DNA of 64,000 nt from Flavisolibacter longurius. GTDB lineage: Bacteria; Bacteroidota; Bacteroidia; Chitinophagales; Chitinophagaceae. The stretch is taken from assembly GCA_013327885.1 (NCBI GenBank), contig JABUMY010000005.1:1-64000 (forward strand), written 5' to 3'. The notes under the pieces were generated by a model. The model saw only the letters and a program-made list of their open reading frames with translations. It searched no databases and was not told where the DNA came from. Each line of letters starts with the position of its first letter. Positions within the stretch are counted from its first letter, which is position 1. The translations under genes and the position numbers were made by a program. This document shows positions 1-64,000 of the stretch, in pieces.

Positions 1-2
1 CT

Positions 3-263
3 GCCGACCACATGAAAGGCTTTGGCCTGGTGGACGATATTATCCCCGAACCGGCAGGTGGCGCCCATTGGGATTATGATGAAGCAGCGCTGATATTGAA
101 GGAATACCTGAAAAAAGTGCTGGCCGAATTAAAAGACATTCCACAGGCAGACCGGGTCAACGGTCGCATTGAAAAATTTGGCAAAATGGGTTTTTGGGAA
201 GAAGAGATCAGCAGTTCGCTGAGCGCAGAAAACCCAACTGCCACTGAAGAGGATCAGGCGTAG
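3..263 (+). CDS. accA: Acetyl-CoA carboxylase carboxyltransferase alpha subunit, C-terminal end (partial)
   Basis: The reading frame is open from the window edge and encodes the last 86 residues of AccA, which with AccD transfers the carboxyl group from biotin-BCCP to acetyl-CoA in the first committed step of fatty acid synthesis. The stretch ADHMKGFGLVDDIIPEP followed by GGAHWD matches the family's conserved C-terminal region (LGLIDEIIPEPLGGAH in many homologs). The N-terminal two thirds lie outside the window. The tail after about residue 70 is Ser/Glu-rich and not conserved. The TAG stop is part of a palindromic repeat (261-283). dapA follows 98 bp downstream on the same strand. Identification rests on motif recall only. 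Confidence 0.88.
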   Translation, partial: ADHMKGFGLVDDIIPEPAGGAHWDYDEAALILKEYLKKVLAELKDIPQADRVNGRIEKFGKMGFWEEEISSSLSAENPTATEEDQA

Positions 264-283
264 GGACACGCCGTGGCGTGTTC
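261..283. repeat. Palindromic dispersed repeat, copy 1 (TAGGGACACGCC family)
   Basis: TAGGGACACGCCGTGGCGTG followed by TTC forms a hairpin with 8-bp arms (GGACACGC/GCGTGTTC, one G-T pair) around CGTG. A near-identical copy with the complementary loop CACG lies at 4447-4470. This copy contains the accA stop codon and could act as a transcription stop or RNA-stability hairpin, although no T-run follows it. Confidence 0.7.
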
Positions 284-361
284 GCTTGAAAAAGCAGTAC
301 ACCCATCTGCACAATCAAACACAAACAAAAAATCTCCCTCCCGGGAAGAGAAAAATAAATT

Positions 362-1246
362 ATGCTTCGCGAAATTTTAAGAGGAACCGGCGTAGCCCTG
401 GTGACTCCCTTTAAAGAAGATAACCGCATTGACTTTGCCGCACTGGAAGCCTTGGTGAATTTTGTGATCGAAGGCGGTGTGCAGTACATTGTAACGCTGG
501 GTACAACCGGTGAAACACCCACCCTTAGCCGGGAAGAAAAGGTGGATATCATCCAGGCAACATTTTCGGCCGTAGCGGCAAGGGTTCCGGTGGTCATTGG
601 TATCGGTGGCAACAATACCGCTTCGCTTATCAAAGACATTGAAACCTTCCCGATAGAAAAAGCAGTCGCAATTCTTTCGGCCAGCCCCTATTACAACAAA
701 CCCTCGCAGGAAGGCATCTTCCAGCATTACAAAGCCCTGGCAGCGGCTACCACAAAACCCATTCTTCTTTACAATGTGCCGGGTCGCACGGGGAGCAACA
801 TCACGGCGGCCACCACGGTTCGCCTTGCCAATGAGGTCAGCAACATAGCTGGTACCAAAGAAGCCAGCGGCAACATGGCGCAATGCATGCAAATCCTCCG
901 CGACAAGCCCCAGGAATTTATGGTGGTGAGTGGCGATGATAACCTTGCGATGGCGCAAATTGCCTGCGGCATGGATGGTGTTATCAGCGTGGCGGCCAAC
1001 TGCTTTCCCAAAGATTTTTCGCTGATGGTACAAGCAGCGCTGAAAAATGATTTTGAAACGGCCCGCAGTTACAACAACCGGCTGTTGCAAGGTTATGATC
1101 TCCTGTTTGCCGAGAACAATCCTGCCGGTGTAAAAGCAGTGCTCAGCGAATTGGGCATCATACAAAATAACCTGCGCCTGCCGGTGGTTCCGTTAAGTAA
1201 ACCTATTCACCAACTGGTAAAGGCTTACCTGCAAACACTGAAATAA
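362..1246 (+). CDS. dapA: 4-hydroxy-tetrahydrodipicolinate synthase
   Basis: A 294-residue cytosolic aldolase that condenses pyruvate with aspartate semialdehyde, the first dedicated step of lysine and diaminopimelate synthesis. The length is normal for DapA (about 290). Visible landmarks are the TTGE motif at 48-51, the SPYYNKPSQEG segment near 108-118, the catalytic tyrosine in LLYNVPGRT (Y137) and the Schiff-base lysine in GTKEASGN (K166). The carboxyl-binding arginine follows Y137 in the NVPGRT turn (R142). The ATG is preceded by an A-rich stretch after the palindromic repeat, and no consensus promoter was found between accA and dapA. The gene stands 5 bp before the esterase gene at 1252, so the two may be co-transcribed despite unrelated roles. 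Confidence 0.97.
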   Translation: MLREILRGTGVALVTPFKEDNRIDFAALEALVNFVIEGGVQYIVTLGTTGETPTLSREEKVDIIQATFSAVAARVPVVIGIGGNNTASLIKDIETFPIEKAVAILSASPYYNKPSQEGIFQHYKALAAATTKPILLYNVPGRTGSNITAATTVRLANEVSNIAGTKEASGNMAQCMQILRDKPQEFMVVSGDDNLAMAQIACGMDGVISVAANCFPKDFSLMVQAALKNDFETARSYNNRLLQGYDLLFAENNPAGVKAVLSELGIIQNNLRLPVVPLSKPIHQLVKAYLQTLK

Positions 1247-1251
1247 GCAAC

Positions 1252-2388
1252 ATGAAAAAAGGCCTCTTCCTTTTTCTTTTTTTCCTGTTCGCCCAACTTA
1301 CAAATGCACAACACCATGTGCATTTTGTTTTTAAGCGACTACCCTCCTATCACAATCCTTCCGATACCGTTTACCTGGCCGGTTCATTCAACCGGTGGAA
1401 CCCGCGTGACAAAAGTTTTGCAACCGTTGTGCACAACAACAAAAGCGGCATTACAATTGACTTACCAAAGGGTATGTTTGAATATAAGTTCACGTTGGGC
1501 AGTTGGGATGGTGTTGAATCCGGCCATGGCGGCCTTCCGGAAGAAAACAGGATGATATTGATTGAGAAAGACACGACCGTGTTGATTGAAATCGATGACT
1601 GGGCCAATCATTTTCCGAAAAAACATAAGGAAACCACTGCCACGAAAAATGTTCATATCCTGGATTCGGCTTTTTACATGCCGCAGCTAAACCGCAACCG
1701 GCGGGTATGGATCTACCTGCCACAGTCTTACGCCACTACAAAGAAAAAATACCCGGTGCTCTACATGCACGATGGGCAAAATCTTTTTGACCATGCCACG
1801 GCCGGTTTTGGCGAATGGGGTGTGGATGAGGCGCTGGATACGTTGGAGAAGCAGTTTGGCGAAATGATCGTAGTGGCTGTTGATCATGCCGGCGAAAAAC
1901 GCATCAACGAATACGCTCCGTTTGATACCGATCAATATGGCAAAGGGGAAGGCGATGCGTATGTGGATTTCTTAGTACAAACCTTGATGCCTTACATCAA
2001 CAACCATTACCGCACAAAAAAGAGTGCACGGTTTACAGCCATTGCCGGCAGCTCCATGGGAGGCTTGATCTCTTATTATGCGCTGTTAAAATACCCGGAC
2101 AGGTTTGGCGCGGCTGGTGTTTTTTCACCGGCGTTCTGGATCAACCCGCAACTGAAAGAATACACCCGGCAACGTGCCGGCAAGGCCAAGGGCCGCCTGT
2201 ATCTCTACGCAGGAAAACAGGAAAGCGAGGCGATGGTACCCGACCTGCTGACCCATTCCGAGATTCTGCAACAGCGTTCGAAACTAAGCGTAAAATCGGA
2301 ATTGCGTGACGATGGCAAACACAGCGAACAAACTTGGCGGGAAGAATTTCCAAAGTTTTATGCCTGGCTGCTGGAAGGCTTTCAATAA
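1252..2388 (+). CDS. Secreted esterase with N-terminal glycogen-binding-like (CBM48/E-set) domain
   Basis: 378 residues starting with a Sec signal peptide (cleavage likely after ...TNAQ, residue 20). Residues about 22-115 resemble an immunoglobulin-like E-set/CBM48 fold (DTVYLAGSFNRWNP, then GMFEYKFTLGSWDG). Residues about 135-378 are an alpha/beta hydrolase of the enterochelin esterase/COG2819 group: RRVWIYLPQSY, YPVLYMHDGQNLFD, the nucleophile elbow GSSMGG with S268, and a likely catalytic H357 in DDGKHSEQTW. Such proteins hydrolyse esters (acetyl or feruloyl groups on sugars, or siderophore esters), but the substrate cannot be read here. It should act in the periplasm or outside the cell. 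A terminator hairpin follows at 2414-2443. Confidence 0.85.
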   Translation: MKKGLFLFLFFLFAQLTNAQHHVHFVFKRLPSYHNPSDTVYLAGSFNRWNPRDKSFATVVHNNKSGITIDLPKGMFEYKFTLGSWDGVESGHGGLPEENRMILIEKDTTVLIEIDDWANHFPKKHKETTATKNVHILDSAFYMPQLNRNRRVWIYLPQSYATTKKKYPVLYMHDGQNLFDHATAGFGEWGVDEALDTLEKQFGEMIVVAVDHAGEKRINEYAPFDTDQYGKGEGDAYVDFLVQTLMPYINNHYRTKKSARFTAIAGSSMGGLISYYALLKYPDRFGAAGVFSPAFWINPQLKEYTRQRAGKAKGRLYLYAGKQESEAMVPDLLTHSEILQQRSKLSVKSELRDDGKHSEQTWREEFPKFYAWLLEGFQ

Positions 2389-2413
2389 ACATTTTTATGA
2401 CATAGTATACGAT

Positions 2414-2443
2414 GAATGCCGGGCTTACCGGCATTCTTCTTTT
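2414..2443 (+). terminator. Intrinsic terminator after the esterase gene
   Basis: GAATGCCGG (2414-2422), a 5-nt loop, then CCGGCATTC and TTCTTTT: a 9-bp perfect GC-containing stem followed by a T-rich run, 25 bp after the esterase stop codon. Confidence 0.85.
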
Positions 2444-2726
2444 AATGCTTTATACGAGGTAGTTTATACAAACCTGTTTGCCAACCATATTGCCTTCCCT
2501 TTGTGCCCTCAGTGTTTCCGTCGTGGTCTTTGTGATCATTTTGGTCGCAACGTTCACAAAATGCCGCAAAGGGCACAAAGATTTTCATACGTTGCAACAT
2601 CTGTAAGCAGGTAAAACAGGAATATAAACTCTTTCGCTATCTGTGAGGAAGGCGTTAAACATCAACCCGCAAAAACGCCCCGGTAACGGTTTTTCATTAT
2701 TTTACTTCCCGTTCTAAAATGATTAC
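2444..2726. other. Intergenic stretch with an 11-bp inverted repeat
   Basis: No convincing gene. CTTTGTGCCCT near 2498-2508 is repeated in inverted form as AGGGCACAAAG near 2571-2581, about 60 bp apart, with a CGTGGTCTTTGTG phrase between. This looks like a degenerate dispersed repeat. A 102-codon open frame crossing 2306-2614 starts inside the esterase and has no protein-like features. Confidence 0.4.
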
Positions 2727-4295
2727 ATGAAAAAATTCTTTTTCCTATTTCTTGGCTGCAGCGTTTTTTCCTTTGCCTATGCACAGGACTACTGGCAGCA
2801 GCAGGTAGATTACAAAATTGATGCAACCCTTAACGACAAGCAACATGCGGTGAAAGGGGCCCTCACGCTTGATTATACCAACAACAGTCCCGACAAGCTC
2901 CCGTTTATCTGGTTTCACCTTTGGCCCAATGCGTACAAAAATGACAGCACTGCTTTTGCCAAGCAGGTGGCAAAAGACAAGGAAGGTCCCAAGCGCCTGG
3001 CCGCTATCAAAGACAGGGGGTATATGGACAGCCTGAATTTTATGGCGGGTGGACAACGCCTGCAAACAGAGCTGCATCCCCAGTATATTGATGTGATAAA
3101 AGTATTACTGCCGCAACCCCTGGAGCCGGGTAAAAAGATAACCATCACCACGCCTTTTTATACCAAGCTGGCCACGTACAACTCCCGTTCGGGCTATAAC
3201 GGGCAATCCTATATTGTTACGCAATGGTATCCCAAGCCGGCGGTATACGACCGTAAGGGCTGGCACCCGATGCCCTATCTTGACCAAGGCGAATTTTACA
3301 GCGAGTTTGGAACATTTGCCGTGAACATAACAACACCATCCGCTTATGTTGTGAGTGCCACCGGCACCTTGCACAACGAAGCCGAACTGGCACAATACAA
3401 AGCCATGGGCAAAGCCAATGTTGCCGCCAAAGCAGCCAACAATAAAGTCGCTTACAAATCCAGCGGCGCCACCAAAACACTGCGGTATACAGCCGAAAAC
3501 GTACATGACTTTGCGTGGTTTGCCGACAAGAATTTTGTGGTGCGGTACGATACGGTGCAGCTTGCCAACCGTGCGGTGGATGTATTTACTTTTCACCATC
3601 CCGATGGCAATAAAAACTGGGTGAACAGCATCACCTATGTAAAAGAAAGCACCCGCAATTACTCCAATTATCTTGGCGAATATCCCTACCCGGTAGTACA
3701 GGCAGTGGAAGGTCCCAAGAACGATATGTCGGGTGGCATGGAATACCCGATGGTAACGCTGATCACCTCTCCCGATGCCGATGAGCCGGGACTGGATGCC
3801 GTGATCGCCCATGAAGTAGGCCACAACTGGCTTTATGGCATCCTGGCCACCAACGAGCGGGCCCACGCCTGGCTCGATGAAGGCCTGAACACCTACTACC
3901 AGTTTCGCTACGAAGCAGAGCGCTGGAAATCGAACACCATTTTTGGCAACCAGATACCGGAAGAAGTAAAGAAAAAACCGGTGCCTGAATTCCAGTCGAT
4001 CCTCTACAATGCCATGAACCAGATCCCGATGAAAACGCCGATAGAAACACCGGCTGCCGATTTTGCCAACAAGGAAGAATACGGGATCGTAACCTACCTG
4101 AAAACAGCCGTCTGGATGTATTATTTCGAGATTGAATTTGGCCGCGAAGCGGTGGATAAGGCGATGAAAGCTTACTTCAATCAATGGAAGTTCAAGCATC
4201 CTTACCCCGAAGATTTTAAAGCGGTGCTGGAGAAAGAACTGGGCAAAGACCTTACGCCTTATTTTGACCTCTTGAACAAGCAGGGACAGTTGTAA
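2727..4295 (+). CDS. Secreted M1-family zinc metallopeptidase (first paralog)
   Basis: 522 residues with an N-terminal signal peptide (residues 1-20, ending FAYAQ). The zinc site of gluzincins is complete: HEVGH at 362-366 and the third ligand E385, 18 residues after the second histidine (HEXXH-X18-E). The exopeptidase loop is GGMEY (336-340) rather than the GAMEN of classical aminopeptidase N, as in other Bacteroidota M1 members. Its role is probably periplasmic or surface peptide cleavage, and the true substrate is unknown. It lacks the large C-terminal domain of classical M1 enzymes. A paralog follows at 4736, and both mature proteins begin with a similar YWQQ-VDY-ID--LNDK segment, so this is a tandem duplication. 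A terminator-like hairpin lies at 4376-4410. Confidence 0.9.
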   Translation: MKKFFFLFLGCSVFSFAYAQDYWQQQVDYKIDATLNDKQHAVKGALTLDYTNNSPDKLPFIWFHLWPNAYKNDSTAFAKQVAKDKEGPKRLAAIKDRGYMDSLNFMAGGQRLQTELHPQYIDVIKVLLPQPLEPGKKITITTPFYTKLATYNSRSGYNGQSYIVTQWYPKPAVYDRKGWHPMPYLDQGEFYSEFGTFAVNITTPSAYVVSATGTLHNEAELAQYKAMGKANVAAKAANNKVAYKSSGATKTLRYTAENVHDFAWFADKNFVVRYDTVQLANRAVDVFTFHHPDGNKNWVNSITYVKESTRNYSNYLGEYPYPVVQAVEGPKNDMSGGMEYPMVTLITSPDADEPGLDAVIAHEVGHNWLYGILATNERAHAWLDEGLNTYYQFRYEAERWKSNTIFGNQIPEEVKKKPVPEFQSILYNAMNQIPMKTPIETPAADFANKEEYGIVTYLKTAVWMYYFEIEFGREAVDKAMKAYFNQWKFKHPYPEDFKAVLEKELGKDLTPYFDLLNKQGQL

Positions 4296-4313
4296 CAAAC
4301 GGCCCCCACCTAA

Positions 4314-4332
4314 CCTCCCCCAACGGGGGAGG
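4314..4332. repeat. GC-rich hairpin CCTCCCCC/GGGGGAGG
   Basis: An 8-bp perfect stem (4314-4321 and 4325-4332) with a 3-nt loop, preceded by CCCCCACCTAA. It lies 19 bp after the first M1 peptidase gene. No T-run follows, so it is more likely a dispersed C/G-rich repeat than a terminator. Confidence 0.5.
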
Positions 4333-4375
4333 AACAGCCAACGCACAGCACCACGCTATTGCACGATACGTTTTT

Positions 4376-4410
4376 AGCCTCTGCCATTTTGGGGTGGAGG
4401 CTTTTTGTTT
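4376..4410 (+). terminator. Probable intrinsic terminator after the first M1 peptidase
   Basis: AGCCTC (4376-4381) pairs with GAGGCT (4397-4402), followed by TTTTGTTTT. The stem is only 6 bp with a 15-nt loop, so it is a modest candidate. Confidence 0.55.
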
Positions 4411-4446
4411 TGGGTAAAACAATCTACCTGGAAGCAATTCTATTCG

Positions 4447-4470
4447 TAGGGACACGCCACGGCGTGTCCG
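4447..4470. repeat. Palindromic dispersed repeat, copy 2 (TAGGGACACGCC family)
   Basis: TAGGGACACGCCACGGCGTG then TCCG: perfect 8-bp arms GGACACGC/GCGTGTCC around the loop CACG, which is the complement of the copy-1 loop at 261-283. A T-rich run (GTTTTTATTTTTT) follows, so this copy could also terminate plus-strand transcription. Confidence 0.75.
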
Positions 4471-4521
4471 TTTTTATTTTTTAACGCAATGCTTTCAGTT
4501 TTGCTACTGCGCAGCAAAGAA

Positions 4522-4632
4522 TTTTCGCACGGAGCAAAGGAGAAAAGGAGGTCGCTGCCAGTAAAGAAAAAATACTGGCAGCACAGAAGCATTTTCTCCG
4601 TGTCTCCTTCCCTCCTTTCCTCCGTGCGAAAA
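4522..4632. repeat. 111-bp nested inverted-repeat element
   Basis: The outer arms TTTTCGCACGGAG (4522-4534) and CTCCGTGCGAAAA (4620-4632) are a perfect 13-bp inverted repeat. Inside them is a second perfect 10-bp inverted repeat, GCTGCCAGTA (4554-4563) and TACTGGCAGC (4573-4582), with an A-rich 9-nt loop. The material between is purine-rich on the left and pyrimidine-rich on the right, so the arms pair imperfectly along most of their length. No coding content. It resembles a small REP/MITE-like dispersed element. Confidence 0.6.
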
Positions 4633-4735
4633 AGTTGTCGAAGCCAATAAACCTTCAAGCCCAATAAATGGCACATTGAAAGCAACAGCGGCAAAGCTTC
4701 TATCCCTAACAGGGGAATTTGTTTATTTTGTACCC

Positions 4736-7576
4736 GTGAAAAATTGCTTTGTTTTTTTTCTTGCCAATATCCTGCTGCTGAATGCCAACGCCCAGTCTTA
4801 CTGGCAGCAAAGAGTGGATTACACTATCGATGTTTCGCTCAACGACAAAGAAAAAACCCTGGATGGATTTGAACGCTTGGTGTACACCAACAACAGTCCC
4901 GATACGCTGCGCTTTATTTGGTTTCACCTTTGGCCCAATGCCTACAAGAATGATAAAACCGCCTTCAGCGAACAAACACTGCAAAACGGTGATACCCGCT
5001 TTTACTTTTCGGATAAAGAACAGCGCGGCTATATCAACCGGCTGGATTTTAAAGTGGACGGCACCACAGCACAAACCGAAGACCACCCGCAGCATATCGA
5101 TATCGTAAAACTGATCTTGCCGCGGCCTCTTCTCCCCAAACAAAAGATCACCATCACCACGCCTTTCCATGTAAAGCTGCCCTTCAATTTTTCTCGTGGC
5201 GGGTATGATGGCCAAAGCTTCCAGCTTACGCAATGGTATCCTAAGCCGGCAGTGTACGACCGCAACGGCTGGCACCCGATGCCCTACCTCGACAAGGGCG
5301 AATTCTACAGCGAGTTTGGAAGCTTTGTTGTTCGCTTTACCCTGCCCAAAGCTTATGCTGTTGCGGCAACCGGCGTACTGCAAAACGAGGAAGAGAAGGC
5401 ATGGTTGAAAGGCAGGGAAAATTTTCAATTACCGCCGGTTGCTAAACAAACCAGGCCACAGCCATACCGGTCGGCAAAGGTAAAACCAACGCCTGTCACG
5501 CCTTCTGTACCGGAACCCGGCGAAACCAAAACATTGCAGTACCAACAGGATAGCATACACGATTTTGCCCTTTTTGCCAGCAAGGATTTTATCGTAAACT
5601 GCGACACGCTTCAATTGCCATCGGGACGAATAGTAAATGTGGCCGCCTTTTACACACCAACACAGAAATCCACCTGGAGCGAAGCTGTCCGTTATGCAAA
5701 AGAGGCCTTGCGGTTTTATTCTGCAGCGCTGGGAGAATATCCTTATCCCGTTGCCACCGTTGTACAGGGACCAGAAAGTTTTGGCGGTGGTATGGAATAT
5801 CCAACCATCACCGTACTTGCACCTACAGGCACGGCGCAGGAACTGGATGGCTTAGTCGCACATGAACTCGGGCACAACTGGTTTTACGGCATCCTGGCCA
5901 GCAACGAGCGGCAACACCCCTGGCTGGATGAAGGCCTCAACAGTTATTACGAGGGCCGCTACCTGCAAAGCCGGTGGGGACCGCAATCCCGTGCAGCAGA
6001 AGTACTTTTTCAGCACAAGGCTGCCAACAAAACCGATCAAGCCATTGCAACACCATCGGACAGTCTTAGCAGCATCAATTATTTTTTGTCGGCTTATCAC
6101 AAAACTGCCGAATGGTTTAAGATGCTGGAGCAAATGTTGGGAACCGAGACGTTTGACGCCATGATGCGCCGTTATTACGCTGAATGGAAATTCAGGCACC
6201 CGCAGCCCGAAGATTTCAAAGCTTTTGTTGCAGACGCCCTGGGTGCAGGTGCGGATGAAATGCTGGCCGCATTGAACACGAAAGGCGTTTTACCCGGCAA
6301 CCAGTTCACCGGAACCACTGTTGTTCACCCGTTTAAAAAAGGCGCCGTGAACAAATACCTGGAAGCGCCGACAAAAAACCTTCTACTGCTTTCCCCGGCA
6401 CTTGGCTACAATGTGTATGACCAATTGCAGATCGGCGGGTTGGTAACCAACTATGGTTCGCCGGGTGTAAAGCTGAACTTCCTCGCTGTTCCGCTCTATG
6501 CAACGGGCAGCCAATCACTCACGGGTTTGGGTAAGCTAAACCTGGCCCTGCGCTCCAATGGGTTCATTCGCAAAACAGATATTTTTTTCAATGCAGCTTC
6601 GTTTCACATGGACCAGTTTTCTGCCACCAACGACGAGACTTTGCGATTGCGTTTTACCAAGCTGGTACCGGGTGTTCGTTTTACCCTAAAAGAAAAAAGC
6701 CCGCTGAGCACTGAAAGAAGATACATTCAATGGAAAACATTTTTGATTGGTGAGCAAAACCTGCGCATCACTACGGACAGTATATTCTCGCCAACAGATA
6801 CTATCATTCAGTACAATTTTGGGAAACAACAAGCCAACCGCTACCTGAACCAGTTACAGCTTGTTTACCGCAACGACAGGGCCCTGTACCCGTTTGATGC
6901 CACGCTGCAGGTTGAGCAGGCACAGGACTTTATTCGCACCACGTTTACCGGCAATACATTTTTCAATTATGCAAAAGGCGGCGGATTGTCCGTACGGTTT
7001 TTTGCCGGAAAATTCAGTTACCTGCAGGGCAAAACAGTAAGCAAGCAATTTGCCACCGACCGTTACCACCTCAACATGACCGGTGCCAAAGGCTATGAAG
7101 ACTATACCTACAGCGATTATTTTATTGGTCGCAACCGATTTGATGGGTTATCGCTTCAACAGGTAATGATCCGCGATGGCGGGTTCAAAGTGCGAACGGA
7201 CCTGCTGGCGCAGAAAATTGGCAAAACCGATAACTGGCTGGCCGCTGTCAATTTTGTTTCCACAGTTCCCGATAAGTTTAACCCGCTTTCGCTGCTGCCG
7301 GTAAAGTTCCCGCTGCGTGTATTTGCCGACATTGGCGCCTCGGCCGATGCCTGGGAACGTACCGAAAATGCCGACCGCTTCCTGTTTGACGCCGGCCTGC
7401 AGCTTTCATTGCTGGACGAGGCGTTGAATATCTACATACCCATTTTTTACAGCAAAGTGTACAGGGATTATTTCAAATCCACGTTAACGGACAACCGCTT
7501 TTTAAAAACAATTTCGTTCAGCATTAACCTCTATAACAACAGCCTGCGGAAGCTTAACCGCGAACTGGAATTTTGA
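4736..7576 (+). CDS. M1-family zinc metallopeptidase with a C-terminal beta-rich extension (second paralog)
   Basis: I place the start at GTG 4736, because the residues that follow (VKNCFVFFLANILLLNANAQ) form a signal peptide; the ATG at 4676 would add 20 non-signal residues. The protein is 946 residues. The M1 core (about 20-530) has the zinc motif HELGH at 376-380 and the third ligand E399, plus a GGMEYP loop. Residues from about 530 onward (FTGTTVVHPFKKGAVNKYLE onward) are rich in alternating aromatic/hydrophobic beta-strand patterns and end in ...LNRELEF, with a terminal aromatic residue as in outer-membrane barrels. This suggests a surface-anchored peptidase, but the barrel assignment is inference. 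Paralog of the gene at 2727. The stop overlaps the next start by 1 bp (TGATG). Confidence 0.85.
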   Translation: MKNCFVFFLANILLLNANAQSYWQQRVDYTIDVSLNDKEKTLDGFERLVYTNNSPDTLRFIWFHLWPNAYKNDKTAFSEQTLQNGDTRFYFSDKEQRGYINRLDFKVDGTTAQTEDHPQHIDIVKLILPRPLLPKQKITITTPFHVKLPFNFSRGGYDGQSFQLTQWYPKPAVYDRNGWHPMPYLDKGEFYSEFGSFVVRFTLPKAYAVAATGVLQNEEEKAWLKGRENFQLPPVAKQTRPQPYRSAKVKPTPVTPSVPEPGETKTLQYQQDSIHDFALFASKDFIVNCDTLQLPSGRIVNVAAFYTPTQKSTWSEAVRYAKEALRFYSAALGEYPYPVATVVQGPESFGGGMEYPTITVLAPTGTAQELDGLVAHELGHNWFYGILASNERQHPWLDEGLNSYYEGRYLQSRWGPQSRAAEVLFQHKAANKTDQAIATPSDSLSSINYFLSAYHKTAEWFKMLEQMLGTETFDAMMRRYYAEWKFRHPQPEDFKAFVADALGAGADEMLAALNTKGVLPGNQFTGTTVVHPFKKGAVNKYLEAPTKNLLLLSPALGYNVYDQLQIGGLVTNYGSPGVKLNFLAVPLYATGSQSLTGLGKLNLALRSNGFIRKTDIFFNAASFHMDQFSATNDETLRLRFTKLVPGVRFTLKEKSPLSTERRYIQWKTFLIGEQNLRITTDSIFSPTDTIIQYNFGKQQANRYLNQLQLVYRNDRALYPFDATLQVEQAQDFIRTTFTGNTFFNYAKGGGLSVRFFAGKFSYLQGKTVSKQFATDRYHLNMTGAKGYEDYTYSDYFIGRNRFDGLSLQQVMIRDGGFKVRTDLLAQKIGKTDNWLAAVNFVSTVPDKFNPLSLLPVKFPLRVFADIGASADAWERTENADRFLFDAGLQLSLLDEALNIYIPIFYSKVYRDYFKSTLTDNRFLKTISFSINLYNNSLRKLNRELEF

Positions 7577-8493
7577 TGAAGGCACAATCTCCCATACGCT
7601 ATGTGCAACGCGATGCGATTTCGGTGGAAGCCTGGGATAGCTGCATCCACCAGGCTGGAAACGGCTTGGTCTACGGTTACGCATTTTACCTTGATGCCAT
7701 GGCAGGCCTTTGGGATGCGCTGGTGTGGGAAGACTACGCATTTGTTATGCCCCTGCCCTGGCGGCAAAAATGGGGTGTACGGTACCTGTACCAGCCTTTT
7801 TTGACGGCACAACTGGGTGTATTTGGCACAGGGCTAACACCGGAAATTGTTGCGGCTTTTTTAGCAGCGATTCCTGCTAAATTCAGGTATTGGGATTTCC
7901 CGCTAAATCACCACAACCTTTTCCCCCTACAGGATTTTGTTCTGCACCAGCGCATGAATTATGTGCTCCCACTGAATACAGCTTATGAGAATTTGATAAA
8001 AGCCTACCGGGAAAACATTCGAAGAAACATCCGTAAGAGCAGCCAGTATGGCAACAAAGTGGTTAAAGATGTTGCCGTGGAAGAAGTCATAACTCTCACC
8101 CAATACCAGCCTGCCACCATTGCCGAAAGTGATTTTGCTTCCTTCAAAAAATTGTTTCACTATTTGGCTGCGCGGCAAGAAGCAAAAACCTACGGCATTG
8201 TTTCTGCCAGTGGCGAATTGCTGGCATCGGCCGTTTTTCTTTTTTCGCATAACCGCGCCTATTATATTCTTGTGGGCAATCATCCCAATGGCCGTACACT
8301 GGGTGCATCGCATGCCCTCATCGACGCATTTATACAGGATCATGCGGGGCAGGAACTGCTGCTTGATTTTGAAGGCAGCGACATTCGTAACCTTGCTTTT
8401 TTTTACAGTTCCTTCGGCGCAAGGGAAGAACGCTACGCGGCTATCCTACTGAACCGCCTGCCCTGGTGGCTACGCTGGTTAAAACAAGGGTAA
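7576..8493 (+). CDS. FemAB/GNAT-like acyltransferase of unknown substrate
   Basis: 305 residues. The start is ATG 7576, overlapping the previous stop by one base, which indicates translational coupling to the M1 peptidase. There is no signal peptide. The middle segment AYRENIRRNIRKSSQYGNKV followed by VKD, and the later SASGELLASAVFLFSHNRAY...LVGNHPNGRTLGASHALI, are characteristic of GNAT proteins of the BioF2-like/FemAB group, in which the helix carrying SHALI binds the acyl donor. Near the C terminus LLDFEGSDIRNLAFFYSSFG resembles the typical end of FemAB-like proteins. Members transfer amino-acyl or acetyl groups to cell-envelope or metabolite amines; the donor and acceptor here are unknown. 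Confidence 0.7.
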   Translation: MKAQSPIRYVQRDAISVEAWDSCIHQAGNGLVYGYAFYLDAMAGLWDALVWEDYAFVMPLPWRQKWGVRYLYQPFLTAQLGVFGTGLTPEIVAAFLAAIPAKFRYWDFPLNHHNLFPLQDFVLHQRMNYVLPLNTAYENLIKAYRENIRRNIRKSSQYGNKVVKDVAVEEVITLTQYQPATIAESDFASFKKLFHYLAARQEAKTYGIVSASGELLASAVFLFSHNRAYYILVGNHPNGRTLGASHALIDAFIQDHAGQELLLDFEGSDIRNLAFFYSSFGAREERYAAILLNRLPWWLRWLKQG

Positions 8494-8601
8494 ACGGTTT
8501 TGCTCATCGGCTACCGCCAATTGCCTTTTGTCTGATGGCAGTCTCCTCGCCAAAAGCCCCTAACTTTATATGTCTCTAACCATTTAAAAAAAATTGGAAA
8601 T

Positions 8602-9012
8602 ATGATCAGACATGCAACAGCCGTTTGGAACGGCTCCGGAAAAGAAGGCAATGGTACATTAACCACCCAAAGCACGGTTTTACAGGACACACAGTATTCG
8701 TTCAACTCCCGTTTTGCGGAAGGTGTGGGCACCAACCCCGAGGAATTGGTAGCTGCAGCCCATGCAGGCTGCTTTACCATGAAGCTGAGTTTTGTACTGG
8801 GAGAGGCAGGATTTACACCCGAGCGACTGGAAACCAAATGCCAGATTACGCTTGACAACGGCGCTATTACCAAATCGCATCTCACGGTTACCGGTAAGGT
8901 TCCCGGCATCAGTGCCGAAAAATGGGAAGAAAGTGTAAAGAACGCCGAGCAAAACTGCCCGATCTCGAAACTCTATAACACAGAGATCACGTCGGAAGCC
9001 ACACTTTCCTAG
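8602..9012 (+). CDS. osmC: OsmC-family peroxiredoxin-like protein
   Basis: 136 residues, the normal length for OsmC, a cytosolic dimer that reduces organic hydroperoxides. Both reactive cysteines are in place: C57 in AAHAGCFTM and C119 in EQNCPISK. The acidic residues near 47-48 (NPEELVAAAHA) match the conserved helix. The frame starts at ATG 8602 after an A-rich stretch. A near-consensus -7 element TAACTTTA sits at about 8562-8569. It is separated from the upstream transferase by 108 bp and is probably transcribed alone. OsmC rather than Ohr is chosen because of the MIRHATAVWNGSGKEGNG-type N terminus. Confidence 0.92.
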   Translation: MIRHATAVWNGSGKEGNGTLTTQSTVLQDTQYSFNSRFAEGVGTNPEELVAAAHAGCFTMKLSFVLGEAGFTPERLETKCQITLDNGAITKSHLTVTGKVPGISAEKWEESVKNAEQNCPISKLYNTEITSEATLS

Positions 9013-9202
9013 TTCTTTGCGGCTGCCTTCGGCCGTTTGTCCATTCCGCCAAAAACAACCTGTTTTTTCGTGACTTGGCAAACGGCTGACTGCCAGCTTG
9101 CAGGCCGCCTTTGGTGGAGGTATTGGCGCTTTCAACAATCAATTCAGCACCTTTAACACGTTCTGTGGCTGCGCAAGCATTTTTGTTCTTAATTTCCCTT
9201 CA

Positions 9203-10066
9203 GTGAAAAAACGCCTGCTCCTCCTTTTTGTCCTTCTACAAACCCTTCTTCTTTCGGCGCAGGACGTTGACGGATTTTGGAAAGGTTCCCTTACGTTTGT
9301 TGGTGGTTGTTTTGCACAAAACAATCTTGAACTGCAAATAAAAATGGTGGGTGATGGCATCTACGGCAGCTCCTATCATTTTATGGATGAAAACAATTTC
9401 ATTCGCAAAGATGCCAGCGGCTATTACGATCCCGAGACCAAAAAGCTGGTGGTGCAGGAAGGCGCCGTTACGGCCCAGCAACTGGTTGACCGGTGCAGCA
9501 TCTGTGTCAAGCGCTTTAACCTTACGTATCGGAAAGAAGGTAACTTGGAATACCTGGAAGGCTACTGGGTGGGCAAACTGCAAGGCACCAACATTGATTG
9601 CGGCACGGGTGGTACCATAACACTTTCACGAACCACAACGCCTGTATTTAAAGAAGAACTGGTCCCGACCATTAAAGTAGATACCGGGGAGATCAGGCTG
9701 CGGTTTTACGATAACGCCACCATCGATGGCGATTCCATTTCGGTTACGGTCAATGGTAAAACAGTGCTTTCGCATGAAAAGCTGTCTACAAAACCCATTA
9801 CCACCATGGTAAAAGTATCGCTGGAAACGCCTGTGGTGGAAGTGGTGATGGTGGCCGAAAATGAAGGTTCCATTCCGCCCAATACCGCCTTATTGGAGAT
9901 TATGGCCGGCGAAGTTTATCACCGGCTTTTCATGAGTTCAACAAAAGAAAAAAGCGCAAGGGTGCGCTTTGTCTACGATAAAAAATTAACCCGCAATACC
10001 ACGGCTGTCAGTAAAGACCCGAAGGGCTTACAACCCGGTATAACCACCGCCGTTGTTGTAAATTGA
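9203..10066 (+). CDS. Secreted protein of unknown function
   Basis: The start is set at GTG 9203, because VKKRLLLLFVLLQTLLLSAQ is a clear signal peptide; the ATG at 9098 would place 35 unrelated residues before it. The mature protein (about 267 residues) begins DVDGFWKGSLTF, similar to small Bacteroidota domains that open with a G-x-W-x-G strand. It has four cysteines in the first half (VGGCFAQ, DRCSICVKR, IDCGTGG) that could form disulfides. The second half (IRLRFYDNATIDGDSISVTV followed by NGK) has the look of an immunoglobulin-like beta domain. I do not recognise a named family. A near-consensus -7 element CATTTTTG lies about 20 bp before the GTG. Confidence 0.65.
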   Translation: MKKRLLLLFVLLQTLLLSAQDVDGFWKGSLTFVGGCFAQNNLELQIKMVGDGIYGSSYHFMDENNFIRKDASGYYDPETKKLVVQEGAVTAQQLVDRCSICVKRFNLTYRKEGNLEYLEGYWVGKLQGTNIDCGTGGTITLSRTTTPVFKEELVPTIKVDTGEIRLRFYDNATIDGDSISVTVNGKTVLSHEKLSTKPITTMVKVSLETPVVEVVMVAENEGSIPPNTALLEIMAGEVYHRLFMSSTKEKSARVRFVYDKKLTRNTTAVSKDPKGLQPGITTAVVVN

Positions 10067-10222
10067 ATAGCGAGTGTTTTTGGCAAAACCACTAACGGGC
10101 TGCGTCTTTTTAGTTTCTTCTTCTTTTTGGTTAACGGTAAGTCCTTTTGCTTTACTATCAGTAGCAGATACAACAAAGATTACGTTGGCCGAGGTTTGAT
10201 TGGTGTTTGTGGCGGTGCTCAT
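10028..10222 (-). CDS. Small hypothetical protein (64 aa)
   Basis: A 64-residue frame (MSTATNTNQTSANVIFVVSA...), hydrophilic, with a short hydrophobic patch at 14-19 and a Gly-rich end (NNGGGYTGL). What supports it as a gene is a full-consensus Bacteroidota -7 box on its strand (TAAGTTTG, 10270-10263), about 40 bp before its ATG. Its 3' end overlaps the convergent secreted-protein gene by 39 bp. I recognise no family. It could be an untranslated 5' region of something else, but no other gene lies downstream on this strand. Confidence 0.45.
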   Translation of the reverse strand: MSTATNTNQTSANVIFVVSATDSKAKGLTVNQKEEETKKTQPVSGFAKNTRYSIYNNGGGYTGL

Positions 10223-10262
10223 AGTTTAGCATTGAATTGTTGGATAATTCTGATTGACCCTA

Positions 10263-10298
10263 CAAACTTACGATCGATAGCAGCGGATATATAATCAA
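10263..10298 (-). promoter_or_regulatory. Promoter for the small protein at 10028-10222
   Basis: TAAGTTTG (minus strand, 10270-10263) matches TAnnTTTG exactly. A TTG (10298-10296) lies 25 nt upstream, slightly longer than the usual 17-23 nt. Confidence 0.5.
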
Positions 10299-10416
10299 AA
10301 ACCACCAAACCTTCCTATACTAAAACTGTTGCAATGCCGTTAAAACCCTTACCCACACTGCATTTCAGCAGATTCAACTAACGATAGCCAAGGGTAATTA
10401 CTTAGCGAAACTTTTT

Positions 10417-11976
10417 TCAGGCGGCTAGTTTCCGACGCTTGCTCTGCCCATATTTTTCGGCAATAACCTGGGCCATAGGCTTGTTATAAACTTTGCTTTC
10501 AAGCCAGGAAATAACATCGAGATAGGCAAAAGCCCTTGTTTCAAACCGGTTTTTCTCCAGTTTCTTGATCCGGTCCAGCAACAAGCTAAACTCTTTGTGT
10601 AAGCCTAGACCCGATGGGTTGAAACGATTGCGCAGGAACCGGAACATTTCTTCTTCCACCACCGTCAGGGTTTCCATTTTGGACATGTAACGGTAAACCG
10701 AGCGGGCCAGGTATTCGATCAGTCCATAATTGCCGAGCTCGTAATGCGCCATCAGGTGCAGGAGGCGGGCATAGCACTGCAGGTCGTTGCGCAGGTCCAC
10801 CTTCCAATTAATGATCTTTTGTACGTAGTCGATGCAGGTTTCATAATCGCCGGAACCAAAATAAAGCGAAGCGATCTTGTAGTAAAACACCAGCACCCGG
10901 TGCCGGTCGAGGTAAAGGGAGTACTCGTCCAGCTTTTCTTCGATCATGGGCACCAGCAAAAGCCCTTTGCGAAAGCTGCCCACCATAAAATGGTAGTTGA
11001 TGCGGGCCGTATTGAGGTAAACAAAGGTTTGAATGTGGTTGTTGTCGTTGGAATTGGCCACTTCCGACTCGCTAAAGGCTTCAAATTCTTCCAGCACCGC
11101 TTCAAATTTCTGGTAGTGCCGCAAGTCAAAAAGCGCATTCAGCAGGTTGTGGATCCCCTTAATATAATGCCCTGTTTCTACCGGCAGCATGTGGGGGTAC
11201 TGGTGAAAAAGATCCACCCATTTTTGGGTGTATTTGTAATACATCAGGAAATCCTGCCGGATAAAGGCATACCAGCAATAGCTCTGGCCAAGGTAAAGGT
11301 TTTCGTAAAAGCCGCCGGTGCCATCCAGGTCTTTGGGAAGGTGTTTTTTAAAAAAAGCCTTCACGCCATCTTCGTCCCGCTCGTTGCGGGCATGTCCGTT
11401 ATTGATATACCAACTGTAAAGTTGCAGGGTAAGGTTGGAAAGCCCGGTAATGCGGCGGCGCTTTTCGGCCACCTCGTCGGCTTCGGCTGTTAATGTATCG
11501 GCCCTGTCTTGCATGCTGCGGGTAATGTAAAGCGTCTCGATCTTTTTTTCCAGCGAAATGATCTGGATAAGAAAGCTGTCCTGGTGGTAGAACCGGGCAA
11601 TGTCCTTGGCCCTTTCCAGCAGCTTCAGGCTTTGCAGGTAAAGGCCTTTGTTGTAAAGGATCTTGGCAAAATCAAGCTGCTCGTGAAGCTGGATGTCGAT
11701 GTTCTCATCGCTGCGCAGCAAACGAAGGCTGGTAAGAATTTGCTTGTACAGGTGTGCCTTGATGTTACTCAACTGCTGCTTTTTGATGGACGGAAGCTTT
11801 TTGAGCAGAACGGTTTCGTCGTAGTCCTGCAGCTTGTCGATGGCGTCAAAAAGCTGGATCATCTTCAGGTCTTCGTTGGAAGAATTTCGTTTTACATAAA
11901 GTTTAAAGCTGCGTTTCTCGCCTTTCTGCAGGGAATGGATCAACTGAAACAAGCTATCGACAGAGCGGTTGGGCAT
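10417..11976 (-). CDS. Large helical protein of unknown function (TPR-like)
   Basis: 519 residues from ATG 11976 (MPNRSVDSLFQLIHSLQKGE...). An upstream extension is possible but is excluded because a textbook promoter (TTG 12011-12009, 19 nt, TATTTTTG 11989-11982) ends 5 nt before this ATG, giving an essentially leaderless mRNA. The protein is soluble, highly charged and built almost wholly of amphipathic helices; helix pairs such as LYNKGLYLQSLKLLERAKDI and SGDYETCIDYVQKIINWK resemble TPR units. It has no signal peptide or catalytic motif. The C terminus is basic (KYGQSKRRKLAA). Homologs are, as far as I recall, confined to Bacteroidota and unnamed. A role as a protein scaffold is only an inference from the fold. 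Confidence 0.75.
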   Translation of the reverse strand: MPNRSVDSLFQLIHSLQKGEKRSFKLYVKRNSSNEDLKMIQLFDAIDKLQDYDETVLLKKLPSIKKQQLSNIKAHLYKQILTSLRLLRSDENIDIQLHEQLDFAKILYNKGLYLQSLKLLERAKDIARFYHQDSFLIQIISLEKKIETLYITRSMQDRADTLTAEADEVAEKRRRITGLSNLTLQLYSWYINNGHARNERDEDGVKAFFKKHLPKDLDGTGGFYENLYLGQSYCWYAFIRQDFLMYYKYTQKWVDLFHQYPHMLPVETGHYIKGIHNLLNALFDLRHYQKFEAVLEEFEAFSESEVANSNDNNHIQTFVYLNTARINYHFMVGSFRKGLLLVPMIEEKLDEYSLYLDRHRVLVFYYKIASLYFGSGDYETCIDYVQKIINWKVDLRNDLQCYARLLHLMAHYELGNYGLIEYLARSVYRYMSKMETLTVVEEEMFRFLRNRFNPSGLGLHKEFSLLLDRIKKLEKNRFETRAFAYLDVISWLESKVYNKPMAQVIAEKYGQSKRRKLAA

Positions 11977-11981
11977 CGTAA

Positions 11982-12011
11982 CAAAAATATTCGAAAAGGC
12001 GCCACAGGCAA
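11982..12011 (-). promoter_or_regulatory. Consensus Bacteroidota promoter for the helical protein gene
   Basis: TTG at 12011-12009, a 19-nt spacer, then TATTTTTG at 11989-11982, all on the minus strand. The predicted transcript start falls at or within a few nt of ATG 11976. This fixes the start codon of the gene at 10417-11976. Confidence 0.8.
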
Positions 12012-12153
12012 GGCTTTTAACGAACTCTTCAGGAATTTTGTATGGTATACTTCTCCTAAATCTATTTCGCAGGCAAGGCCTTTTGTAGGCTATCTTTAAA
12101 GAAAGGCGCAAAATACAGTTTTGCACCGGTGAAGTAAGAAGAATTTAATCTCG

Positions 12154-12211
12154 TTCATATAGCAAGCAATCGTTAGATCAACCCGCTGTTTCTACGGTGG
12201 GTTTTTCTTTT
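12154..12211 (+). ncRNA. Type A small-RNA-like element, copy 1
   Basis: The conserved leader CATATAGCAAGCAATCGTTAG (12156-12176) is followed by the hairpin ACCCGCTG-TTTCTA-CGGTGGGT (12181-12202) and a T-rich run. The leader is shared with 22412-22468 and 23218-23275, but the stem sequence differs with compensating changes. It lies on the strand opposite to both neighbouring genes, so it is not a terminator for either. A near-consensus -7 box CAGTTTTG is at 12116-12123. Confidence 0.6.
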
Positions 12212-12254
12212 ACCCTATTGAAAGCTCGTTAGCTTAACTAGTTTGTCGCAAGTA

Positions 12255-13208
12255 TCAGACCTGCGGCTTTATTTGTACAAAGCTCCAAACCGAAAAAGGC
12301 AATATCACCAAGGCCGCCAGCGCCGCCAGCCAGCTTCCCCAAATACCAATTGCAAGAAAAACCAGCAGCAGGAAGACCGGGTAACCCAGCATCAAAAGAC
12401 TGAGGAGCACACTGTCGTAATGATCATTGTTGAAATAGTTTTGCGTTACGGCTTTTACGGTAGCATAAATCGGTACATGCAACACAAAGCCAACCAGGGC
12501 CGGTATCGCCAACAATATTTTTTGGTAAAGCGGCACGGGGCTAAAAAACGCTTCTATTCGTTGCGCTTCATCATCAGGCGGCAGTTGCACCACAAGGGTT
12601 TCGAGTTGCGATCGCAGATCCTCGTTAAACGAAAGAAACATTTTTCCATCGGTGCGGTGCGTCATGATCTCTTCTTTCTGCAATGGCTGCCCGAAGTTGA
12701 TTTTCACAACTTGCCCAATGGTGCGAAAGGCGCTGTAGTTGATCCCAACCGGGAGAACAGTCAGCGGTATCCCATCTTCCCAGGCACTGGTGGCCAGTCG
12801 TGCCGTTCCCTTGCGCAAGGGCCGCAGGCGCCATTCGTTCACGCACCTTCCTTCGCTGAAAATAATAACAATGCCGCCTTGCCGGAACACCGCCTTGCAG
12901 GCTTCAAACGTGGTGTAGTTGTACTCAAGATTTTCAACGCCTTCGCTGGTGCGGTACACCGGCAAAAGATGGAGCCAGCGTAACAGTTTTCCATGCCAGG
13001 GTTTTCGAAACGCATCGCCTCTTGCCAGGGAATACACCACATCATCAAACAAAACCGTTAGCAGCAATCCATCGAGGAAAGAATTGGGGTGATTGCACGC
13101 CAGCAGCAGCGGCCCGTTTGCCCTTAGCCATTGCGGCTTGTTGATCTCTATTTTGCGGAAGCAGATCCGGACGGTAAACCGTGCATAAACTTTCAGTAAG
13201 CGGTACAT
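12255..13208 (-). CDS. PlsC-type lysophospholipid/glycerol acyltransferase
   Basis: 317 residues from ATG 13208 (a GTG codon just before it is ignored). The acyltransferase core carries CNHPNSFLDG (H40 and D46, a Bacteroidota form of the catalytic NH-x-D box with five residues between instead of four) and IIFSEGR, the lysophosphatidate-binding motif. C-terminal hydrophobic segments (YQKILLAIPALVGFVLHVPI; LLSLLMLGYPVFLLLVFLAI; WLAALAALVILPFSVWSFV) anchor it in the inner membrane. It probably acylates lysophosphatidic acid or a related lipid in membrane phospholipid synthesis. The acceptor is not provable from sequence. It is monocistronic, with 310 bp to the divergent gene at 13519. Confidence 0.85.
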   Translation of the reverse strand: MYRLLKVYARFTVRICFRKIEINKPQWLRANGPLLLACNHPNSFLDGLLLTVLFDDVVYSLARGDAFRKPWHGKLLRWLHLLPVYRTSEGVENLEYNYTTFEACKAVFRQGGIVIIFSEGRCVNEWRLRPLRKGTARLATSAWEDGIPLTVLPVGINYSAFRTIGQVVKINFGQPLQKEEIMTHRTDGKMFLSFNEDLRSQLETLVVQLPPDDEAQRIEAFFSPVPLYQKILLAIPALVGFVLHVPIYATVKAVTQNYFNNDHYDSVLLSLLMLGYPVFLLLVFLAIGIWGSWLAALAALVILPFSVWSFVQIKPQV

Positions 13209-13518
13209 CACGGCGGGGAAGATAAGATTTCTGCAGGATCTGTTTTTACAGCAAAAAGGAAAGAAGCAATGACAGGCTGCCTCTGTTTTTGCAATTGAAT
13301 TCGCGATTCTTTATGGCCAAAAAGTATTCCCCATAAACCTCTTGCCTTTCCGTACAAATGGTTGTAGCTTTAGAACAGCCTCCCTGCCGGAAACAACCTC
13401 CTTCCCGCTGAAACCATTCTTGATTCTCCGCGACGCTTCCACTCCTGTGTAAAACAAAACGCGGCACCGCCGCTGTTGTATCGGTATCCCTTTTTGAGTT
13501 GATCACAAAATCATTTGT
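13209..13518. other. Divergent intergenic region
   Basis: 310 bp between the minus-strand acyltransferase and a plus-strand lipoprotein gene. It must hold the promoters for both, but I see no exact TAnnTTTG box. TAGCTTTA (about 13366-13373) is one base off. No repeat, RNA gene or coding frame is convincing here. Confidence 0.4.
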
Positions 13519-14466
13519 ATGAAAAAAAGACTGCTTTTTTCCACGTTTGTGTTGATGGCTGTTTTTACCCAATGCAATTTTCAAAAGATCGGCAGGGATA
13601 CCGGGAAAGGTTTCAACGAAAACACCGAAGCCATTGCCAAAAACCTGCTTGGTGGCGTGAACAAAGGACTGAGGGACCCGGCTTTCCAGGCAACCTTGAA
13701 CAAGCTGGTAGATTCGGTGGTCAGCACAGCTGGCAACAGTGCCAACCGATCGGTAAAGCTTTTGCTCGACTCGCTGCTTTCGGACCGAATTGTTGCCTAC
13801 ACGGCCAGATTAGTGGAAGAAGCTACAGGGCAGCGCTTAAAAGGAAATATTGCCGCCATTACTGGAGACCTGCAGCTTTCAGTTGGTAACCTGCTGGGAG
13901 CCGAAACAAGGGAAAGGGTTCGGCTGCTGGCCGCAACCGCTATGAACGAAGTTTTGGGTGAGAACCTGCAACTTGCTGTTGCCAGTTTGCGGGAAAATAT
14001 TACCGGTCAACCCCTGCGTAATAACATAGCAGCGCTGCGTGACAGCTTGCTAAATGACCGTACCAATGCCGCTATTCGAGCCATTGTAGATACCGCCATG
14101 GTTGCCATTGCGTACCGGTTAAAAAACGATGTCAACCCTTCGCTGCAGGCCAATCTTTCTTTTATCCAACGCAATGCCACCACACTGCTAATTGTGCTGG
14201 GAGTAATTGCCCTGGTGATTGTGATCGTGATCTGGCGGCTGAAACAGAAATATGCAAAAATGACCACTGTGCTGACCTCCCAGATCTATGCCATTCCGGA
14301 CCAACAAGCCTATGATGAATTAACGGCCCGCATCAAAGAAAAAGCAACCATCTCCGGCGTAGAGCCTTCGCTGCGGAAAATGCTTTCTGAAAACGGGTTG
14401 CTTGGCAAAGAAAGCCGCGAAAGCTGGCAGTCGAAAAAGGCGGCCGTGTTGCAGAGCAGGAATTAG
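13519..14466 (+). CDS. Lipoprotein-like membrane protein of unknown function
   Basis: 315 residues. The N terminus MKKRLLFSTFVLMAVFTQCN is a signal peptide ending in a weak lipobox with C19. Residues about 40-205 are helical and appear internally repetitive: units such as TGQRLKGNIAAITGDLQLSV and TGQPLRNNIAALRDSLLNDR recur about 60-70 residues apart. A strong transmembrane segment (TTLLIVLGVIALVIVIVIW, about 216-234) is followed by a basic stretch and a cytosol-like tail of about 75 residues. A lipid anchor and a late membrane helix in one chain is unusual. I recognise no family. The GxxExxY cassette begins 3 bp after its stop. Confidence 0.6.
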   Translation: MKKRLLFSTFVLMAVFTQCNFQKIGRDTGKGFNENTEAIAKNLLGGVNKGLRDPAFQATLNKLVDSVVSTAGNSANRSVKLLLDSLLSDRIVAYTARLVEEATGQRLKGNIAAITGDLQLSVGNLLGAETRERVRLLAATAMNEVLGENLQLAVASLRENITGQPLRNNIAALRDSLLNDRTNAAIRAIVDTAMVAIAYRLKNDVNPSLQANLSFIQRNATTLLIVLGVIALVIVIVIWRLKQKYAKMTTVLTSQIYAIPDQQAYDELTARIKEKATISGVEPSLRKMLSENGLLGKESRESWQSKKAAVLQSRN

Positions 14467-14468
14467 TC

Positions 14469-14953
14469 TGAACTGGGATGGATTGGATTTGTGGGGATTG
14501 TTTGGATAAATTAGGAAATGGCAGATTTGAAATACGCTCAGATTACGGAAAAGATTATTGGTGCTTCTTTCAGGGTGCACAATGCCTTGGGCTGCGGCTT
14601 TCAGGAGGTCATTTATCAACGGGCTTTGGAATTAGAATTGAAAGCAATTTCGCTGGCTTACCAACGGGAATTCGAAATGCCAGTCTTTTACATGGATCAG
14701 CAAATTGGAACGAGGCGGGTTGACTTTTTAGTAGAATCGAAAATCAGTGTTGAATTAAAAGCCATCACTAAATTGGAGGATGTTCATCTGGCGCAGGCTA
14801 TGAACTATTTGGAAGCTTATAATTTAGAAGTCGGCCTGCTAATCAACTTTGGCAGCAAGCGCTTGGAATTTCACCGCTTCACCAACAAAAAATACAACCC
14901 AACCATCCTGCATCATCCCAATCCATCCCACCTCTCACATTAATCCCAGTTCA
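14469..14953. mobile_element. Candidate single-gene cassette bounded by inverted ATCC-rich repeats
   Basis: The left flank TGAACTGGGATGGATTGG (14469-14486) has inverted counterparts on the right: CCAATCCATCCCA (14918-14930, 13 bp perfect) and ATCCCAGTTCA (14943-14953, 11 bp perfect). Between flank and gene the left side continues as degenerate GGATTnn units, and the right side as degenerate ATCCnnn units that run into the gene's own 3' end. The only gene inside is the GxxExxY gene. No transposase is present, so if mobile it must rely on outside functions. Confidence 0.5.
14518..14943 (+). CDS. GxxExxY protein (PD-(D/E)XK nuclease-like fold)
   Basis: 141 residues. The name-giving motif is G27-FQ-E30-VI-Y33. 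The nuclease-like core follows: RRVDFLVESKISVELKA contains D69, E79 and K81 in a D-x9-E-x-K arrangement. The family (TIGR04256/PF13366-type) is widespread, often in many copies per genome, and has no established function. The last 15 residues (NPTILHHPNPSHLSH) are encoded by the flanking ATCC-rich repeat, so they are probably not functional. The gene is isolated from neighbours in function and flanked by inverted repeats. Confidence 0.9.
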   Translation: MADLKYAQITEKIIGASFRVHNALGCGFQEVIYQRALELELKAISLAYQREFEMPVFYMDQQIGTRRVDFLVESKISVELKAITKLEDVHLAQAMNYLEAYNLEVGLLINFGSKRLEFHRFTNKKYNPTILHHPNPSHLSH

Positions 14954-15475
14954 AAGACGGACAGGCACGTACACCCCAAACCTCGATTGCCTGGCCATAG
15001 CCTTTAGCACCCAGCGGGAAATGATGGGATAAAACCCGTCGACAATACTCATGGCAATGATGTAGGCGTAAGGACTTTCAATGCCGAGATAGCGGTCGAG
15101 GTTCCAGGTGCCCAGCAACATGTATTCGGCCATTTTCACCACAAAAGACGTAAAGGCAAAGAGGAGAACTTGCTCCCAAAGCGGCCGTTCGAACGTGCAG
15201 TAATACAGCCAGCCCAGGCAGGCGCCCACCCATATCACCGAGTGCAGGAGGTTGTTCAGCCAGGGCAAAAATGCCATCACCCCCAGGCGGTAAAACAGGT
15301 AATTGCCGGTAAACATCAGGAAAGCCCAAAGGCCAAACAGAAAGAAAAAGTTAGCCCTGTAATTGAGTTCCAGCCTTGGTTTGGAAAACCGGATAAGCAG
15401 GAACATCATCCCGTAAATGGCCAGTACCAACAGGTAATCGATCACGGAATTTCCGGCGCCAAAAATTGCATCCAT
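14951..15475 (-). CDS. Integral membrane protein of unknown function
   Basis: 174 residues with about five predicted membrane helices (IDYLLVLAIYGMMFLLIRFS; NFFFLFGLWAFLMFTGNYLF; SVIWVGACLGWLYYCTF; LLFAFTSFVVKMAEYMLLG; YAYIIAMSIVDGFYPIISRW). No signal peptide, Cys cluster or catalytic motif. It starts 33 bp after the stop of the GMC oxidoreductase on the same strand, so the two probably form an operon, and it could be a membrane partner or anchor for that enzyme. I know no named family for it. The 3' end overlaps the right repeat of the GxxExxY cassette. Confidence 0.6.
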   Translation of the reverse strand: MDAIFGAGNSVIDYLLVLAIYGMMFLLIRFSKPRLELNYRANFFFLFGLWAFLMFTGNYLFYRLGVMAFLPWLNNLLHSVIWVGACLGWLYYCTFERPLWEQVLLFAFTSFVVKMAEYMLLGTWNLDRYLGIESPYAYIIAMSIVDGFYPIISRWVLKAMARQSRFGVYVPVRL

Positions 15476-15508
15476 AAAACAGTTTTTATGAGTTGAACTA
15501 TGCTTGTG

Positions 15509-18007
15509 CTATACTCTGGTCTTTTCCGATGTGATGACACGGAAAGCGCCGGTAGTGATGGTGTCGGCCACAAAGGGCACTGCATAATCAGCCATGCTCA
15601 TCACCGTTATCTGCGGGTTCACACCAACGGCCGTTGGAAAAACCGAGGCATCGGTTACAAATAGGTTGTCGTAATCGTATACTTTCAGTTGCTCATCCAC
15701 CACACCGATCTTACGGTTGCGACTCAGGATATTGCCACCCTGCGGGTGCCCCGTGCCGAGCGTAATATCGCTGTGATCCTTGATGTCGTACTTCAGCATC
15801 TTCAGGGCTTCCGGTGAGGCATACTCGTAATATTTAAACGTGTTGGGAATGACGGTTTCGGCGCCGGCCGCCAGGTAAATATCACCGGCGATCTGCAACC
15901 CGTCGAGCAGGGTGTCAAAATCTTTTTTCGTGGGTGTGTAGCGGAACTCGCGACGGGTCAATCCGCCTAGCCGCACTTCAGCATTGGAGTCACTGCCAAC
16001 CAGTACGCCGGTACAGGCCATGCGGTTGTAGCGATGCATGTTCTTCCAGTGCTCGTCCCACCAGCCCGGCATGATGGTACTTTGAAACATAGGCGGGTTA
16101 AACCAGGTTTCGAAAATATAGCCGCGGTCGGGTGACATCTTGAGGTAATGCGAGATCTGCAGGCCGCGGTAAGAGTTGATGATCTCCGGGAAAACGGCCG
16201 ACAGCGGCGATCCGATGTTGAACGAAAGCCGCTTGCCTGCCCTTCCCTGCGCAATGCCGGAACGTAGCAGCAGCACGCTGGACGAAACGGCACCAGCCGC
16301 AACGACAAAGGTCTTTCCCCTCACTTCTATTTTCCGGCCGTTGGAAAACTGGCCAATAAGAGAAGTGATCTTCCCTCCTTTCCCCTTTAGCTTCATCACT
16401 TCGCAACCGGCAATGATGCGAAACTTTTCAGTGCCCAGCGCCTTTTGCACTTTGGGAAGAATGTTGTTCAGCATCGACAATTTTTTACCCCACCGGCAAC
16501 CCATGTTGCAGTAGCCGCAACCCACGCATTGCCTTATGTTGGCCGCTACGGAATCCATCTCGTTTGGTGCTTTGTCAAGACCCAGTTTGTAAATTCCTTT
16601 CTTGAACTTTTCCCCACCGGGATTCAGGTATTCTTCCCGTGACATGGTATGCGTCGTATTGTCGATATGATTGACTTCGATAAGCGAATTGACATGCTGG
16701 TTGCATTGCTTGTAACGGTCCAGGTCAAGGCCGGCATCAATGCCGTTGCGGTCATTCCAGCGATCCAGCACAGCATCCGGCGTATCAAAACAAACGGCGT
16801 TGTTAACCACGCTGGAACCACCAACTGCACTTCCCTGTATCACCTGGAAACGAAAGTCGGACGCCAACTGCAAAGCGCCATCGGCATAAAGCCGCGACAC
16901 CATGTCGATCTCGTCTTCGGTAAATTGCCTGGTATCGGTGTGTTCGCCACGCTCCAGCATCAGCACGGGAATGTTTCGTTCGGCCAGGCCATGGGCCAAC
17001 ACGGCGGCACCGGGACCGGAGCCCACGATCACCACACCATCCCAGTCAATGGTATCTCCTTTCACGTCTTTTTCGCCTTCAACCTGCAAAGGCTGGATAT
17101 TCTCATACGGCAGGTCGGCCAGGCGGGCCTCCGAATCAGACCGCTCCGAAAAAGGCACATAACCAATGGACGAATGCACCCGTTTATCGTTGTAATAGCC
17201 CATGTAGCAAAGCTGTTTGCCCATGCGTATCATGGCTTGCACCAGCATACGAATAAAAGGTGGCGCCATCCGCAACGCTACCCCCTGGTAAAAATGCCGC
17301 TCCAGGAAAGCCTTCCTGTCGGCAGCACGCATATACGAGGTAGGTGGTTTGAGAAAAATGAGCGGATACAACTCGATCCCTGTCATGGAGAGTTTGCTTA
17401 CCCATTTGGTTCTGGCAAGGAAAGAGCTCATGTAGCGGTCTACATTCAGCGCCACCTGGCGGGAAGAAATCACTTCTTTTTCGCCCTGGATCAGCACATC
17501 GGCCAGCGCTTCCAGGGTGCGAAACTGCATAGGCGAAAAATAATGCAGGCCATATCTTGCTTTTTGCGCTTTGTTGTATAAAACGATCAGGATGCCATTA
17601 AGGATCGCATCAAAAATGGAGGAATAGATCAGCAGGGTGCTGATGGAAACGGTTCCTTCGCCTACCTGCAGCAGGTATTTGTTGGAAGCAAAAAGGATGA
17701 GCACCAGCCCCGAAAGAACAGCCAGCGCCATGACAACCATCACAGCTTCCACCGCAATCAGGTAGCGGCGTACATCGCCGGCGGCCACAAAACAAAGCGC
17801 TGCAAACAGTCCCATTTTAATGACGGAATTATTGGCAAAAGCCGGGTCTACCAAAAACGGGTATGGCTGCAGAAAAGGCGGCAACAAACCTATTGCTGGC
17901 AGGAGATAAACGAATACGCCACCCAGGTAGATAAAAAACAAAATTCGCAGGTAAGATTTCAGGTTGAGCTCCTGGGAGGTGAGCAGGTAGTGTTTTTGGG
18001 AAGCCAT
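15509..18007 (-). CDS. Membrane-anchored GMC-family oxidoreductase
   Basis: 832 residues, longer than usual GMC flavoenzymes (about 550) because of an N-terminal region with about four membrane helices (within residues 15-145) plus a linker. The FAD-binding Rossmann motif VIVGSGPGAAVLAHGLAERN lies at about 326-345. GSAVGGSSVVNNAVC is the second flavin contact. C494, C497, C500 and C504 form CVGCGYCNMGC, as in long-chain alcohol oxidase/cholesterol-oxidase-like GMC members. The C terminus NPQITVMSMADYAV holds the GMC C-terminal signature. It likely oxidises a lipophilic alcohol and passes electrons to the membrane. The substrate is unknown. A small membrane protein gene (14951-15475) follows in the same transcript. 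Confidence 0.82.
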   Translation of the reverse strand: MASQKHYLLTSQELNLKSYLRILFFIYLGGVFVYLLPAIGLLPPFLQPYPFLVDPAFANNSVIKMGLFAALCFVAAGDVRRYLIAVEAVMVVMALAVLSGLVLILFASNKYLLQVGEGTVSISTLLIYSSIFDAILNGILIVLYNKAQKARYGLHYFSPMQFRTLEALADVLIQGEKEVISSRQVALNVDRYMSSFLARTKWVSKLSMTGIELYPLIFLKPPTSYMRAADRKAFLERHFYQGVALRMAPPFIRMLVQAMIRMGKQLCYMGYYNDKRVHSSIGYVPFSERSDSEARLADLPYENIQPLQVEGEKDVKGDTIDWDGVVIVGSGPGAAVLAHGLAERNIPVLMLERGEHTDTRQFTEDEIDMVSRLYADGALQLASDFRFQVIQGSAVGGSSVVNNAVCFDTPDAVLDRWNDRNGIDAGLDLDRYKQCNQHVNSLIEVNHIDNTTHTMSREEYLNPGGEKFKKGIYKLGLDKAPNEMDSVAANIRQCVGCGYCNMGCRWGKKLSMLNNILPKVQKALGTEKFRIIAGCEVMKLKGKGGKITSLIGQFSNGRKIEVRGKTFVVAAGAVSSSVLLLRSGIAQGRAGKRLSFNIGSPLSAVFPEIINSYRGLQISHYLKMSPDRGYIFETWFNPPMFQSTIMPGWWDEHWKNMHRYNRMACTGVLVGSDSNAEVRLGGLTRREFRYTPTKKDFDTLLDGLQIAGDIYLAAGAETVIPNTFKYYEYASPEALKMLKYDIKDHSDITLGTGHPQGGNILSRNRKIGVVDEQLKVYDYDNLFVTDASVFPTAVGVNPQITVMSMADYAVPFVADTITTGAFRVITSEKTRV

Positions 18008-18227
18008 GGCGTTGTGTTTTACGTTACGAAAGCTTCAAGGGTGGATCCTTCTCACAAGGAATAGATGTATTAAATATAAATCTTATTTCCAACAGTTTAC
18101 AAGTGGCGATAAAAGAATTTGCCCGGCAGAAACGGCGCATTTTAACGCAAACTTTTAGCAATGCTGAGGAATGTCATCCTTCTTTCGTAAAAAAAGAGGC
18201 AGCTTTGCCGCGTTTGAAATGGTGCGT

Positions 18228-18596
18228 ATGAAAGACATTACTTCCTTCGACGATATCCGGCTTTTTGTCAATAGCTTTTACGACAAGGTAAGAGAAGACG
18301 CCTTGTTGGCGCCTGTCTTCAACAGTAAAATTCCGTCAGAAGCCTGGCCGGCCCACTTGCAACGGATGTACACGTTTTGGAACGCCATCCTGTTTGCGGA
18401 GAGAGGGTTTGACGGCAACCCCATGCGCAAGCATCTTTCACTGCCCATTGACGAAAGCCATTTCTCGCAGTGGCTCCATCTTTTCGGCCAAACCATCGAT
18501 GAAAATTTTAAAGGCGAAAAAGCAGAAGAGGCCAAAAAACGGGCAGCGTCTATTGCACAGATCATGAATTTTAAGATCAGCAGTTTGCGGGCCTGA
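18228..18596 (+). CDS. Group III truncated haemoglobin
   Basis: 122 residues from ATG 18228 (MKDITSFDDIRLFVNSFYDK...), which begins like other members; an upstream ATG at 18171 would add 19 residues. Family landmarks are Y18 (B10) in NSFYDKV, the proximal histidine H69 in PMRKHLSLP, and W82 in FSQWLHLFGQTI. Group III proteins bind O2/NO through haem and are linked to nitrosative stress or oxygen handling; the function here is not shown. A one-off -7 box CAGCTTTG lies at 18200-18207, about 20 bp before the chosen ATG, which favours the short form. Neighbours give no functional clue. Confidence 0.88.
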   Translation: MKDITSFDDIRLFVNSFYDKVREDALLAPVFNSKIPSEAWPAHLQRMYTFWNAILFAERGFDGNPMRKHLSLPIDESHFSQWLHLFGQTIDENFKGEKAEEAKKRAASIAQIMNFKISSLRA

Positions 18597-18747
18597 TACC
18601 TGTTTCTCTTATTGCTCAAACTATAGAGCTCAGCCATTGTTCTGTTGAACAGTTAGGGAGAGCCTTCTACTCCTTTTAAACAAACCAGCCGCCGAAAATA
18701 CCGGAACAATTTTCGTTTGTTTTAGTTAACGCATAAATTTTAAAACA

Positions 18748-19632
18748 ATGAAATACGTTCGTTCAAAAGACAGGAAAACCGGCGAAGAAGTTCAAATTTC
18801 CTATAAAGATTATGGCCAGGGCCGACCCGTGGTACTGATCCATGGCTGGCCGTTGAGCAAGGATATGTGGGAATACCAGATCGATGACCTGGTAAATGCA
18901 GGCTTGCGGGTGATCAAGTATGACCGCAGGGGTTTTGGCAAAAGCGACAAGCCCTGGGACAGTTATGATTACGATACATTGACCGAAGACCTGCACGCCT
19001 TGCTGGAACAACTTGACCTGCGGGATGCGGTATTGGTTGGCTTTTCGATGGGTGGCGGCGAAACGGTTCGCTACATCAGCCGTTATGGTACAGACAGGGT
19101 TTCGAAAATAGTCTTGGTGAGCGCCATTGGTCCTTACCTGGGTAAAACCAATGACAATCCCGAAGGTGTAGACCCTGCCATCTTTGCTGATATGATCGAC
19201 CAGATCAAAGAAGACCGAATCTCTTTTTTGGATGATTTCGGCAAAAAGTTTTTTGGTGTAGGCCTGCTGAACAAACCGGTTAGCGCACCGATGCTGGATT
19301 ACTACCGCGGACTGGCTGCCGTAGCGCTGCCAAGGGCAACCGTACAATGCGTTCTTTCGTTTGGCCATACCGATTTCCGTCAGGATATGCGGAACATCAA
19401 CCTGCCCACCTTGGTCATCCACGGCGATTCGGATGAGATCGTGCCCATAAAAGCCAGCAGCGACCGCACCGTAAAACTGATCAAAAATGCTACCTACAAA
19501 GTATATGAAGGTGCACCGCATGGTTTGTTCTATACTCACCGGCAGCGCCTCAACCAGGACCTGGTAGAGTTTTGCACGGAAGGTGCGGTTGTTACAAATC
19601 GCTCAACAGCACAACAAAAAGCTTCGCTATAA
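18748..19632 (+). CDS. Alpha/beta hydrolase of the non-haem chloroperoxidase/arylesterase group
   Basis: 294 residues, cytosolic, no signal peptide. Landmarks: oxyanion segment VVLIHGWPLSKDMWEYQ, the RRGFGKSDKP turn, nucleophile elbow VGFSMGGGE, acid in VIHGDSDEIVP and catalytic histidine in EGAPHGLFYTH. These match cofactor-free bromo/chloroperoxidase-like esterases (about 275 residues). In cells they usually act as esterases or perhydrolases on small esters; the halogenating activity is an in vitro trait. The gene has its own strong terminator at 19651-19678. The extra C-terminal 20 residues (VVTNRSTAQQKASL) look unstructured. Confidence 0.9.
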   Translation: MKYVRSKDRKTGEEVQISYKDYGQGRPVVLIHGWPLSKDMWEYQIDDLVNAGLRVIKYDRRGFGKSDKPWDSYDYDTLTEDLHALLEQLDLRDAVLVGFSMGGGETVRYISRYGTDRVSKIVLVSAIGPYLGKTNDNPEGVDPAIFADMIDQIKEDRISFLDDFGKKFFGVGLLNKPVSAPMLDYYRGLAAVALPRATVQCVLSFGHTDFRQDMRNINLPTLVIHGDSDEIVPIKASSDRTVKLIKNATYKVYEGAPHGLFYTHRQRLNQDLVEFCTEGAVVTNRSTAQQKASL

Positions 19633-19650
19633 CAGGTCCAACAGTGCAAC

Positions 19651-19678
19651 AAGCCCGGTTCGTGAACCGGGCTTTTTT
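19651..19678 (+). terminator. Strong intrinsic terminator
   Basis: AAGCCCGGTTC (19651-19661) GTGAACCGGGCTT: an 11-bp stem with a tight loop followed by six T residues, 19 bp after the alpha/beta hydrolase stop. Confidence 0.93.
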
Positions 19679-19774
19679 ATCACCTAAGATGAATCGTAAA
19701 CCCAATTCCCCATAAGGTTTACCCCAAAAATCTGCTGTTTAAGCAATGTTTATGAGGGGAATGCCGTCTGCAAC

Positions 19775-19804
19775 TTGCAGGGGTAAGGAGAGCCCCTATC
19801 TTTG
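19775..19804 (+). promoter_or_regulatory. Consensus promoter of the metallo-hydrolase gene
   Basis: TTG (19775-19777), a 19-nt spacer and TATCTTTG (19797-19804). The ATG at 19814 starts 9 nt later, so the mRNA is predicted to be leaderless or nearly so. This fixes the start codon. Confidence 0.85.
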
Positions 19805-19813
19805 CCACCGGCA

Positions 19814-20656
19814 ATGAGTTTATCTGTTTGTTCCATAGCATCAGGAAGTAATGGCAACTGCTATTACGTAGGCAACGACACCGAAGCGGTGCTGATTGAT
19901 GCAGGCATATCCTGCAAGGAAATTGAAAGCCGGATGAAACGTGCCGGTCTTTCCCTGAAAAATGTAAAAGCCGTATTTGTTTCGCACGAACATACCGATC
20001 ACATTTCGGGCTTGCCGGTGCTTGCAAAAAAGCACAACCTGCCCATTTTCATTTCGTCATTGACCCTGCGCAACAGCAGGCTGCGGTTCGAAAGATCGCT
20101 GCTTTACCAATTCACCGCAAGTGTTCCGGTGGTGATTGGCGACCTGGTGGTGCATCCCTTCTCCAAATGTCATGATGCGGCCGACCCGTATAGCTTTACG
20201 GTAACCTGCAATGGCATTAACGTAGGCGTGATCACGGATATCGGCCGTGCTTGCGACAATGTGATCGGGCATTTCAGCCAGTGCCATGCTGCTTTCCTGG
20301 AATCGAATTACGATGAAGAAATGCTGCAGAACGGCAGGTATACGGCTTACCTGAAAAATCGTATCCGCAGTGGGCACGGCCATATTTCCAACCGGCAGGC
20401 GCTGGAACTTTTCCAGCAATACCGGTCGCCGCAATTGACACACCTTTTTCTTTCGCACCTGTCGGGTAACAACAATACACCAAAACTGGTAGAAGATCTG
20501 TTCACTGCCCATGCGGCCGGGGTAAACATGATCGTTGCCAGCCGCTACAAGGAATCGGCTGTTTACCAAATCAGCGGCTTGAGCAAATTAGCGCCAAACA
20601 ACTACGATGCCTTCGTATCGCAACCGCAGATGTCTTTCACCTTTGATGCTTCATGA
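19814..20656 (+). CDS. MBL-fold metallo-hydrolase (YycJ/WalJ-like)
   Basis: 280 residues from ATG 19814, chosen because of the promoter just upstream; an in-frame TTG at 19802 lies within the -7 box. The fold opens with SVCSIASGSNGNCYYV, typical of the YycJ/COG1235 group. The metal site HEHTDH places H58, H60, D62 and H63; further ligands are likely in SKCHDAADPY and in GVITDIGRACD, and the C-terminal LFLSHLSGNNN is the YycJ-type SHLS motif. The group contains predicted DNA/RNA 5' exonucleases and phosphodiesterases linked to cell-wall signalling in Firmicutes. The role here is unproven. Its stop overlaps the convergent ABC gene by 6 bp. Confidence 0.88.
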   Translation: MSLSVCSIASGSNGNCYYVGNDTEAVLIDAGISCKEIESRMKRAGLSLKNVKAVFVSHEHTDHISGLPVLAKKHNLPIFISSLTLRNSRLRFERSLLYQFTASVPVVIGDLVVHPFSKCHDAADPYSFTVTCNGINVGVITDIGRACDNVIGHFSQCHAAFLESNYDEEMLQNGRYTAYLKNRIRSGHGHISNRQALELFQQYRSPQLTHLFLSHLSGNNNTPKLVEDLFTAHAAGVNMIVASRYKESAVYQISGLSKLAPNNYDAFVSQPQMSFTFDAS

Positions 20657-21631
20657 AACAAACCAAAGGTCATCGGGAGAAACCGTGATGCTAACCGCAT
20701 CGCCCCTCTCAAAACCTTCGGCACTCAGCGCTTTAACCTTGATCAGTTTTTCGCCCAGCGCAACTTCAAATAAAAAATAGCTTCCATAAAACAGAATGGC
20801 CTGGATGCGTCCTTTCCCAATGGGATCTTTGTGCAGGGTGATCCGCTCCGGCCGCACAAACAATTTCTGTCCGAGTGCTGACGCTTCTTCTCCGCTTGCC
20901 TGGAGTACCTCTTCCGCTGGAAAAAGATTGTAGTCACCCATCAGGCCACCCACGTATTCTGTTTCCGGTTTGCGGTAAACGTCTTCTGGTGTTCCCTGCT
21001 GCACCAACCGGCCCTCCTGCAATACCAAGACCCTTTCAGCCCAGGGAAGCACATCCAGCGGGTCGTGCGATACCATCAGGCAACTCGTTTTGCCTTCGGC
21101 AACAATGGCTTCGATCACTGCTTTAAGGGTTTGCTTGTGCATGCCATCCAGGTTGGAATAAGGCTCATCTAACAACAGCAATTGCGGCGATGTGGTGAGC
21201 AACCGGGCCAGCGCCGTTCGCTGCCGTTCGCCACCCGATAGTTGATCAGTTTTGCGTTTGAGCAGGTGGTCTATCTGGCAAAGCTCGTAGATGCGGCGGG
21301 CTTCCTTCTCGCCAATTTTACTGGCCATCTCCAAAAAATCTTCCAGCCGGTAATTGTTACGCAGTTCAAAATGCTGCGACAGGTAAGCAATCCCGGGGTG
21401 ACCGGGCAACAACTTTTCTTCGGGCCCCAACACTTTTTCGCCTCGGAAAATAACAGCACCACTATCAGGCTGCAGCAGTCCTGCAATGACCTTTAGCAAA
21501 GTAGTTTTTCCCGAACCGGTTTCACCGGCAAGGGCCAGTCGCTGAAAGGAAGAAAAACTAACATCAATATCATCCAACACAACCGCTTCACGGTTGTACT
21601 TAAAAAGATGAGATACCTCCAACACATTCAT
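20651..21631 (-). CDS. ABC transporter ATP-binding protein with TOBE domain
   Basis: 326 residues from ATG 21631, the codon 7 nt after a TATTTTTG -7 box. All ATPase motifs are present: Walker A GETGSGKTT, Q-loop IAYLSQHF, signature LSGGERQR, Walker B LLLLDEPYSNLD and H-loop VSHDP. Residues about 250-326 form a TOBE-like C-terminal domain (KLFVRPERITLHKDPIGKGRIQ... ending in VSPDDLWFV), as in importers for iron, polyamines, molybdate or sulfate. No permease or binding protein is next to it, so the substrate cannot be assigned. It is an orphan ATPase in this window. Cytosolic face of the inner membrane. Confidence 0.87.
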   Translation of the reverse strand: MNVLEVSHLFKYNREAVVLDDIDVSFSSFQRLALAGETGSGKTTLLKVIAGLLQPDSGAVIFRGEKVLGPEEKLLPGHPGIAYLSQHFELRNNYRLEDFLEMASKIGEKEARRIYELCQIDHLLKRKTDQLSGGERQRTALARLLTTSPQLLLLDEPYSNLDGMHKQTLKAVIEAIVAEGKTSCLMVSHDPLDVLPWAERVLVLQEGRLVQQGTPEDVYRKPETEYVGGLMGDYNLFPAEEVLQASGEEASALGQKLFVRPERITLHKDPIGKGRIQAILFYGSYFLFEVALGEKLIKVKALSAEGFERGDAVSITVSPDDLWFVS

Positions 21632-21637
21632 AACGCA

Positions 21638-21645
21638 CAAAAATA
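21638..21645 (-). promoter_or_regulatory. -7 box of the ABC ATPase gene
   Basis: TATTTTTG on the minus strand (21645-21638), exact match to TAnnTTTG, 6 nt before ATG 21631. No TTG at the usual distance. Confidence 0.6.
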
Positions 21646-21673
21646 TTTCTTTACGATGCTGTTTCGATCCTGC

Positions 21674-22120
21674 TTACAACTTCCGGTTGAGATAGTCGGA
21701 ATAATCGGGAATGGTGACCCGGTAATCTTCATTCAGCAGTGAAGAGGTAAGAATAAAATCAGCCGTGGTACGGTTACAGGCAAGAATGATGTTCCAGGTA
21801 ACGGCCACGCGGATGAGGGCTTTCACATCGCTGTCGTGGGGCTGGCTGCTGAGCGGATCCCAGAAAAAAATGATCGCATCCAGTTTTCTTTCGGCAATCA
21901 TGGCGCCAACCTGTTGGTCGCCACCAAGCGGACCACTCAATAATTTTTGTACCGGTACTTTTAGCTTTTGCTCCAACAGGGCTCCGGTTGTTCCCGTTGC
22001 AATGAGCTGGTGTTTGGTAAGAATCGTGCGGTTGTAGTAAGCCCAATCGAGCAGGTCTGCTTTTTTGCTGTCGTGCGCCACAAGAGCAATGCGTTTCGAT
22101 TCCTGTATGGTTGATTGCAT
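21674..22120 (-). CDS. mgsA: Methylglyoxal synthase
   Basis: 148 residues from ATG 22120 (MQSTIQESKRIALVAHDSKK). The enzyme converts dihydroxyacetone phosphate to methylglyoxal and phosphate, bypassing lower glycolysis when phosphate is scarce. Active-site residues align with E. coli MgsA at an offset of three: H16 in VAHDSKK, TGTTG (42-46) and SGPLGGDQQ with D68 for phosphate and base, then H95 and D98 in PHDSDVKALIR. An in-frame upstream ATG at 22165 would add 15 residues that cross a hairpin and is rejected. A -7 box TATTTTTG at 22198-22191 gives a leader of about 60 nt containing a strong stem-loop (22142-22163). Confidence 0.95.
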   Translation of the reverse strand: MQSTIQESKRIALVAHDSKKADLLDWAYYNRTILTKHQLIATGTTGALLEQKLKVPVQKLLSGPLGGDQQVGAMIAERKLDAIIFFWDPLSSQPHDSDVKALIRVAVTWNIILACNRTTADFILTSSLLNEDYRVTIPDYSDYLNRKL

Positions 22121-22141
22121 GGTAGTTTTTTTTAAGCAAAT

Positions 22142-22172
22142 GCCGGTTGCGGTTGCAACCGGCACTTTTTTG
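22142..22172. promoter_or_regulatory. Stem-loop in the mgsA leader (terminator-like on the opposite strand)
   Basis: GCCGGTTGC (22142-22150), GGTT, GCAACCGGC (22155-22163), then ACTTTTTTG on the plus strand. It lies in the predicted mgsA 5' UTR (minus strand), 22 nt before the start codon. In the plus direction it has terminator shape, but no plus-strand gene lies upstream. It could stop an antisense transcript or serve as a leader hairpin. Confidence 0.6.
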
Positions 22173-22190
22173 TGATGGAAAACCCTTAGA

Positions 22191-22198
22191 CAAAAATA
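22191..22198 (-). promoter_or_regulatory. -7 box of mgsA
   Basis: TATTTTTG on the minus strand, exact consensus. A TTG lies 26 nt upstream (22227-22225), somewhat far. Confidence 0.55.
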
Positions 22199-22327
22199 GG
22201 GCCACCCAAATTTTTTTGTTATTGCAAAGCGGTTTACAATCGTAATTACAAATTAACGAAACCCTTACTGGTGAAGGGTTTTAGCATTCTCTTTAACAGT
22301 TTTACGATAGTAGTATTCAGCGCAATT

Positions 22328-22361
22328 TTGCCTGTATACCCCGCAAGGCGTCTTACATTTG
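22328..22361 (+). promoter_or_regulatory. Promoter of the type A small RNA, copy 2
   Basis: TTG (22328-22330), a 23-nt spacer and TACATTTG (22354-22361), exact Bacteroidota consensus. No protein-coding frame follows on this strand; the next plus-strand structure is the small-RNA-like element ending at about 22468. Confidence 0.7.
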
Positions 22362-22367
22362 TACCAG

Positions 22368-22468
22368 AAGCGAAAATAACAAGGTCGCTTCGCACAAAAA
22401 AGAACAAACATTTTTCATATAGCAAGCAATCGTTAGCGTCCGCTGTTTCTACAGTGGACTTTTTTTTG
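22368..22468 (+). ncRNA. Candidate small RNA of about 100 nt (type A, copy 2)
   Basis: Predicted to start about 7 nt after the TACATTTG box. A first hairpin GAAGCGA/TCGCTTC (near 22368-22392) is followed by an A-rich spacer, the conserved leader CATATAGCAAGCAATCGTTAG (22416-22436) and the terminator GTCCGCTG-TTTCTA-CAGTGGAC (22438-22459) with an eight-T run. Both neighbouring genes run on the minus strand, so this is an independent transcript unit. 51 bp (22412-22462) are repeated exactly, in inverted orientation, at 23223-23273. I do not recognise an Rfam family. Confidence 0.7.
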
Positions 22469-22492
22469 TCCCTATAGAAAAGAAAAGAAATC

Positions 22493-22702
22493 TTAAGCCG
22501 GTAATGCCTCCGCAACAAGTGTTGTTGCTTTTTCGGTAACAGGCGAATCAAATTTCGACGCTTTCGCCATGATCAGGTAGTAACTGCCATCCTCTGCCTT
22601 TTTCACTTCACTCAGACTTTCAAAGCCCTGCGACTTCAACTGCGATACATAATTATCCAGTTCCCGCTCCGTGTAGCAAATGGCAGCAATATGCATTTTC
22701 AT
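22493..22702 (-). CDS. Small conserved-looking protein (69 aa)
   Basis: 69 residues (MKMHIAAICYTERELDNYVS...), with a beta-alpha pattern: a first strand MHIAAICY, helix ERELDNYVSQLKSQG, strand YYLIMAKA. Good codon structure, no overlap with other genes, and a near-consensus -7 box TAATTTAG just before its ATG. No family is recognised. A cytosolic ferredoxin-like small domain is possible. It lies between a type A small RNA (opposite strand) and an 868-bp gene-free region. Confidence 0.6.
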   Translation of the reverse strand: MKMHIAAICYTERELDNYVSQLKSQGFESLSEVKKAEDGSYYLIMAKASKFDSPVTEKATTLVAEALPA

Positions 22703-23217
22703 AGTTCTAAATTACAGTTTGCCCCTGAAAAAGAGTCCCTTCCGTTTTCCACAAAGAATGGACAGCAAAAACCTTTTTTTACACATAGAAACTATCAAAC
22801 ATTTCAGAAAAAAAGTTGCTTGAATAGAAGACTCATTTTCGTTTCAAAAGGAACCGGTGTAACGAAAATGTTTTACCAACTAAAGAAATAAAATAGCAAT
22901 GGCTTGGTAAAATAAGCTTACAGATGAAAAACAAATTCTACCCTATTCTTTCCTCCAGGTCAACAGTTTCCGTTATTCCGTTTGAAAAATAATCAGCGAA
23001 AAAGGGCTTTTGTAAAATCCATTCCTGTTATTGAGTAGGCAATACAGATAAGCATTTTTTCCCGAAATGGAAAAAACACTTCTGAAGGCAAAAACCAGAT
23101 TAAAATAAAATCGCTTGTTTAGAAGCCTAAGGCTTAGCAGATTAAAGACTTTGCAGAAAGAAGTGTAAAAGAAATTTTCACAAATTGTTTGTTTTTCAAA
23201 AAAAGCTCTATACTTGT

Positions 23218-23275
23218 AAAAGAAAGTCCACTGTAGAAACAGCGGACGCTAACGATTGCTTGCTATATGAAAAGT
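23218..23275 (-). ncRNA. Type A small-RNA-like element, copy 3
   Basis: On the minus strand, the leader CATATAGCAAGCAATCGTTAG (23269-23249) and the hairpin GTCCGCTG-TTTCTA-CAGTGGAC are identical to copy 2 over 51 bp (23273-23223), followed by a weaker T-run (TTTCTTTT). No exact -7 box was found upstream. Confidence 0.6.
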
Positions 23276-23318
23276 TCTTACGTTCTTTTTTTGACGCTAC
23301 GATTTATGACTTGCTTGT

Positions 23319-23342
23319 CTAACGATTGCTTTGCTGTATGAA
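23319..23342 (-). repeat. Partial type A leader, copy 4
   Basis: Minus strand TTCATACAGCAAAGCAATCG then TTAG: the type A leader with one substitution and one inserted base. It is not followed by a terminator hairpin; copy 3 follows 45 bp downstream, giving a tandem arrangement. Confidence 0.55.
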
Positions 23343-23500
23343 TCATTGACAATACGAAAATAGCTTCTCCACTCTCTCTTCTCTTGCCAATTTTTTATCC
23401 ATTTTACGAATACCAAAATATTGACACAGGCGCCAAAGGCCTTGCCAGACCTGCATTTGACTAAAATTCTTTCCCTATGCCCAATTGCTGAAATACAAAA

Positions 23501-23541
23501 AATCCGTTTCGGAAATTTTGTTCCCAAACGGATTTTTTTCT
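23501..23541 (-). terminator. Terminator of the PFOR gene
   Basis: On the minus strand AATCCGTTT and AAACGGATT pair (23533-23501) with inner GGGAA/TTTCC pairs, followed by a T-run; a T-run also exists on the plus side. It lies 37 bp after the PFOR stop. Confidence 0.8.
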
Positions 23542-23570
23542 TGTAAACGGGATAGGATGCTCTTTTAAAA

Positions 23571-26500
23571 TCAGAGGTTTTTCATCGCTCCCAGTCTCTC
23601 CCAACGACGTAATATCGCTTCGTTGGCCATGCCCAGGAATTCGGTTGCTTTATCGGGAAAATTGTTTTTGATGGTAGCAAACCTGTTTTCGTGGTACATA
23701 AATTCATCCAGCGCCACCGACGGATCTTTGCTGTCGATGACAAAACGCTGTCCTCTTTCTTTGGTTGGATTGTAACGGAACAGCGGCCAGTAGCCTGTTT
23801 TCACCGCCAGTGCCTGCTGGTCAAGCCCATGGCACATATCATACCCATGCGCTATGCAATGGCTGTAAGCGATCACCAACGAAGGCCCGGGATAAGCTTC
23901 TGCTTCCAGGATGGTCTTTAAGGCGTGCACGTCATTTGCGCCCATAGCAATTTGCGCTACATAGGCCGTACCATGCGCAACAGCCTGCATGGCCAGGTCC
24001 TTCTTGCCACTTGTTTTTCCTTTGATGGCAAACTTGGCACTGGCACCGATAGGCGTGGATTTCGATTTTTGTCCGCCAGTATTGGAATAGACCTCCGTAT
24101 CCAGCACAAGGATGTTGATGTTTTCACCCGTGGAAAGAACATGATCCAAACCGCTGAAGCCAATATCGTAGGCCCAGCCATCACCACCAACGATCCACAT
24201 CGATTTTCGCTCGAGAAAATCGGCAATGCTTAATAACTGTTTTGCCATTGGTGAAGCCAGTCCGCGCAAGCGGCGTTTCAACTCCACTACATCTTTGCGC
24301 TGTTGTATCACTTCCGCTTCGGTGGTTTCAGCATTGGCCAAAATAGCGTTTACCAACGCCCCTCCAACCTGCAGCTCCATACCACGCAAAAGGGTTTGTG
24401 CAAACGCACTTTTCTGATCGCTTGCCAGCTTAATGCCAAGGCCAAACTCCGCATTGTCTTCAAACAGTGAGTTGGCCCATGCCGGTCCACAGCCTTCGCT
24501 GTTTTTTGTCCACGGCGTTGTTGGCAGGTTACCGCCAAAAATTGACGAGCAACCGGTAGCGTTGGCCACCATCATCCTGTCGCCAAACAATTGTGTGAGG
24601 AGCTTGAGGTAAGGCGTTTCGCCGCAACCACTGCAGGCACCGGAAAATTCAAAGAGCGGCTCCAGTAGCTGCGACCCTTTTACCGTGCTGCGGTTCACCC
24701 TTGTGCGGTCAATATCAGGAAGGGATAAGAAGAAGTCCCAGTTTTGCCGCTCGGTTTCTTTCAGCGGAAGCACATCGTGCATATTGATGGCCTTGTAGCC
24801 CGGTTCTGTTTTGCTTTCGATGGGACAAACCTCGTAACAAAGGTTGCAACCAGTGCAATCCTCAACGGAAACCTGTAAGGTGTACGCTTCTTTGTCCTTG
24901 AAGAATTCCTTCCCGATGGGCGCCGTATGCTTGAAGAAATCCGGCGCATCAACCAGCAAGCCGTTGTCGTACACTTTTGGACGGATGGCAGCATGCGGAC
25001 AAACAAAAAAACACTTCCCGCACTGAGAACAAAGCGATGGATCCCAAACGGGAACCTGGTCGGCGATGTTACGCTTTTCGTATTTGGTAGTGCCCGATGG
25101 GTAGGTGCCATCAACCGGGAAAGCACTGACTGGTAGCTCGTCGCCTTCGCCTGCAATAATGCGTGTCAGCACTGTTTGTACAAAGGGTTCGGCACCGGTT
25201 ACCGCCAGGCTTTCGATGCCTTTGTTTCCAACTGAAAAGCCAGTGTAATCAACCTGCACTAAATTTTCGAGGGTTTTGTCTACCGCGTCAAAATTCTTTT
25301 GCACAACCGCCTCCCCTTTGCGGCCATAACTTTTGCGAATGCCTTTTTTGATGTATTCGATCGCTTCTTCTTTTGGCATTACGTTGCTGATGGCAAAAAA
25401 GCAGGTTTGCAAGATGGCGTTGATGCGGGAGCCCATGCCGGTTTCTTTGGCTACCCGGGATGCGTTGATCACAAAGAGCCGCAGCTCTTTTTCAATGATC
25501 TCTTCCTGTATCTTTTTAGGTAACTGGTCCCAAACCTTTTCTTTCTCAAACGGAGAGTTTAACAGCAAAGTGGCGCCGTGTTCGGCGTCTTTCAGAATAT
25601 CGTATTTCTGCAGGTAATTAAAATGGTGACAGGCAATAAAATTGGCCGATTGTATCAGGTATGTTGACTGGATCGGCCTTTCGCTAAAGCGCAGATGGGA
25701 AGTAGTTAACGATCCTGATTTTTTTGAATCGTAAACGAAATAACCCTGCACGTGGTTTTCGGTTACTTCGCCAATGATCTTGATTGTATTCTTGTTGGCA
25801 CTTACCGTACCATCGGCACCAAGACCAAAAAACAAGCCGCGGAAAAGATGCTGGTCTTCCAGCGAAAATGTTTTGTCATAGGCAAGACTGGTGAATGTAA
25901 CATCATCGTCGATACCGATGGTAAAGCTTTTTTTCGGTTTTGGTTTATCCAGTTCATCAAACACGGCTTTTACCATGGCCGGGTTAAATTCTTTTGAAGC
26001 AAGCCCGTAGCGTCCGCCAATCACTTTTGGCATTTGTTCTTCCCAACCGGCATGCAGCGCATTCACCACATCCATGTACAAGGGTTCGCCAATGGCACCG
26101 GTTTCTTTGCAGCGGTCCAGAACGGCAATTGATTTTACAGCCAGCGGCAGCGCATCAATAAAATGCTTTACCGAAAACGGGCGGAAAAGATGCACGTGCA
26201 GGTAACCTACTTTTTCACCAAGGTTGTTCAGGTAATCAACCGTTTCCTCAACGGCGCCAGTGCCAGAGCCCATGATAACGATAACCTTCTCGGCTTCGGG
26301 ATGCCCGTGGTATTCAAATATGCGGTACTGGCGTCCGGATAAATCGGCAAAGCGGTTCATGGTCTCTTCTACAATACCGGGCACTTTCCAATGGTATTCG
26401 TTGGCCGCCTCACGACTTTGAAAAAACACATCAGGGTTTTGCGCTGTACCACGAATGAACGGGTTGGAAGGGTTGAGGGAACGACTGCGGTGGCGGGCAA

Positions 26501-27143
26501 CATCCTCATCACTGATCAGTTGGCGGATTACATCATCCGGAAGCACGGAAACTTCATTCAGTTCATGCGAAGTGCGAAAGCCATCAAATATGTTCAGGAA
26601 GGGAAGACTGGCCTGCAGGGATGCCGAGGTGGCAATCAGGGCCATATCATGCGCCTGTTGCGGGCTGCTGCCAAACAACATGGCAAAGCCTGTGGAACGA
26701 ACCGCCATTACATCGCTGTGGTCGCCAAAAATGGACAAGGCATGGGTGGCCAATGCCCGGGCGGCGATGTGGAATACTGTTGGCGTTAACTCGCCGGCAA
26801 TTTTGTACATGTTCGGGATCATCAGCAGCAGGCCCTGCGAACAGGTAAACGTTGCCGCCAGCGTTCCGCCTTGCAATGCACCGTGTATGGCACCGGCTGC
26901 ACCGGCTTCGCTTTGCATTTCGATGATCCTTGGCACTTCGCCAAAAATGTTGGTTCGGCCATCGCTGCTCCATTCATCCGACCACTCTCCCATGGAAGAC
27001 GAAGGTGTGATGGGATAGATAGCACAAACCTCGCTGGTTTTGTAGGCAATATAAGCGGCGGCCTCATTACCATCCATTACAGAGATGCTGTTTTTTTCGG
27101 GGGCAATGACGTTGGTGGGATTTGTCAGTGTAGCAGATTGCAT
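23571..27143 (-). CDS. nifJ: Pyruvate:ferredoxin (flavodoxin) oxidoreductase
   Basis: 1190 residues, the full single-chain homodimeric PFOR (about 1170-1200). It oxidatively decarboxylates pyruvate to acetyl-CoA and CO2 and reduces ferredoxin. Domain order is intact: N-terminal pyruvate-binding domain starting SVMDGNEAAAYIAYKTSEVC with YPITPSSSMGEW, domain II/III with RGLFFGLGADGTVSANKNTI, then two 4Fe-4S clusters (C705, C708, C711, C715 and C763, C766, C769, C773), and the TPP domain with GACSGCGETPYLKLLTQLFG and NATGCSSIFGG (medial cluster cysteines). A near-consensus -7 box TAGCTTTC lies about 25-32 bp before the ATG. The ferredoxin and nuo operon nearby suggest the electron route. Confidence 0.96.
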   Translation of the reverse strand: MQSATLTNPTNVIAPEKNSISVMDGNEAAAYIAYKTSEVCAIYPITPSSSMGEWSDEWSSDGRTNIFGEVPRIIEMQSEAGAAGAIHGALQGGTLAATFTCSQGLLLMIPNMYKIAGELTPTVFHIAARALATHALSIFGDHSDVMAVRSTGFAMLFGSSPQQAHDMALIATSASLQASLPFLNIFDGFRTSHELNEVSVLPDDVIRQLISDEDVARHRSRSLNPSNPFIRGTAQNPDVFFQSREAANEYHWKVPGIVEETMNRFADLSGRQYRIFEYHGHPEAEKVIVIMGSGTGAVEETVDYLNNLGEKVGYLHVHLFRPFSVKHFIDALPLAVKSIAVLDRCKETGAIGEPLYMDVVNALHAGWEEQMPKVIGGRYGLASKEFNPAMVKAVFDELDKPKPKKSFTIGIDDDVTFTSLAYDKTFSLEDQHLFRGLFFGLGADGTVSANKNTIKIIGEVTENHVQGYFVYDSKKSGSLTTSHLRFSERPIQSTYLIQSANFIACHHFNYLQKYDILKDAEHGATLLLNSPFEKEKVWDQLPKKIQEEIIEKELRLFVINASRVAKETGMGSRINAILQTCFFAISNVMPKEEAIEYIKKGIRKSYGRKGEAVVQKNFDAVDKTLENLVQVDYTGFSVGNKGIESLAVTGAEPFVQTVLTRIIAGEGDELPVSAFPVDGTYPSGTTKYEKRNIADQVPVWDPSLCSQCGKCFFVCPHAAIRPKVYDNGLLVDAPDFFKHTAPIGKEFFKDKEAYTLQVSVEDCTGCNLCYEVCPIESKTEPGYKAINMHDVLPLKETERQNWDFFLSLPDIDRTRVNRSTVKGSQLLEPLFEFSGACSGCGETPYLKLLTQLFGDRMMVANATGCSSIFGGNLPTTPWTKNSEGCGPAWANSLFEDNAEFGLGIKLASDQKSAFAQTLLRGMELQVGGALVNAILANAETTEAEVIQQRKDVVELKRRLRGLASPMAKQLLSIADFLERKSMWIVGGDGWAYDIGFSGLDHVLSTGENINILVLDTEVYSNTGGQKSKSTPIGASAKFAIKGKTSGKKDLAMQAVAHGTAYVAQIAMGANDVHALKTILEAEAYPGPSLVIAYSHCIAHGYDMCHGLDQQALAVKTGYWPLFRYNPTKERGQRFVIDSKDPSVALDEFMYHENRFATIKNNFPDKATEFLGMANEAILRRWERLGAMKNL

Positions 27144-27401
27144 GGTGACAAGTTTTAATTTGAAGTGAAAGCTAGTCCGGCCAGCCAGGGGATTTTATGA
27201 CTTGCATCACCAGGCGGCAGGACAAATGACAGGTTAGGAAATAAAGAGAAAATGTATAGACAGGAAATTCATACAGCAAACCAAATAGGAATAAACGTAT
27301 AAGCAAGAACGTTAATATTGACTGGCGAAAGAAAAGCCAGCCTTCCAGCATTCGAGTCAGGCGTTTATGTATTGCCGTGTTAAGCCAAACTGTTGGAAGG
27401 C

Positions 27402-27833
27402 CTAACAAACAACCGCCATTGGCTTTTCCCAAACAATCTTGGAACCAAAAGCCAGGGTATTGTCGGTCATTTTTATCCACTCCAACTCAATTGTGTAAAC
27501 GGTTCCCTGCATCGCCAGTGCAAAAGGATAGCGGTAATGGTAGGTTGCGTTAGCCGATGTACATTCGATTCTGTCGATCAGCAATCCGCTAAACTGAATG
27601 CCTTGCAGCGCGGCTGTATTTAATTTATCCGGCAATATGCTTCCGCTGACAAAGGGCTTTTCCCTGAGCAACTGCATATGAAGCGTTTTAGGATCGCTCT
27701 TAAAATAAAGCTGCATTTTATTCTCATCAAACGCATAAAAGCAACTAAAGCTGTAGGGTTTGTTGTCTGCCGTCACACAGCAGATAGTTGCCACTTTTTG
27801 TCCTTTGATAAAGCGGCTGATTCGTTTATCCAT
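27402..27833 (-). CDS. YhbP/UPF0306-like FMN-binding split-barrel protein
   Basis: 143 residues. It aligns by eye with E. coli YhbP: ISRFIKGQKVATICCVTADN, a central LYFKSDPKTLHMQLL, IQFSGLLIDRIE and the C-terminal KMTDNTLAFGSKIVW (TDNTLGFGKKMIW in YhbP). The fold is that of pyridoxamine 5'-phosphate oxidase-like split barrels, which bind flavin; the function of YhbP is unknown. It lies between PFOR (same strand, 258 bp away) and the divergent ferredoxin, so it may share the redox module's regulation. The 258 bp between it and PFOR contain nothing I can identify beyond the PFOR promoter. Confidence 0.8.
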   Translation of the reverse strand: MDKRISRFIKGQKVATICCVTADNKPYSFSCFYAFDENKMQLYFKSDPKTLHMQLLREKPFVSGSILPDKLNTAALQGIQFSGLLIDRIECTSANATYHYRYPFALAMQGTVYTIELEWIKMTDNTLAFGSKIVWEKPMAVVC

Positions 27834-27980
27834 GGAAATGTTTTTTTAGACTGACAAGGTTGGATAAACTGGAGAAAATTTTTCGGGTCTAAATCACACA
27901 ATCGGTTGACTTTACTCATGTAATTCTTTGGCGTCCCTGCCTTCTTTTATTCAACAATCCTACACCAAAACATATCTATT

Positions 27981-28328
27981 ATGGCAATCAAAATCACAGA
28001 AGAATGCATCAACTGCGGCGCCTGCGAACCTGAATGTCCCAATCACGCCATTTACGAAGGTGGAATTGAATGGACCGTTGCCGAAGGCACCACCGCTAGT
28101 GGTTCTTATGTGCTGATCGATGGCACCGTGGTGGATGCGTCACAACGCAATGCACCTCTCGCCACCGACACCTATTTTATTGTACCGTCGAAATGCACCG
28201 AATGCCAGGGATTTCACGAAGAGCCACAATGCGCATCAGTTTGCCCCGTTGACTGTTGCGTGCCGGATGAAGCGTACCGCGAAACAACAGACCAGTTAAT
28301 GGAGAAGAAAGAATTGCTGCATGCATAA
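27981..28328 (+). CDS. 2[4Fe-4S] ferredoxin (Alvin type)
   Basis: 115 residues. The first cluster motif is C9-x2-C12-x2-C15-x3-C19. The second is C72-x2-C75-x8-C84-x3-C88, the expanded spacing typical of Allochromatium vinosum-type ferredoxins. These have very low-potential clusters and accept electrons from oxidoreductases such as PFOR. An unusual insertion of about 30 residues (TVAEGTTASGSYVLIDGTVV...) separates the cluster motifs, as in other Bacteroidota and Proteobacteria members. The gene lies between PFOR (divergent, one gene away) and nuoA (293 bp downstream, same strand), a strong contextual link to ferredoxin-driven respiration. Confidence 0.93.
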   Translation: MAIKITEECINCGACEPECPNHAIYEGGIEWTVAEGTTASGSYVLIDGTVVDASQRNAPLATDTYFIVPSKCTECQGFHEEPQCASVCPVDCCVPDEAYRETTDQLMEKKELLHA

Positions 28329-28621
28329 GTAAGAGCAAAAACAGGTAAACAAAGCCGTTAGTTATTGCTATTGCACGGACAGCACAACGGCTGTGTACAA
28401 CGCAAAATCACCAGTTAGGACTTTGCATTTCATTGGTGAATCCGTTCTTCTGAAAGTTTGGCTTAGTCAAACCAATGCTTGCAGTGGTAACGTAGAAAGC
28501 AGGAACTAATTTTTTTCCGGGATAGAACAGGGACTATTTTTTTAGAAATACTTGAAAAAAGACTCGCATGTCGTAATTTACTGCGAGATGAAACCATCTT
28601 CCAGTCACCTAAAAAACTATT
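28329..28621. other. Intergenic region between ferredoxin and nuoA
   Basis: 293 bp. A weak hairpin AGCCGTT/AACGGCT (28353-28359 and 28386-28392) may end the ferredoxin transcript, but it lacks a T-run. No exact -7 box before nuoA was found. No coding frame is credible. Confidence 0.35.
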
Positions 28622-28972
28622 ATGGGAGCATTCTCATTGATCGTTCTAACAATTGCAGCTATTCTCTTCTCTGCAGGCGGCATTTTAGCCGGAAAACTTT
28701 TCAACAAAGGAAGCCAGAACCCGCAGAAAGGCCAGCCTTATGAATGCGGAATTCCTACCAGCACATCGCCCTGGAACCAGTTCAATGTAGGTTACTACCT
28801 CTTTGCCCTTCTCTTTCTCATTTTTGACGTAGAGCTTATTTTCCTGTATCCCTGGGCCGTGGTGGTAAAAAAGATGGGCATCATTGCCCTGGTAGAGATC
28901 AGCATTTTCATTTTTATTTTATTCATGGGCTTTTTGTACGCCCATAAAAAAGGAGCGCTGAAATGGATGTAA
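28622..28972 (+). CDS. nuoA: NADH-quinone oxidoreductase-type complex subunit A
   Basis: 116 residues, three transmembrane helices (residues about 4-24, 60-80, 86-108). The conserved loop [21 protein letters not shown] followed by [22 protein letters not shown] is the NuoA signature, in which the Cys and acidic residues sit at the interface with the peripheral arm. First gene of the nuo operon. It overlaps nuoB by 10 bp. It belongs to the membrane arm near the quinone site. Confidence 0.95.
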
Positions 28973-29514
28973 GAGAGCAGATCCGGGAGCACAACAAAGA
29001 TTTCCCCGGGCAGGTGGTGCAGGGCGCCGGTGGTGGCTTTATCGCCTCCACGCTGCAGGATGTGATCAACTGGGCCCGCTCCAATTCACTCTGGCCGCTG
29101 ACATTCGCCACCAGTTGCTGCGGCATAGAAATGATGAGCGTGGCCTCGGCCAAATACGATTTCTCCCGCTTTGGTTTTGAAGTGGCAAGGGCAACGCCTC
29201 GGCAGGCCGATGTGATCATCATTGCAGGCACCATCGTCAACAAAATGGCGCCAGTATTAAAACGGCTTTACGACCAGATGGCCGATCCGAAATACGTGAT
29301 TGCCATGGGTGCCTGCGCCATCAGCGGAGGGCCTTTTTTTTACAACACCTATTCCGTTGTAAAAGGCGCCGATCATGTGATACCGGTGGATGTGTACATC
29401 CCCGGATGTCCGCCACGGCCGGAAGCCCTGCTGCATGCGCTGATTGCTTTGCAGGAGAAGATCAAAAGCGGGTGGACACGGGAACAGATCCGGGAACAAA
29501 AATTTGAAGGATGA
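28963..29514 (+). CDS. nuoB: NADH-quinone oxidoreductase-type complex subunit B
   Basis: 183 residues. This subunit carries cluster N2, the last Fe-S centre before quinone. The ligands are visible in [10 protein letters not shown] (adjacent cysteines), [12 protein letters not shown] and [12 protein letters not shown]. It begins 10 bp before the nuoA stop and ends 4 bp into nuoC (ATGA overlap), so translation is coupled. The first 40 residues ([20 protein letters not shown]...) are hydrophilic, as in other Bacteroidota NuoB. Peripheral arm, at the membrane interface. Confidence 0.96.
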
Positions 29515-29963
29515 CAAACGAAGCAATAAAAGAAGCCGTCACCAGCCTTCTGCCGGCATCCACATTTGATGAAACCGGCGAATGGCTGAACATCACGATC
29601 GATTCGGCTGACTGGCGACGTACAGCGTTATGGCTCCGTGGGGCGCCACTGGATATGGATTACCTCTTCTGCCTCACCTGCATCGACTGGAAAACGCACC
29701 TGACAATGGTATACCATCTCACCTCCACCAAATACAGGCACATGGTTGTAGTGAAAGCAACCCTCAACAGGCAGGCACCGCAAGTGGAAACGGTATCGGA
29801 CATCTGGCGTACGGCTGAATTTCATGAAAGAGAAGTGTTTGAATTGTTTGGTGTGGATTTTAGCAATCACCCGGACCTGCGCAAACTCATTCTAACGGAC
29901 GATTTTGAAGGATTCCCGCTGCGGAAAGACTTTGAAGACCCGGTGAATATGATCAAACTTTAA
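29511..29963 (+). CDS. nuoC: NADH-quinone oxidoreductase-type complex subunit C
   Basis: 150 residues, shorter than E. coli's fused NuoCD, here a separate polypeptide. The 30-kDa-subunit signature is at 103-150: [20 protein letters not shown] followed by [20 protein letters not shown]. It is a structural scaffold of the Q module. It overlaps nuoB by 4 bp. Between it and nuoD lie 163 bp of low-complexity repeats, so translational coupling is broken at this point. Confidence 0.95.
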
Positions 29964-30044
29964 ACACGAATTTTTACACGGATTGCACGAATTTTTTTGA
30001 ACAAAACCAGATTTAAGAAACAAGCATTGTTAGCGAAATAAAAC

Positions 30045-30120
30045 AACAAGCTGCAGCCAACATCGAACCCCAAACATCGAACCTCGAACATCAAACATTG
30101 AACAACGAATCTCGAACAAG
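30045..30120. repeat. Degenerate tandem CGAACnTC/CAAACATC repeat between nuoC and nuoD
   Basis: About nine imperfect units of 7-9 bp such as AACATCGAAC, CCCAAACATCG, AACCTCGAAC, ATCAAACATTG and AATCTCGAAC run from about 30045 to 30120, ending just before the nuoD start. In translation of the other strand this gives the recurring peptide FDVR-SMF. A related CCAAACCCCAAAC tract is at 31316-31353. Confidence 0.7.
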
Positions 30121-30126
30121 CAACAC

Positions 30127-31269
30127 ATGTACACCGAAACAGTAGTCATAAAAGAAGCAAGGGCTAAAGCCGACGGCACCGAAGGTGAACTGGTGATCAA
30201 CGTTGGTCCCCAGCACCCGGCCACCCATGGCGTGCTGCACCTTGTGATCACGCTGAACGGGGAGACGATAATAAATGTGGAGCCCCACCTTGGCTACATT
30301 CACCGTTCCATTGAGAAGATGTGCGAAAGCCTCACCTACCGGCAGTTTATTTATGTAACAAGCCGCATGGATTACCTCTCGGCTCACATGAACAACCTTG
30401 CCTGTGCCCTGACGGTGGAAAAAGGCCTGCAGGTAGAAGTGCCATTGCGGGCACAATTCATCCGGGTGCTCATGAGTGAACTAACCCGCATTGCCTCGCA
30501 TGAATTGTGGTGGGGCGCTATGGCCATGGACCTCGGTGCATTCACCCCTTTCTTTTATGCGTTTCGCGAACGGGAAACCATCAACGAGATCATGGAAGAA
30601 ACCTGCGGCGCCAGGCTGACCATGAACTACATGGTGCCGGGCGGGGTGATGGCTGATATCCATCCCGACTTTGTACGGAAAGTGAAAGCTTTTATACAGT
30701 TGTTTAAAAAGAACATTGATGAATACGATGAGCTGGTAACCGGGAATATCATTTTTCAGAACCGAATGAAAGGCGTTGGCTACCTGTCGAAAGAAGATGC
30801 TATTTCTTACGGTTGTACGGGACCGGTAGGCCGTGGCAGCGGCGTGAGTTGCGACATCCGCAAACTTTATCCTTACGAGGTTTACAGCCAGGTGGAATTT
30901 GATGAAGTGCTGGAAACGGCCGGGGATTCGTTTGCCCGCTACATGGTGCGCCTCCGCGAAATGAAAGAGTCGATCCGCATTATTGAACAACTGATCGATA
31001 ACATTCCCGAAGGAGAGTTCCAGGCAAAAACAAAAGCGGTTTTAAAATTACCCAAAGGCGAGTTTTATACAAGAGTAGAAACGGCCAGGGGCGAACTGGG
31101 TGTGTACATTGTAAGTGAGGGCGGTACCACACCTTACCGTATCAAGTTCCGCTCACCGGGCTTCTCTAATTTATCAGCCCTTAACCACATGGTAAAGGGC
31201 AGTAAGATCGGTGACCTGATGGCAACCATGGGAACCCTTGACCTGGTGATCCCAGATATTGACAGATAA
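30127..31269 (+). CDS. nuoD: NADH-quinone oxidoreductase-type complex subunit D
   Basis: 380 residues, the 49-kDa subunit that forms most of the quinone pocket. Landmarks: INVGPQHPATHGVLHLV (quinone-contacting histidines), LGYIHRSIEKMCESLTYRQF, ELTRIASHELWWGAMAMDLG and the C-terminal TMGTLDLVIPDIDR. The start ATG 30127 follows the repeat tract and leaves a short N terminus typical of non-fused NuoD. The next gene in usual 14-gene operons would be nuoE; here nuoH follows after 90 bp. Confidence 0.96.
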   Translation: MYTETVVIKEARAKADGTEGELVINVGPQHPATHGVLHLVITLNGETIINVEPHLGYIHRSIEKMCESLTYRQFIYVTSRMDYLSAHMNNLACALTVEKGLQVEVPLRAQFIRVLMSELTRIASHELWWGAMAMDLGAFTPFFYAFRERETINEIMEETCGARLTMNYMVPGGVMADIHPDFVRKVKAFIQLFKKNIDEYDELVTGNIIFQNRMKGVGYLSKEDAISYGCTGPVGRGSGVSCDIRKLYPYEVYSQVEFDEVLETAGDSFARYMVRLREMKESIRIIEQLIDNIPEGEFQAKTKAVLKLPKGEFYTRVETARGELGVYIVSEGGTTPYRIKFRSPGFSNLSALNHMVKGSKIGDLMATMGTLDLVIPDIDR

Positions 31270-31315
31270 AAAACGGTTTGGTGTGTGAAGTTCACGTTAG
31301 GCGTCACGTCACGAA

Positions 31316-31353
31316 AACTCCAAACCCCAAACCCCAAACCTCAAACTCCAAAC
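31316..31353. repeat. Degenerate CCAAACnC repeat between nuoD and nuoH
   Basis: ACTCCAAACCCC, AAACCCCAAACCTC, AAACTCCAAAC: five to six imperfect 7-bp units. It sits exactly where nuoE, nuoF and nuoG are located in 14-gene operons. The 25 residues it would add to NuoH from an upstream ATG at 31285 have a repeat-derived composition and are excluded. Confidence 0.7.
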
Positions 31354-31359
31354 TTTTCT

Positions 31360-32436
31360 ATGTTTAGTTTACACGGCATCACCAACAGCGTACAGGCCTG
31401 GCTTACCGCCAACTTCAACCCTACCTGGGTGGTTATCATCCAAAGCATGATCATCATTTTGCTGGCCATAAGCTTGTTTGCCGTGCTGGGCCTGATACTG
31501 GTTTGGATGGAACGCAAGGTGGCTGCGTTGATGCAAATACGCATTGGCCCGAACCGCGTTGGCCCCATGGGGATCTTTCAAACATCGGCCGATACGCTTA
31601 AGCTGATTTTAAAAGAAGGTTTAACGCCGGATGGTGCTGATAAATTCCTGTTCAACCTGGCACCATTCGTGGTGATGATCGTTGCCATGCTTTTGCTGGC
31701 ACCCATTGCCTTTGCCAGGGATTTCCAGATATGGGACATCAACATCGGCTTGCTCTTCGTAACAGCGGTTTCCTCTCTTTCGGTGATCGGCATTCTGATG
31801 GCCGGCTGGGCCAGCAACAACAAATATTCCCTGCTTGGCGCCATGCGCAGTGGGGCACAGATCGTGAGCTACGAACTATCAGCAGGGCTCTCTATCCTTT
31901 GTATTGTTGTGCTGAGCGGAAGCCTGCAGATCTCTGACATTATCCAGGCGCAACAAAACGGCTGGTGGATCTTCAAAGGACACATTCCGGTGCTGATTGC
32001 GTTTGTCATATTTATCATTGCTGCCACCGCCGAAACCAACCGGGCACCGTTTGACCTGGCAGAAGCTGAATCCGAATTAACGGCAGGTTTTCACACCGAA
32101 TATTCCGGGATGAAGTTTGCACTTTTTTTCCTGGCAGAATACATCAACATCTTTATCATTTGTGCCATTGGCGCCACCATCTTTTTAGGGGGATGGATGC
32201 CTTTGCACATTGGCGGTTGGGAAGGCTTTAATAACATTATGGATTACATCCCTTCTTCCATCTGGTTTTTGGGCAAGACGATCTTCCTCATCTTTTTGAT
32301 CATGTGGTTCCGGTGGACGTTTCCGCGCCTGCGCATCGACCAACTGCTGAACCTGGAGTGGAAATATTTGTTGCCGATCAGTTTATTCAACTTGTTGCTG
32401 GTAACGGTGATTGCAATTCTTGGTTGGCATTTTTAA
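31360..32436 (+). CDS. nuoH: NADH-quinone oxidoreductase-type complex subunit H
   Basis: 358 residues from ATG 31360, chosen over 31285 because the longer form translates a DNA repeat (TPNPKPQTPN). About eight membrane helices. Family landmarks: LVWMERKVAALMQIRIGPNR followed by VGPMGIFQTSADTLKLILKE, the acidic loop AATAETNRAPFDLAEAESEL followed by TAGFHTEYSGM, and FLGKTIFLIFLIMWFRWTFP. This subunit links the quinone pocket to the proton channels. It directly follows nuoD in this operon. Confidence 0.95.
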   Translation: MFSLHGITNSVQAWLTANFNPTWVVIIQSMIIILLAISLFAVLGLILVWMERKVAALMQIRIGPNRVGPMGIFQTSADTLKLILKEGLTPDGADKFLFNLAPFVVMIVAMLLLAPIAFARDFQIWDINIGLLFVTAVSSLSVIGILMAGWASNNKYSLLGAMRSGAQIVSYELSAGLSILCIVVLSGSLQISDIIQAQQNGWWIFKGHIPVLIAFVIFIIAATAETNRAPFDLAEAESELTAGFHTEYSGMKFALFFLAEYINIFIICAIGATIFLGGWMPLHIGGWEGFNNIMDYIPSSIWFLGKTIFLIFLIMWFRWTFPRLRIDQLLNLEWKYLLPISLFNLLLVTVIAILGWHF

Positions 32437-32492
32437 AAACTTCGGGTTGCCTGTTTTAAGTAAGGGCATCCGCAAATCAGAAAAACCGAACA

Positions 32493-32969
32493 ATGTTTAT
32501 AAAAGACTATCTCTCGGACATTTTTAACGCCACCAAATCGCTGCTTACGGGCATGAAGCGAACGGGCTATTATTTTGTTCATCCCAAAGAGATCATTACC
32601 GAACAATACCCTGATAACCGCGCCACGCTAAAGATGGCCGAACGTTTCCGGGGCGAGGTGGTGATGCCACACGACGAGAACAACGAACATGCCTGCACGG
32701 GCTGTACCGCCTGCGAGCTGGCCTGTCCCAATGCCACAATCAAGATCATTACAAAATTTGATGTTTCGCCGGAAGGCAAAAAGAAAAAAGCGCTGGATAC
32801 GTTTGTCTACCGCCTTGAACTCTGCACCATGTGCAACCTCTGCGTGGAAGCTTGCCCGACAAGTGCCATTAAAATGGCGCAAAACTTCGAGCACAGCGTT
32901 TTCGATCGCAGCATGCTTACCAAAAAATTAAACAAGCCCGGTTCAAAACTCAGGGAGGGAGTTGAATAA
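32493..32969 (+). CDS. nuoI: NADH-quinone oxidoreductase-type complex subunit I
   Basis: 158 residues with two 4Fe-4S binding motifs of the 8Fe ferredoxin type: CTGCTACELACP and CTMCNLCVEACP, carrying clusters N6a and N6b, which pass electrons toward NuoB. The N-terminal segment KSLLTGMKRTGYYFVHPKEI matches the family. In complexes without the NADH module this is the natural entry point for electrons from ferredoxin. Overlaps nuoJ by 1 bp (TAATG). Confidence 0.96.
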   Translation: MFIKDYLSDIFNATKSLLTGMKRTGYYFVHPKEIITEQYPDNRATLKMAERFRGEVVMPHDENNEHACTGCTACELACPNATIKIITKFDVSPEGKKKKALDTFVYRLELCTMCNLCVEACPTSAIKMAQNFEHSVFDRSMLTKKLNKPGSKLREGVE

Positions 32970-33589
32970 TGAGTACGTCTGCCATTGTTTTTTACGCCAT
33001 ATCCGCCCTTATACTGGGCGCAGGATTGCTGGCCGTTACATCGCGAAAGATCTTTCGCTCGGCAATTTATCTTTTGTCCTCACTGGTTGGCATCGCGGCA
33101 CTTTATTTCTGGATGCAGGTTGAGTTTATTGCAGCGGTGCAAATTGCGGTTTACGTCGGTGGCATTGTTGTCCTGATCATCTTTTCCATTTTTCTAACGC
33201 ATGCCTCCGGAAAAGAAATGCCGGCTCCACCCCTGAAGCGAAGTATCTTTTCCATCCTCGCGGTGTTGTTTGGTTTTGCGGCCACGTACAGCCTCGTCAG
33301 CGAATACGGTTTTCAGCCTTCAGCAAAACCGTTTGCTCCCACGGTAAGCGACATGGGTACACAAATGCTAAGCCCAACCGAACACGGTTACCTGTTACCG
33401 TTTGAAGTGGTGAGCTTTTTACTGCTGGCGGCCATGATCGGTTGTATCGTAATTGGCATGAAGCCAACGGAGCCGATTCCGGCGGAGCCGACAGAAGCAC
33501 CGGAAGATGAAAACAAACTGCCAACAGCACCGGCAAAAGCGGTGGTGGTGGTTTCAAAAACAACCATACAAGAGGAGGTTTCATCATGA
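32969..33589 (+). CDS. nuoJ: NADH-quinone oxidoreductase-type complex subunit J
   Basis: 206 residues, five membrane helices. IVFYAISALILGAGLLAVTS at the start and the conserved AVQIAVYVGGIVVLIIFSIF (helix 3) are NuoJ features. A Pro/Glu-rich soluble C-terminal tail of about 40 residues (GMKPTEPIPAEPTEAPEDEN...) is an addition not seen in E. coli. Starts inside the nuoI stop and overlaps nuoK by 4 bp. Proton-channel module of the membrane arm. Confidence 0.93.
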   Translation: MSTSAIVFYAISALILGAGLLAVTSRKIFRSAIYLLSSLVGIAALYFWMQVEFIAAVQIAVYVGGIVVLIIFSIFLTHASGKEMPAPPLKRSIFSILAVLFGFAATYSLVSEYGFQPSAKPFAPTVSDMGTQMLSPTEHGYLLPFEVVSFLLLAAMIGCIVIGMKPTEPIPAEPTEAPEDENKLPTAPAKAVVVVSKTTIQEEVSS

Positions 33590-33900
33590 GCGAAATTCCG
33601 TTAACACACATCCTGTTTGTTAGCACGGCCCTGTTCTTTATCGGTATGTATGGGTTGTTCACAAGACGCAACCTGATCTCCATGCTGATGTCGGTAGAAC
33701 TGATCCTGAACAGCGTGAACATCAATTTTGTGGCCTTTAATAAGTACCTCTATCCCGACAAACTGGATGGTGTGTTCTTTACCGTTTTCATCATCACCAT
33801 TGCGGCTGCCGAAGCGGCTGTGGCCATCGCCATCATCATCAATCTTTACCGCAGTCATAAGTCCATCGATGTGGAAGATGCCGCGGAGTTGAAGTATTAG
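33586..33900 (+). CDS. nuoK: NADH-quinone oxidoreductase-type complex subunit K
   Basis: 104 residues, the normal size. Three helices: ILFVSTALFFIGMYGLFT, NLISMLMSVELILNSVNINF (with the conserved membrane glutamate in MSVELIL) and VFIITIAAAEAAVAIAIIIN (second conserved Glu). It is homologous to MrpC. Overlaps nuoJ by 4 bp and precedes nuoL by 46 bp. Confidence 0.95.
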   Translation: MSEIPLTHILFVSTALFFIGMYGLFTRRNLISMLMSVELILNSVNINFVAFNKYLYPDKLDGVFFTVFIITIAAAEAAVAIAIIINLYRSHKSIDVEDAAELKY

Positions 33901-33946
33901 GTTGCCGGATTTTGGTTATTGACTTTCGACTTTTAACTGTTTTGCC

Positions 33947-35875
33947 ATGAGCTATCAACACTATATTTTCCTGATCCCCCTCCTGCCATTGCTTACGTTT
34001 TTGGTGCTGGGATTAGCTGGAAGAAAAAACTTCACTTCTTCGGCAGGAGGCATCGGCACCGCAACGCTGTTGGCTTCTACCTTGCTTTCCTTTTATGCCG
34101 CGTACAATTATTTTTTTGTAGACGGAGCCGTTGGCGGTGTGTACCAGAAAATAGCGGTGATGAAATTTACCTGGCTTGAGTTTTCACCCAATCTCGCTAT
34201 AGACATGGGCATCCTGCTCGATCCCATTTCGGTGATGATGCTGGTGGTGGTGAGCTTTGTTTCGCTGATGGTGCACATTTTTAGCCTGGGCTATATGAAA
34301 GGCGAGAAACGCTATTCCACCTATTTTGCTTTCCTTTCGCTCTTTACTTTTTCCATGCTTGGGCTGGTGCTCTCCTCCAACATTTTCCAGATCTATATTT
34401 TTTGGGAGCTGGTGGGTGTTTCGTCTTTCCTGCTCATTGGTTTTTATTACGACAGGCCTTCGGCCGTTGCCGCGGCAAAAAAAGCCTTTATCGTTACCCG
34501 CTTTGCTGACCTTGGATTTTTGATTGGCATCTTGATACTTGGCTTTTATGGCGGCTCGCTTGATTTCGGTACACTAATCGAACGCCTAACATCGACTCAA
34601 TCGGCACAGTTCATTGGCATCACAACAGCGTCCTTCCTGGGTATCTCTGTACTTACCTGGGCATTGGCACTTGTCTTTGTTGGCGGCGCCGGCAAATCAG
34701 CCATGTTTCCCCTGCACATCTGGCTGCCAGATGCCATGGAAGGTCCCACGCCGGTTTCGGCCCTGATCCATGCGGCAACAATGGTGGTGGCCGGTGTGTA
34801 CCTGGTGGCCCGCCTCTTCCCCATTTTTGTGCTTGATGAAATGGCAATGCAGGTGGTGACCTGGGTAGGTGTTTCATCTGCCCTTATTGCCGCTGTTATT
34901 GCCTGCACGCAAACAGACATCAAACGGGTGCTGGCCTACTCTACCATGTCGCAGATCGGTTTTATGATGTTTGCTTTGGGTGTTTCAGGATACGGTGGCG
35001 AGAATGGTTTGGGTTATACGGCTTCGCTATTTCACCTGTTCACCCACGCCTTTTTTAAATCATTGCTCTTCCTCGGTGCCGGCGCCGTTATTCACCTAGT
35101 ACACAGCAATCATATGAACGATATGGGTGGCTTGCGAAAGCTGATGCCGGTAACCCATGCAGCTTTTTTAGTCGGTTGCCTGGCCATTGCCGGCATTCCG
35201 CCATTCGCCGGCTTTTTCAGCAAAGAAGAAATTCTACTGGCAGCATACAACAGCAACAAAACTGTTTATTTTATTGCCCTTTTTACGGCAGCGCTGACAG
35301 CTTTTTACATGTTCCGTCTTTATTTTTCTGTCTTCTGGAACAAGCCCTTTGCAGGGCATGCCCACCACGGCGAAGGCACATTGTCCATGAAGCTTCCGCT
35401 GGTAATTTTATCCGTTCTTGCGCTTGTTGCCGGCTTTGTGCCGTTTGCCAAACTGATCACAACCGATGGAGCACCGCTGGCCACGCACCTGAACATTTTA
35501 TTCTCCATAGCACCGGTGGCGCTGGCTATTGTAGCCATCTTGGTGGCAGCCAGTCTTTATAAAACTAGAAACGAAAAACCCGCAAGGCTAGCCGCTGGTT
35601 TGGGAGGATTTTATACCGCCGCAAAGCAAAAGTTTTATGTTGATGAAGCTTACCAATTCGTCACCAAAAAGATCATTTTCAATTTGATCGGCCGGCCTGC
35701 TGCGTGGATCGACCGCCACCTGATCGACGGCGCCATGAACGGGTTGGCCTTTGTTACGGCGTCTACCTCAAACCTTATTAAAGGCGTACAATCGGGCCGC
35801 GTACAAAACTATGCGCTTTATTTTTTTGCCGGCATTGCCGCACTGGTTGTCTTATACGTTTACATTCTGAACTAA
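33947..35875 (+). CDS. nuoL: NADH-quinone oxidoreductase-type complex subunit L
   Basis: 642 residues, the distal antiporter-like proton pump subunit. Recognisable segments are FWELVGVSSFLLIGFYYDRP, the helix with GKSAMFPLHIWLPDAMEGPT followed by PVSALIHAATMV (functional lysine and histidines), and THAFFKSLLFLGAGAVIHLV. The C terminus includes the lateral helix region (AAKQKFYVDEAYQFVTKKII...) and a final membrane helix. Six bases separate it from nuoM. Confidence 0.96.
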   Translation: MSYQHYIFLIPLLPLLTFLVLGLAGRKNFTSSAGGIGTATLLASTLLSFYAAYNYFFVDGAVGGVYQKIAVMKFTWLEFSPNLAIDMGILLDPISVMMLVVVSFVSLMVHIFSLGYMKGEKRYSTYFAFLSLFTFSMLGLVLSSNIFQIYIFWELVGVSSFLLIGFYYDRPSAVAAAKKAFIVTRFADLGFLIGILILGFYGGSLDFGTLIERLTSTQSAQFIGITTASFLGISVLTWALALVFVGGAGKSAMFPLHIWLPDAMEGPTPVSALIHAATMVVAGVYLVARLFPIFVLDEMAMQVVTWVGVSSALIAAVIACTQTDIKRVLAYSTMSQIGFMMFALGVSGYGGENGLGYTASLFHLFTHAFFKSLLFLGAGAVIHLVHSNHMNDMGGLRKLMPVTHAAFLVGCLAIAGIPPFAGFFSKEEILLAAYNSNKTVYFIALFTAALTAFYMFRLYFSVFWNKPFAGHAHHGEGTLSMKLPLVILSVLALVAGFVPFAKLITTDGAPLATHLNILFSIAPVALAIVAILVAASLYKTRNEKPARLAAGLGGFYTAAKQKFYVDEAYQFVTKKIIFNLIGRPAAWIDRHLIDGAMNGLAFVTASTSNLIKGVQSGRVQNYALYFFAGIAALVVLYVYILN

Positions 35876-35881
35876 CAGACT

Positions 35882-37363
35882 ATGAACCTAACCTTATTGA
35901 TCCTGATTCCCCTGCTCACGGCCATCGGTACCCTGTTTTGCAGGGATGCAAAACAAGTGCGTACGCTTTCATTATCAGGTGCCGTTGTGCAGCTTGGATT
36001 AGCACTCTACCTGCTGTCAGCTTTCTGGCAATTGCGTACCACCACATCAGCGCCTATGTTGTTCGAAAGCAGCTACACCTGGTTCAAGTCGCTGGGCATT
36101 AATTACCATGTTGGGGTGGACGGCATCTCCATTGCCATGATCCTCCTGACGGCCTTTGTGGTGCTGGCCGGCGTGCTGGTTTCCTGGTCGCAGCAAACGC
36201 TAAGCAAGGAATTCTTTTTCCTGCTGCAGCTTTTAAGCGTTGGTGCCTACGGCTTTTTTATTTCGCTTGACCTCTTCACGCTTTTCTTTTTCCTGGAAGT
36301 AGCGGTGATACCCAAGTTCCTGCTGATTGGCATTTGGGGCAGCGGTAAAAAAGAATACAGTGCTATGAAGCTGGCACTGATGCTGATGGGTGGTTCGGCA
36401 CTGGTGTTTGTAGGACTGGCCGGATTGTATTTTGCCACCCGCACGTTCGACATTATGCAGATCGCACAAATGAACCTGCCCCTGGGCTTGCAGGAATTTT
36501 TCTTTCCTTTTGCCTTTGTTGGCTTTGGCATTTTTACGGCGCTTTTTCCCTTTCATACCTGGGTGCCGGACGGTCACTCTTCTGCGCCTACGGCAGCTTC
36601 TATGTTCCTTGCTGGTATTTCTATGAAGCTTGGCGGTTACGGTTGCTTACGGGTAGCCACCTTCCTTATGCCGGATGCTGCGCAGACCTATTCCTGGATC
36701 ATTATCCTGCTTGCCACCATCGCCATCGTATACGGCGCTTTTGCTACGTTAATGCAGACCGATCTTAAATACATCAATGCGTATTCATCGGTCAGTCACT
36801 GCGGCTTTGTGCTCCTGGGGATTGGCATGCTGACCAAAACCTCTATCAACGGTGCGGTGCTGCAAATGGTTTCACATGGCCTGATGACAGCTCTTTTCTT
36901 TGCTGCCATCGGGATGATCTACAGCCGAACTCATACAAGGGCCGTTGCACAATTAGGGGGCCTTTTGAAAGTAGCGCCGTTTATTTCAACCGTTTTTGTT
37001 ATTGCTGGCCTTTGTTCGCTTGGCCTGCCCGGCTTAAGTGGCTTTGTGGCCGAGATGACCGTTTTTATGGGTTCCTGGCAAAACCCCGATGGCTGGTACC
37101 GCACGGCAACCATCCTTGCCTGCGCTTCCATCGTAGTAACCGCGGTTTATATCCTGCGGGCAACTGGTAAGTCTATAATGGGACCGATGCGTGCATCGTA
37201 TGAAACGATTCCCGACGCAACCTGGAATGAAAAGCTGGCGGCCGGTATTCTTATTCTCGGCATTGTGGTGATTGGCGTAGCGCCGTTCCTGATCAATCAA
37301 TTGATCACTCCGGGCACCGAAAGCATTATGCAGCAATTGGTAAAAAGTAGTCCACTTAAATAA
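35882..37363 (+). CDS. nuoM: NADH-quinone oxidoreductase-type complex subunit M
   Basis: 493 residues, the second antiporter-like subunit. Landmarks: FFFLEVAVIPKFLLIGIWGS (conserved Glu in EVAVIP), FPFHTWVPDGHSSAPTAASM followed by FLAGISMKLGGYG, and INAYSSVSHCGFVLLGIGML. About 14 helices. It sits 8 bp before nuoN in the operon. Confidence 0.96.
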   Translation: MNLTLLILIPLLTAIGTLFCRDAKQVRTLSLSGAVVQLGLALYLLSAFWQLRTTTSAPMLFESSYTWFKSLGINYHVGVDGISIAMILLTAFVVLAGVLVSWSQQTLSKEFFFLLQLLSVGAYGFFISLDLFTLFFFLEVAVIPKFLLIGIWGSGKKEYSAMKLALMLMGGSALVFVGLAGLYFATRTFDIMQIAQMNLPLGLQEFFFPFAFVGFGIFTALFPFHTWVPDGHSSAPTAASMFLAGISMKLGGYGCLRVATFLMPDAAQTYSWIIILLATIAIVYGAFATLMQTDLKYINAYSSVSHCGFVLLGIGMLTKTSINGAVLQMVSHGLMTALFFAAIGMIYSRTHTRAVAQLGGLLKVAPFISTVFVIAGLCSLGLPGLSGFVAEMTVFMGSWQNPDGWYRTATILACASIVVTAVYILRATGKSIMGPMRASYETIPDATWNEKLAAGILILGIVVIGVAPFLINQLITPGTESIMQQLVKSSPLK

Positions 37364-37371
37364 GTTGAACC

Positions 37372-38784
37372 ATGTGGTTAGATTATCTCCTTCTCATGAA
37401 ACAGGAAATGACAATTATCGTTGTCCTGTTTTTACTGCTCTTCCTGAAGCTTGGCAAAGACCGCAGCAACGAAAGCTACCTGAAGATCGTAAACGTACTG
37501 CTGCTGCTCAACCTTGTAGCTGGCTTTTTTGGGGCCCGCGAAGGCATTTTGTTCAACGAAATGTTCCGCACCAACAGCCTGATGGTGCTTGAAAAAAATA
37601 TTCTCAACTTGGGTATGCTCATCGTTTCGCTGCAAGCCTATTCCTGGCTGAAAGACCACAGGCATGTACCCGAATTTTACATGCTGTTGCTATCCACCTT
37701 GCTGGGTATGTTCTTTATGATCTCGGGCGGTAACCTCCTGATGTTTTACCTGGGGCTGGAACTGTCTACCATTCCGCTGGCGGCAGCAGCCAATTTTGAC
37801 CTGACGCGGCGGCGCTCTTCCGAAGCCGCCATGAAGCTGATCTTTTCTTCAGCTTTTGCCTCCGCCCTGCTGCTGTTTGGCATCTCGATGATCTATGGAA
37901 CCACAGGCACGCTTATTTTTTCCGAGCTGCCGATTCATATCACCGGTGACAACCTGCAAATCTTTGCGTTTATTCTTGTGCTCTCTGGTTTTGCGTTTAA
38001 GATCTCGGCGGTTCCGTTTCACTTATGGACGGCCGATGTATATGAAGGCGCACCGGTATCGGTCACTTCTTTTCTTTCGGTGGTGTCCAAAGGTGCTGTG
38101 CTTTTTGTACTTGTGTCGGTGTTGTATTCGGTCTTCCGGCCCATCAGCGGTGTATGGTACCTTATCATTGCCACGCTTTCGTTCCTGACCATTTTTACCG
38201 GCAACCTGTTTGCCATCCGGCAAAATAATTTTAAGCGCTTTTTGGCCTATTCTTCCATTGCGCAGGTGGGTTTTATCCTGGTGGGCATCAGCGGCAGCAA
38301 CCAGGATGGTGCGGCGGCGGTGGTTTATTTTGTACTGATCTACCTGTTTTCAAACCTTGCAGCGTTTGGTGTGATCGCAGTGGTGAGTGCCGCTACCGGT
38401 AAAGAGAACATTTCCGATTACAAAGGATTTTACAAAACAAACCCTGTGCTGGCCTGGATGCTGGCCATTGCACTTTTTTCGCTGGCAGGCGTGCCGCCAA
38501 CAGCAGGCTTTTTCGGAAAATATTTCCTCCTGTTTTCTGCGGCTGCCAAAGCCAACTACGTATTGCTAAGCTTTGCCTCGCTGAACCTGGTGATCTCGTT
38601 TTATTATTACCTGCGGGTGGTGAAAGCAATTTTTATGGATAGCAACGAACAACCCATTGCAGCGATCCGCATACCCCTGTTGCCAAGGCTTGCCCTTTAT
38701 GCCTGCGTGGCCGGTGCACTTGCGGTTGGCTTTTTTGGCTGGCTGTATGAATACATCCATTCGCTTAGCCGTGGGTTGCATTAA
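37372..38784 (+). CDS. nuoN: NADH-quinone oxidoreductase-type complex subunit N
   Basis: 470 residues, the antiporter-like subunit nearest the Q module. Landmarks: LLMFYLGLELSTIPLAAAAN (conserved Glu), ISAVPFHLWTADVYEGAPVS followed by VTSFLSVVSKGAV, and KRFLAYSSIAQVGFILVGIS. ATG 37372 gives MWLDYLLLMKQEMTIIVVLF; a second ATG at 37396 is possible. It is the last nuo gene; an unknown gene follows after 29 bp. Confidence 0.95.
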   Translation: MWLDYLLLMKQEMTIIVVLFLLLFLKLGKDRSNESYLKIVNVLLLLNLVAGFFGAREGILFNEMFRTNSLMVLEKNILNLGMLIVSLQAYSWLKDHRHVPEFYMLLLSTLLGMFFMISGGNLLMFYLGLELSTIPLAAAANFDLTRRRSSEAAMKLIFSSAFASALLLFGISMIYGTTGTLIFSELPIHITGDNLQIFAFILVLSGFAFKISAVPFHLWTADVYEGAPVSVTSFLSVVSKGAVLFVLVSVLYSVFRPISGVWYLIIATLSFLTIFTGNLFAIRQNNFKRFLAYSSIAQVGFILVGISGSNQDGAAAVVYFVLIYLFSNLAAFGVIAVVSAATGKENISDYKGFYKTNPVLAWMLAIALFSLAGVPPTAGFFGKYFLLFSAAAKANYVLLSFASLNLVISFYYYLRVVKAIFMDSNEQPIAAIRIPLLPRLALYACVAGALAVGFFGWLYEYIHSLSRGLH

Positions 38785-38813
38785 GTACAATTATTCTGAC
38801 TAAAAACCTCCGT

Positions 38814-39215
38814 ATGGCCATCAATAAGAACCATGAATTTGAAGAACTGGATGGTGTAAAATGCGCCATTGTTGAAAAGAATGTTTCGCAGGAAAGAACC
38901 GACTTTCTCAAGGACCTGTTGGAATGGAACCGCTTTAATGTGGTGATAGTGCCATCGGCACCACCCAAAGCAGCACCTGCGCCGGCACCCGTTCCGGCCA
39001 ATGGCGCAGCGGAAGCGGAAGCGGCACCCGCTATCCCGCCACCTCCGCCACCGGCCACGTTCACCGTTGGTGTTACCGATGTCACCTTCAACCCGGTGAA
39101 TGCCGTTTTTGGACGGCTGTTAAAGACCAAAGACGGACGGGTGGTAACCTTGGCCTACTGGCAGCAAAAGGAAGCCGTTGCACAGGATGAGATTCCTTAT
39201 TTCGAAAAGCGGTGA
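38814..39215 (+). CDS. Nuo-linked hypothetical protein with Ala/Pro linker
   Basis: 133 residues. A folded N-terminal part (NHEFEELDGVKCAIVEKNVS...FLKDLLEWNRFNVVIV, 1-46) is joined by an Ala/Pro linker of about 40 residues to a C-terminal part (ATFTVGVTDVTFNPVNAVFG...VVTLAYWQQKEAV). No signal peptide or membrane helix. It starts 29 bp after nuoN on the same strand, with no terminator seen between, so it is probably the last gene of the nuo transcript. I do not recognise the family. An accessory role with complex I is only a guess from position. Confidence 0.65.
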   Translation: MAINKNHEFEELDGVKCAIVEKNVSQERTDFLKDLLEWNRFNVVIVPSAPPKAAPAPAPVPANGAAEAEAAPAIPPPPPPATFTVGVTDVTFNPVNAVFGRLLKTKDGRVVTLAYWQQKEAVAQDEIPYFEKR

Positions 39216-39606
39216 AGGTTGGTTGATTAGGTACTGATTATTGGTTATTAATTATTGGGATTGTGGCGATCCATTGTCTTTCATATTTCGTTGTGGGGGA
39301 AAATGAATAAAAAGGGCCTTCAATGTCGATAATTCCGGAGCCTGATATGAATGCTTAAATTGTCTAAGAAACACCTCTGCTACTTTCCAAATAAAGATTT
39401 CATCATTGGTTTAAGCACTACACAAATTCCTGTTTTGCATCAATTTATGGTTAGATTGGTTTAAACAATTCCACTTCGTTTATCAAATCGCTTAAACAAA
39501 CCTCTGCCTTAATTTCTTATTTTTTCTTTCACGACACAGAATACCGGTTTGACCGAAGCTTTAAGCCTGCACGCCTAAAATAAGTGATACCACCTACGCA
39601 AAATGG
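39216..39606. other. AT-rich intergenic region with imperfect short repeats
   Basis: About 390 bp without a credible gene. ATTGGTTTAA occurs twice (near 39403 and 39457), and AAACACCTCTGC and AAACAAACCTCTGCC recur about 120 bp apart; a similar AAACAAACTCTGCC lies in the next small gene (near 39690). This may be decayed duplication of the small-gene region. No tRNA or known RNA structure was seen. Confidence 0.35.
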
Positions 39607-39614
39607 TAGTTTTG
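39607..39614 (+). promoter_or_regulatory. -7 box of the small protein gene at 39646
   Basis: TAGTTTTG, exact TAnnTTTG match, 31 bp before ATG 39646. No TTG at the expected -33 position. Confidence 0.5.
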
Positions 39615-39645
39615 TTTCACAAGACGCTATTGACCGAAACAGTAT

Positions 39646-39840
39646 ATGTTATCCATGAAAAGAGTAGAAATTCTTTTTGACAGCCTAAACAAACTCTGCC
39701 TTTTTAAGCGCAGCAGCGAGGCCAAGGACTGCCAGATGGATTTTGAAAAAAAGATTCTCAGGGGCAGATTCCCCGAGTCGGAAATCAACATGGCTGTACT
39801 TGTTTTCGGCGCCACCATTGTTGAATCAATCACTGCCTGA
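39646..39840 (+). CDS. Small hypothetical protein (64 aa)
   Basis: 64 residues (MLSMKRVEILFDSLNKLCLFKR...); a second ATG at 39655 would give 61. Basic N-terminal half with one amphipathic helix, then SEINMAVLVFGATIVESITA, a hydrophobic end. Supported by an exact -7 box upstream (39607-39614) and an intrinsic terminator downstream (39879-39905). No family recognised. The 3' region carries a stretch complementary to the type B small RNAs. Confidence 0.55.
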   Translation: MLSMKRVEILFDSLNKLCLFKRSSEAKDCQMDFEKKILRGRFPESEINMAVLVFGATIVESITA

Positions 39841-39878
39841 TTCATTGCCGGTCGCAACCAAACTTATTCTGTAACGTA

Positions 39879-39905
39879 AGCCCTGTTTCTCCAGGGCTTT
39901 TTTAT
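39879..39905 (+). terminator. Terminator with a TTTCTC loop after the small gene
   Basis: AGCCCTG-TTTCTC-CAGGGCT followed by TTTTTTA. The loop differs by one base from the TTTCTA loop of the type A and B elements. Upstream, GTCGCAACCAAAC (39851-39863) is the reverse complement of the type B leader end. Confidence 0.8.
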
Positions 39906-39933
39906 TTCTCAGAAAGCATTCTTCGCAGCAGGA

Positions 39934-39989
39934 CAAAAAAAAGCCTCTTCTAGAAAGAAGAGGCGCAACCAAAACTAACTGCTTATAAG
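39934..39989 (-). ncRNA. Candidate small RNA of about 55 nt (type B, copy 1)
   Basis: On the minus strand, the leader ATAAGCAGTTAG + TTTTGGTTGCG (23 nt, identical to the copy at 44073-44095) is followed by GCCTCTTC-TTTCTA-GAAGAGGC and eight T residues. A full promoter stands directly upstream (39995-40024), placing the start at about 39988, right at the conserved leader. The neighbouring genes are on the other strand. This is the clearest case for a free-standing RNA gene in the family. Confidence 0.75.
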
Positions 39990-39994
39990 AACAC

Positions 39995-40024
39995 CAAAGG
40001 TAAGCGCATTTAATTAAGTTCCAA
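39995..40024 (-). promoter_or_regulatory. Promoter of the type B small RNA
   Basis: TTG (40024-40022), a 19-nt spacer, TACCTTTG (40002-39995), all on the minus strand: exact Bacteroidota consensus. The only structure downstream is the small RNA ending at 39934. Confidence 0.8.
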
Positions 40025-40103
40025 CATATTTTCTCTTAACTGCAATCATCTTTTTATTTTCTTACCTAAGTGCAACAGAATCAGGCTTTATCTTCATGCG
40101 GAT

Positions 40104-40292
40104 ATGAAGAAGACCAGTGTCCTAAAGTTTAACTCTCTGGCAGATCTGGCCCATTTTCTTAAAACAACCGAGCCGGAAAGCTACACCATCAACACCGTCC
40201 GGCTTACCCTGACCGCCACTATCTCGCCGCTGGAACATGCTGTTGCCCTTACCGATTTCAACGCCCAAGAAATAAAAACCGCTTCGGCGTAA
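40104..40292 (+). CDS. Small hypothetical protein (62 aa)
   Basis: 62 residues (MKKTSVLKFNSLADLAHFLK...), with a plausible strand-helix start and a helix-strand end (PLEHAVALTDFNAQEIKTAS). Protein-like composition and start with an ATG after TATG/GAAG context. No exact promoter or terminator seen. No family recognised, so existence is moderately supported only. Confidence 0.45.
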   Translation: MKKTSVLKFNSLADLAHFLKTTEPESYTINTVRLTLTATISPLEHAVALTDFNAQEIKTASA

Positions 40293-40462
40293 GCGGAATA
40301 GAAGATTTCGTTTACTGAAGATTACACGCCAGCCGGCATATTTTTTCAATCCAGATTACGACGCAGCAATTATTCTCACAGGCATGACTGCCTGTTTTTC
40401 AAGGGGTATCACGGAGTTGAACAACCGCTTTTTTCTATTCTTATATTATTGGGAATATCCTG

Positions 40463-41380
40463 CTACGACAGGGGCTCTGGCGGTGGTGCCGTGCCCACGG
40501 GTTTTGACCGGTCGTCGGGCAAGGGGATGAATTCATGGTTGTCGGTTGGCGGTAAAATGATTTTTCCCTGGAGCCAGTCGGCTTTGGCCTGTTCGATCCG
40601 CTCCTTTCGCGAAGACACAAAATTCCACCAGATAAACCGCTGCCCCAAGGGTTCGCCTCCCAGCATCATCAGGGTTGTTTCTTCTTTGGCAAGCAGCAAC
40701 GGATCTACACCCTTATTAAACACCAGCATTTGCCCGGCCTTATAAATTACGCCGCTCACTTCCACCGCGCCTTTCGCAATATAAAATCCCCGTTCGGAAT
40801 GTTCTTTGGGCAAACCAAACCGGGCTCCTTTTTGCAAAACAACATGCAGGTAAAAAAGCGGTGAATGCGTGTGTACCTTGCTTTGCAAGCCATAGGCCGT
40901 TCCTGCAATGAGGCGCATCCACACGCCTGTTTCCGTAAAAACAGGCAATTCTTCAGGTTTGTAATTGGTAAAGGAAGGATCCGTCTCTTCGTCTTTTTCC
41001 GGCAACGCCACCCAGGTTTGGAGCATCTCCAACTGCCCACCGGCAAGAGCGGCCGGGTCTTCAAAGCGTTCGGAATGGGCTATGCCGCTGCCGGCTGTCA
41101 TCCAGTTGACTTCGCCGGGCCGAATGACCTGTTCTACTCCAAGACTATCACGGTGCATTACCTGCCCGCCAAAAAGGTAACTGACCGTGGAAAGCCCGAT
41201 ATGCGGGTGGGGCAACACATCAAGCGAGGTGGCGGTCTGCGGATCGATGTCGACTGGCCCGGCATGATCCATGAAGATAAATGGGCCTACCATGCGCCGC
41301 TGCCGGAAGGGCAGAATCCGACGGACAACGAGACCATGTGAGATGGACGCGGAACGAGCGTCGATTACGATTTCAAGCAT
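40463..41380 (-). CDS. Pirin-family protein (quercetinase-like bicupin)
   Basis: 305 residues, the normal length for bacterial pirins such as YhhW. The N-terminal cupin has all four metal ligands: H58 and H60 in LPHPHIG, H102 and E104 in SGIAHSER. The C-terminal cupin begins around 170 (HSPLFYLHVVLQKGARFGLP) and lacks metal ligands, as usual. Members bind Fe and can act as quercetin dioxygenases or redox-sensing regulators; here the role is unknown. The last 25 residues (DDRSKPVGTAPPPEPLS) are Pro-rich. It is divergent from the kefF-like gene. Confidence 0.93.
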   Translation of the reverse strand: MLEIVIDARSASISHGLVVRRILPFRQRRMVGPFIFMDHAGPVDIDPQTATSLDVLPHPHIGLSTVSYLFGGQVMHRDSLGVEQVIRPGEVNWMTAGSGIAHSERFEDPAALAGGQLEMLQTWVALPEKDEETDPSFTNYKPEELPVFTETGVWMRLIAGTAYGLQSKVHTHSPLFYLHVVLQKGARFGLPKEHSERGFYIAKGAVEVSGVIYKAGQMLVFNKGVDPLLLAKEETTLMMLGGEPLGQRFIWWNFVSSRKERIEQAKADWLQGKIILPPTDNHEFIPLPDDRSKPVGTAPPPEPLS

Positions 41381-41458
41381 TGCACTCCATTTACTTTCGA
41401 AGGTAGCCCGCCGGCTGCAAAAAATCTAGCAGTAAATTGTACCCGTTGAATCTATTCT

Positions 41459-42064
41459 ATGGCCAACGTTCTTGTACTTTTTGCCCATCCGCTTCTAGAG
41501 AAATCAAGGATCCATTCCGCGTTGCTTACGGCAGCCAAATCGGTTCCAAACGTCACAATTAATGACCTGTATGAAAAGTATCCTGATTTTGATATCGATG
41601 TAGAAAGGGAGAAAAAGCTCTTGCTATCTCACAGCATCATTATCTGGCAATACCCGCTTTATTGGTATAGTTGTCCTCCACTCTTAAAGCAGTGGCTTGA
41701 CCTGGTGTTGGAGCATGGCTGGGCTTATGGTAAAAAAGGAAATGCCCTGCGTGACAAGAAAGTTTTCGCCGTAATGTCAACCGGTGGCAGCGCCGACGCC
41801 TACCAACCCGGGGGATACAACAAATATTCGATCCACGATTACCTGCGGCCGATGGAACGCTCGGCTGAACTCTGCCATATGGACTACTGGCCGCCCTTTT
41901 GGATACACAGCAGTCATCGAATGGAAACACTGCAAATTGACAAGTACGCAGAACAATACAAGAACATGCTGATGGCACTGACCAATGATATTTTTTCTGA
42001 TGAAGAAATCCGCAGTCAGCAACTGATGAACCAACTTTTTCCCACCGCTTCAACCAACGTGTAA
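41459..42064 (+). CDS. kefF: KefF/KefG-like NAD(P)H oxidoreductase, ancillary to potassium efflux
   Basis: 201 residues, flavodoxin-like fold. Starts MANVLVLFAHPLLEKSRIHS, with the FMN-binding loop, then IIIWQYPLYWYSCPPLLKQW followed by LDLVLEHGWAYG, the signature of the KefF/MdaB/NQO1 group. In E. coli KefF activates the KefC channel and has quinone reductase activity. Translation is coupled to the transporter by a 1-bp overlap (TAATG at 42062). The sequence GTAAATTGTACCC upstream is near a -7 box but lacks one T. Confidence 0.87.
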   Translation: MANVLVLFAHPLLEKSRIHSALLTAAKSVPNVTINDLYEKYPDFDIDVEREKKLLLSHSIIIWQYPLYWYSCPPLLKQWLDLVLEHGWAYGKKGNALRDKKVFAVMSTGGSADAYQPGGYNKYSIHDYLRPMERSAELCHMDYWPPFWIHSSHRMETLQIDKYAEQYKNMLMALTNDIFSDEEIRSQQLMNQLFPTASTNV

Positions 42065-43938
42065 TGGAAGATCACAATGTTTTATTTCAGGCGCTGGTTT
42101 ATCTGTCAGCAGCTGTCGTTTTTGTACCGATAGCCAGGCGTTTAGGTCTGGGTTCTGTTTTGGGCTATTTGTTAGCGGGCATTGTTATTGGTCCGTTTAT
42201 CCTTGGCTTTATTGGTAAGGAAGGAGCCGATATTATGCATTATGCAGAATTTGGTGTGGTCATGATGCTTTTTCTCATTGGTTTAGAACTGGAACCAAGC
42301 CTGCTTTGGCGCCTCCGCAAATCCATCATGGGATTGGGAAGTTTACAGGTCATTCTAACGGCCATGGTTATAGGCGGTATTGCTTATGCAACAGGCATGA
42401 ACTGGCAGCAGTCCATTGCCACAGGCGTTATCATGGCGATGTCTTCGACGGCTATTGTTATGCAATCGCTTCGCGAAAAAGGGCTGATGAAAACGGATGC
42501 AGGTCAAAACACCTTTTCGGTTCTCCTTTTCCAGGATATCGCTGTTATACCTATACTGGCACTTTTTCCGCTCCTGAGCCATCTGGCCGGTATCAACGAC
42601 AATGATTCCACAGCTCCGACATGGGTAACCGGGCAACCGGCATGGCTGCAAACACTGATCGTTTTTGGCGTCATCACAGGTATTATCGTAGCAGGCAAGA
42701 TCGTGGTACATCCATTATTGCGCATTATGGCCAAAACCGGATTGCGTGAAGTATTCACCGCATTTGCACTCCTGATTGTTGTGGGCATTGCTGTGCTCAT
42801 GACTAAAGTAGGCTTGAGCCCCGCGCTGGGTGCATTCCTGGCAGGTGTAGTGTTGGCCAATAGCGAATACCGGCATGAACTGGAAAGTGACATCGATCCG
42901 TTCAAAGGATTGTTGCTCGGATTGTTTTTTATCGCGGTTGGCTCAGCTATTGACTTTTCCCTTATTGCAGCGGACCCCCTTCGAATTTTTGGTTGGGTTT
43001 TTATGTTGCTAACTCTTAAAACAATAATTCTGTTTTTGTTGGGAAAGTTGTTTCGTCTCAGCACCGATCAGAATTTAATTTTTTCTTTTTCGCTTGGACA
43101 AGTAGGTGAATTTGCTTTTGTCCTGCTTTCATTTGCCCTCACGCAAGGAATTCTTCCGCAGGAAACTGTTAGTTTTTTTATTGCAGTTGTTGCCATTACA
43201 ATGGCACTAACACCGCTGGTGATGCTGCTCAATGAAAAACTGATCATTCCTCGCATTGGTACTACCCGAAAAGCCGAGAAAGCTCCTGATGAATTTGGTG
43301 AAAAGCATCCGGTTATCATTGCAGGATTCGGGCATTTCGGAAGTACCGTCGGACGATTTCTACGTGCCAACAAGATTAATGCAACCTACCTGGATCTGGA
43401 TTCAGACCGGGTTGATGTTCTCCGCAAAATGGGGTTCAAGATTTTTTATGGCGACGCTTCCCGTCATGAATTGCTACATGCTGCGGGGGCAGCCGAAGCA
43501 AAGCTGATCATCATTGCCATTGATGATGCTGCCAAACGGCTGGAGATGGTAGAAACCATCAAAAAGCACTTTCCTCATCTTCACATTCTTGTTCGCGCCT
43601 CTAGCCGGTATGATGCATACGATCTTATGAATGCCGGCATGTTACATGTGTACCGCGAATCGGTTGATACAAGTGTGCGGCTGGGTGTAGACGCCATGAA
43701 ACTCCTTGGTTTTCGTGCCTATACGGCTAAACGGCTGGCAAAAACCTTTTTAAACCTTGATGAAAAAAATTTGAAAAAGCTCGCATCCATTCGAAACCCG
43801 GATGAATATATAAGCACAGCCCGGCAGTACATTGAAGAGATCGAACTCATCATTCAAACTGATGCGCAAGGACAGTATTTATATGACTCAAGTTGGGATG
43901 CAGAAGCATTGCGGGAAGAAGCAAAGGCAGTACAGTAA
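42064..43938 (+). CDS. kefC: Glutathione-gated-type potassium efflux antiporter (CPA2 family)
   Basis: 624 residues: an N-terminal Na+/H+-exchanger membrane domain of 12-13 helices (1-385), with VLGYLLAGIVIGPFILGFIG and EFGVVMMLFLIGLELEPSLL typical of KefB/KefC, and a C-terminal RCK/TrkA-N domain (about 415-540) with the nucleotide motif PVIIAGFGHFGSTVGRFL and the acidic DLDSDRVD. It expels K+ in exchange for H+ during electrophile stress in E. coli. Partner of the upstream KefF-like enzyme. Methylglyoxal, made by MgsA in this same window, is the classic trigger of Kef systems. A type B element at 44071-44124 may serve as terminator. Confidence 0.9.
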   Translation: MEDHNVLFQALVYLSAAVVFVPIARRLGLGSVLGYLLAGIVIGPFILGFIGKEGADIMHYAEFGVVMMLFLIGLELEPSLLWRLRKSIMGLGSLQVILTAMVIGGIAYATGMNWQQSIATGVIMAMSSTAIVMQSLREKGLMKTDAGQNTFSVLLFQDIAVIPILALFPLLSHLAGINDNDSTAPTWVTGQPAWLQTLIVFGVITGIIVAGKIVVHPLLRIMAKTGLREVFTAFALLIVVGIAVLMTKVGLSPALGAFLAGVVLANSEYRHELESDIDPFKGLLLGLFFIAVGSAIDFSLIAADPLRIFGWVFMLLTLKTIILFLLGKLFRLSTDQNLIFSFSLGQVGEFAFVLLSFALTQGILPQETVSFFIAVVAITMALTPLVMLLNEKLIIPRIGTTRKAEKAPDEFGEKHPVIIAGFGHFGSTVGRFLRANKINATYLDLDSDRVDVLRKMGFKIFYGDASRHELLHAAGAAEAKLIIIAIDDAAKRLEMVETIKKHFPHLHILVRASSRYDAYDLMNAGMLHVYRESVDTSVRLGVDAMKLLGFRAYTAKRLAKTFLNLDEKNLKKLASIRNPDEYISTARQYIEEIELIIQTDAQGQYLYDSSWDAEALREEAKAVQ

Positions 43939-44259
43939 GAAGTTTCCTTTATTTAATTGATAGAATTATCCGTTAGCGCTTCATTTTTTCAATTACCGTA
44001 ACAAGCTGATAACAACATTTTAAGTTTCCCGGCTTTACTTTTACATCTCACAATAGCAGTAACAATTTTCTCATAAGCAGTTAGTTTTGGTTGCGACCCC
44101 TGTTTCTACAGGGGTCTTTTTTTGTTTAACAGTCTGTACTGGCGGTCTTTACATTAACAAGACGCTGACAATACAGCGGTTATCATTGCCGTTTTAGAGC
44201 AGGAATTGAGTGCTTATTTTCAGGCACTTGCTTTGTAACAAACTAATAAAAGAATAACC
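43939..44259. other. Intergenic region between kefC and the DUF4136 gene
   Basis: 321 bp. Besides the type B element at 44071-44124 I see no gene. The stretch 44125-44259 should hold the promoter for the lipoprotein/barrel gene pair, but no exact -7 box was found. Confidence 0.4.
44071..44124 (+). ncRNA. Type B small-RNA-like element, copy 2
   Basis: The leader ATAAGCAGTTAG + TTTTGGTTGCG (44073-44095) is identical to the type B copy at 39934-39989. It is followed by GACCCCTG-TTTCTA-CAGGGGTC (44095-44116) and seven T residues. The stem sequence is entirely different from copy 1 while the loop is the same. The only upstream -7 candidate, TACTTTTA at 44036-44043, is one base off consensus, so this copy may instead be the 3' end of the kefC transcript. 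Confidence 0.6.
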
Positions 44260-44898
44260 ATGATGAAACGAACAGGATGGGCTTTGTTAACGGCCACGGT
44301 GTTGCTGGCAGCCACCAGCTGTACCAAAGACCCCATGCGAAACCTGACAGCAGAGGAAAGCAGGATTTACATCACTAACAAAGACAACAACGCTAATTTC
44401 AACACGTACAAAACCTACAGCATTCCCGACTCGGTTTATATTATTGACAACAACAGCTCGGCCGGCGGACAAGCTACCGCTGCCGACCTGGATGCATTGG
44501 CAGCCGTGCGCAATGCCATGGAAAGCCGGGGATATGTACGGGTGGCCAGGAATCAAACACCTGACCTTGGGATCAACGTAAGCAGGCTGTACAACACGTC
44601 CACTAATCTGGTGGACCTTGGTAATTATTGGGGTGGCTACGGTGGCTACTATGATCCATTTTACTGGGGTTATGGCGGTTACGGTTACGGCTACCCGTCG
44701 GCTTATGCTTTTGTCGAGAGCACGGAAGCGATGTTGAGTGTTGACCTGTTGGACCTGAAAAATGCGCCTGCCAACAACCGTATCAATGTGATCTGGAACG
44801 GGTTGATCAGGGGTTCCGGAATTTTTACCAGCACAGCCCTGACCACTGGCGTACAAGCCTTGTTTGAGCAGTCGCCCTATTTACGAACCAATCAATAA
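44260..44898 (+). CDS. DUF4136-type lipoprotein
   Basis: 212 residues. A lipoprotein signal (LLAATSC, C21) anchors it in the envelope. The start of the mature domain, NNANFNTYKTYSIPDSVYII, is the typical opening of DUF4136 proteins. A Gly/Tyr-rich loop (GNYWGGYGGYYDPFYWGYGG followed by YGYGYPS) is inserted at about 128-152. The C-terminal NRINVIWNGLIRGSGI matches the conserved end. Function unknown; family members are outer-membrane-associated in Bacteroidota and Proteobacteria. 5 bp before a barrel gene, likely one operon. Confidence 0.85.
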   Translation: MMKRTGWALLTATVLLAATSCTKDPMRNLTAEESRIYITNKDNNANFNTYKTYSIPDSVYIIDNNSSAGGQATAADLDALAAVRNAMESRGYVRVARNQTPDLGINVSRLYNTSTNLVDLGNYWGGYGGYYDPFYWGYGGYGYGYPSAYAFVESTEAMLSVDLLDLKNAPANNRINVIWNGLIRGSGIFTSTALTTGVQALFEQSPYLRTNQ

Positions 44899-44903
44899 AA
44901 AAG

Positions 44904-45536
44904 ATGAAAATGAGAAGCATGAAAATCGGCGTTATGCTTGCAGCATCCCTTTTTGTTGGGGTGGCGGCAAGCGCACAATACCGGGGCACCGCACAGGCGG
45001 TGGTTCAACACAGCTTGGGTATCCCGATGGGGTCCCTAAAGAGCGCAGCTCCTGATGTATCGGCCCGTGGCGCACGGGTGGCCTTGTATTTTGGGATCAA
45101 TGATAACCTGGCGATCGGCGGTGGTGCCGCCTACCAGGATTTTTACCACAAAAAGGACCGAGCCTTGTACAAGTTGGAAGACGGCAGCGATATATCGGCC
45201 GTGCGGTCCTACTCTATTCAAACCATTCCTATTTTATTTGAAAGCAAATGGAGCTTTAGCCCCGGTAAAGCCATACAGCCTTATGTGGGCCTTGGCATTG
45301 GCGGTAATCTTGTCAATTACAACGATTACCTGGGCGAATTTGGCGCGGAGCAAAAAACCTCGTTTGGCTTTGCCGCAAGGCCACATGCTGGTGTATACAT
45401 ACCGTTTCGCAAGCATGGCGAATCGGGCTTTACACTCAGCGGATCTTACAGCATCATGCCATTCAAGACGACAGCATTGTCCAACCTCAATCACATTGGC
45501 ATTCATGCAGGGGTTACCTTGCCCATGCGGAAATAA
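44904..45536 (+). CDS. Small outer-membrane beta-barrel protein
   Basis: 210 residues: signal peptide (residues about 1-23, ending ASAQ) and an OmpA/OmpW-like eight-stranded barrel pattern, with alternating strands such as RVALYFGINDNLAIGGGAAY, AIQPYVGLGIGGNLVNYNDY and LSGSYSIMPFKTTALSNLNH. The C-terminal IGIHAGVTLPMRK ends in a strand but not an aromatic residue. It is the second gene of a pair with the DUF4136 lipoprotein and ends before a bidirectional terminator. Specific function unknown. Confidence 0.8.
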   Translation: MKMRSMKIGVMLAASLFVGVAASAQYRGTAQAVVQHSLGIPMGSLKSAAPDVSARGARVALYFGINDNLAIGGGAAYQDFYHKKDRALYKLEDGSDISAVRSYSIQTIPILFESKWSFSPGKAIQPYVGLGIGGNLVNYNDYLGEFGAEQKTSFGFAARPHAGVYIPFRKHGESGFTLSGSYSIMPFKTTALSNLNHIGIHAGVTLPMRK

Positions 45537-45553
45537 GACAGCGTGATTGACTA

Positions 45554-45593
45554 AAATAGAAAAGCCTTGCACTGTTGCAAGGCTTTTCTATTT
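45554..45593. terminator. Bidirectional intrinsic terminator
   Basis: AAATAGAAAAGCCTTGCA (45554-45571) and its exact complement TGCAAGGCTTTTCTATTT (45576-45593) around CTGT: an 18-bp perfect palindrome with A- and T-tracts on each side. It lies between the convergent barrel gene (ends 45536) and the GH125 gene (ends 45622). Confidence 0.95.
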
Positions 45594-45621
45594 AGAGAAA
45601 AAATACAAAATGCTAGAATGC

Positions 45622-47040
45622 TTACGCCAATAACTGCGGTTTTTCTTTGTACACTTTCCACAGGAATTCTCCAAACAAGGTATTTGACCAGGCAAACCAT
45701 TTGCGGGTGAATTTTTTCGGATCGTCTTTGTGAAAAGCCTCGTGCATAAAGCCAGTATCACCATGGGTTTTGCGCAGCATGGCAATGCATTCCCTGATCT
45801 CCGCATTGTTGTTGCTGGTTAATCCACGCATGGTGATGGCCATTGGCCATATCATGTCTTGTCCCACATGCGGACCACCAATGCCTTCACCGGCCGTTCC
45901 TTTGTAAAAGAAAGGATTCTCTGCAGAGAGGATCAGTTTGCGTGTGTTCTGGTAGATAGGATCTGTTGTACTCACCGCACCCAGGTAAGGCAAGGAAAGC
46001 AGGCTGGGTACATTGGCGTCATCCATAAAATAATGGTTACCGTATCCGTCCACTTCATAGGCGTACACTTTACCAAACTTCGGATGGGTAACGATCGCAT
46101 GCTCTTTCAATGCTTTTTCCACCTCTGCCGCAAGGCTGCGCAATTGGTTTGCCGTTGCCTGGTCTTTACCAATGCTGGTCATCATTTCGGCTGCCTGCCG
46201 CAAGCTGGTAACCGCAAAAAAGTTGGAAGGAACCAAAAAGGAATATACCGTCGCATCATCACTTGGACGGAAAGCCGAACAGATAAGGCCCACGGGTTTT
46301 ACCGGGTAGCCATAACCGCTCATGGGCAAGGTATCGGTGGCAAATTGCGTCGTCCGCTGAAATTTATACGGGCCATTTCCGTTCTTGCGCTGCTGTTCGC
46401 GGAGGGTTTGAAGGGTGGCTAAGATGGCACCTTTCCAGTTGCCATCGAACGGCGTTGTATCGCCTGTTACTTTCCAATAGCGGTAGGCAAGACGAATGGG
46501 GTAACAAAGCGAATCGATCTCCCACTTACGTTCATGCACACCCGGTTTCATATCGGTGTGGTCTTTGGCCCATTCGCCCCTTTTTTCCGGGTCGTTGTAA
46601 AAGGCATTGGCGTAGGGATCTTTCAGGATAAAAGCGGTTTGTCGGTTGATGACACCTGCCACCAGGGCCTTCAGGGCCTCGTCTTCTTTTACAAACTGCA
46701 GGTAAGGCCACACCTGTGCGCTGCTGTCACGCAGCCACATGGCATCAATGTCACCGGTGATCACATACGTATCGGGAACCCCACCTTTGGTTTCGTGAAA
46801 AACAGTGGTATCAAGCGTGTTTGGAAAGCAGTTGTTAAACAGCCAGGCAAGCTCCCTGTTTTTTACGCCTGCATCAAAGGCCGTGATGGCTTTTTCAACC
46901 GCAGTACTGGAAAATCTTCGGTCAGCCAACGGTGTCCGCACGACCGGGAAATCCTGCATCGCTGCAAAGGATGCCACACGGTTCATCAGGAGCCCGGCAC
47001 CCAGCAAGCTTGTATTTTGAAGAAAGGCTCTTCTTTTCAT
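45622..47040 (-). CDS. GH125 exo-alpha-1,6-mannosidase
   Basis: 472 residues. The N terminus MKRRAFLQNTSLLGAGLL has a twin-arginine motif, so it may be exported folded by Tat. The (alpha/alpha)6-barrel family (formerly DUF1237) is recognisable from YVITGDIDAMWLRDSSAQVW followed by PYL, HTDMKPGVHERKWEIDSLCY, CSAFRPSDDATVYSFLVPSN and GIGGPHVGQDMIWPMAITMR. GH125 enzymes remove non-reducing alpha-1,6-linked mannose with inversion. It is the last gene of the mannan locus, 285 bp from the ROK gene, with its own promoter and an inverted repeat around it. Confidence 0.93.
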   Translation of the reverse strand: MKRRAFLQNTSLLGAGLLMNRVASFAAMQDFPVVRTPLADRRFSSTAVEKAITAFDAGVKNRELAWLFNNCFPNTLDTTVFHETKGGVPDTYVITGDIDAMWLRDSSAQVWPYLQFVKEDEALKALVAGVINRQTAFILKDPYANAFYNDPEKRGEWAKDHTDMKPGVHERKWEIDSLCYPIRLAYRYWKVTGDTTPFDGNWKGAILATLQTLREQQRKNGNGPYKFQRTTQFATDTLPMSGYGYPVKPVGLICSAFRPSDDATVYSFLVPSNFFAVTSLRQAAEMMTSIGKDQATANQLRSLAAEVEKALKEHAIVTHPKFGKVYAYEVDGYGNHYFMDDANVPSLLSLPYLGAVSTTDPIYQNTRKLILSAENPFFYKGTAGEGIGGPHVGQDMIWPMAITMRGLTSNNNAEIRECIAMLRKTHGDTGFMHEAFHKDDPKKFTRKWFAWSNTLFGEFLWKVYKEKPQLLA

Positions 47041-47071
47041 AGCATGTTCTTTTTTGTGTTTGAAATAAGGA

Positions 47072-47144
47072 CGTTCGGTAACAAAAATTATTGATCGAAA
47101 AATTGTACGGCAAAGTTCGCATCGACAGGTTGTTTTACCGAACG
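47072..47144 (-). promoter_or_regulatory. GH125 promoter flanked by a 10-bp inverted repeat
   Basis: On the minus strand TTG (47113-47111), 21 nt, AATTTTTG (47089-47082; one base off consensus), about 40 bp before the GH125 start. CGTTCGGTAA (47072-47081) and TTACCGAACG (47135-47144) bracket this promoter as perfect 10-bp inverted repeats 53 bp apart, and could be regulator half-sites. Confidence 0.5.
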
Positions 47145-47325
47145 CTTAGCTTTTATTTTTCTTGCGTGCTTTCTTCTTTCAATTGGTGTTTACTTTCATT
47201 ACCCAATCTTATAAAACAGCTGGCTAAATTGTACTTGCATGAAATCCTACATTATTTACAATTTCCCATTTGTTATAGTTGCTTACGCAATTCAGGGTTT
47301 CAAAAAAAGCGAACAACTTTCTTTG

Positions 47326-48207
47326 CTACACCAGTTCTTTAGCAGCAACAGCTGACCAACAACTGGCGGCTCCCAGCAGCGACGCATCTTCATTGAGCAC
47401 GGCTGTTCTCAACGCGACATTTACACCATCAGCAACCAGCGTGGCATGTAGTGCCGACTGAAAAAAGGCAAAAGCTTTAGAGATATTCCCACCAAAAACA
47501 ACTGCTTGTGCACCGGTTTTTTTGATCAGCGGCACCAGGAAAAGACCCAGGTTCTCACCAAATTCAGTAAACAGTTGCTGCAAGGTTTCAGAAGCCGCGT
47601 CGCTTTCGAGCAATTCTTTTACGCCGCTAATTGTTTTGCCGGTTAGCTCCTGGTAACGTCTCACAAACCAGCGGGTAGAAAGATAATCTTCCGCAATACC
47701 TTCTTTAAAAGGCGACTTCCACAGGTCGGCGTCTTCGGCCACGCCGTTGATACAAAAGGCCGAACCAAGACCGGTACCAAGCGTTAGGCCCAACACCGGG
47801 TTGAAATCGGTGGCGGCACCACCAAATACTTCGCCCTGCAAAAAACAGGAAGCGTCATTCATAAACCGAATGGAATCCGGAGGAATCGCAAGCCGCTCTG
47901 CCAAATTGTTCTTTACATTCACCTGGTAGAGCGCTGTAAACTTATCCTGCTCGGCAATAAGGGAGATTCCCTTTTCATAATCGAATGGGCCGGGCATGGC
48001 AATGCCAATCTTTTTTTCGGCGTCAGCAGAGGTATCCAATGCAGCGGTGATCACTTCGCACCAATCCTGCAAGATCGCTTCTGCACTTGCCTGCGAATTC
48101 ACAAGTTTACGTATGCCGGAGCCCGTTACCACGGCACGCTTATCCAGGTCAACCAGGGCAGCCGTTATATGAGACCCGCCAATATCAACACCTAACACTA
48201 CAGACAT
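47326..48207 (-). CDS. ROK-family sugar kinase
   Basis: 293 residues. The actin-like ATPase fold shows phosphate-1 LGVDIGGSHITAALVDLDKR, PGPFDYEKG, the sugar-site FMNDASCFLQGE with the catalytic Asp, and LGLTLGTGLGSAF. The zinc-binding CxCGxxGC motif of typical ROK glucokinases and NagC is absent, as in some Bacteroidota members. There is no DNA-binding N-terminal domain, so it is a kinase rather than a repressor. In this locus it probably phosphorylates mannose (or glucose) released by the GH92/GH125 enzymes. 42 bp after the GH92 gene. Confidence 0.85.
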   Translation of the reverse strand: MSVVLGVDIGGSHITAALVDLDKRAVVTGSGIRKLVNSQASAEAILQDWCEVITAALDTSADAEKKIGIAMPGPFDYEKGISLIAEQDKFTALYQVNVKNNLAERLAIPPDSIRFMNDASCFLQGEVFGGAATDFNPVLGLTLGTGLGSAFCINGVAEDADLWKSPFKEGIAEDYLSTRWFVRRYQELTGKTISGVKELLESDAASETLQQLFTEFGENLGLFLVPLIKKTGAQAVVFGGNISKAFAFFQSALHATLVADGVNVALRTAVLNEDASLLGAASCWSAVAAKELV

Positions 48208-48249
48208 ACAGAAACATTTAGTTCATTTATTTTAATCGCGATACATTTT

Positions 48250-50583
48250 TTACCGGCTTTGTTTAACACCATTTGTTGTCTCTGCCAACACGTGTGATGC
48301 ATTTTCAATGGACATCGAATAAGGATAGCTTGCTTTTGTGGTGCCTCGTTGTTTGTTGGGCGAGGCACTCATGGTAAACGTAAGCGTACCGCCTTTTTGA
48401 AGTGCGGTATGGCTTAGCCAGTTTTGAGTCACCGGTTTTCCGTTCAGGCTGACAGCCGACACGTAAGGTGTCTTCTCGCTGTTTTTTGGTGCCTGTACCA
48501 GGAGGGTTTTCCCGCCATCGAGCTTGAGGGTTACTTTCTGGAAAAGCGGGGTGCCCATTACGTACTGGTCGGTACCCGGGCAAACAGGATAAAAACCCAG
48601 TGCAGAAAATACATACCAGGCAGACGTCTGCCCATTGTCCTCATCGCCACAATAACCATCAGGCGTGGGTTTGTACAGCCGCTCCATTGCTTCCCTTACC
48701 CAGTACTGCGTTTTCCAGGGCTGGCCGGCGTAGTTGTACAGGTAAAGCATGTGCTGGATGGGTTGGTTACCGTGGGCATATTGTCCCATGTTCATGATCT
48801 GCATTTCGCGGATCTCATGAATCACACCACCGTAATAGCTTTCGTCAAATACGGGCGGCATCGAAAACACCGAATCCAGCATGCTGATGAACATATCGTT
48901 TCCACCCATAAGGTTTTTTAATCCTTCAATGTCATGAAAAACACTCCAGGAGTAATGCCAGGAATTGCCCTCGGTAAACGCATCACCCCACTTAAATGGG
49001 TTGAACGGCGACTGAAACGAACCATCCTTGTTCTTGCCGCGCATCAGCTTTGTTTCGGGGTCAAAAAGCTTCCGGTAATTCTGGCTTCGCTTGGCGTATA
49101 ATTCGATCTCTTCCTTTGGCCGTTTGAGTGCCTTGGCCAGTTGGTAGATGGTAAAATCATCGTAAGCATATTCGAGGCTGCGGGCCGCACTTTCGTTGAT
49201 GCCCACATCGTAGGGCACATAACCAAGGGTGGTATAATGCTCGGCGCCGGCACGGCCTACTGCGGTCATAGGGCCGGCGTTGTTGGCGCCTTTCAGGAGC
49301 GCTTCATACAAGGTATTGATATCATAGCCACGCAGGCCTTTAATATAAGCATCGGCTACGACAGAAGCCGAGTTATTGCCCACCATAATATTTCTGAAAC
49401 CGGGACTTGACCATTCAGGTAAAAAGCCGCCTTCTTTGTAATCGTTAACGAGTCCTTCCTGCATTTCTTTGTTGATGGAAGGATACAGGAAATTCAGGAA
49501 CGGATAAAGAGCCCGGAAGGTGTCCCAAAAGCCTGTACCGGCAAACATATAACCCGGCAGCACCTGTCCATTGTAAGGACTGTAATGCACCATCTTACCA
49601 GCTTTGTCAAACTCATAATGCTTTTGCGGAAACTGGAGCGTACGGTAAAGACAGGAGTAAAACGTACGCACCTGGTCCACGCTGCCGCCTTCTACTAAAA
49701 TCTTGGAAAGTTCTTTGTTCCAGGCAGCTTTGGCTTTGGCCTTTGTTGTTTCAAAATTGTCCCTGCCAAGCTCCCGCTGCAGGTTCAGTTCTGCCTGCTC
49801 GTAAGAGATAAACGAAGACGCTACACGAAGGCCAATCTTCTCTCCTTTTTGCGTGGCAAAGCCGATCACAGCTCCGGCGTGGTTGCCGGTAAATTCGCCG
49901 GTACCTTTTGCCAGCGCACTGTCCCTGAATTGGTAGGTTGTAGTAAAAGGTTTATCCAGGTAAATAACAAAATAGTTGCGGAAGTTTTGCGGAACCCCAC
50001 CACTGTTGCGGGTGGTATAGCCAATGATCTTTTTTTGTTGCGGAAGAATGGTTACCGAAGATCCTTTGTCAAACGCATCCAGAAGAAGATAAGCGCTGTC
50101 GGTTTTGGGATAGGTAAACCGGAACTGGGCCGCCCGTTCTGTTGGCGTGATCTCGGTGGTCACATCATGATCGGCCAGGTACACGCTGTAGTAATAGGGT
50201 TTGACCACTTCTGCTTTGTGCGAAAACCAACTGGCCCGGTCATCTTCTTTGAAACGCAGCTTGCCGGTAAGCGGCATGATGGAAAACTGCCCATAGTCGT
50301 TCATCCACGGCGAGGGCTGGTGGGTTTGCTTAAAGCCGCGGATCTTATCAGCGCTGTACATATAGGCCCAACCGTCGCCCATCTTGCCGGTTTGCGGTGT
50401 CCAGAAATTCATGCCCCAGGGCACACAAATAGACGGGTAGGTATTGCCGTTAGACAGCGATGGCTTTGAATCTGTTCCCATCAAAGGGTTCACCCATTCC
50501 ACCGGGTCGGTGATCCGGGTAACCATCTGGCCGAAAGCTTGCAGTCCGGCGACACAACCCAGCAGAAAAAATAGTTTCTTCAT
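48250..50583 (-). CDS. GH92 alpha-mannosidase (second of pair)
   Basis: 777 residues with a signal peptide (1-19, ending AFGQ). GH92 enzymes are calcium-dependent inverting exo-alpha-mannosidases on N-glycans and yeast mannan. Opening: VEWVNPLMGTDSKPSLSNGN followed by TYPSICVPWGMNFWTPQTGK. The proposed catalytic acid is E538 in FTEGNSWHYSWSVFHD, and the general-base pair is D647 and D649 in CGDEDNGQTSAWYV, judged by comparison with BT3990. Linkage (alpha-1,2, 1,3 or 1,4) cannot be told from sequence by eye. Paralog of the gene at 50636. Possible partner of the ROK kinase and GH125 in the same transcript. Confidence 0.94.
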   Translation of the reverse strand: MKKLFFLLGCVAGLQAFGQMVTRITDPVEWVNPLMGTDSKPSLSNGNTYPSICVPWGMNFWTPQTGKMGDGWAYMYSADKIRGFKQTHQPSPWMNDYGQFSIMPLTGKLRFKEDDRASWFSHKAEVVKPYYYSVYLADHDVTTEITPTERAAQFRFTYPKTDSAYLLLDAFDKGSSVTILPQQKKIIGYTTRNSGGVPQNFRNYFVIYLDKPFTTTYQFRDSALAKGTGEFTGNHAGAVIGFATQKGEKIGLRVASSFISYEQAELNLQRELGRDNFETTKAKAKAAWNKELSKILVEGGSVDQVRTFYSCLYRTLQFPQKHYEFDKAGKMVHYSPYNGQVLPGYMFAGTGFWDTFRALYPFLNFLYPSINKEMQEGLVNDYKEGGFLPEWSSPGFRNIMVGNNSASVVADAYIKGLRGYDINTLYEALLKGANNAGPMTAVGRAGAEHYTTLGYVPYDVGINESAARSLEYAYDDFTIYQLAKALKRPKEEIELYAKRSQNYRKLFDPETKLMRGKNKDGSFQSPFNPFKWGDAFTEGNSWHYSWSVFHDIEGLKNLMGGNDMFISMLDSVFSMPPVFDESYYGGVIHEIREMQIMNMGQYAHGNQPIQHMLYLYNYAGQPWKTQYWVREAMERLYKPTPDGYCGDEDNGQTSAWYVFSALGFYPVCPGTDQYVMGTPLFQKVTLKLDGGKTLLVQAPKNSEKTPYVSAVSLNGKPVTQNWLSHTALQKGGTLTFTMSASPNKQRGTTKASYPYSMSIENASHVLAETTNGVKQSR

Positions 50584-50635
50584 AATAGCTCAATTCAGGT
50601 AAAATAATCTGTTCTGTCTATTCAATGGGTACCAC

Positions 50636-52936
50636 TTATTCCGTTCCCATAGAAGTTGCCCCATTTGTTTTGGCGCCTCCTTGCGAAAGCGAGAAAGGCT
50701 TTGCGCTATCCGCAATGCCCCTGTTCAGCGCCGGCTCTTTTCCCATCTGCAGCGACAGGGTGCCACCGTCAATAATTTCTTTGTGCGAAAGCCAGTTTTT
50801 ATCAAACAATTTCCCGTTCAATGTTGCCGATTGAATGTAAACATTTTCCTTGCTGTTGCCTTTCGCCTCGATCACAAACTTTTTACCATCTTCCAGGGTG
50901 ATGGTTGTTTTTTGAAACACAGGGCTGCCCATCACGTATTGGTCCGTACCCGGGCAAACACTGTAAAAGCCAAGGGCACTCAATACATACCACGATGAAG
51001 TTTGTCCCTGGTCTTCGTCGCCAGGGTAACCATCTTCGGTGGCATTGTACAATTTGGCCATAACGTTGCGGGCATGATACTGTGCCTTCCAGGGCTGGCC
51101 GGCATAGTTGTACAGGTACAGCATGTGCTGGATAGGTTGGTTGCCGTGGGCATATTGTCCCATGTTGGCCATCACCATCTCGGTCATCTCGTGGATCATG
51201 CCGCCGTACGTGCCCACTTTTACCGTGTTGGGAACCGAAAACACAGAATCCAGTTTTGCTGTGAAGGCCTTGTCACCACCCATCATACCAATTAATCCTT
51301 CTACATCGTGAAAAACGGACCACACCCAATGCCACGCATTTCCTTCCGTAAAGGGTCCGCCCCACTCCACGGGATCAAAATTTTCCACCCAGACGCCATT
51401 GGCTTTTCTGCCCCGCATGAAACGGGTCGTTGGGTCGTATACATTTTTGTAGTTGTACATCTGGCGTGAAAAAATATCCTGGTAAAACTGGTTGCCGGTT
51501 TCTTTGGCTAGCTGGTAGCCGCAAAAATCATCGTAGGCATACTCCAGTGTTTTCGCTGTTGCTTCCCGCACTTCAGGATAAGGAACATAGCCTAGCTGGT
51601 AATACTCTTTCCATCCATGCCGACCGTTGGCAGGGCCCCAGGGACCTTTGTTGGTGGCTTCTTTCAGGTAAGCCTTCAGTGCTTTTGCAGGATCAAAGGT
51701 ACGAATGCCTTTCACCCAGGCATCGGTCAGCAGGGAAATGGCGTGGTTGCCGATCATGCTGCCTTCTTCGCCGGGAAACGACCACGAAGGCAACCAGCCG
51801 CACTGCTCCTGCGCAGCCAGCAAAGCCTGCATATAACGGCCATGCATAGTCGGATGCAAGAGGGTATTCAACGGGAACTGTGCCCGGAACGTATCCCAAA
51901 AACCGGTGTCGGTGAACATGTACCCTTTGTGCACCTTGTGGTCGTAAGGACTGAAATAATACGGGTTGCCCTCTTTGTCAATTTCGTAAAACTTGCGGGA
52001 GAAAAGAGAGGCGCGGAAGAAACAGGAATAGAAAGTAGCCTTGTCTTCTTCGCTGCCGCCTTCCACCAGGATCCTTCCTAAATGCTTGTTCCAAATGGCT
52101 GCCGCTGCCGCTTTGGTGGCCTCCAGGTTTTTGGCGGCACCTAATTCGGTGTTCAGCGTAACAAGGGCCTGCTCCTGGCTGATGTAAGAAGATGCCACTT
52201 TTGCCTGCACAGTCTCGCCGTCCTTGAATTGTAGAAACGCACCAATGCCATCCCCTTCTCCGTCGGCCTTGTCGGGTTGGATGGTATTCTTTCGATTTTC
52301 CCAGGTACCGTAACTTTTAAACGGCTTGTCAAACTGGATCTCGAAATAGCTTTTCAGCCAGTCGCTCTTACCGTTTCGTTTGTTGCTGACATAACCGGTG
52401 ATCTTCCGCTCCTTGGCCCAGATCTTTACGCCACTGGTTCCAACATAACCATCCAAAACAAGGTAGCTGCTGCCACCTTTGGGAAAGCTAAACCGCAGGT
52501 GGGCTCCTCTTTCCGTAGGCGACATTTCGGTGGTGATGCCGTTTTCAAGCTTCACCTTGTAGTGGTGGGGCTTGGCAATTTCATTTTCGTGCGAAAAACC
52601 GGTGGCCCGTTCGTCTTCGTTCACCACCAGCTTACCAGTAACCGGCATAAATGAAAACACGCAGTAGTCATTCGACCATGAACTGCACTGGTGCGCCTGC
52701 TGAAAACCACGGATCGTTTTTTTGAAATACTGGTATTTCCAGCCGTCACCATTCTTACCGGTTTGCGGCGTCCAGGTATGCATGCCAAAAGGCAGTGCTG
52801 TGGTAGGATAGGTATTGCCACGGGTCAACTCGTGTTTTGAGTTGGTGCCCTGCAGGGTGTTTACATAGCTAACAAGGTCTTGTGAATGCACAGCACCCGT
52901 AAAAAGGAGCAAAAAAGCGATCGTCAATATCTTCAT
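50636..52936 (-). CDS. GH92 alpha-mannosidase (first of pair)
   Basis: 766 residues with a signal peptide ending AVHSQ (19). GH92 markers: VSYVNTLQGTNSKHELTRGN followed by TYPTTALPFGMHTWTPQTG, E531 in FTEGNAWHWVWSVFHD, and D640 and D642 in PGDEDQGQTSSWYVLSALGF. The near-identity of the C-terminal halves with the neighbour (NQPIQHMLYLYNYAGQPWK, PGTDQYVMGTP/SPVFQK) shows recent-to-moderate duplication, while the central parts differ, so the two probably cleave different linkages. It starts 19 bp after the unclassified hydrolase and 52 bp before the second GH92. Confidence 0.94.
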   Translation of the reverse strand: MKILTIAFLLLFTGAVHSQDLVSYVNTLQGTNSKHELTRGNTYPTTALPFGMHTWTPQTGKNGDGWKYQYFKKTIRGFQQAHQCSSWSNDYCVFSFMPVTGKLVVNEDERATGFSHENEIAKPHHYKVKLENGITTEMSPTERGAHLRFSFPKGGSSYLVLDGYVGTSGVKIWAKERKITGYVSNKRNGKSDWLKSYFEIQFDKPFKSYGTWENRKNTIQPDKADGEGDGIGAFLQFKDGETVQAKVASSYISQEQALVTLNTELGAAKNLEATKAAAAAIWNKHLGRILVEGGSEEDKATFYSCFFRASLFSRKFYEIDKEGNPYYFSPYDHKVHKGYMFTDTGFWDTFRAQFPLNTLLHPTMHGRYMQALLAAQEQCGWLPSWSFPGEEGSMIGNHAISLLTDAWVKGIRTFDPAKALKAYLKEATNKGPWGPANGRHGWKEYYQLGYVPYPEVREATAKTLEYAYDDFCGYQLAKETGNQFYQDIFSRQMYNYKNVYDPTTRFMRGRKANGVWVENFDPVEWGGPFTEGNAWHWVWSVFHDVEGLIGMMGGDKAFTAKLDSVFSVPNTVKVGTYGGMIHEMTEMVMANMGQYAHGNQPIQHMLYLYNYAGQPWKAQYHARNVMAKLYNATEDGYPGDEDQGQTSSWYVLSALGFYSVCPGTDQYVMGSPVFQKTTITLEDGKKFVIEAKGNSKENVYIQSATLNGKLFDKNWLSHKEIIDGGTLSLQMGKEPALNRGIADSAKPFSLSQGGAKTNGATSMGTE

Positions 52937-52955
52937 GTCGTTCGATAGTTTAAGG

Positions 52956-55145
52956 TTACCATTTCAATTCCACACGAATGCCATCACTGCTGTTTTCAAA
53001 TTGAAGGAAAGAGGTTTTTGAAGCGCTGTGCCAGGATGTTTCCACCGGCACGGTGCTGTTGTCAGCCTTTTTAACGGTTATTGATTTGGGTTGTGCCGGA
53101 AGCAAAATGCGCATGGCATTTACTGTTTTCGACGGGCTTTTCACCAGGAAAGAATAGGTATTTGCTCTTTTCTTTTCTTCGTAAACCCTTGCCGCTGCTG
53201 CCAGCACTTTCACATTTGTGCGTTTGTCTACGCGGGCCAAATTATACAAAAAAGCCTGATCGCCGGGTGCTACCACTTTCTGTTCCAATACAGGCAATGT
53301 GGGATCAAAAAGATCGATCACCGGCCCTTTGATCTGCAGGGGTTCGGAATTCACGCTTTCATCCAGCACTGCAGCAATGTCGTAGGGTCCGCGTTGTAAC
53401 AGGAAATAATTTTTGGGCTCCCACTTGCTGTCCTTCCGGCTGCTTTCATAAGCCGTTTTTATTTGCGCTACAAACTGCGCATCGTTACTGGGCGTTAACA
53501 CCAGTTCTTTGGGGTCTTGTTTTACCACCAGCACTTTTCCTTTGCCGACGGTTTGAAAATTATTGTTTTCCCCGGGAGAAATGCCCAGGAGTTGAAACAA
53601 GTGTTGGGAAGGTGAGGTAAAAGCATTGCCCTCACTGTTCCACCATTCTTTAACCGTTTGAAACGGGTCGTTGTCGCGGCCATAATAAACCAGGGTTCCG
53701 CCGTTCTTCACCCATTTGGCCAGGTGCTGGTGATAATCGGCCGACAGGGGCTTCATGTTGGCATAACTCATGATCAGCACTTTGATATCCTTCAGCGTAG
53801 CCGGGTTGCCAACGTTTTCAATGTGCACCGTTTCCACCGGAATGCCTTTTTTCAAAAGCGGCATCACCATGCCATAAAAGTTTGAAAGCTGCGGATCATC
53901 ATAATCCTGGTGGGTGGTAAAGCGTTGGAACATGATGGCGTTGGAAAGAAGCACGCCAATGCCTTTGCTGCCATTGATGGTATTGGCAGAAACAGGCATT
54001 TCGTTAAGCGCATTGACCATGACCTGCATTTGCGTGGCATAGGCTGCGGAAATGGGTCGCCGCTCGTTGCTGTTCTCCATCCGAAACCGTCCGCGGTAAA
54101 TGCGGGGCGGCCAGGGCATCACTTCGTAATCGGCCACCATGGGATAAAGCAATTGGGCGGTAAAGGTGGCCTGGTAGTTTCGCTTGTAATCATCCCAGGT
54201 CTGTGCCCTGTCTTCAATGGGATCGGTCAGTAAAAAGATCTTTCGTTTGGTGGGTGCGGTCATGGAGATCATGGAACCGTATTCGAGAAAGGCATTTTCA
54301 AATACCCTTTCTTTTCGAAGGCCATTAAAGTAAACGGGCTCCCGGGAGGTGCCGGTCCATACCTGCGCAATGTAGCCATCCATGCCATCGAGTTGCGCCA
54401 GGCTTGCTTCAGGACTTACAATCTGCCACGAAGCATAGTTGATGAGAGAGTGTGTGGGCACATAACATTTCACATCTTTTCCCACGCTTTTACTGTAGCT
54501 CTTTATGTAGCTGAAAACTTCTTTTAATGCCCGGTAATAAAGATGGTATTTAAGCTTGGAGGAAAGGTAGGTTGCCTCCGGTGATTCATGCTGCGGTCTC
54601 CAGGGAGATCCGTAATACTGCTGCCATTCTTTTTTAAAGGATTCGCTGTAGCCGGCTCTTGCCCAAAACTCGGGCTCTTCGAGGTGGATACCGGTAACAC
54701 CGGCGTCAATGGCCCGCTTTACATGGGTTTTGATGTAGTTGATAAAATTGGCGGAAGGAACAATGTAGGGAACATCTTTGCCATGCCAGATGGTGTCGCC
54801 GTTACGGGTTACCTGGCCTTCGTCCCAATGGGGCTTGCCGTCGAACTTTCCTGTAAAATAATCCTGGTACTGGCCCCAGGCAATGCCTGTCATAAAATGC
54901 ACGGTATAGCCTTTGTTCCGCCAGCTGGCTACCCTTTCTTCAAATTTGCCACCGGCATCGTTGATACCATACACGATGGCTACATCGGAGCGAACATCAT
55001 AATCTTCGCTCCAGCCGTCGGCCACCTGGAAAGCCGTTTTTTCTTTGCCTCTTTCTTTCGCGTTCTGCGCATTTATACCCAGGTGCAGCAAAAGCAAAAG
55101 TGATGTGGTGAAAAAAATAACAGCCCGGTTTTTACGTTGTTGCAT
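52956..55145 (-). CDS. Unclassified TIM-barrel glycoside hydrolase-like protein
   Basis: 729 residues with a signal peptide (1-26, ending NAQ). Residues about 40-340 look like a TIM barrel of clan GH-A type: VAIVYGINDAGGKFEERVAS, then GIHLEEPEFWARAGYSESFK with E156, E157 and E159, and NAFLEYGSM with E288 as a candidate nucleophile. Residues about 410-500 (GIGVLLSNAIMF... LIMSYANMKPLSADYHQHLA followed by KWVKNGGTLVYYG) resemble the beta-galactosidase trimerization (glutamine-amidotransferase-like) domain of GH42. The C terminus is a small beta domain. It matches no family I can name; GH42/GH164-like is the nearest in architecture. In the mannan locus it may open beta-mannosidic or other linkages. 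Confidence 0.6.
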   Translation of the reverse strand: MQQRKNRAVIFFTTSLLLLLHLGINAQNAKERGKEKTAFQVADGWSEDYDVRSDVAIVYGINDAGGKFEERVASWRNKGYTVHFMTGIAWGQYQDYFTGKFDGKPHWDEGQVTRNGDTIWHGKDVPYIVPSANFINYIKTHVKRAIDAGVTGIHLEEPEFWARAGYSESFKKEWQQYYGSPWRPQHESPEATYLSSKLKYHLYYRALKEVFSYIKSYSKSVGKDVKCYVPTHSLINYASWQIVSPEASLAQLDGMDGYIAQVWTGTSREPVYFNGLRKERVFENAFLEYGSMISMTAPTKRKIFLLTDPIEDRAQTWDDYKRNYQATFTAQLLYPMVADYEVMPWPPRIYRGRFRMENSNERRPISAAYATQMQVMVNALNEMPVSANTINGSKGIGVLLSNAIMFQRFTTHQDYDDPQLSNFYGMVMPLLKKGIPVETVHIENVGNPATLKDIKVLIMSYANMKPLSADYHQHLAKWVKNGGTLVYYGRDNDPFQTVKEWWNSEGNAFTSPSQHLFQLLGISPGENNNFQTVGKGKVLVVKQDPKELVLTPSNDAQFVAQIKTAYESSRKDSKWEPKNYFLLQRGPYDIAAVLDESVNSEPLQIKGPVIDLFDPTLPVLEQKVVAPGDQAFLYNLARVDKRTNVKVLAAAARVYEEKKRANTYSFLVKSPSKTVNAMRILLPAQPKSITVKKADNSTVPVETSWHSASKTSFLQFENSSDGIRVELKW

Positions 55146-55262
55146 AGGCTTATGATTTAGCAGTTTTGCTGCATTCCCTCAACAGCTTTCGTCACCATTA
55201 ACAAGACAGCAAAACCAGGATAAAAGATAGTTCTCCGGCCCATCTGTTGCGCCGGATTGCAT

Positions 55263-55306
55263 AAAAAAACCTGTGCTGCCGGCACATGATGCGGCAGCAC
55301 AGGTTT
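55263..55306 (-). terminator. Strong intrinsic terminator after susD
   Basis: AAACCTGTGCTGCC (55267-55280) and GGCAGCACAGGTTT (55293-55306): a 14-bp perfect stem with a 12-nt loop, followed by a T-run on the minus strand. It starts 5 bp after the susD stop and separates susCD from the enzyme genes, allowing partial read-through. Confidence 0.9.
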
Positions 55307-55311
55307 AAAAA

Positions 55312-57120
55312 TTACCAGCCTGGATTTTGCACCAGCAGGGGATTGTTGTTGACATCCTGCTCCGGTAAGGGGAAGAAGTAGTGACGCTTGTTGAACACAC
55401 GGGTTTCAAACGGCTTCTTGGTATAAAAGCCGGGCAAAGGCGCATCAATATCCAGCGCCATGGCCGGACCGTTGTCGGTTTGCTCAGCGATCTTCCAGCG
55501 GCGGGTATCAAAGTAGCGTACATTCTCAAAGCTCAGTTCTACCTGGCGCTCCCTGCGAATGGCTTCCCGCATGGCATCCTGGCTGCCGGGAACATCCAGT
55601 CCGCCCTGGCCATAACCGGGGATACCGGCCCGCTCACGGATCATGTTCAGGTACTTCAGGATGTCGGCACTACCCGGGTTGTACTCGTTCAGCGCTTCCA
55701 CATAATCGAGGTAAACGTTGGCCAGGCGGTAATGCACCTGCACACCCAGGCCGGGCCGCCAGTCGCCAAGCTTAGCACCTTTGCGAACAACGTAACCTGT
55801 CGGGCTGTAATCGTTGCTGATGCCTTTGCCGGAATTGCCGCGGTAGAAAAGGCGGGTAACCACTTCGCCTGAATTTGTGTTCAGCCATTTGCGGTTGTCG
55901 TAGGTGATATTGGCATAAAAACGGGGCTCTCTGTTTACCCATTGGTTAAACACTTCACGCTCTTTGTCGTCATCGGGTGCACGGAACTGGCTTGTACCGG
56001 CATCAACATAACCCGAAGCCGGATCAGTGATGGGACGGCCGTTGGCCATAAAATAGGCATCCACGATACGCTGCGTTGCACCCAGGCCACCACTGCCTCT
56101 TACTTCTGATGAAAAGCCGTTGTGATAAGGCGTCACTTCGTAACCGCGGGCATTTTCATCATCCGTACGGGAAAAGATCACCTCTGTGTTCCAGGGTTCC
56201 AGGATCACGTCCCGAACCGACAGGAAGGGGCTGAAGTTGCCATTACCGTCGTTCTTACGGTAAAGGTTATACGTACCGGGAACAAACTGGTCGATGAACG
56301 CTTTGTATGCATTGGCGGCACGTTCCCATTTGGCGGCGCTGTAGGTTTGATTGATCAGTTGCTTGCCGTCTTTGTTTTTGAGGGCTGCATAATCCGTATT
56401 GCCGTTGTACAGCGGGCTGGCAGCCTGCAGCAAGGTACGGGCTTTAAAGGCTAGCGCAACACCTTTGGTGATACGAGAAATGTTCTGGTCGTCTGAACGT
56501 ACCGGCAGATCGGCTGCAGCAATATCCAGCTCCGATACGATAAACTCAACACATTCATCCATTGAGCTGCGCGGCATGTTGATGGTAGAAGCCGGGGCAT
56601 CTACCGGGATCACTTCATCACCCAGCAAAACAACAGGTCCATAGATCCGAGTGAGGTAGAAATAATACATGGCACGCAGGGCTCTTGCCTCGGCCTTGTA
56701 TCTTTTTTTCTGCTCGTCGTTGATGTCGTTCGTAACGCCATCAATGTTGGCAATAAAGATGGTGGCAGAACGAATGCCGCGGTAAAAGTCACGCCAGAAG
56801 GCCCGTGTAAAACCGCTGCCGGCATCCCAGGCACCAATGTTCATGGGATTCGACTCTACGAAGCCCCACAGGTATTCGCCTTCATCAGACGCACCTGTCC
56901 AGGGACCGGAGTTGGAGTTACCAACAAAACGCTGGCTCCATTCGCGGGGGATCATCGAATAAACGTTGGCAAGGAATTTTTCGGCCGTTGCCCTGTTTTT
57001 GAAGGTTTCATCCAGTGTCAACCGGTCGTCGGGCACCTGGTCAAGAAATTTTTTACAACTGGCAAACGTACAGAGGAAAGCCAGTGCAACCATTCCAATA
57101 TAATTGAATTTCATACGCAT
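55312..57120 (-). CDS. susD: SusD/RagB-family nutrient-binding lipoprotein
   Basis: 602 residues from ATG 57120, 10 bp after the susC stop; an upstream TTG lies inside susC. Lipobox FASC with C22 (MRMKFNYIGMVALAFLCTFASC). The mature start KKFLDQVPDDRLTLDETFKN is a classic SusD opening; TPR helices with ARALRAMYYFYLTRIYGPVV and the C-terminal RRERQVELSFENVRYFDTRR followed by WK are family landmarks. It sits on the cell surface over the SusC channel and binds the glycan. Its ligand is probably an alpha-mannoside, from the enzymes nearby. A strong terminator follows. Confidence 0.96.
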   Translation of the reverse strand: MRMKFNYIGMVALAFLCTFASCKKFLDQVPDDRLTLDETFKNRATAEKFLANVYSMIPREWSQRFVGNSNSGPWTGASDEGEYLWGFVESNPMNIGAWDAGSGFTRAFWRDFYRGIRSATIFIANIDGVTNDINDEQKKRYKAEARALRAMYYFYLTRIYGPVVLLGDEVIPVDAPASTINMPRSSMDECVEFIVSELDIAAADLPVRSDDQNISRITKGVALAFKARTLLQAASPLYNGNTDYAALKNKDGKQLINQTYSAAKWERAANAYKAFIDQFVPGTYNLYRKNDGNGNFSPFLSVRDVILEPWNTEVIFSRTDDENARGYEVTPYHNGFSSEVRGSGGLGATQRIVDAYFMANGRPITDPASGYVDAGTSQFRAPDDDKEREVFNQWVNREPRFYANITYDNRKWLNTNSGEVVTRLFYRGNSGKGISNDYSPTGYVVRKGAKLGDWRPGLGVQVHYRLANVYLDYVEALNEYNPGSADILKYLNMIRERAGIPGYGQGGLDVPGSQDAMREAIRRERQVELSFENVRYFDTRRWKIAEQTDNGPAMALDIDAPLPGFYTKKPFETRVFNKRHYFFPLPEQDVNNNPLLVQNPGW

Positions 57121-57130
57121 TTTTCGTTTT

Positions 57131-60100
57131 TTAGAAGTCAAGGTTTACACCGATGGAAAAGGATTTCGTATTCGGGTAACGGTTACCGTTACCAGAGCCA
57201 ATTGTTGACTCCACATCCCACAGGTCAAAATTGGTAAAGGTGAGCGGGTTGATGGCCTGGAAGTAGATGGTTGCATTTTGCGTCCAACGGCCAACCCATG
57301 TTTTGGGCAGGTTGTAGCTAAGCTCCAGTGTTTTCAGGCGGATAAAATCAGCTTCCCGAAGCCACCAGCTGCTTTCCTGCACATTGTTACGGTTCCAATC
57401 TTCGCCATTGGCCAGCCTGGGATAAAATACGTTGCTGTTGTCCTTTCCTTCCTGCCAGCGGCTGGTAATATTGCTGTACACATTGGAAAGACCGGCACCA
57501 TTGGCAAACGGATGAATGGCTTCGCCGGCAAGCATGATGTCGGCACCACGCTGCCCGGCAAACAAGGCACCCAGGTTAAAGCCCTTGTAACCCAAGTTAA
57601 AGCCAAAACCAAAAACAAGGTTTGGCACGTCGCCTCTTCCGATATAGGTTCTGTCGTAGTTGTTGATCAGGCCATCGCCATTCAGGTCTTTGTACTTGAT
57701 ATCGCCGGGTAGTACTTTAGACTTGTCGCCGGGTACAGCGCTGGCATCAATCTCAGCCTGGCTGCTAAACAAACCTTCCGCTACATAACCCCATCTTCCC
57801 AGGATGTTATGGCCCGTGCGGTCCATCCAATCATACAATTGCTTGGGTTGATCGTTTTCCAGCAGGACATCCTTGTTGTACGTGATATTTCCACGCACAC
57901 TCATGTTAACAGCACCGATCTGTTGGGTATACTCCAGGGTCGCATCGACTCCTTTGTTTTCTACAACACCCAGGTTGCCGGGAGGCACATTGGTCAATCC
58001 CAGGTACGTCGGGATCGATTGGCGTTGAAGGAAAATGCCGGTTCTTTTTTCACGGAACAGGTCAACGATCAGGCTCAGGTTGTTGTTCAGCGTTTTGATC
58101 TCAATACCCAGGTCTTGCTTTCTCGACTCTGCCCAAACAGCCGTAACGCCATAATCAGTTACGTTGATACCGCTCATGTTATCAAGGTTCCGGTTGAACC
58201 GGTAACCGTTCACACCATCAGACAAAAGCGTTAAAAAGGCAAACCTTCTTCCACCAATCCGTCCGATACCTGTTAAACCATCGGAGTAACGAAACTTGAG
58301 GTAAGAGATCACGTTTTTAACAGGCTCGAAGAACGCTTCGTTTGAAGGAACCCAGCCAATACCAAAGGCAGGAAAGGTACCATAACGATTTTCGGGTGCA
58401 AAGGTTTCAGAACCGTTGTAGCCCACGTTTCCTTCAATAAAATAACGGTCATCATACGAATAGGTCACACGGGTAGCCAAACCAAGGTAACGTTCGGGGA
58501 TAGACGATTGAAAATCTCCTGCAAAGGCATTTTGGTAATCATCCGTATAAAAAAGTGCCAACCCACCTACGCGGTGTTTGCCGTAATTCCTGGTGAAATT
58601 CAAAGAGGTTTCGGAATAAAAACGACGGTTACCCGAGTTGCCACGGCTATAGCTAAGATAGTTTCCGCTGCCTGTGTAAGTACGCTGCAGGTTTAGGGAG
58701 CCATCGGGCTTCCGTGGCTGTGCAGCATCCGGTGCATAGGTATCTTCCCGCTTGCTTCGCGTAATGGTCAAACCATTGGACGCATCAAACGAAAACATAG
58801 TGGTTGCAGAAAGACCATTGATGATGGAAGAAAGATCTTGTGTCAACCGCAGGTTGGAGAACACAGAGTTGTTGAACTCTGTTGCATAACCACGGCGGGT
58901 CAGATCGGCCCACGGATTCCGGAATCCGCCATTGGCACTTCTGCCGGGCACAAAACCACCGGTGTACTCCAACGGAAACTCTGTTGACGGTGTTGTCATG
59001 GCCGACCCAAAGATGTCCTGGGTTTCAATGGCTGGCCGGTTGTTGTTGGTAAAAAAGCCACGGATACCCAGGTCCAGTTTTGTAGACTTGGTGATGTTCA
59101 TGTTGATGTTGGACGTGATGTTGAACCGACGGAACCGCAGGTCTGTATTGTAATTCTGCAGTTGCGCCGTTTTCAGCAAACCCGTTTCGTCAAAATAACT
59201 GACCGAACCATAATAGCGGAGAAAATCAGAACCACCGCTTACGTTGACATTGGCGCGGCGAACCTTGCCATGATCGCGGTAAAGCGCATCAAACCAGTCC
59301 ACGTTTGGATACAGTTCAGGGTCTTCACCTGACAGTGTCCGCTGAATGTATTCACTTGAATATTTTGCGGTTTGGCCACGGGTGGTAAACGATTCGTTGG
59401 CCGCTTCCATATAGGTTTTTGCATCGGCCATGTCGGGGACTTTTGTAAAGGATACAATGCCCTCGCTGTAGTCGATGTTAACTTTTGGCTTGCCAATTTT
59501 ACCGGTTTTTGTCGTGATGATGATCACCCCGTTGGCGCCGCGAACCCCGTAAACGGCGGTTCCTGCAGCGTCCTTCAAAATGGTAAACGAAGCGATGTCC
59601 TGCGGGTCGATGTTGTTGATGGAGCGTTCAATGCCATCCACCAGGATAAGTGGTGCGGATGAGCCGCTACCAAAGGTGGAAATACCACGTATCCAGATGT
59701 CCGCGCTGTTGCGGCCAGGCTGACCTGAGCGCTGCACACCGATCACACCGGCGATCCTACCTGCCAGCATGGTGTTTACATTGGCGACAGGCAGCTTTAG
59801 TTCTTCGGGGTTGATGGTCGACTGGGCACCTACCACGCTAACCTTGCGCTGGCGACCGAAACCTACCACTACCACCTGGTCCATGCTTCCTTCCACGGCT
59901 TCCAGAACCACTTCCAACTGCAGCATGTTCACCACCAGTACCTGCGGCTTAAAGCCCACATGCGAGAACTGGAGGGAACTGTTTTCGGGAGCGGTGATGG
60001 TAAACCGACCTTCGGCGTTGGTGGTTGTGGTAATGGCAGCATTGCCTACCACCTGAACGGTGACCCCAGCCAGGGGCGCACCCAAACGATCTCTGACGAT

Positions 60101-60277
60101 ACCGGATACCTTCACGTCAACCCGGAGGCGGGAAGACTTGTCGTTGTTGAAATATCCGTTTGATTTCCTGGTTCCGTCATTGGCAAGTGCGGGCTGCACA
60201 AGGAGCAGGCTTGCCAAAGCAGATGTACAAAGGCAGGTATTGATCCACCTGCGGCCGGGCGTACAACTTTTAATCAT
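57131..60277 (-). CDS. susC: SusC/RagA-family TonB-dependent transporter
   Basis: 1048 residues from ATG 60277; a TTG two codons earlier is ignored. Signal peptide of about 35 residues, then a carboxypeptidase-regulatory-like domain (VSGIVRDRLGAPLAGVTVQV followed by VGNAAITTTTNAEGRFTI), the region SMDQVVVVGFGRQRKVSVVG with a TonB-box-like VVVVGFG, the plug (ANVNTMLAGRIAGVIGVQRS; ILVDGIERSINNIDPQDIAS followed by FTILKDAAGTAVYGVRGANG), and a 22-strand barrel ending in ...SFSIGVNLDF with terminal Phe. It imports oligosaccharides across the outer membrane with SusD. Two LacI-type operators lie just upstream. Confidence 0.97.
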   Translation of the reverse strand: MIKSCTPGRRWINTCLCTSALASLLLVQPALANDGTRKSNGYFNNDKSSRLRVDVKVSGIVRDRLGAPLAGVTVQVVGNAAITTTTNAEGRFTITAPENSSLQFSHVGFKPQVLVVNMLQLEVVLEAVEGSMDQVVVVGFGRQRKVSVVGAQSTINPEELKLPVANVNTMLAGRIAGVIGVQRSGQPGRNSADIWIRGISTFGSGSSAPLILVDGIERSINNIDPQDIASFTILKDAAGTAVYGVRGANGVIIITTKTGKIGKPKVNIDYSEGIVSFTKVPDMADAKTYMEAANESFTTRGQTAKYSSEYIQRTLSGEDPELYPNVDWFDALYRDHGKVRRANVNVSGGSDFLRYYGSVSYFDETGLLKTAQLQNYNTDLRFRRFNITSNINMNITKSTKLDLGIRGFFTNNNRPAIETQDIFGSAMTTPSTEFPLEYTGGFVPGRSANGGFRNPWADLTRRGYATEFNNSVFSNLRLTQDLSSIINGLSATTMFSFDASNGLTITRSKREDTYAPDAAQPRKPDGSLNLQRTYTGSGNYLSYSRGNSGNRRFYSETSLNFTRNYGKHRVGGLALFYTDDYQNAFAGDFQSSIPERYLGLATRVTYSYDDRYFIEGNVGYNGSETFAPENRYGTFPAFGIGWVPSNEAFFEPVKNVISYLKFRYSDGLTGIGRIGGRRFAFLTLLSDGVNGYRFNRNLDNMSGINVTDYGVTAVWAESRKQDLGIEIKTLNNNLSLIVDLFREKRTGIFLQRQSIPTYLGLTNVPPGNLGVVENKGVDATLEYTQQIGAVNMSVRGNITYNKDVLLENDQPKQLYDWMDRTGHNILGRWGYVAEGLFSSQAEIDASAVPGDKSKVLPGDIKYKDLNGDGLINNYDRTYIGRGDVPNLVFGFGFNLGYKGFNLGALFAGQRGADIMLAGEAIHPFANGAGLSNVYSNITSRWQEGKDNSNVFYPRLANGEDWNRNNVQESSWWLREADFIRLKTLELSYNLPKTWVGRWTQNATIYFQAINPLTFTNFDLWDVESTIGSGNGNRYPNTKSFSIGVNLDF

Positions 60278-60284
60278 AAGCAAA

Positions 60285-60292
60285 CAAATTTT
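60285..60292 (-). promoter_or_regulatory. Candidate -7 box of susC
   Basis: AAAATTTG on the minus strand (60292-60285), one base off TAnnTTTG, 7 nt before ATG 60277. If used, operator 1 (60297-60312) falls between the -7 and -33 elements. Confidence 0.4.
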
Positions 60293-60296
60293 TTTC

Positions 60297-60333
60297 GCTA
60301 AAACGTTTTAGCGTGTGGCTAAAACGTTTTAGC
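60297..60333. promoter_or_regulatory. Tandem LacI-family operators upstream of susC
   Basis: Two identical perfect 16-bp palindromes, GCTAAAACGTTTTAGC, at 60297-60312 and 60318-60333. Centres are 21 bp apart, two helical turns, with spacer GTGTG. The central CG with A/T flanks is typical of LacI/GalR-type sites. They lie between susC and the LacI gene, 20 bp before the susC start. Confidence 0.9.
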
Positions 60334-60390
60334 ATTTTACTAAATTTTAACAAGTCAATATTATTAAAAATTATTTCCCCAAAAAAAAAT

Positions 60391-61401
60391 TTATACAGAC
60401 TCTCTTTTTACGAGGCGGGTGGGCAGGAAAACCTTTGTCTCCACCGCTTGTTGGGTGTGGCCCAGCAAGGATGCCAGCAATAGCAGGGCTGTTTCGGCCA
60501 TGCGCTGAATGGGCTGTTCAATAACGGTGATGGCAGGTGTGTGAAGCTTAAAAATATCATGGTCGTCAAAGCAAAGAACGGCCAGGTCGGCAGGAATGGT
60601 GAGCCCCAGGTCCTTGATACTTTGCAGGCCGTCGATGCCAAGGTAGTTGGTGGCACACACCACAGCATCCATGCTCTTCCGCTGTTTGATAAAAGCGGTG
60701 ATGGCAGCTACTGCGTGGTTTTTTGTTGCATTGTAGTTTACAGTCAGCACATTTGCTTTTACCACCGGTAAGCCGTTTGAGGCAAGCGCTTCCCTGTACC
60801 CGCGGTTTCGTTCCTGTATCTGTACCAGGTCCATGTCAACCGTAACCAGCCCAATGTTTTTATACCCGGACGCAATCAAAAACTCAACGCCTTCCCGCAT
60901 ACCGTTGTAGTTGTCGATCACCACAAAAGGCACATCTACATCGTCAAAATAGCGGTCGATGAGCACAACCGGTTTTTTCTTTCGCAGCAGCGATTCAATA
61001 TCGTCCTTCATGCCGCTGGCGGGTGTAATTACATAACCATCCATTTGTTGGTTGTACAGCATCTGTATCATCTCGCTGCCCCTAACCGGGTCATTCTCGG
61101 TGCTGCAATACACCACGTTGTAGCCAAACTTCCGGGCCTCGTCTTCCACCGTTTTTGCCAGCGTGCTAAAAAAGTTGTTAGCAATGTTTTCGATGATCAG
61201 GCCCAGGGTTTTTGATTTTCCTGTACGCAGGCCAATGGCCACCCTGTTTGGCCGATAACCCATCTGGAGTGCAGCGGCTTCGATCTTTGCCGAAAGTTCA
61301 TCACTGATACGGCTTTGCTTGGCCTTGCCGTTGAGCACCAGCGAAACTGCAGCCGGCGAAACGCCAACCGCTTTTGCGATGTCTTTAATGGAGACCATCA
61401 T
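60391..61401 (-). CDS. LacI-family transcriptional regulator of the mannan locus
   Basis: 336 residues. N-terminal helix-turn-helix VSIKDIAKAVGVSPAAVSLV followed by LNGKAKQSRIS (about 3-33), hinge helix with GYRPNRVAIGLRTGKS, and a periplasmic-binding-protein-like effector domain (LGLIIENIANNFFSTLAKTV; VFLPTRLVKRESV at the end). It probably represses susC and following genes until a mannose-containing ligand binds. The effector is not known. Its gene ends 58 bp before the operators, on the same strand, so operators could also lie downstream of its own transcript and not control it. Confidence 0.93.
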   Translation of the reverse strand: MMVSIKDIAKAVGVSPAAVSLVLNGKAKQSRISDELSAKIEAAALQMGYRPNRVAIGLRTGKSKTLGLIIENIANNFFSTLAKTVEDEARKFGYNVVYCSTENDPVRGSEMIQMLYNQQMDGYVITPASGMKDDIESLLRKKKPVVLIDRYFDDVDVPFVVIDNYNGMREGVEFLIASGYKNIGLVTVDMDLVQIQERNRGYREALASNGLPVVKANVLTVNYNATKNHAVAAITAFIKQRKSMDAVVCATNYLGIDGLQSIKDLGLTIPADLAVLCFDDHDIFKLHTPAITVIEQPIQRMAETALLLLASLLGHTQQAVETKVFLPTRLVKRESV

Positions 61402-61804
61402 AGCATTCTGATTCTTGTTTTACAACGCTTCTCATCGGAGAATAAATTATAGCAATGCAAGGCGGAAGTCAGGAAGGATACAGGAGATCAGGTGGCAGGC
61501 ATTTGTTTTACGAACCAGGAACCGGCTCCGGACCTACCCTACTAAAATCGCTTGCCGGCACCATATTGGAATTGTGAAGCGGGTTAGCGTGTTAGGCCGC
61601 ACACCCGGTTGCGAAGATAAGTCCGTTTCTTTCTTTTTGAAAGTGGACGGCTTGACAAAAGAATGCGGGGCAATGGTTTTACAAAAAAGAGACAATCAGC
61701 CCGAAAAGGTTCAACAACACTCTTCGAGTAACAACACAAAAAGTGCCACGACCATTGACGTAAAAAGCCGGTAAAATTTCTTTCAGTTGTCCCTTATTTT
61801 TTCT
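61402..61804. other. Intergenic region between LacI and the barrel gene
   Basis: 403 bp holding the LacI promoter and the 3' end of the barrel transcript. A 119-codon plus-strand frame (61415-61774) has no protein-like composition and is not called. No RNA gene or repeat was seen. Confidence 0.4.
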
Positions 61805-64000
61805 TTACCGCGATGGTCGCCTGCTTTCGGCTTTACCAAACTGCCGTGGATAATACGAGAACGTGAGCAGGAAAAACTGCTGCAGGCCGTTGGTGATGCG
61901 GGTAGTAGTTCCGTATGCATTTACGCTGTTGTTGATGTTCTGGTATTGCTTGAGCATATCCATGGCAGCAAATTTCAGTTCGCCCTGCTGCTTCATAAAC
62001 CGGTAGGTAACAAAGGAATTCCAGAGCACCGTTGGCTTATCCAGATTGGAATTGTTGACATTGTCCAATGTGCTGCTGATGGTAACGTTTTTTGGAAAAT
62101 TAAGCACAAATCCCAGCTTGGTGGTATTGCTACGATTTGAAAAAGAAGTGAGCGCCGCAGCCGATTGCCTGGACTTGAAATACTGGAAGGACTGTCCCAC
62201 ATCAACAATCAAAAGCGAACCAATGGAAAGCTGCAGGGTAAACTGGTTGGCCAGGTTGCGGGTGTCGCTGGTGTTGTAAAGGCCATCCACATAATTGGGC
62301 GTTCTGCCGGTGTTGAACTGGCCATTGTACATCAACTGGAGATTATTCTTGTTGAACCGCCGCGAAATATTAAAATGATAATTCAGCCCCAGGTTATTGC
62401 TTTTGTCTGCATTGGTAAAATACGAGATCCGCTTGCCCGATGGATCGTTAATAACACTGTCCGTTACCGGGTTTAGCGACCGGTTATAATTACCGCCAAA
62501 ACTGCTGTTGATAGAATACAGCGATTTTGGATTTTGCGAATTGAAATTTGCATTGAAGTTGAGGTTGTGCTGTATCCTGTTGCGCAGTTGCGGGTTGCCA
62601 ATTCGTATATCATACGCATTGATGTCATCGACAATGGTGTAAAGCTGGTCGATGGAAGGATACTCATAGTTCTTTGCATAATTGACCGAAGCGTAATAAT
62701 GATACTTGTCCCGTTTGTTGTATTGGTAGTTGACGTTACCCGTATACCGGAAAAACTGGAAAGAACGGTCAAGGTTGCGCTTAGCGAACGAGGATTCATT
62801 CTTTTCAGACTTCAGCTCTGTCATTACCCGTCCCTGGAAGTTAAAGCTTCGGTGGTAGGCTTCTGTCCATTTAAAAAACCCTTTGGAGAGTGAAAGCGAC
62901 GGAACATATTCCAGCACTTCGCGTTTGTTACGGTTAGAAAGATTGTCGTTAGCCTTGTACAACTTGGCCGTGCTGTCGTAATCACTAACCTGGCTCAGGG
63001 TGGTGTTGCGGTTGTAATTAAGTCCCTGCGTAAAGTTGAGGGCAATGCCAAACAGGTTGTATCGTCCTAAAAGAAGGCGCTTAAAGCCCGAATAATCAAG
63101 GTTGGCACTCAGGTTTACAAAATCATTTTGCGTGTCGTAACGGCGGTTGAAGGAAGCATTTTTACTCACATCGGTAAACGATTCAAAAATGCTCCGTGTA
63201 TCTCTTTCCGATCTAGAATTGCCCTGTCTCGCATTTACGTTGATGGAAAAACTTTTTAGGGGATCGTCCTGGTCTGATTTGGCAAAACGAAGATCCATCG
63301 ATGTGTTTTGAGAAGTCCGCCGCTGCTGCGAAGTCATCCGGTTGGTGCTTTGCAATACATTGGCCGTATCTCTTACTTCGGTCAGGCGTGTCGATTGTCC
63401 CCTGTCGTTGCTGTTATTGATGTTGCCGTTTACATTCAGGTTGTCGTTATAGCTGTTGGTCTTTACATAATTCACGCCAAGGTCACGCCGGTTGGTCCGG
63501 TTGTCCTGCACCCCTTCTTCCCTGATGAATTGTGGGTTCTCCAGCGTCGTGCGGTTCTGCAGGCTTAGTTCCTGCAGCGAGGCATCGGTTCCCGAAAGAT
63601 TATAATTGACAGTAAGCCGGTTGTTTTGCCGGCTGTTGGCCGATTCAATAAAGTTATGCGTAACAACACCGCCAAGTGAATGGTTTTGATTGATGCCATT
63701 GGTGCCAAAGCGGCCAACGCTGTAAAGATTGGGATTAAAGTTCCGGTAGGTGGTATTCTGAAACATCTCCTGCAGGTTGCCGATGTTTTTGTTGATGTTG
63801 TTGATGCCACCGCCAACACCAACACTGCTCCGTTTGTTGTATAGCTGGAACGACAGGTCGGATTCAAACCGCCTGGTAGTGCCGTAGCCAGCGCCGGCTT
63901 TGCCGAAATAACCTTTCTTGCTGCTTTCCTTCAGCTTTATGTTCATGGTGAGCAGGGAGTCCTGTGGCTGGCTTTGCAGGCCGATGTTGCTCCGGTCGTA
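61805..64000 (-). CDS. Outer-membrane beta-barrel protein, TonB-receptor-like (partial)
   Basis: The frame runs off the right edge; 731 C-terminal residues are present and no stop interrupts codons 63947-64000. The text YDRSNIGLQSQPQDSLLT, MNIKLKESSKKGYFGKAGAG is typical of Bacteroidota outer-membrane receptors of the PF14905-like group, where an N-terminal carboxypeptidase-like domain and plug precede a large barrel. The visible part is rich in Asn and alternates strand patterns (LNLNFNANFNSQN-like). The C terminus is basic (AESRRPSR) and not aromatic. The substrate is unknown. Not obviously part of the mannan locus, from which it is separated by 403 bp and the LacI gene. Confidence 0.8.
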   Translation of the reverse strand, partial: YDRSNIGLQSQPQDSLLTMNIKLKESSKKGYFGKAGAGYGTTRRFESDLSFQLYNKRSSVGVGGGINNINKNIGNLQEMFQNTTYRNFNPNLYSVGRFGTNGINQNHSLGGVVTHNFIESANSRQNNRLTVNYNLSGTDASLQELSLQNRTTLENPQFIREEGVQDNRTNRRDLGVNYVKTNSYNDNLNVNGNINNSNDRGQSTRLTEVRDTANVLQSTNRMTSQQRRTSQNTSMDLRFAKSDQDDPLKSFSINVNARQGNSRSERDTRSIFESFTDVSKNASFNRRYDTQNDFVNLSANLDYSGFKRLLLGRYNLFGIALNFTQGLNYNRNTTLSQVSDYDSTAKLYKANDNLSNRNKREVLEYVPSLSLSKGFFKWTEAYHRSFNFQGRVMTELKSEKNESSFAKRNLDRSFQFFRYTGNVNYQYNKRDKYHYYASVNYAKNYEYPSIDQLYTIVDDINAYDIRIGNPQLRNRIQHNLNFNANFNSQNPKSLYSINSSFGGNYNRSLNPVTDSVINDPSGKRISYFTNADKSNNLGLNYHFNISRRFNKNNLQLMYNGQFNTGRTPNYVDGLYNTSDTRNLANQFTLQLSIGSLLIVDVGQSFQYFKSRQSAAALTSFSNRSNTTKLGFVLNFPKNVTISSTLDNVNNSNLDKPTVLWNSFVTYRFMKQQGELKFAAMDMLKQYQNINNSVNAYGTTTRITNGLQQFFLLTFSYYPRQFGKAESRRPSR

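Follow-up and report, generated by a model that had tools for sequence, protein, structure and literature searches.

A multicopy family of short RNA genes in Chitinophagaceae with predicted complementarity to SusC start-codon regions

On the minus strand of Flavisolibacter longurius contig JABUMY010000005.1, positions 39990-39936 are laid out like a free-standing small-RNA gene, one that belongs to a multicopy RNA family of the Chitinophagaceae. It lies in the first 64,000 nucleotides of the contig, the whole stretch that we analysed and call the window (Table 1). It is very probable that the 90-base stretch at 39934-40024 is a genuine gene encoding a tiny regulatory RNA, whose 5´ end fits the start signals of SusC-type genes better than expected by chance. 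The initial annotation of this locus had recognised neither the multicopy family nor the target class, of which the latter is probable. As to function, we favour, from sequence comparison and with some confidence, the reading that these are trans-acting RNAs which would block SusC translation at the start codon, in the manner of the FopS RNAs of Bacteroides.

Direct reading of the minus strand confirmed the order that had been described, TTG, N19, TACCTTTG, then TCTTATAAGCAGTTAGTTTTGGTTGCG, the terminator hairpin and a T8 run. The hairpin with TTTCTA and T8 is as reported, with nine base pairs counted instead of the eight of the original description. The 5´ end of the predicted RNA was derived from the -7 box and its 3´ end from the T run. 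In the available text of a study on Flavobacterium, the sigma-A promoter box occupies -12 to -5 (PMC9723704); placing the box likewise puts the start at 39990 and gives an RNA of about 55 nt, so that the length proposed earlier holds and the proposed start, 39988, moves by two positions. No real-looking ORF is antisense to the RNA, as had been claimed, and no downstream gene is in reach on the same strand. With its own -7 box and terminator, a conserved leader and a covarying stem, the view of a free-standing short RNA gene is thus well supported, and its label, type B, agrees with the division of the family into two leader types. Two small ORFs, 40104-40292 (+) and 39646-39840 (+), flank the gene and are conserved in genome G006; neither has a Pfam match.

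Co-conservation of promoter and leader, which the initial annotation had offered as a check, was found in part. The G006 orthologue retains the -7 box TACCTTTG and has lost the -33 TTG, and two copies in genome G009 also have the box, as TACCTTTG or TACATTTG. Paralogues showed other promoters or none. Among the first 88 of the 96 aligned copies, 21 have TAnnTTTG upstream (the survey of copy neighbourhoods took the first 90), compared with 0/88 in the reverse-complement control and a mean of 5.4, at most 14, in shuffles.

Table 1. Coordinates of the RNA gene, its sister copies and the predicted SusC target in the window
Feature	Position	Strand	Remarks
-33-like TTG of promoter	40022..40024	-	direct reading; lost in G006 orthologue
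-7 box TACCTTTG, sigma-A type of Bacteroidota	39995..40002	-	present in G006 orthologue
predicted small RNA, type B, about 55 nt	39936..39990	-	covariance model match, 86.1 bits
first leader half UCUUAUAAGCAGUUAG(U)	39974..39990	-	predicted seed against SusC start codons
terminator hairpin, 9 pairs, loop within TTTCTA	39943..39964	-	covaries across family
T8 run	39935..39942	-	direct reading
second type B copy	44050..44124	+	model match 44065-44129; terminator 44095-44116; 5´ end uncertain
type A copy, TTTTCATATAGCAAGCAATCGTTAGCG	22411..22467	+	terminator 22438-22459; weak model match 22411-22472; CATATAGCAAGC at 22416-22427
type A copy	23214..23274	-	weak model match 23213-23274; leader motif at 23258-23269
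type A copy	12151..12210	+	CATATAGCAAGC at 12156-12167, terminator next; ends approximate
predicted target, start region of SusC-type gene 60277-57131	60270..60297	-	ATG 60277-60275, TTTGCTT before ATG

Terminator patterns by themselves occur at chance frequency (28 found, 26.7 expected in the 19 kb scanned). The locus was judged to be more than chance because it is conserved, the leader being kept and the stem changing across aligned copies. Searched at the DNA level, all 17 other genomes of the genus proved to have matches with E values of 8e-8 or better. Among 23 aligned copies 19 columns are invariant, almost all of them in the leader, and the hairpin sequence is variable. A covariance model built from these copies finds matches in 18/18 genus genomes, 2 to 38 in each at E<=0.05, the weak ones being partly chance; the F. 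longurius genome has seven at E<=1e-5. Family-wide, 105 of 147 Chitinophagaceae genomes and 71 of 100 genera have a match. Class-wide, 5 of 295 genomes do, all five Chitinophagaceae, under stricter filters that may miss weak members. Records containing a 20-mer of the leader are likewise mostly from Chitinophagaceae (at least 119 stretches, 80 of them named), and CTCATA precedes this 20-mer in 115 of 123 copies.

The type B leader, with the consensus UCUCAUAAGCAGUUAGUUUUGGUUGCG, is nearly invariant, while the hairpin varies by compensatory pairs. Of the stem cells in 96 model matches, 90 of them distinct, 98.4% are paired, compared with 74.8% in shuffles, and double changes in the stem number 172 cells in the 90 distinct copies against 35 in shuffles. 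A covarying stem next to a leader conserved in sequence is the pattern of a trans-acting RNA with a terminator. The leader may also form a weak GU-rich hairpin masking part of the seed; no covariation was seen for this hairpin within type B. Rfam has no match in the window at gathering threshold, and a permissive search gave sub-threshold matches only, for this copy, for the loci of nine other copies and for type A. Among open-licence papers, as judged from listings, none was found to describe an RNA of this kind from Chitinophagaceae.

The sister RNA, type A, has the leader CATATAGCAAGCAATCGTTAG and a hairpin of the same style as type B; three copies lie in the window and the leader recurs in the genus. 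Its motif CATATAGCAAGC was located 41 times, spread over 15 of the 18 genus genomes (reversed pattern, 4), and 25 of 30 such loci that we opened, from 14 of the 18 genomes, are type A RNAs. Upstream of the copy at 22411..22467, TACATTTG is present at 22354-22361, so its 5´ end may lie further upstream. No stretch of the viral contigs contains the type A 21-mer.

The copies stand in diverse genomic contexts. One of them, recurring in the genus and the family, lies between prfA (confirmed) and a VanZ-like gene, confirmed in one case, that runs towards it. Within 2.5 kb of the 20-mer, a VanZ-like neighbour was seen for 78 of 123 copies and a PrfA-like one for 35, many stretches ending before a neighbour could show. 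In the genus, the prfA-vanZ copy has a doubled leader unit, AAAGCAGTCAATTTT ahead of CTCATAAGCAGTTAG, and upstream of it GGCA-N6-(T/A)TG(C/T), that is GG-N10-GC with the spacing of -24/-12 elements. Such an element precedes 18 of 20 copies in the prfA-vanZ genus group (19 loci, put together by leader and context) compared with 3 of 68 other copies, at a background of 0.017 per search window. Family-wide it precedes 45 of 75 VanZ-flanked and 16 of 43 other copies (reverse-complement control, 7/118), and the F. longurius genome has two Sigma54_DBD matches. The prfA-vanZ copy, kept across Chitinophagaceae, thus mostly appears to have a sigma-54-like promoter.

The second type B copy in the window has an extra upstream unit, AUAGCAGUAACAAUUUU ahead of CTCATAAGCAGTTAGTTTTGGTTGCG, and no clear TAnnTTTG box. 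Ten further copies begin 2 to 23 nt past the stop codon of an Hsp20-like ORF, six of these ten ORFs being confirmed by Pfam; this hsp20-linked type B variant, GCAGTTGGTTTTGGTTT, is 3´UTR-derived (loci L067, L069, L076, L079, L083, L084, L091, L093, L097 and L099). Loci L094, L096 and L106 (about 1530, minus) have in common an upstream block, CCCCAACTTCGTAGCTCTGCTCGAGA, perhaps the promoter of another sigma factor. At loci L070 and L072 of genome G013 copies are clustered within 2-18 kb, several of them, by eye, beside response-regulator-like genes.

Copies are also found in viral contigs, where 15 stretches hold 17 copies of the 20-mer, preceded by CATA or CATAT in 11 of the 17. A phage integrase gene adjoins the RNA copy in five of the 15 stretches (L227, L228, L229, L235 and L239; five of five tested). 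This adjacency suggests that the RNA gene may serve as a phage attachment site. In named phages and plasmids, searched at nucleotide level, the RNA was not found.

Next, we considered possible targets. FopS (family of paralogous sRNAs) of Bacteroides thetaiotaomicron comprises, in the available text of PMC11697453, 14 paralogues of 65-70 nt with a single-stranded 5´ stretch holding the seed, then a terminator, and with canonical sigma-ABfr promoters. According to the same text they block SusC translation near the start codon, binding and repression having been shown; an RRM-1 protein, RbpB, and presence in phage are reported as well (PMC11697453). The F. longurius genome, with 11 matches to RRM_1 and none to Hfq, presents the FopS setting, and SusC genes, with 48 matches above cut-off in this genome, were therefore chosen for the target test.

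The first half of the leader, CAUAAGCAG in type B and CAUAUAGCAAGC in type A, is complementary to SusC start-codon regions; start regions such as TTTGCTTATG and GATTGCTATATG are the complement of CAUAAGCA and CAUAUAGC. In the first test, done before any motif had been seen (26 SusC start regions of the own genome, 4 of 30 rows being dropped), 2 of 200 dinucleotide shuffles were as good as the type B leader and 5 of 200 as good as type A; with the first part of the leader removed, 89 of 200 were. All later tests followed sight of the motif, and four relatives were fetched after it had been noticed in the own genome.

TGCT occurs between -16 and +3 in 9 of 47 own SusC starts compared with 11 of 302 other starts (p=0.0004, post hoc), in 9 of 62 SusC starts of the four relatives (p=0.0025) and in 0 of 37 from three copy-less family members, where copy-less means no model match at E<=1e-6 under stricter filters and is no proof of absence. 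Among enriched 4-mers, TAAA and AAAC rank above TGCT; TTGCT reaches p=0.072 in the relatives, and GCTTATG, first seen in the own genome, is absent from the relatives (0/62) and present in 2 of 37 starts of the copy-less genomes.

Duplex energies, which ignore accessibility, point in the same direction. For the first 17 nt of the leader, SusC starts give lower values than other genes do, both in the own genome (47 SusC, p=1.5e-5) and in the four relatives (62 SusC, p=2.6e-7), with no SusC excess in the three copy-less genomes (37 SusC, p=0.56). The second leader half gives no pairing signal in own, relatives´ or copy-less genomes (p=0.61, 0.73 and 0.57). For type A, the first 18 nt fit SusC starts better in relatives (p=0.00031) than in the own genome (p=0.048), where the whole leader compared with other genes is weak (p=0.24). 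SusC starts were set by a hydrophobicity rule; the controls were starts of mechanical ORFs from a single 400-kb stretch. Rows dropped amount to 1 of 48 own SusC (no plausible start), 8 of 70 from the relatives, these 70 being the best-scoring part of the matches listed, and 0 of 37 copy-less.

In a stricter test, the CAUA complement of the start codon was held, the remainder shuffled 60 times, and the excess over other genes (150 of the 302 controls) compared. The type B consensus was matched by 0/60 shuffles in the own genome, 2/60 in relatives and 28/60 in copy-less genomes; the letters of the 39990-39936 copy by 0/60, 5/60 and 35/60; type A by 0/60, 0/60 and 46/60. Against plain shuffles, copy-less SusC starts also rank low for one leader (3/100). 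Support for the predicted pairing of the first leader half with the start-codon region of SusC mRNA is statistical.

Most SusC start regions are without a long match to the leader. The SusC gene of the window ranks among the best predicted targets, its start at 60277 giving duplex energies of -17.6 with this RNA, -19.8 with the consensus leader and -19.5 with type A. Exact antisense of type A at start codons (GCTTGCTATATG), sought in the 30 opened loci and the window, was seen once, at the start of a 284-aa ORF that is no SusC. Long perfect complements elsewhere (rRNA, one main mRNA) were sought as well, with little found beyond the RNA copies themselves: a 14-nt search of the own genome allowing one mismatch gave nine matches, six of them copies (reversed pattern, eight). 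A 16-nt match in genome G022 turned out to be a stretch of other sequence with no hairpin after it. SusC starts of the copy-less genomes often read ..CGTTATG, with CGTT in 24% of 37 compared with 6% of 302 other starts; such starts (G022 regions L449-L467 and L379-L406) look as if matched to a different RNA.

The likeness to FopS, as far as the available text of PMC11697453 goes, extends to several paralogous copies per genome, a single-stranded 5´ stretch (here with a possible GU-rich leader hairpin) followed by a Rho-independent terminator, an RRM instead of an Hfq setting, and members in phage or viral contigs. For SusC start regions as targets, binding and repression were shown there and are predicted here, with statistical support for the pairing. 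The differences are another taxonomic family, a sigma-54-like copy and hsp20 3´UTR copies here, and the R1 seed shared with GibS, which was not found here, the leaders being compared only via the related GibS model. On the best reading, the Chitinophagaceae RNA would work like FopS, and we do not claim membership. GibS / BTnc201 (RF04177) is itself a short Bacteroidota RNA with a similar-looking G/U-rich stretch, GUUUGUUUUGUUUG beside GUUAGUUUUGGUUG, but at 13.8 bits, with a gathering score of 105 for this model (E 4.3), it is no match. The Qrr sRNAs of Vibrio, of another phylum, are sibling small RNAs with a sigma-54 promoter, Hfq-dependent and acting in quorum sensing; by description, they resemble the present RNAs in sibling copies and sigma-54 promoter. 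Rfp18 of Flavobacterium psychrophilum is, like ours, a small, conserved RNA from this phylum for which mRNA targets are predicted; as described in the available text, it is set apart by strong folding, by protease targets and by pairing through its third stem-loop (PMC9723704).

Other explanations have to be weighed. That a promoter-like and a terminator-like sequence met by chance is practically inconceivable: each element is common on its own, but conservation and covariation are family-wide, and stem pairing and double changes, compared with shuffles, refute a chance origin. That the RNA acts in cis, as leader or attenuator for a gene downstream of it, is highly improbable, and this reading was rejected. 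The copy at 44065-44129 does have a same-strand gene 131 nt on (44260, DUF4136 lipoprotein-like), yet downstream genes vary between copies, the 39990-39936 copy has no supported one on its strand, and at the family-wide copy the vanZ-like gene is convergent (the VanZ-like neighbours counted above).

We also consider it rather improbable that the element has no regulatory function and is either a phage attachment sequence or a terminator that is mobile or was duplicated. Up to 38 weak-to-strong matches in one genome and the integrase genes close to five of the 15 viral-contig stretches would fit; against this, the unpaired leader is invariant, the stem covaries, promoter-like sequences are conserved, and 0 of 123 chromosomal copies lie near an integrase like those five. 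The RNA might instead mainly bind protein, with an RRM protein as sponged target or partner and SusC complementarity minor. For this speak the conservation of both leader halves with a pairing signal in the first only, the 11 RRM_1 matches, and the lack of any 14-nt complement standing out beyond the RNA copies; we think it unlikely, as the first half, for either of two leader sequences, does better than prefix-fixed shuffles in two independent sets. Protein binding as the explanation for the conserved second half alone is a guess.

Under the preferred reading of trans-acting SusC repressors, CAU of the leader (UAU in the 39990-39936 copy) would sit on AUG of the SusC mRNA, and the bound leader would block the initiating ribosome; of the roughly 48 SusC systems, some would in this way be kept silent. 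The likely partner would be an RRM protein and not Hfq. Copies behind different promoters might bring different signals to the same targets: sigma-54-like at prfA-vanZ, sigma-A-like at 39990-39936, and the hsp20 3´UTR. Tentatively, and with doubt prevailing, one may extend this to a network of sibling RNAs antisense to SusC start codons and the letters upstream, in which RNAs and SusC start sequences co-evolve lineage by lineage. Sigma-54 and heat-shock genes would provide its input, and phages would bring along members of it so as to switch off receptors at the cell surface. Were such co-evolution true, the copy-less G022 and relatives would be predicted to have RNAs beginning with CAUAACG.

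Post-transcriptional control of SusC is known in detail only for gut Bacteroides. The RNA family described here is distinct in sequence, lives in soil and freshwater Chitinophagaceae and appears to be aimed at the same gene class as FopS; its sigma-54-like and hsp20-linked copies offer a way to reach the signals, and a list of candidate targets is at hand in the SusC start regions. If the proposal is true, it would suggest that Hfq-less Bacteroidota generally use start-codon antisense RNAs to choose among their dozens of nutrient systems.
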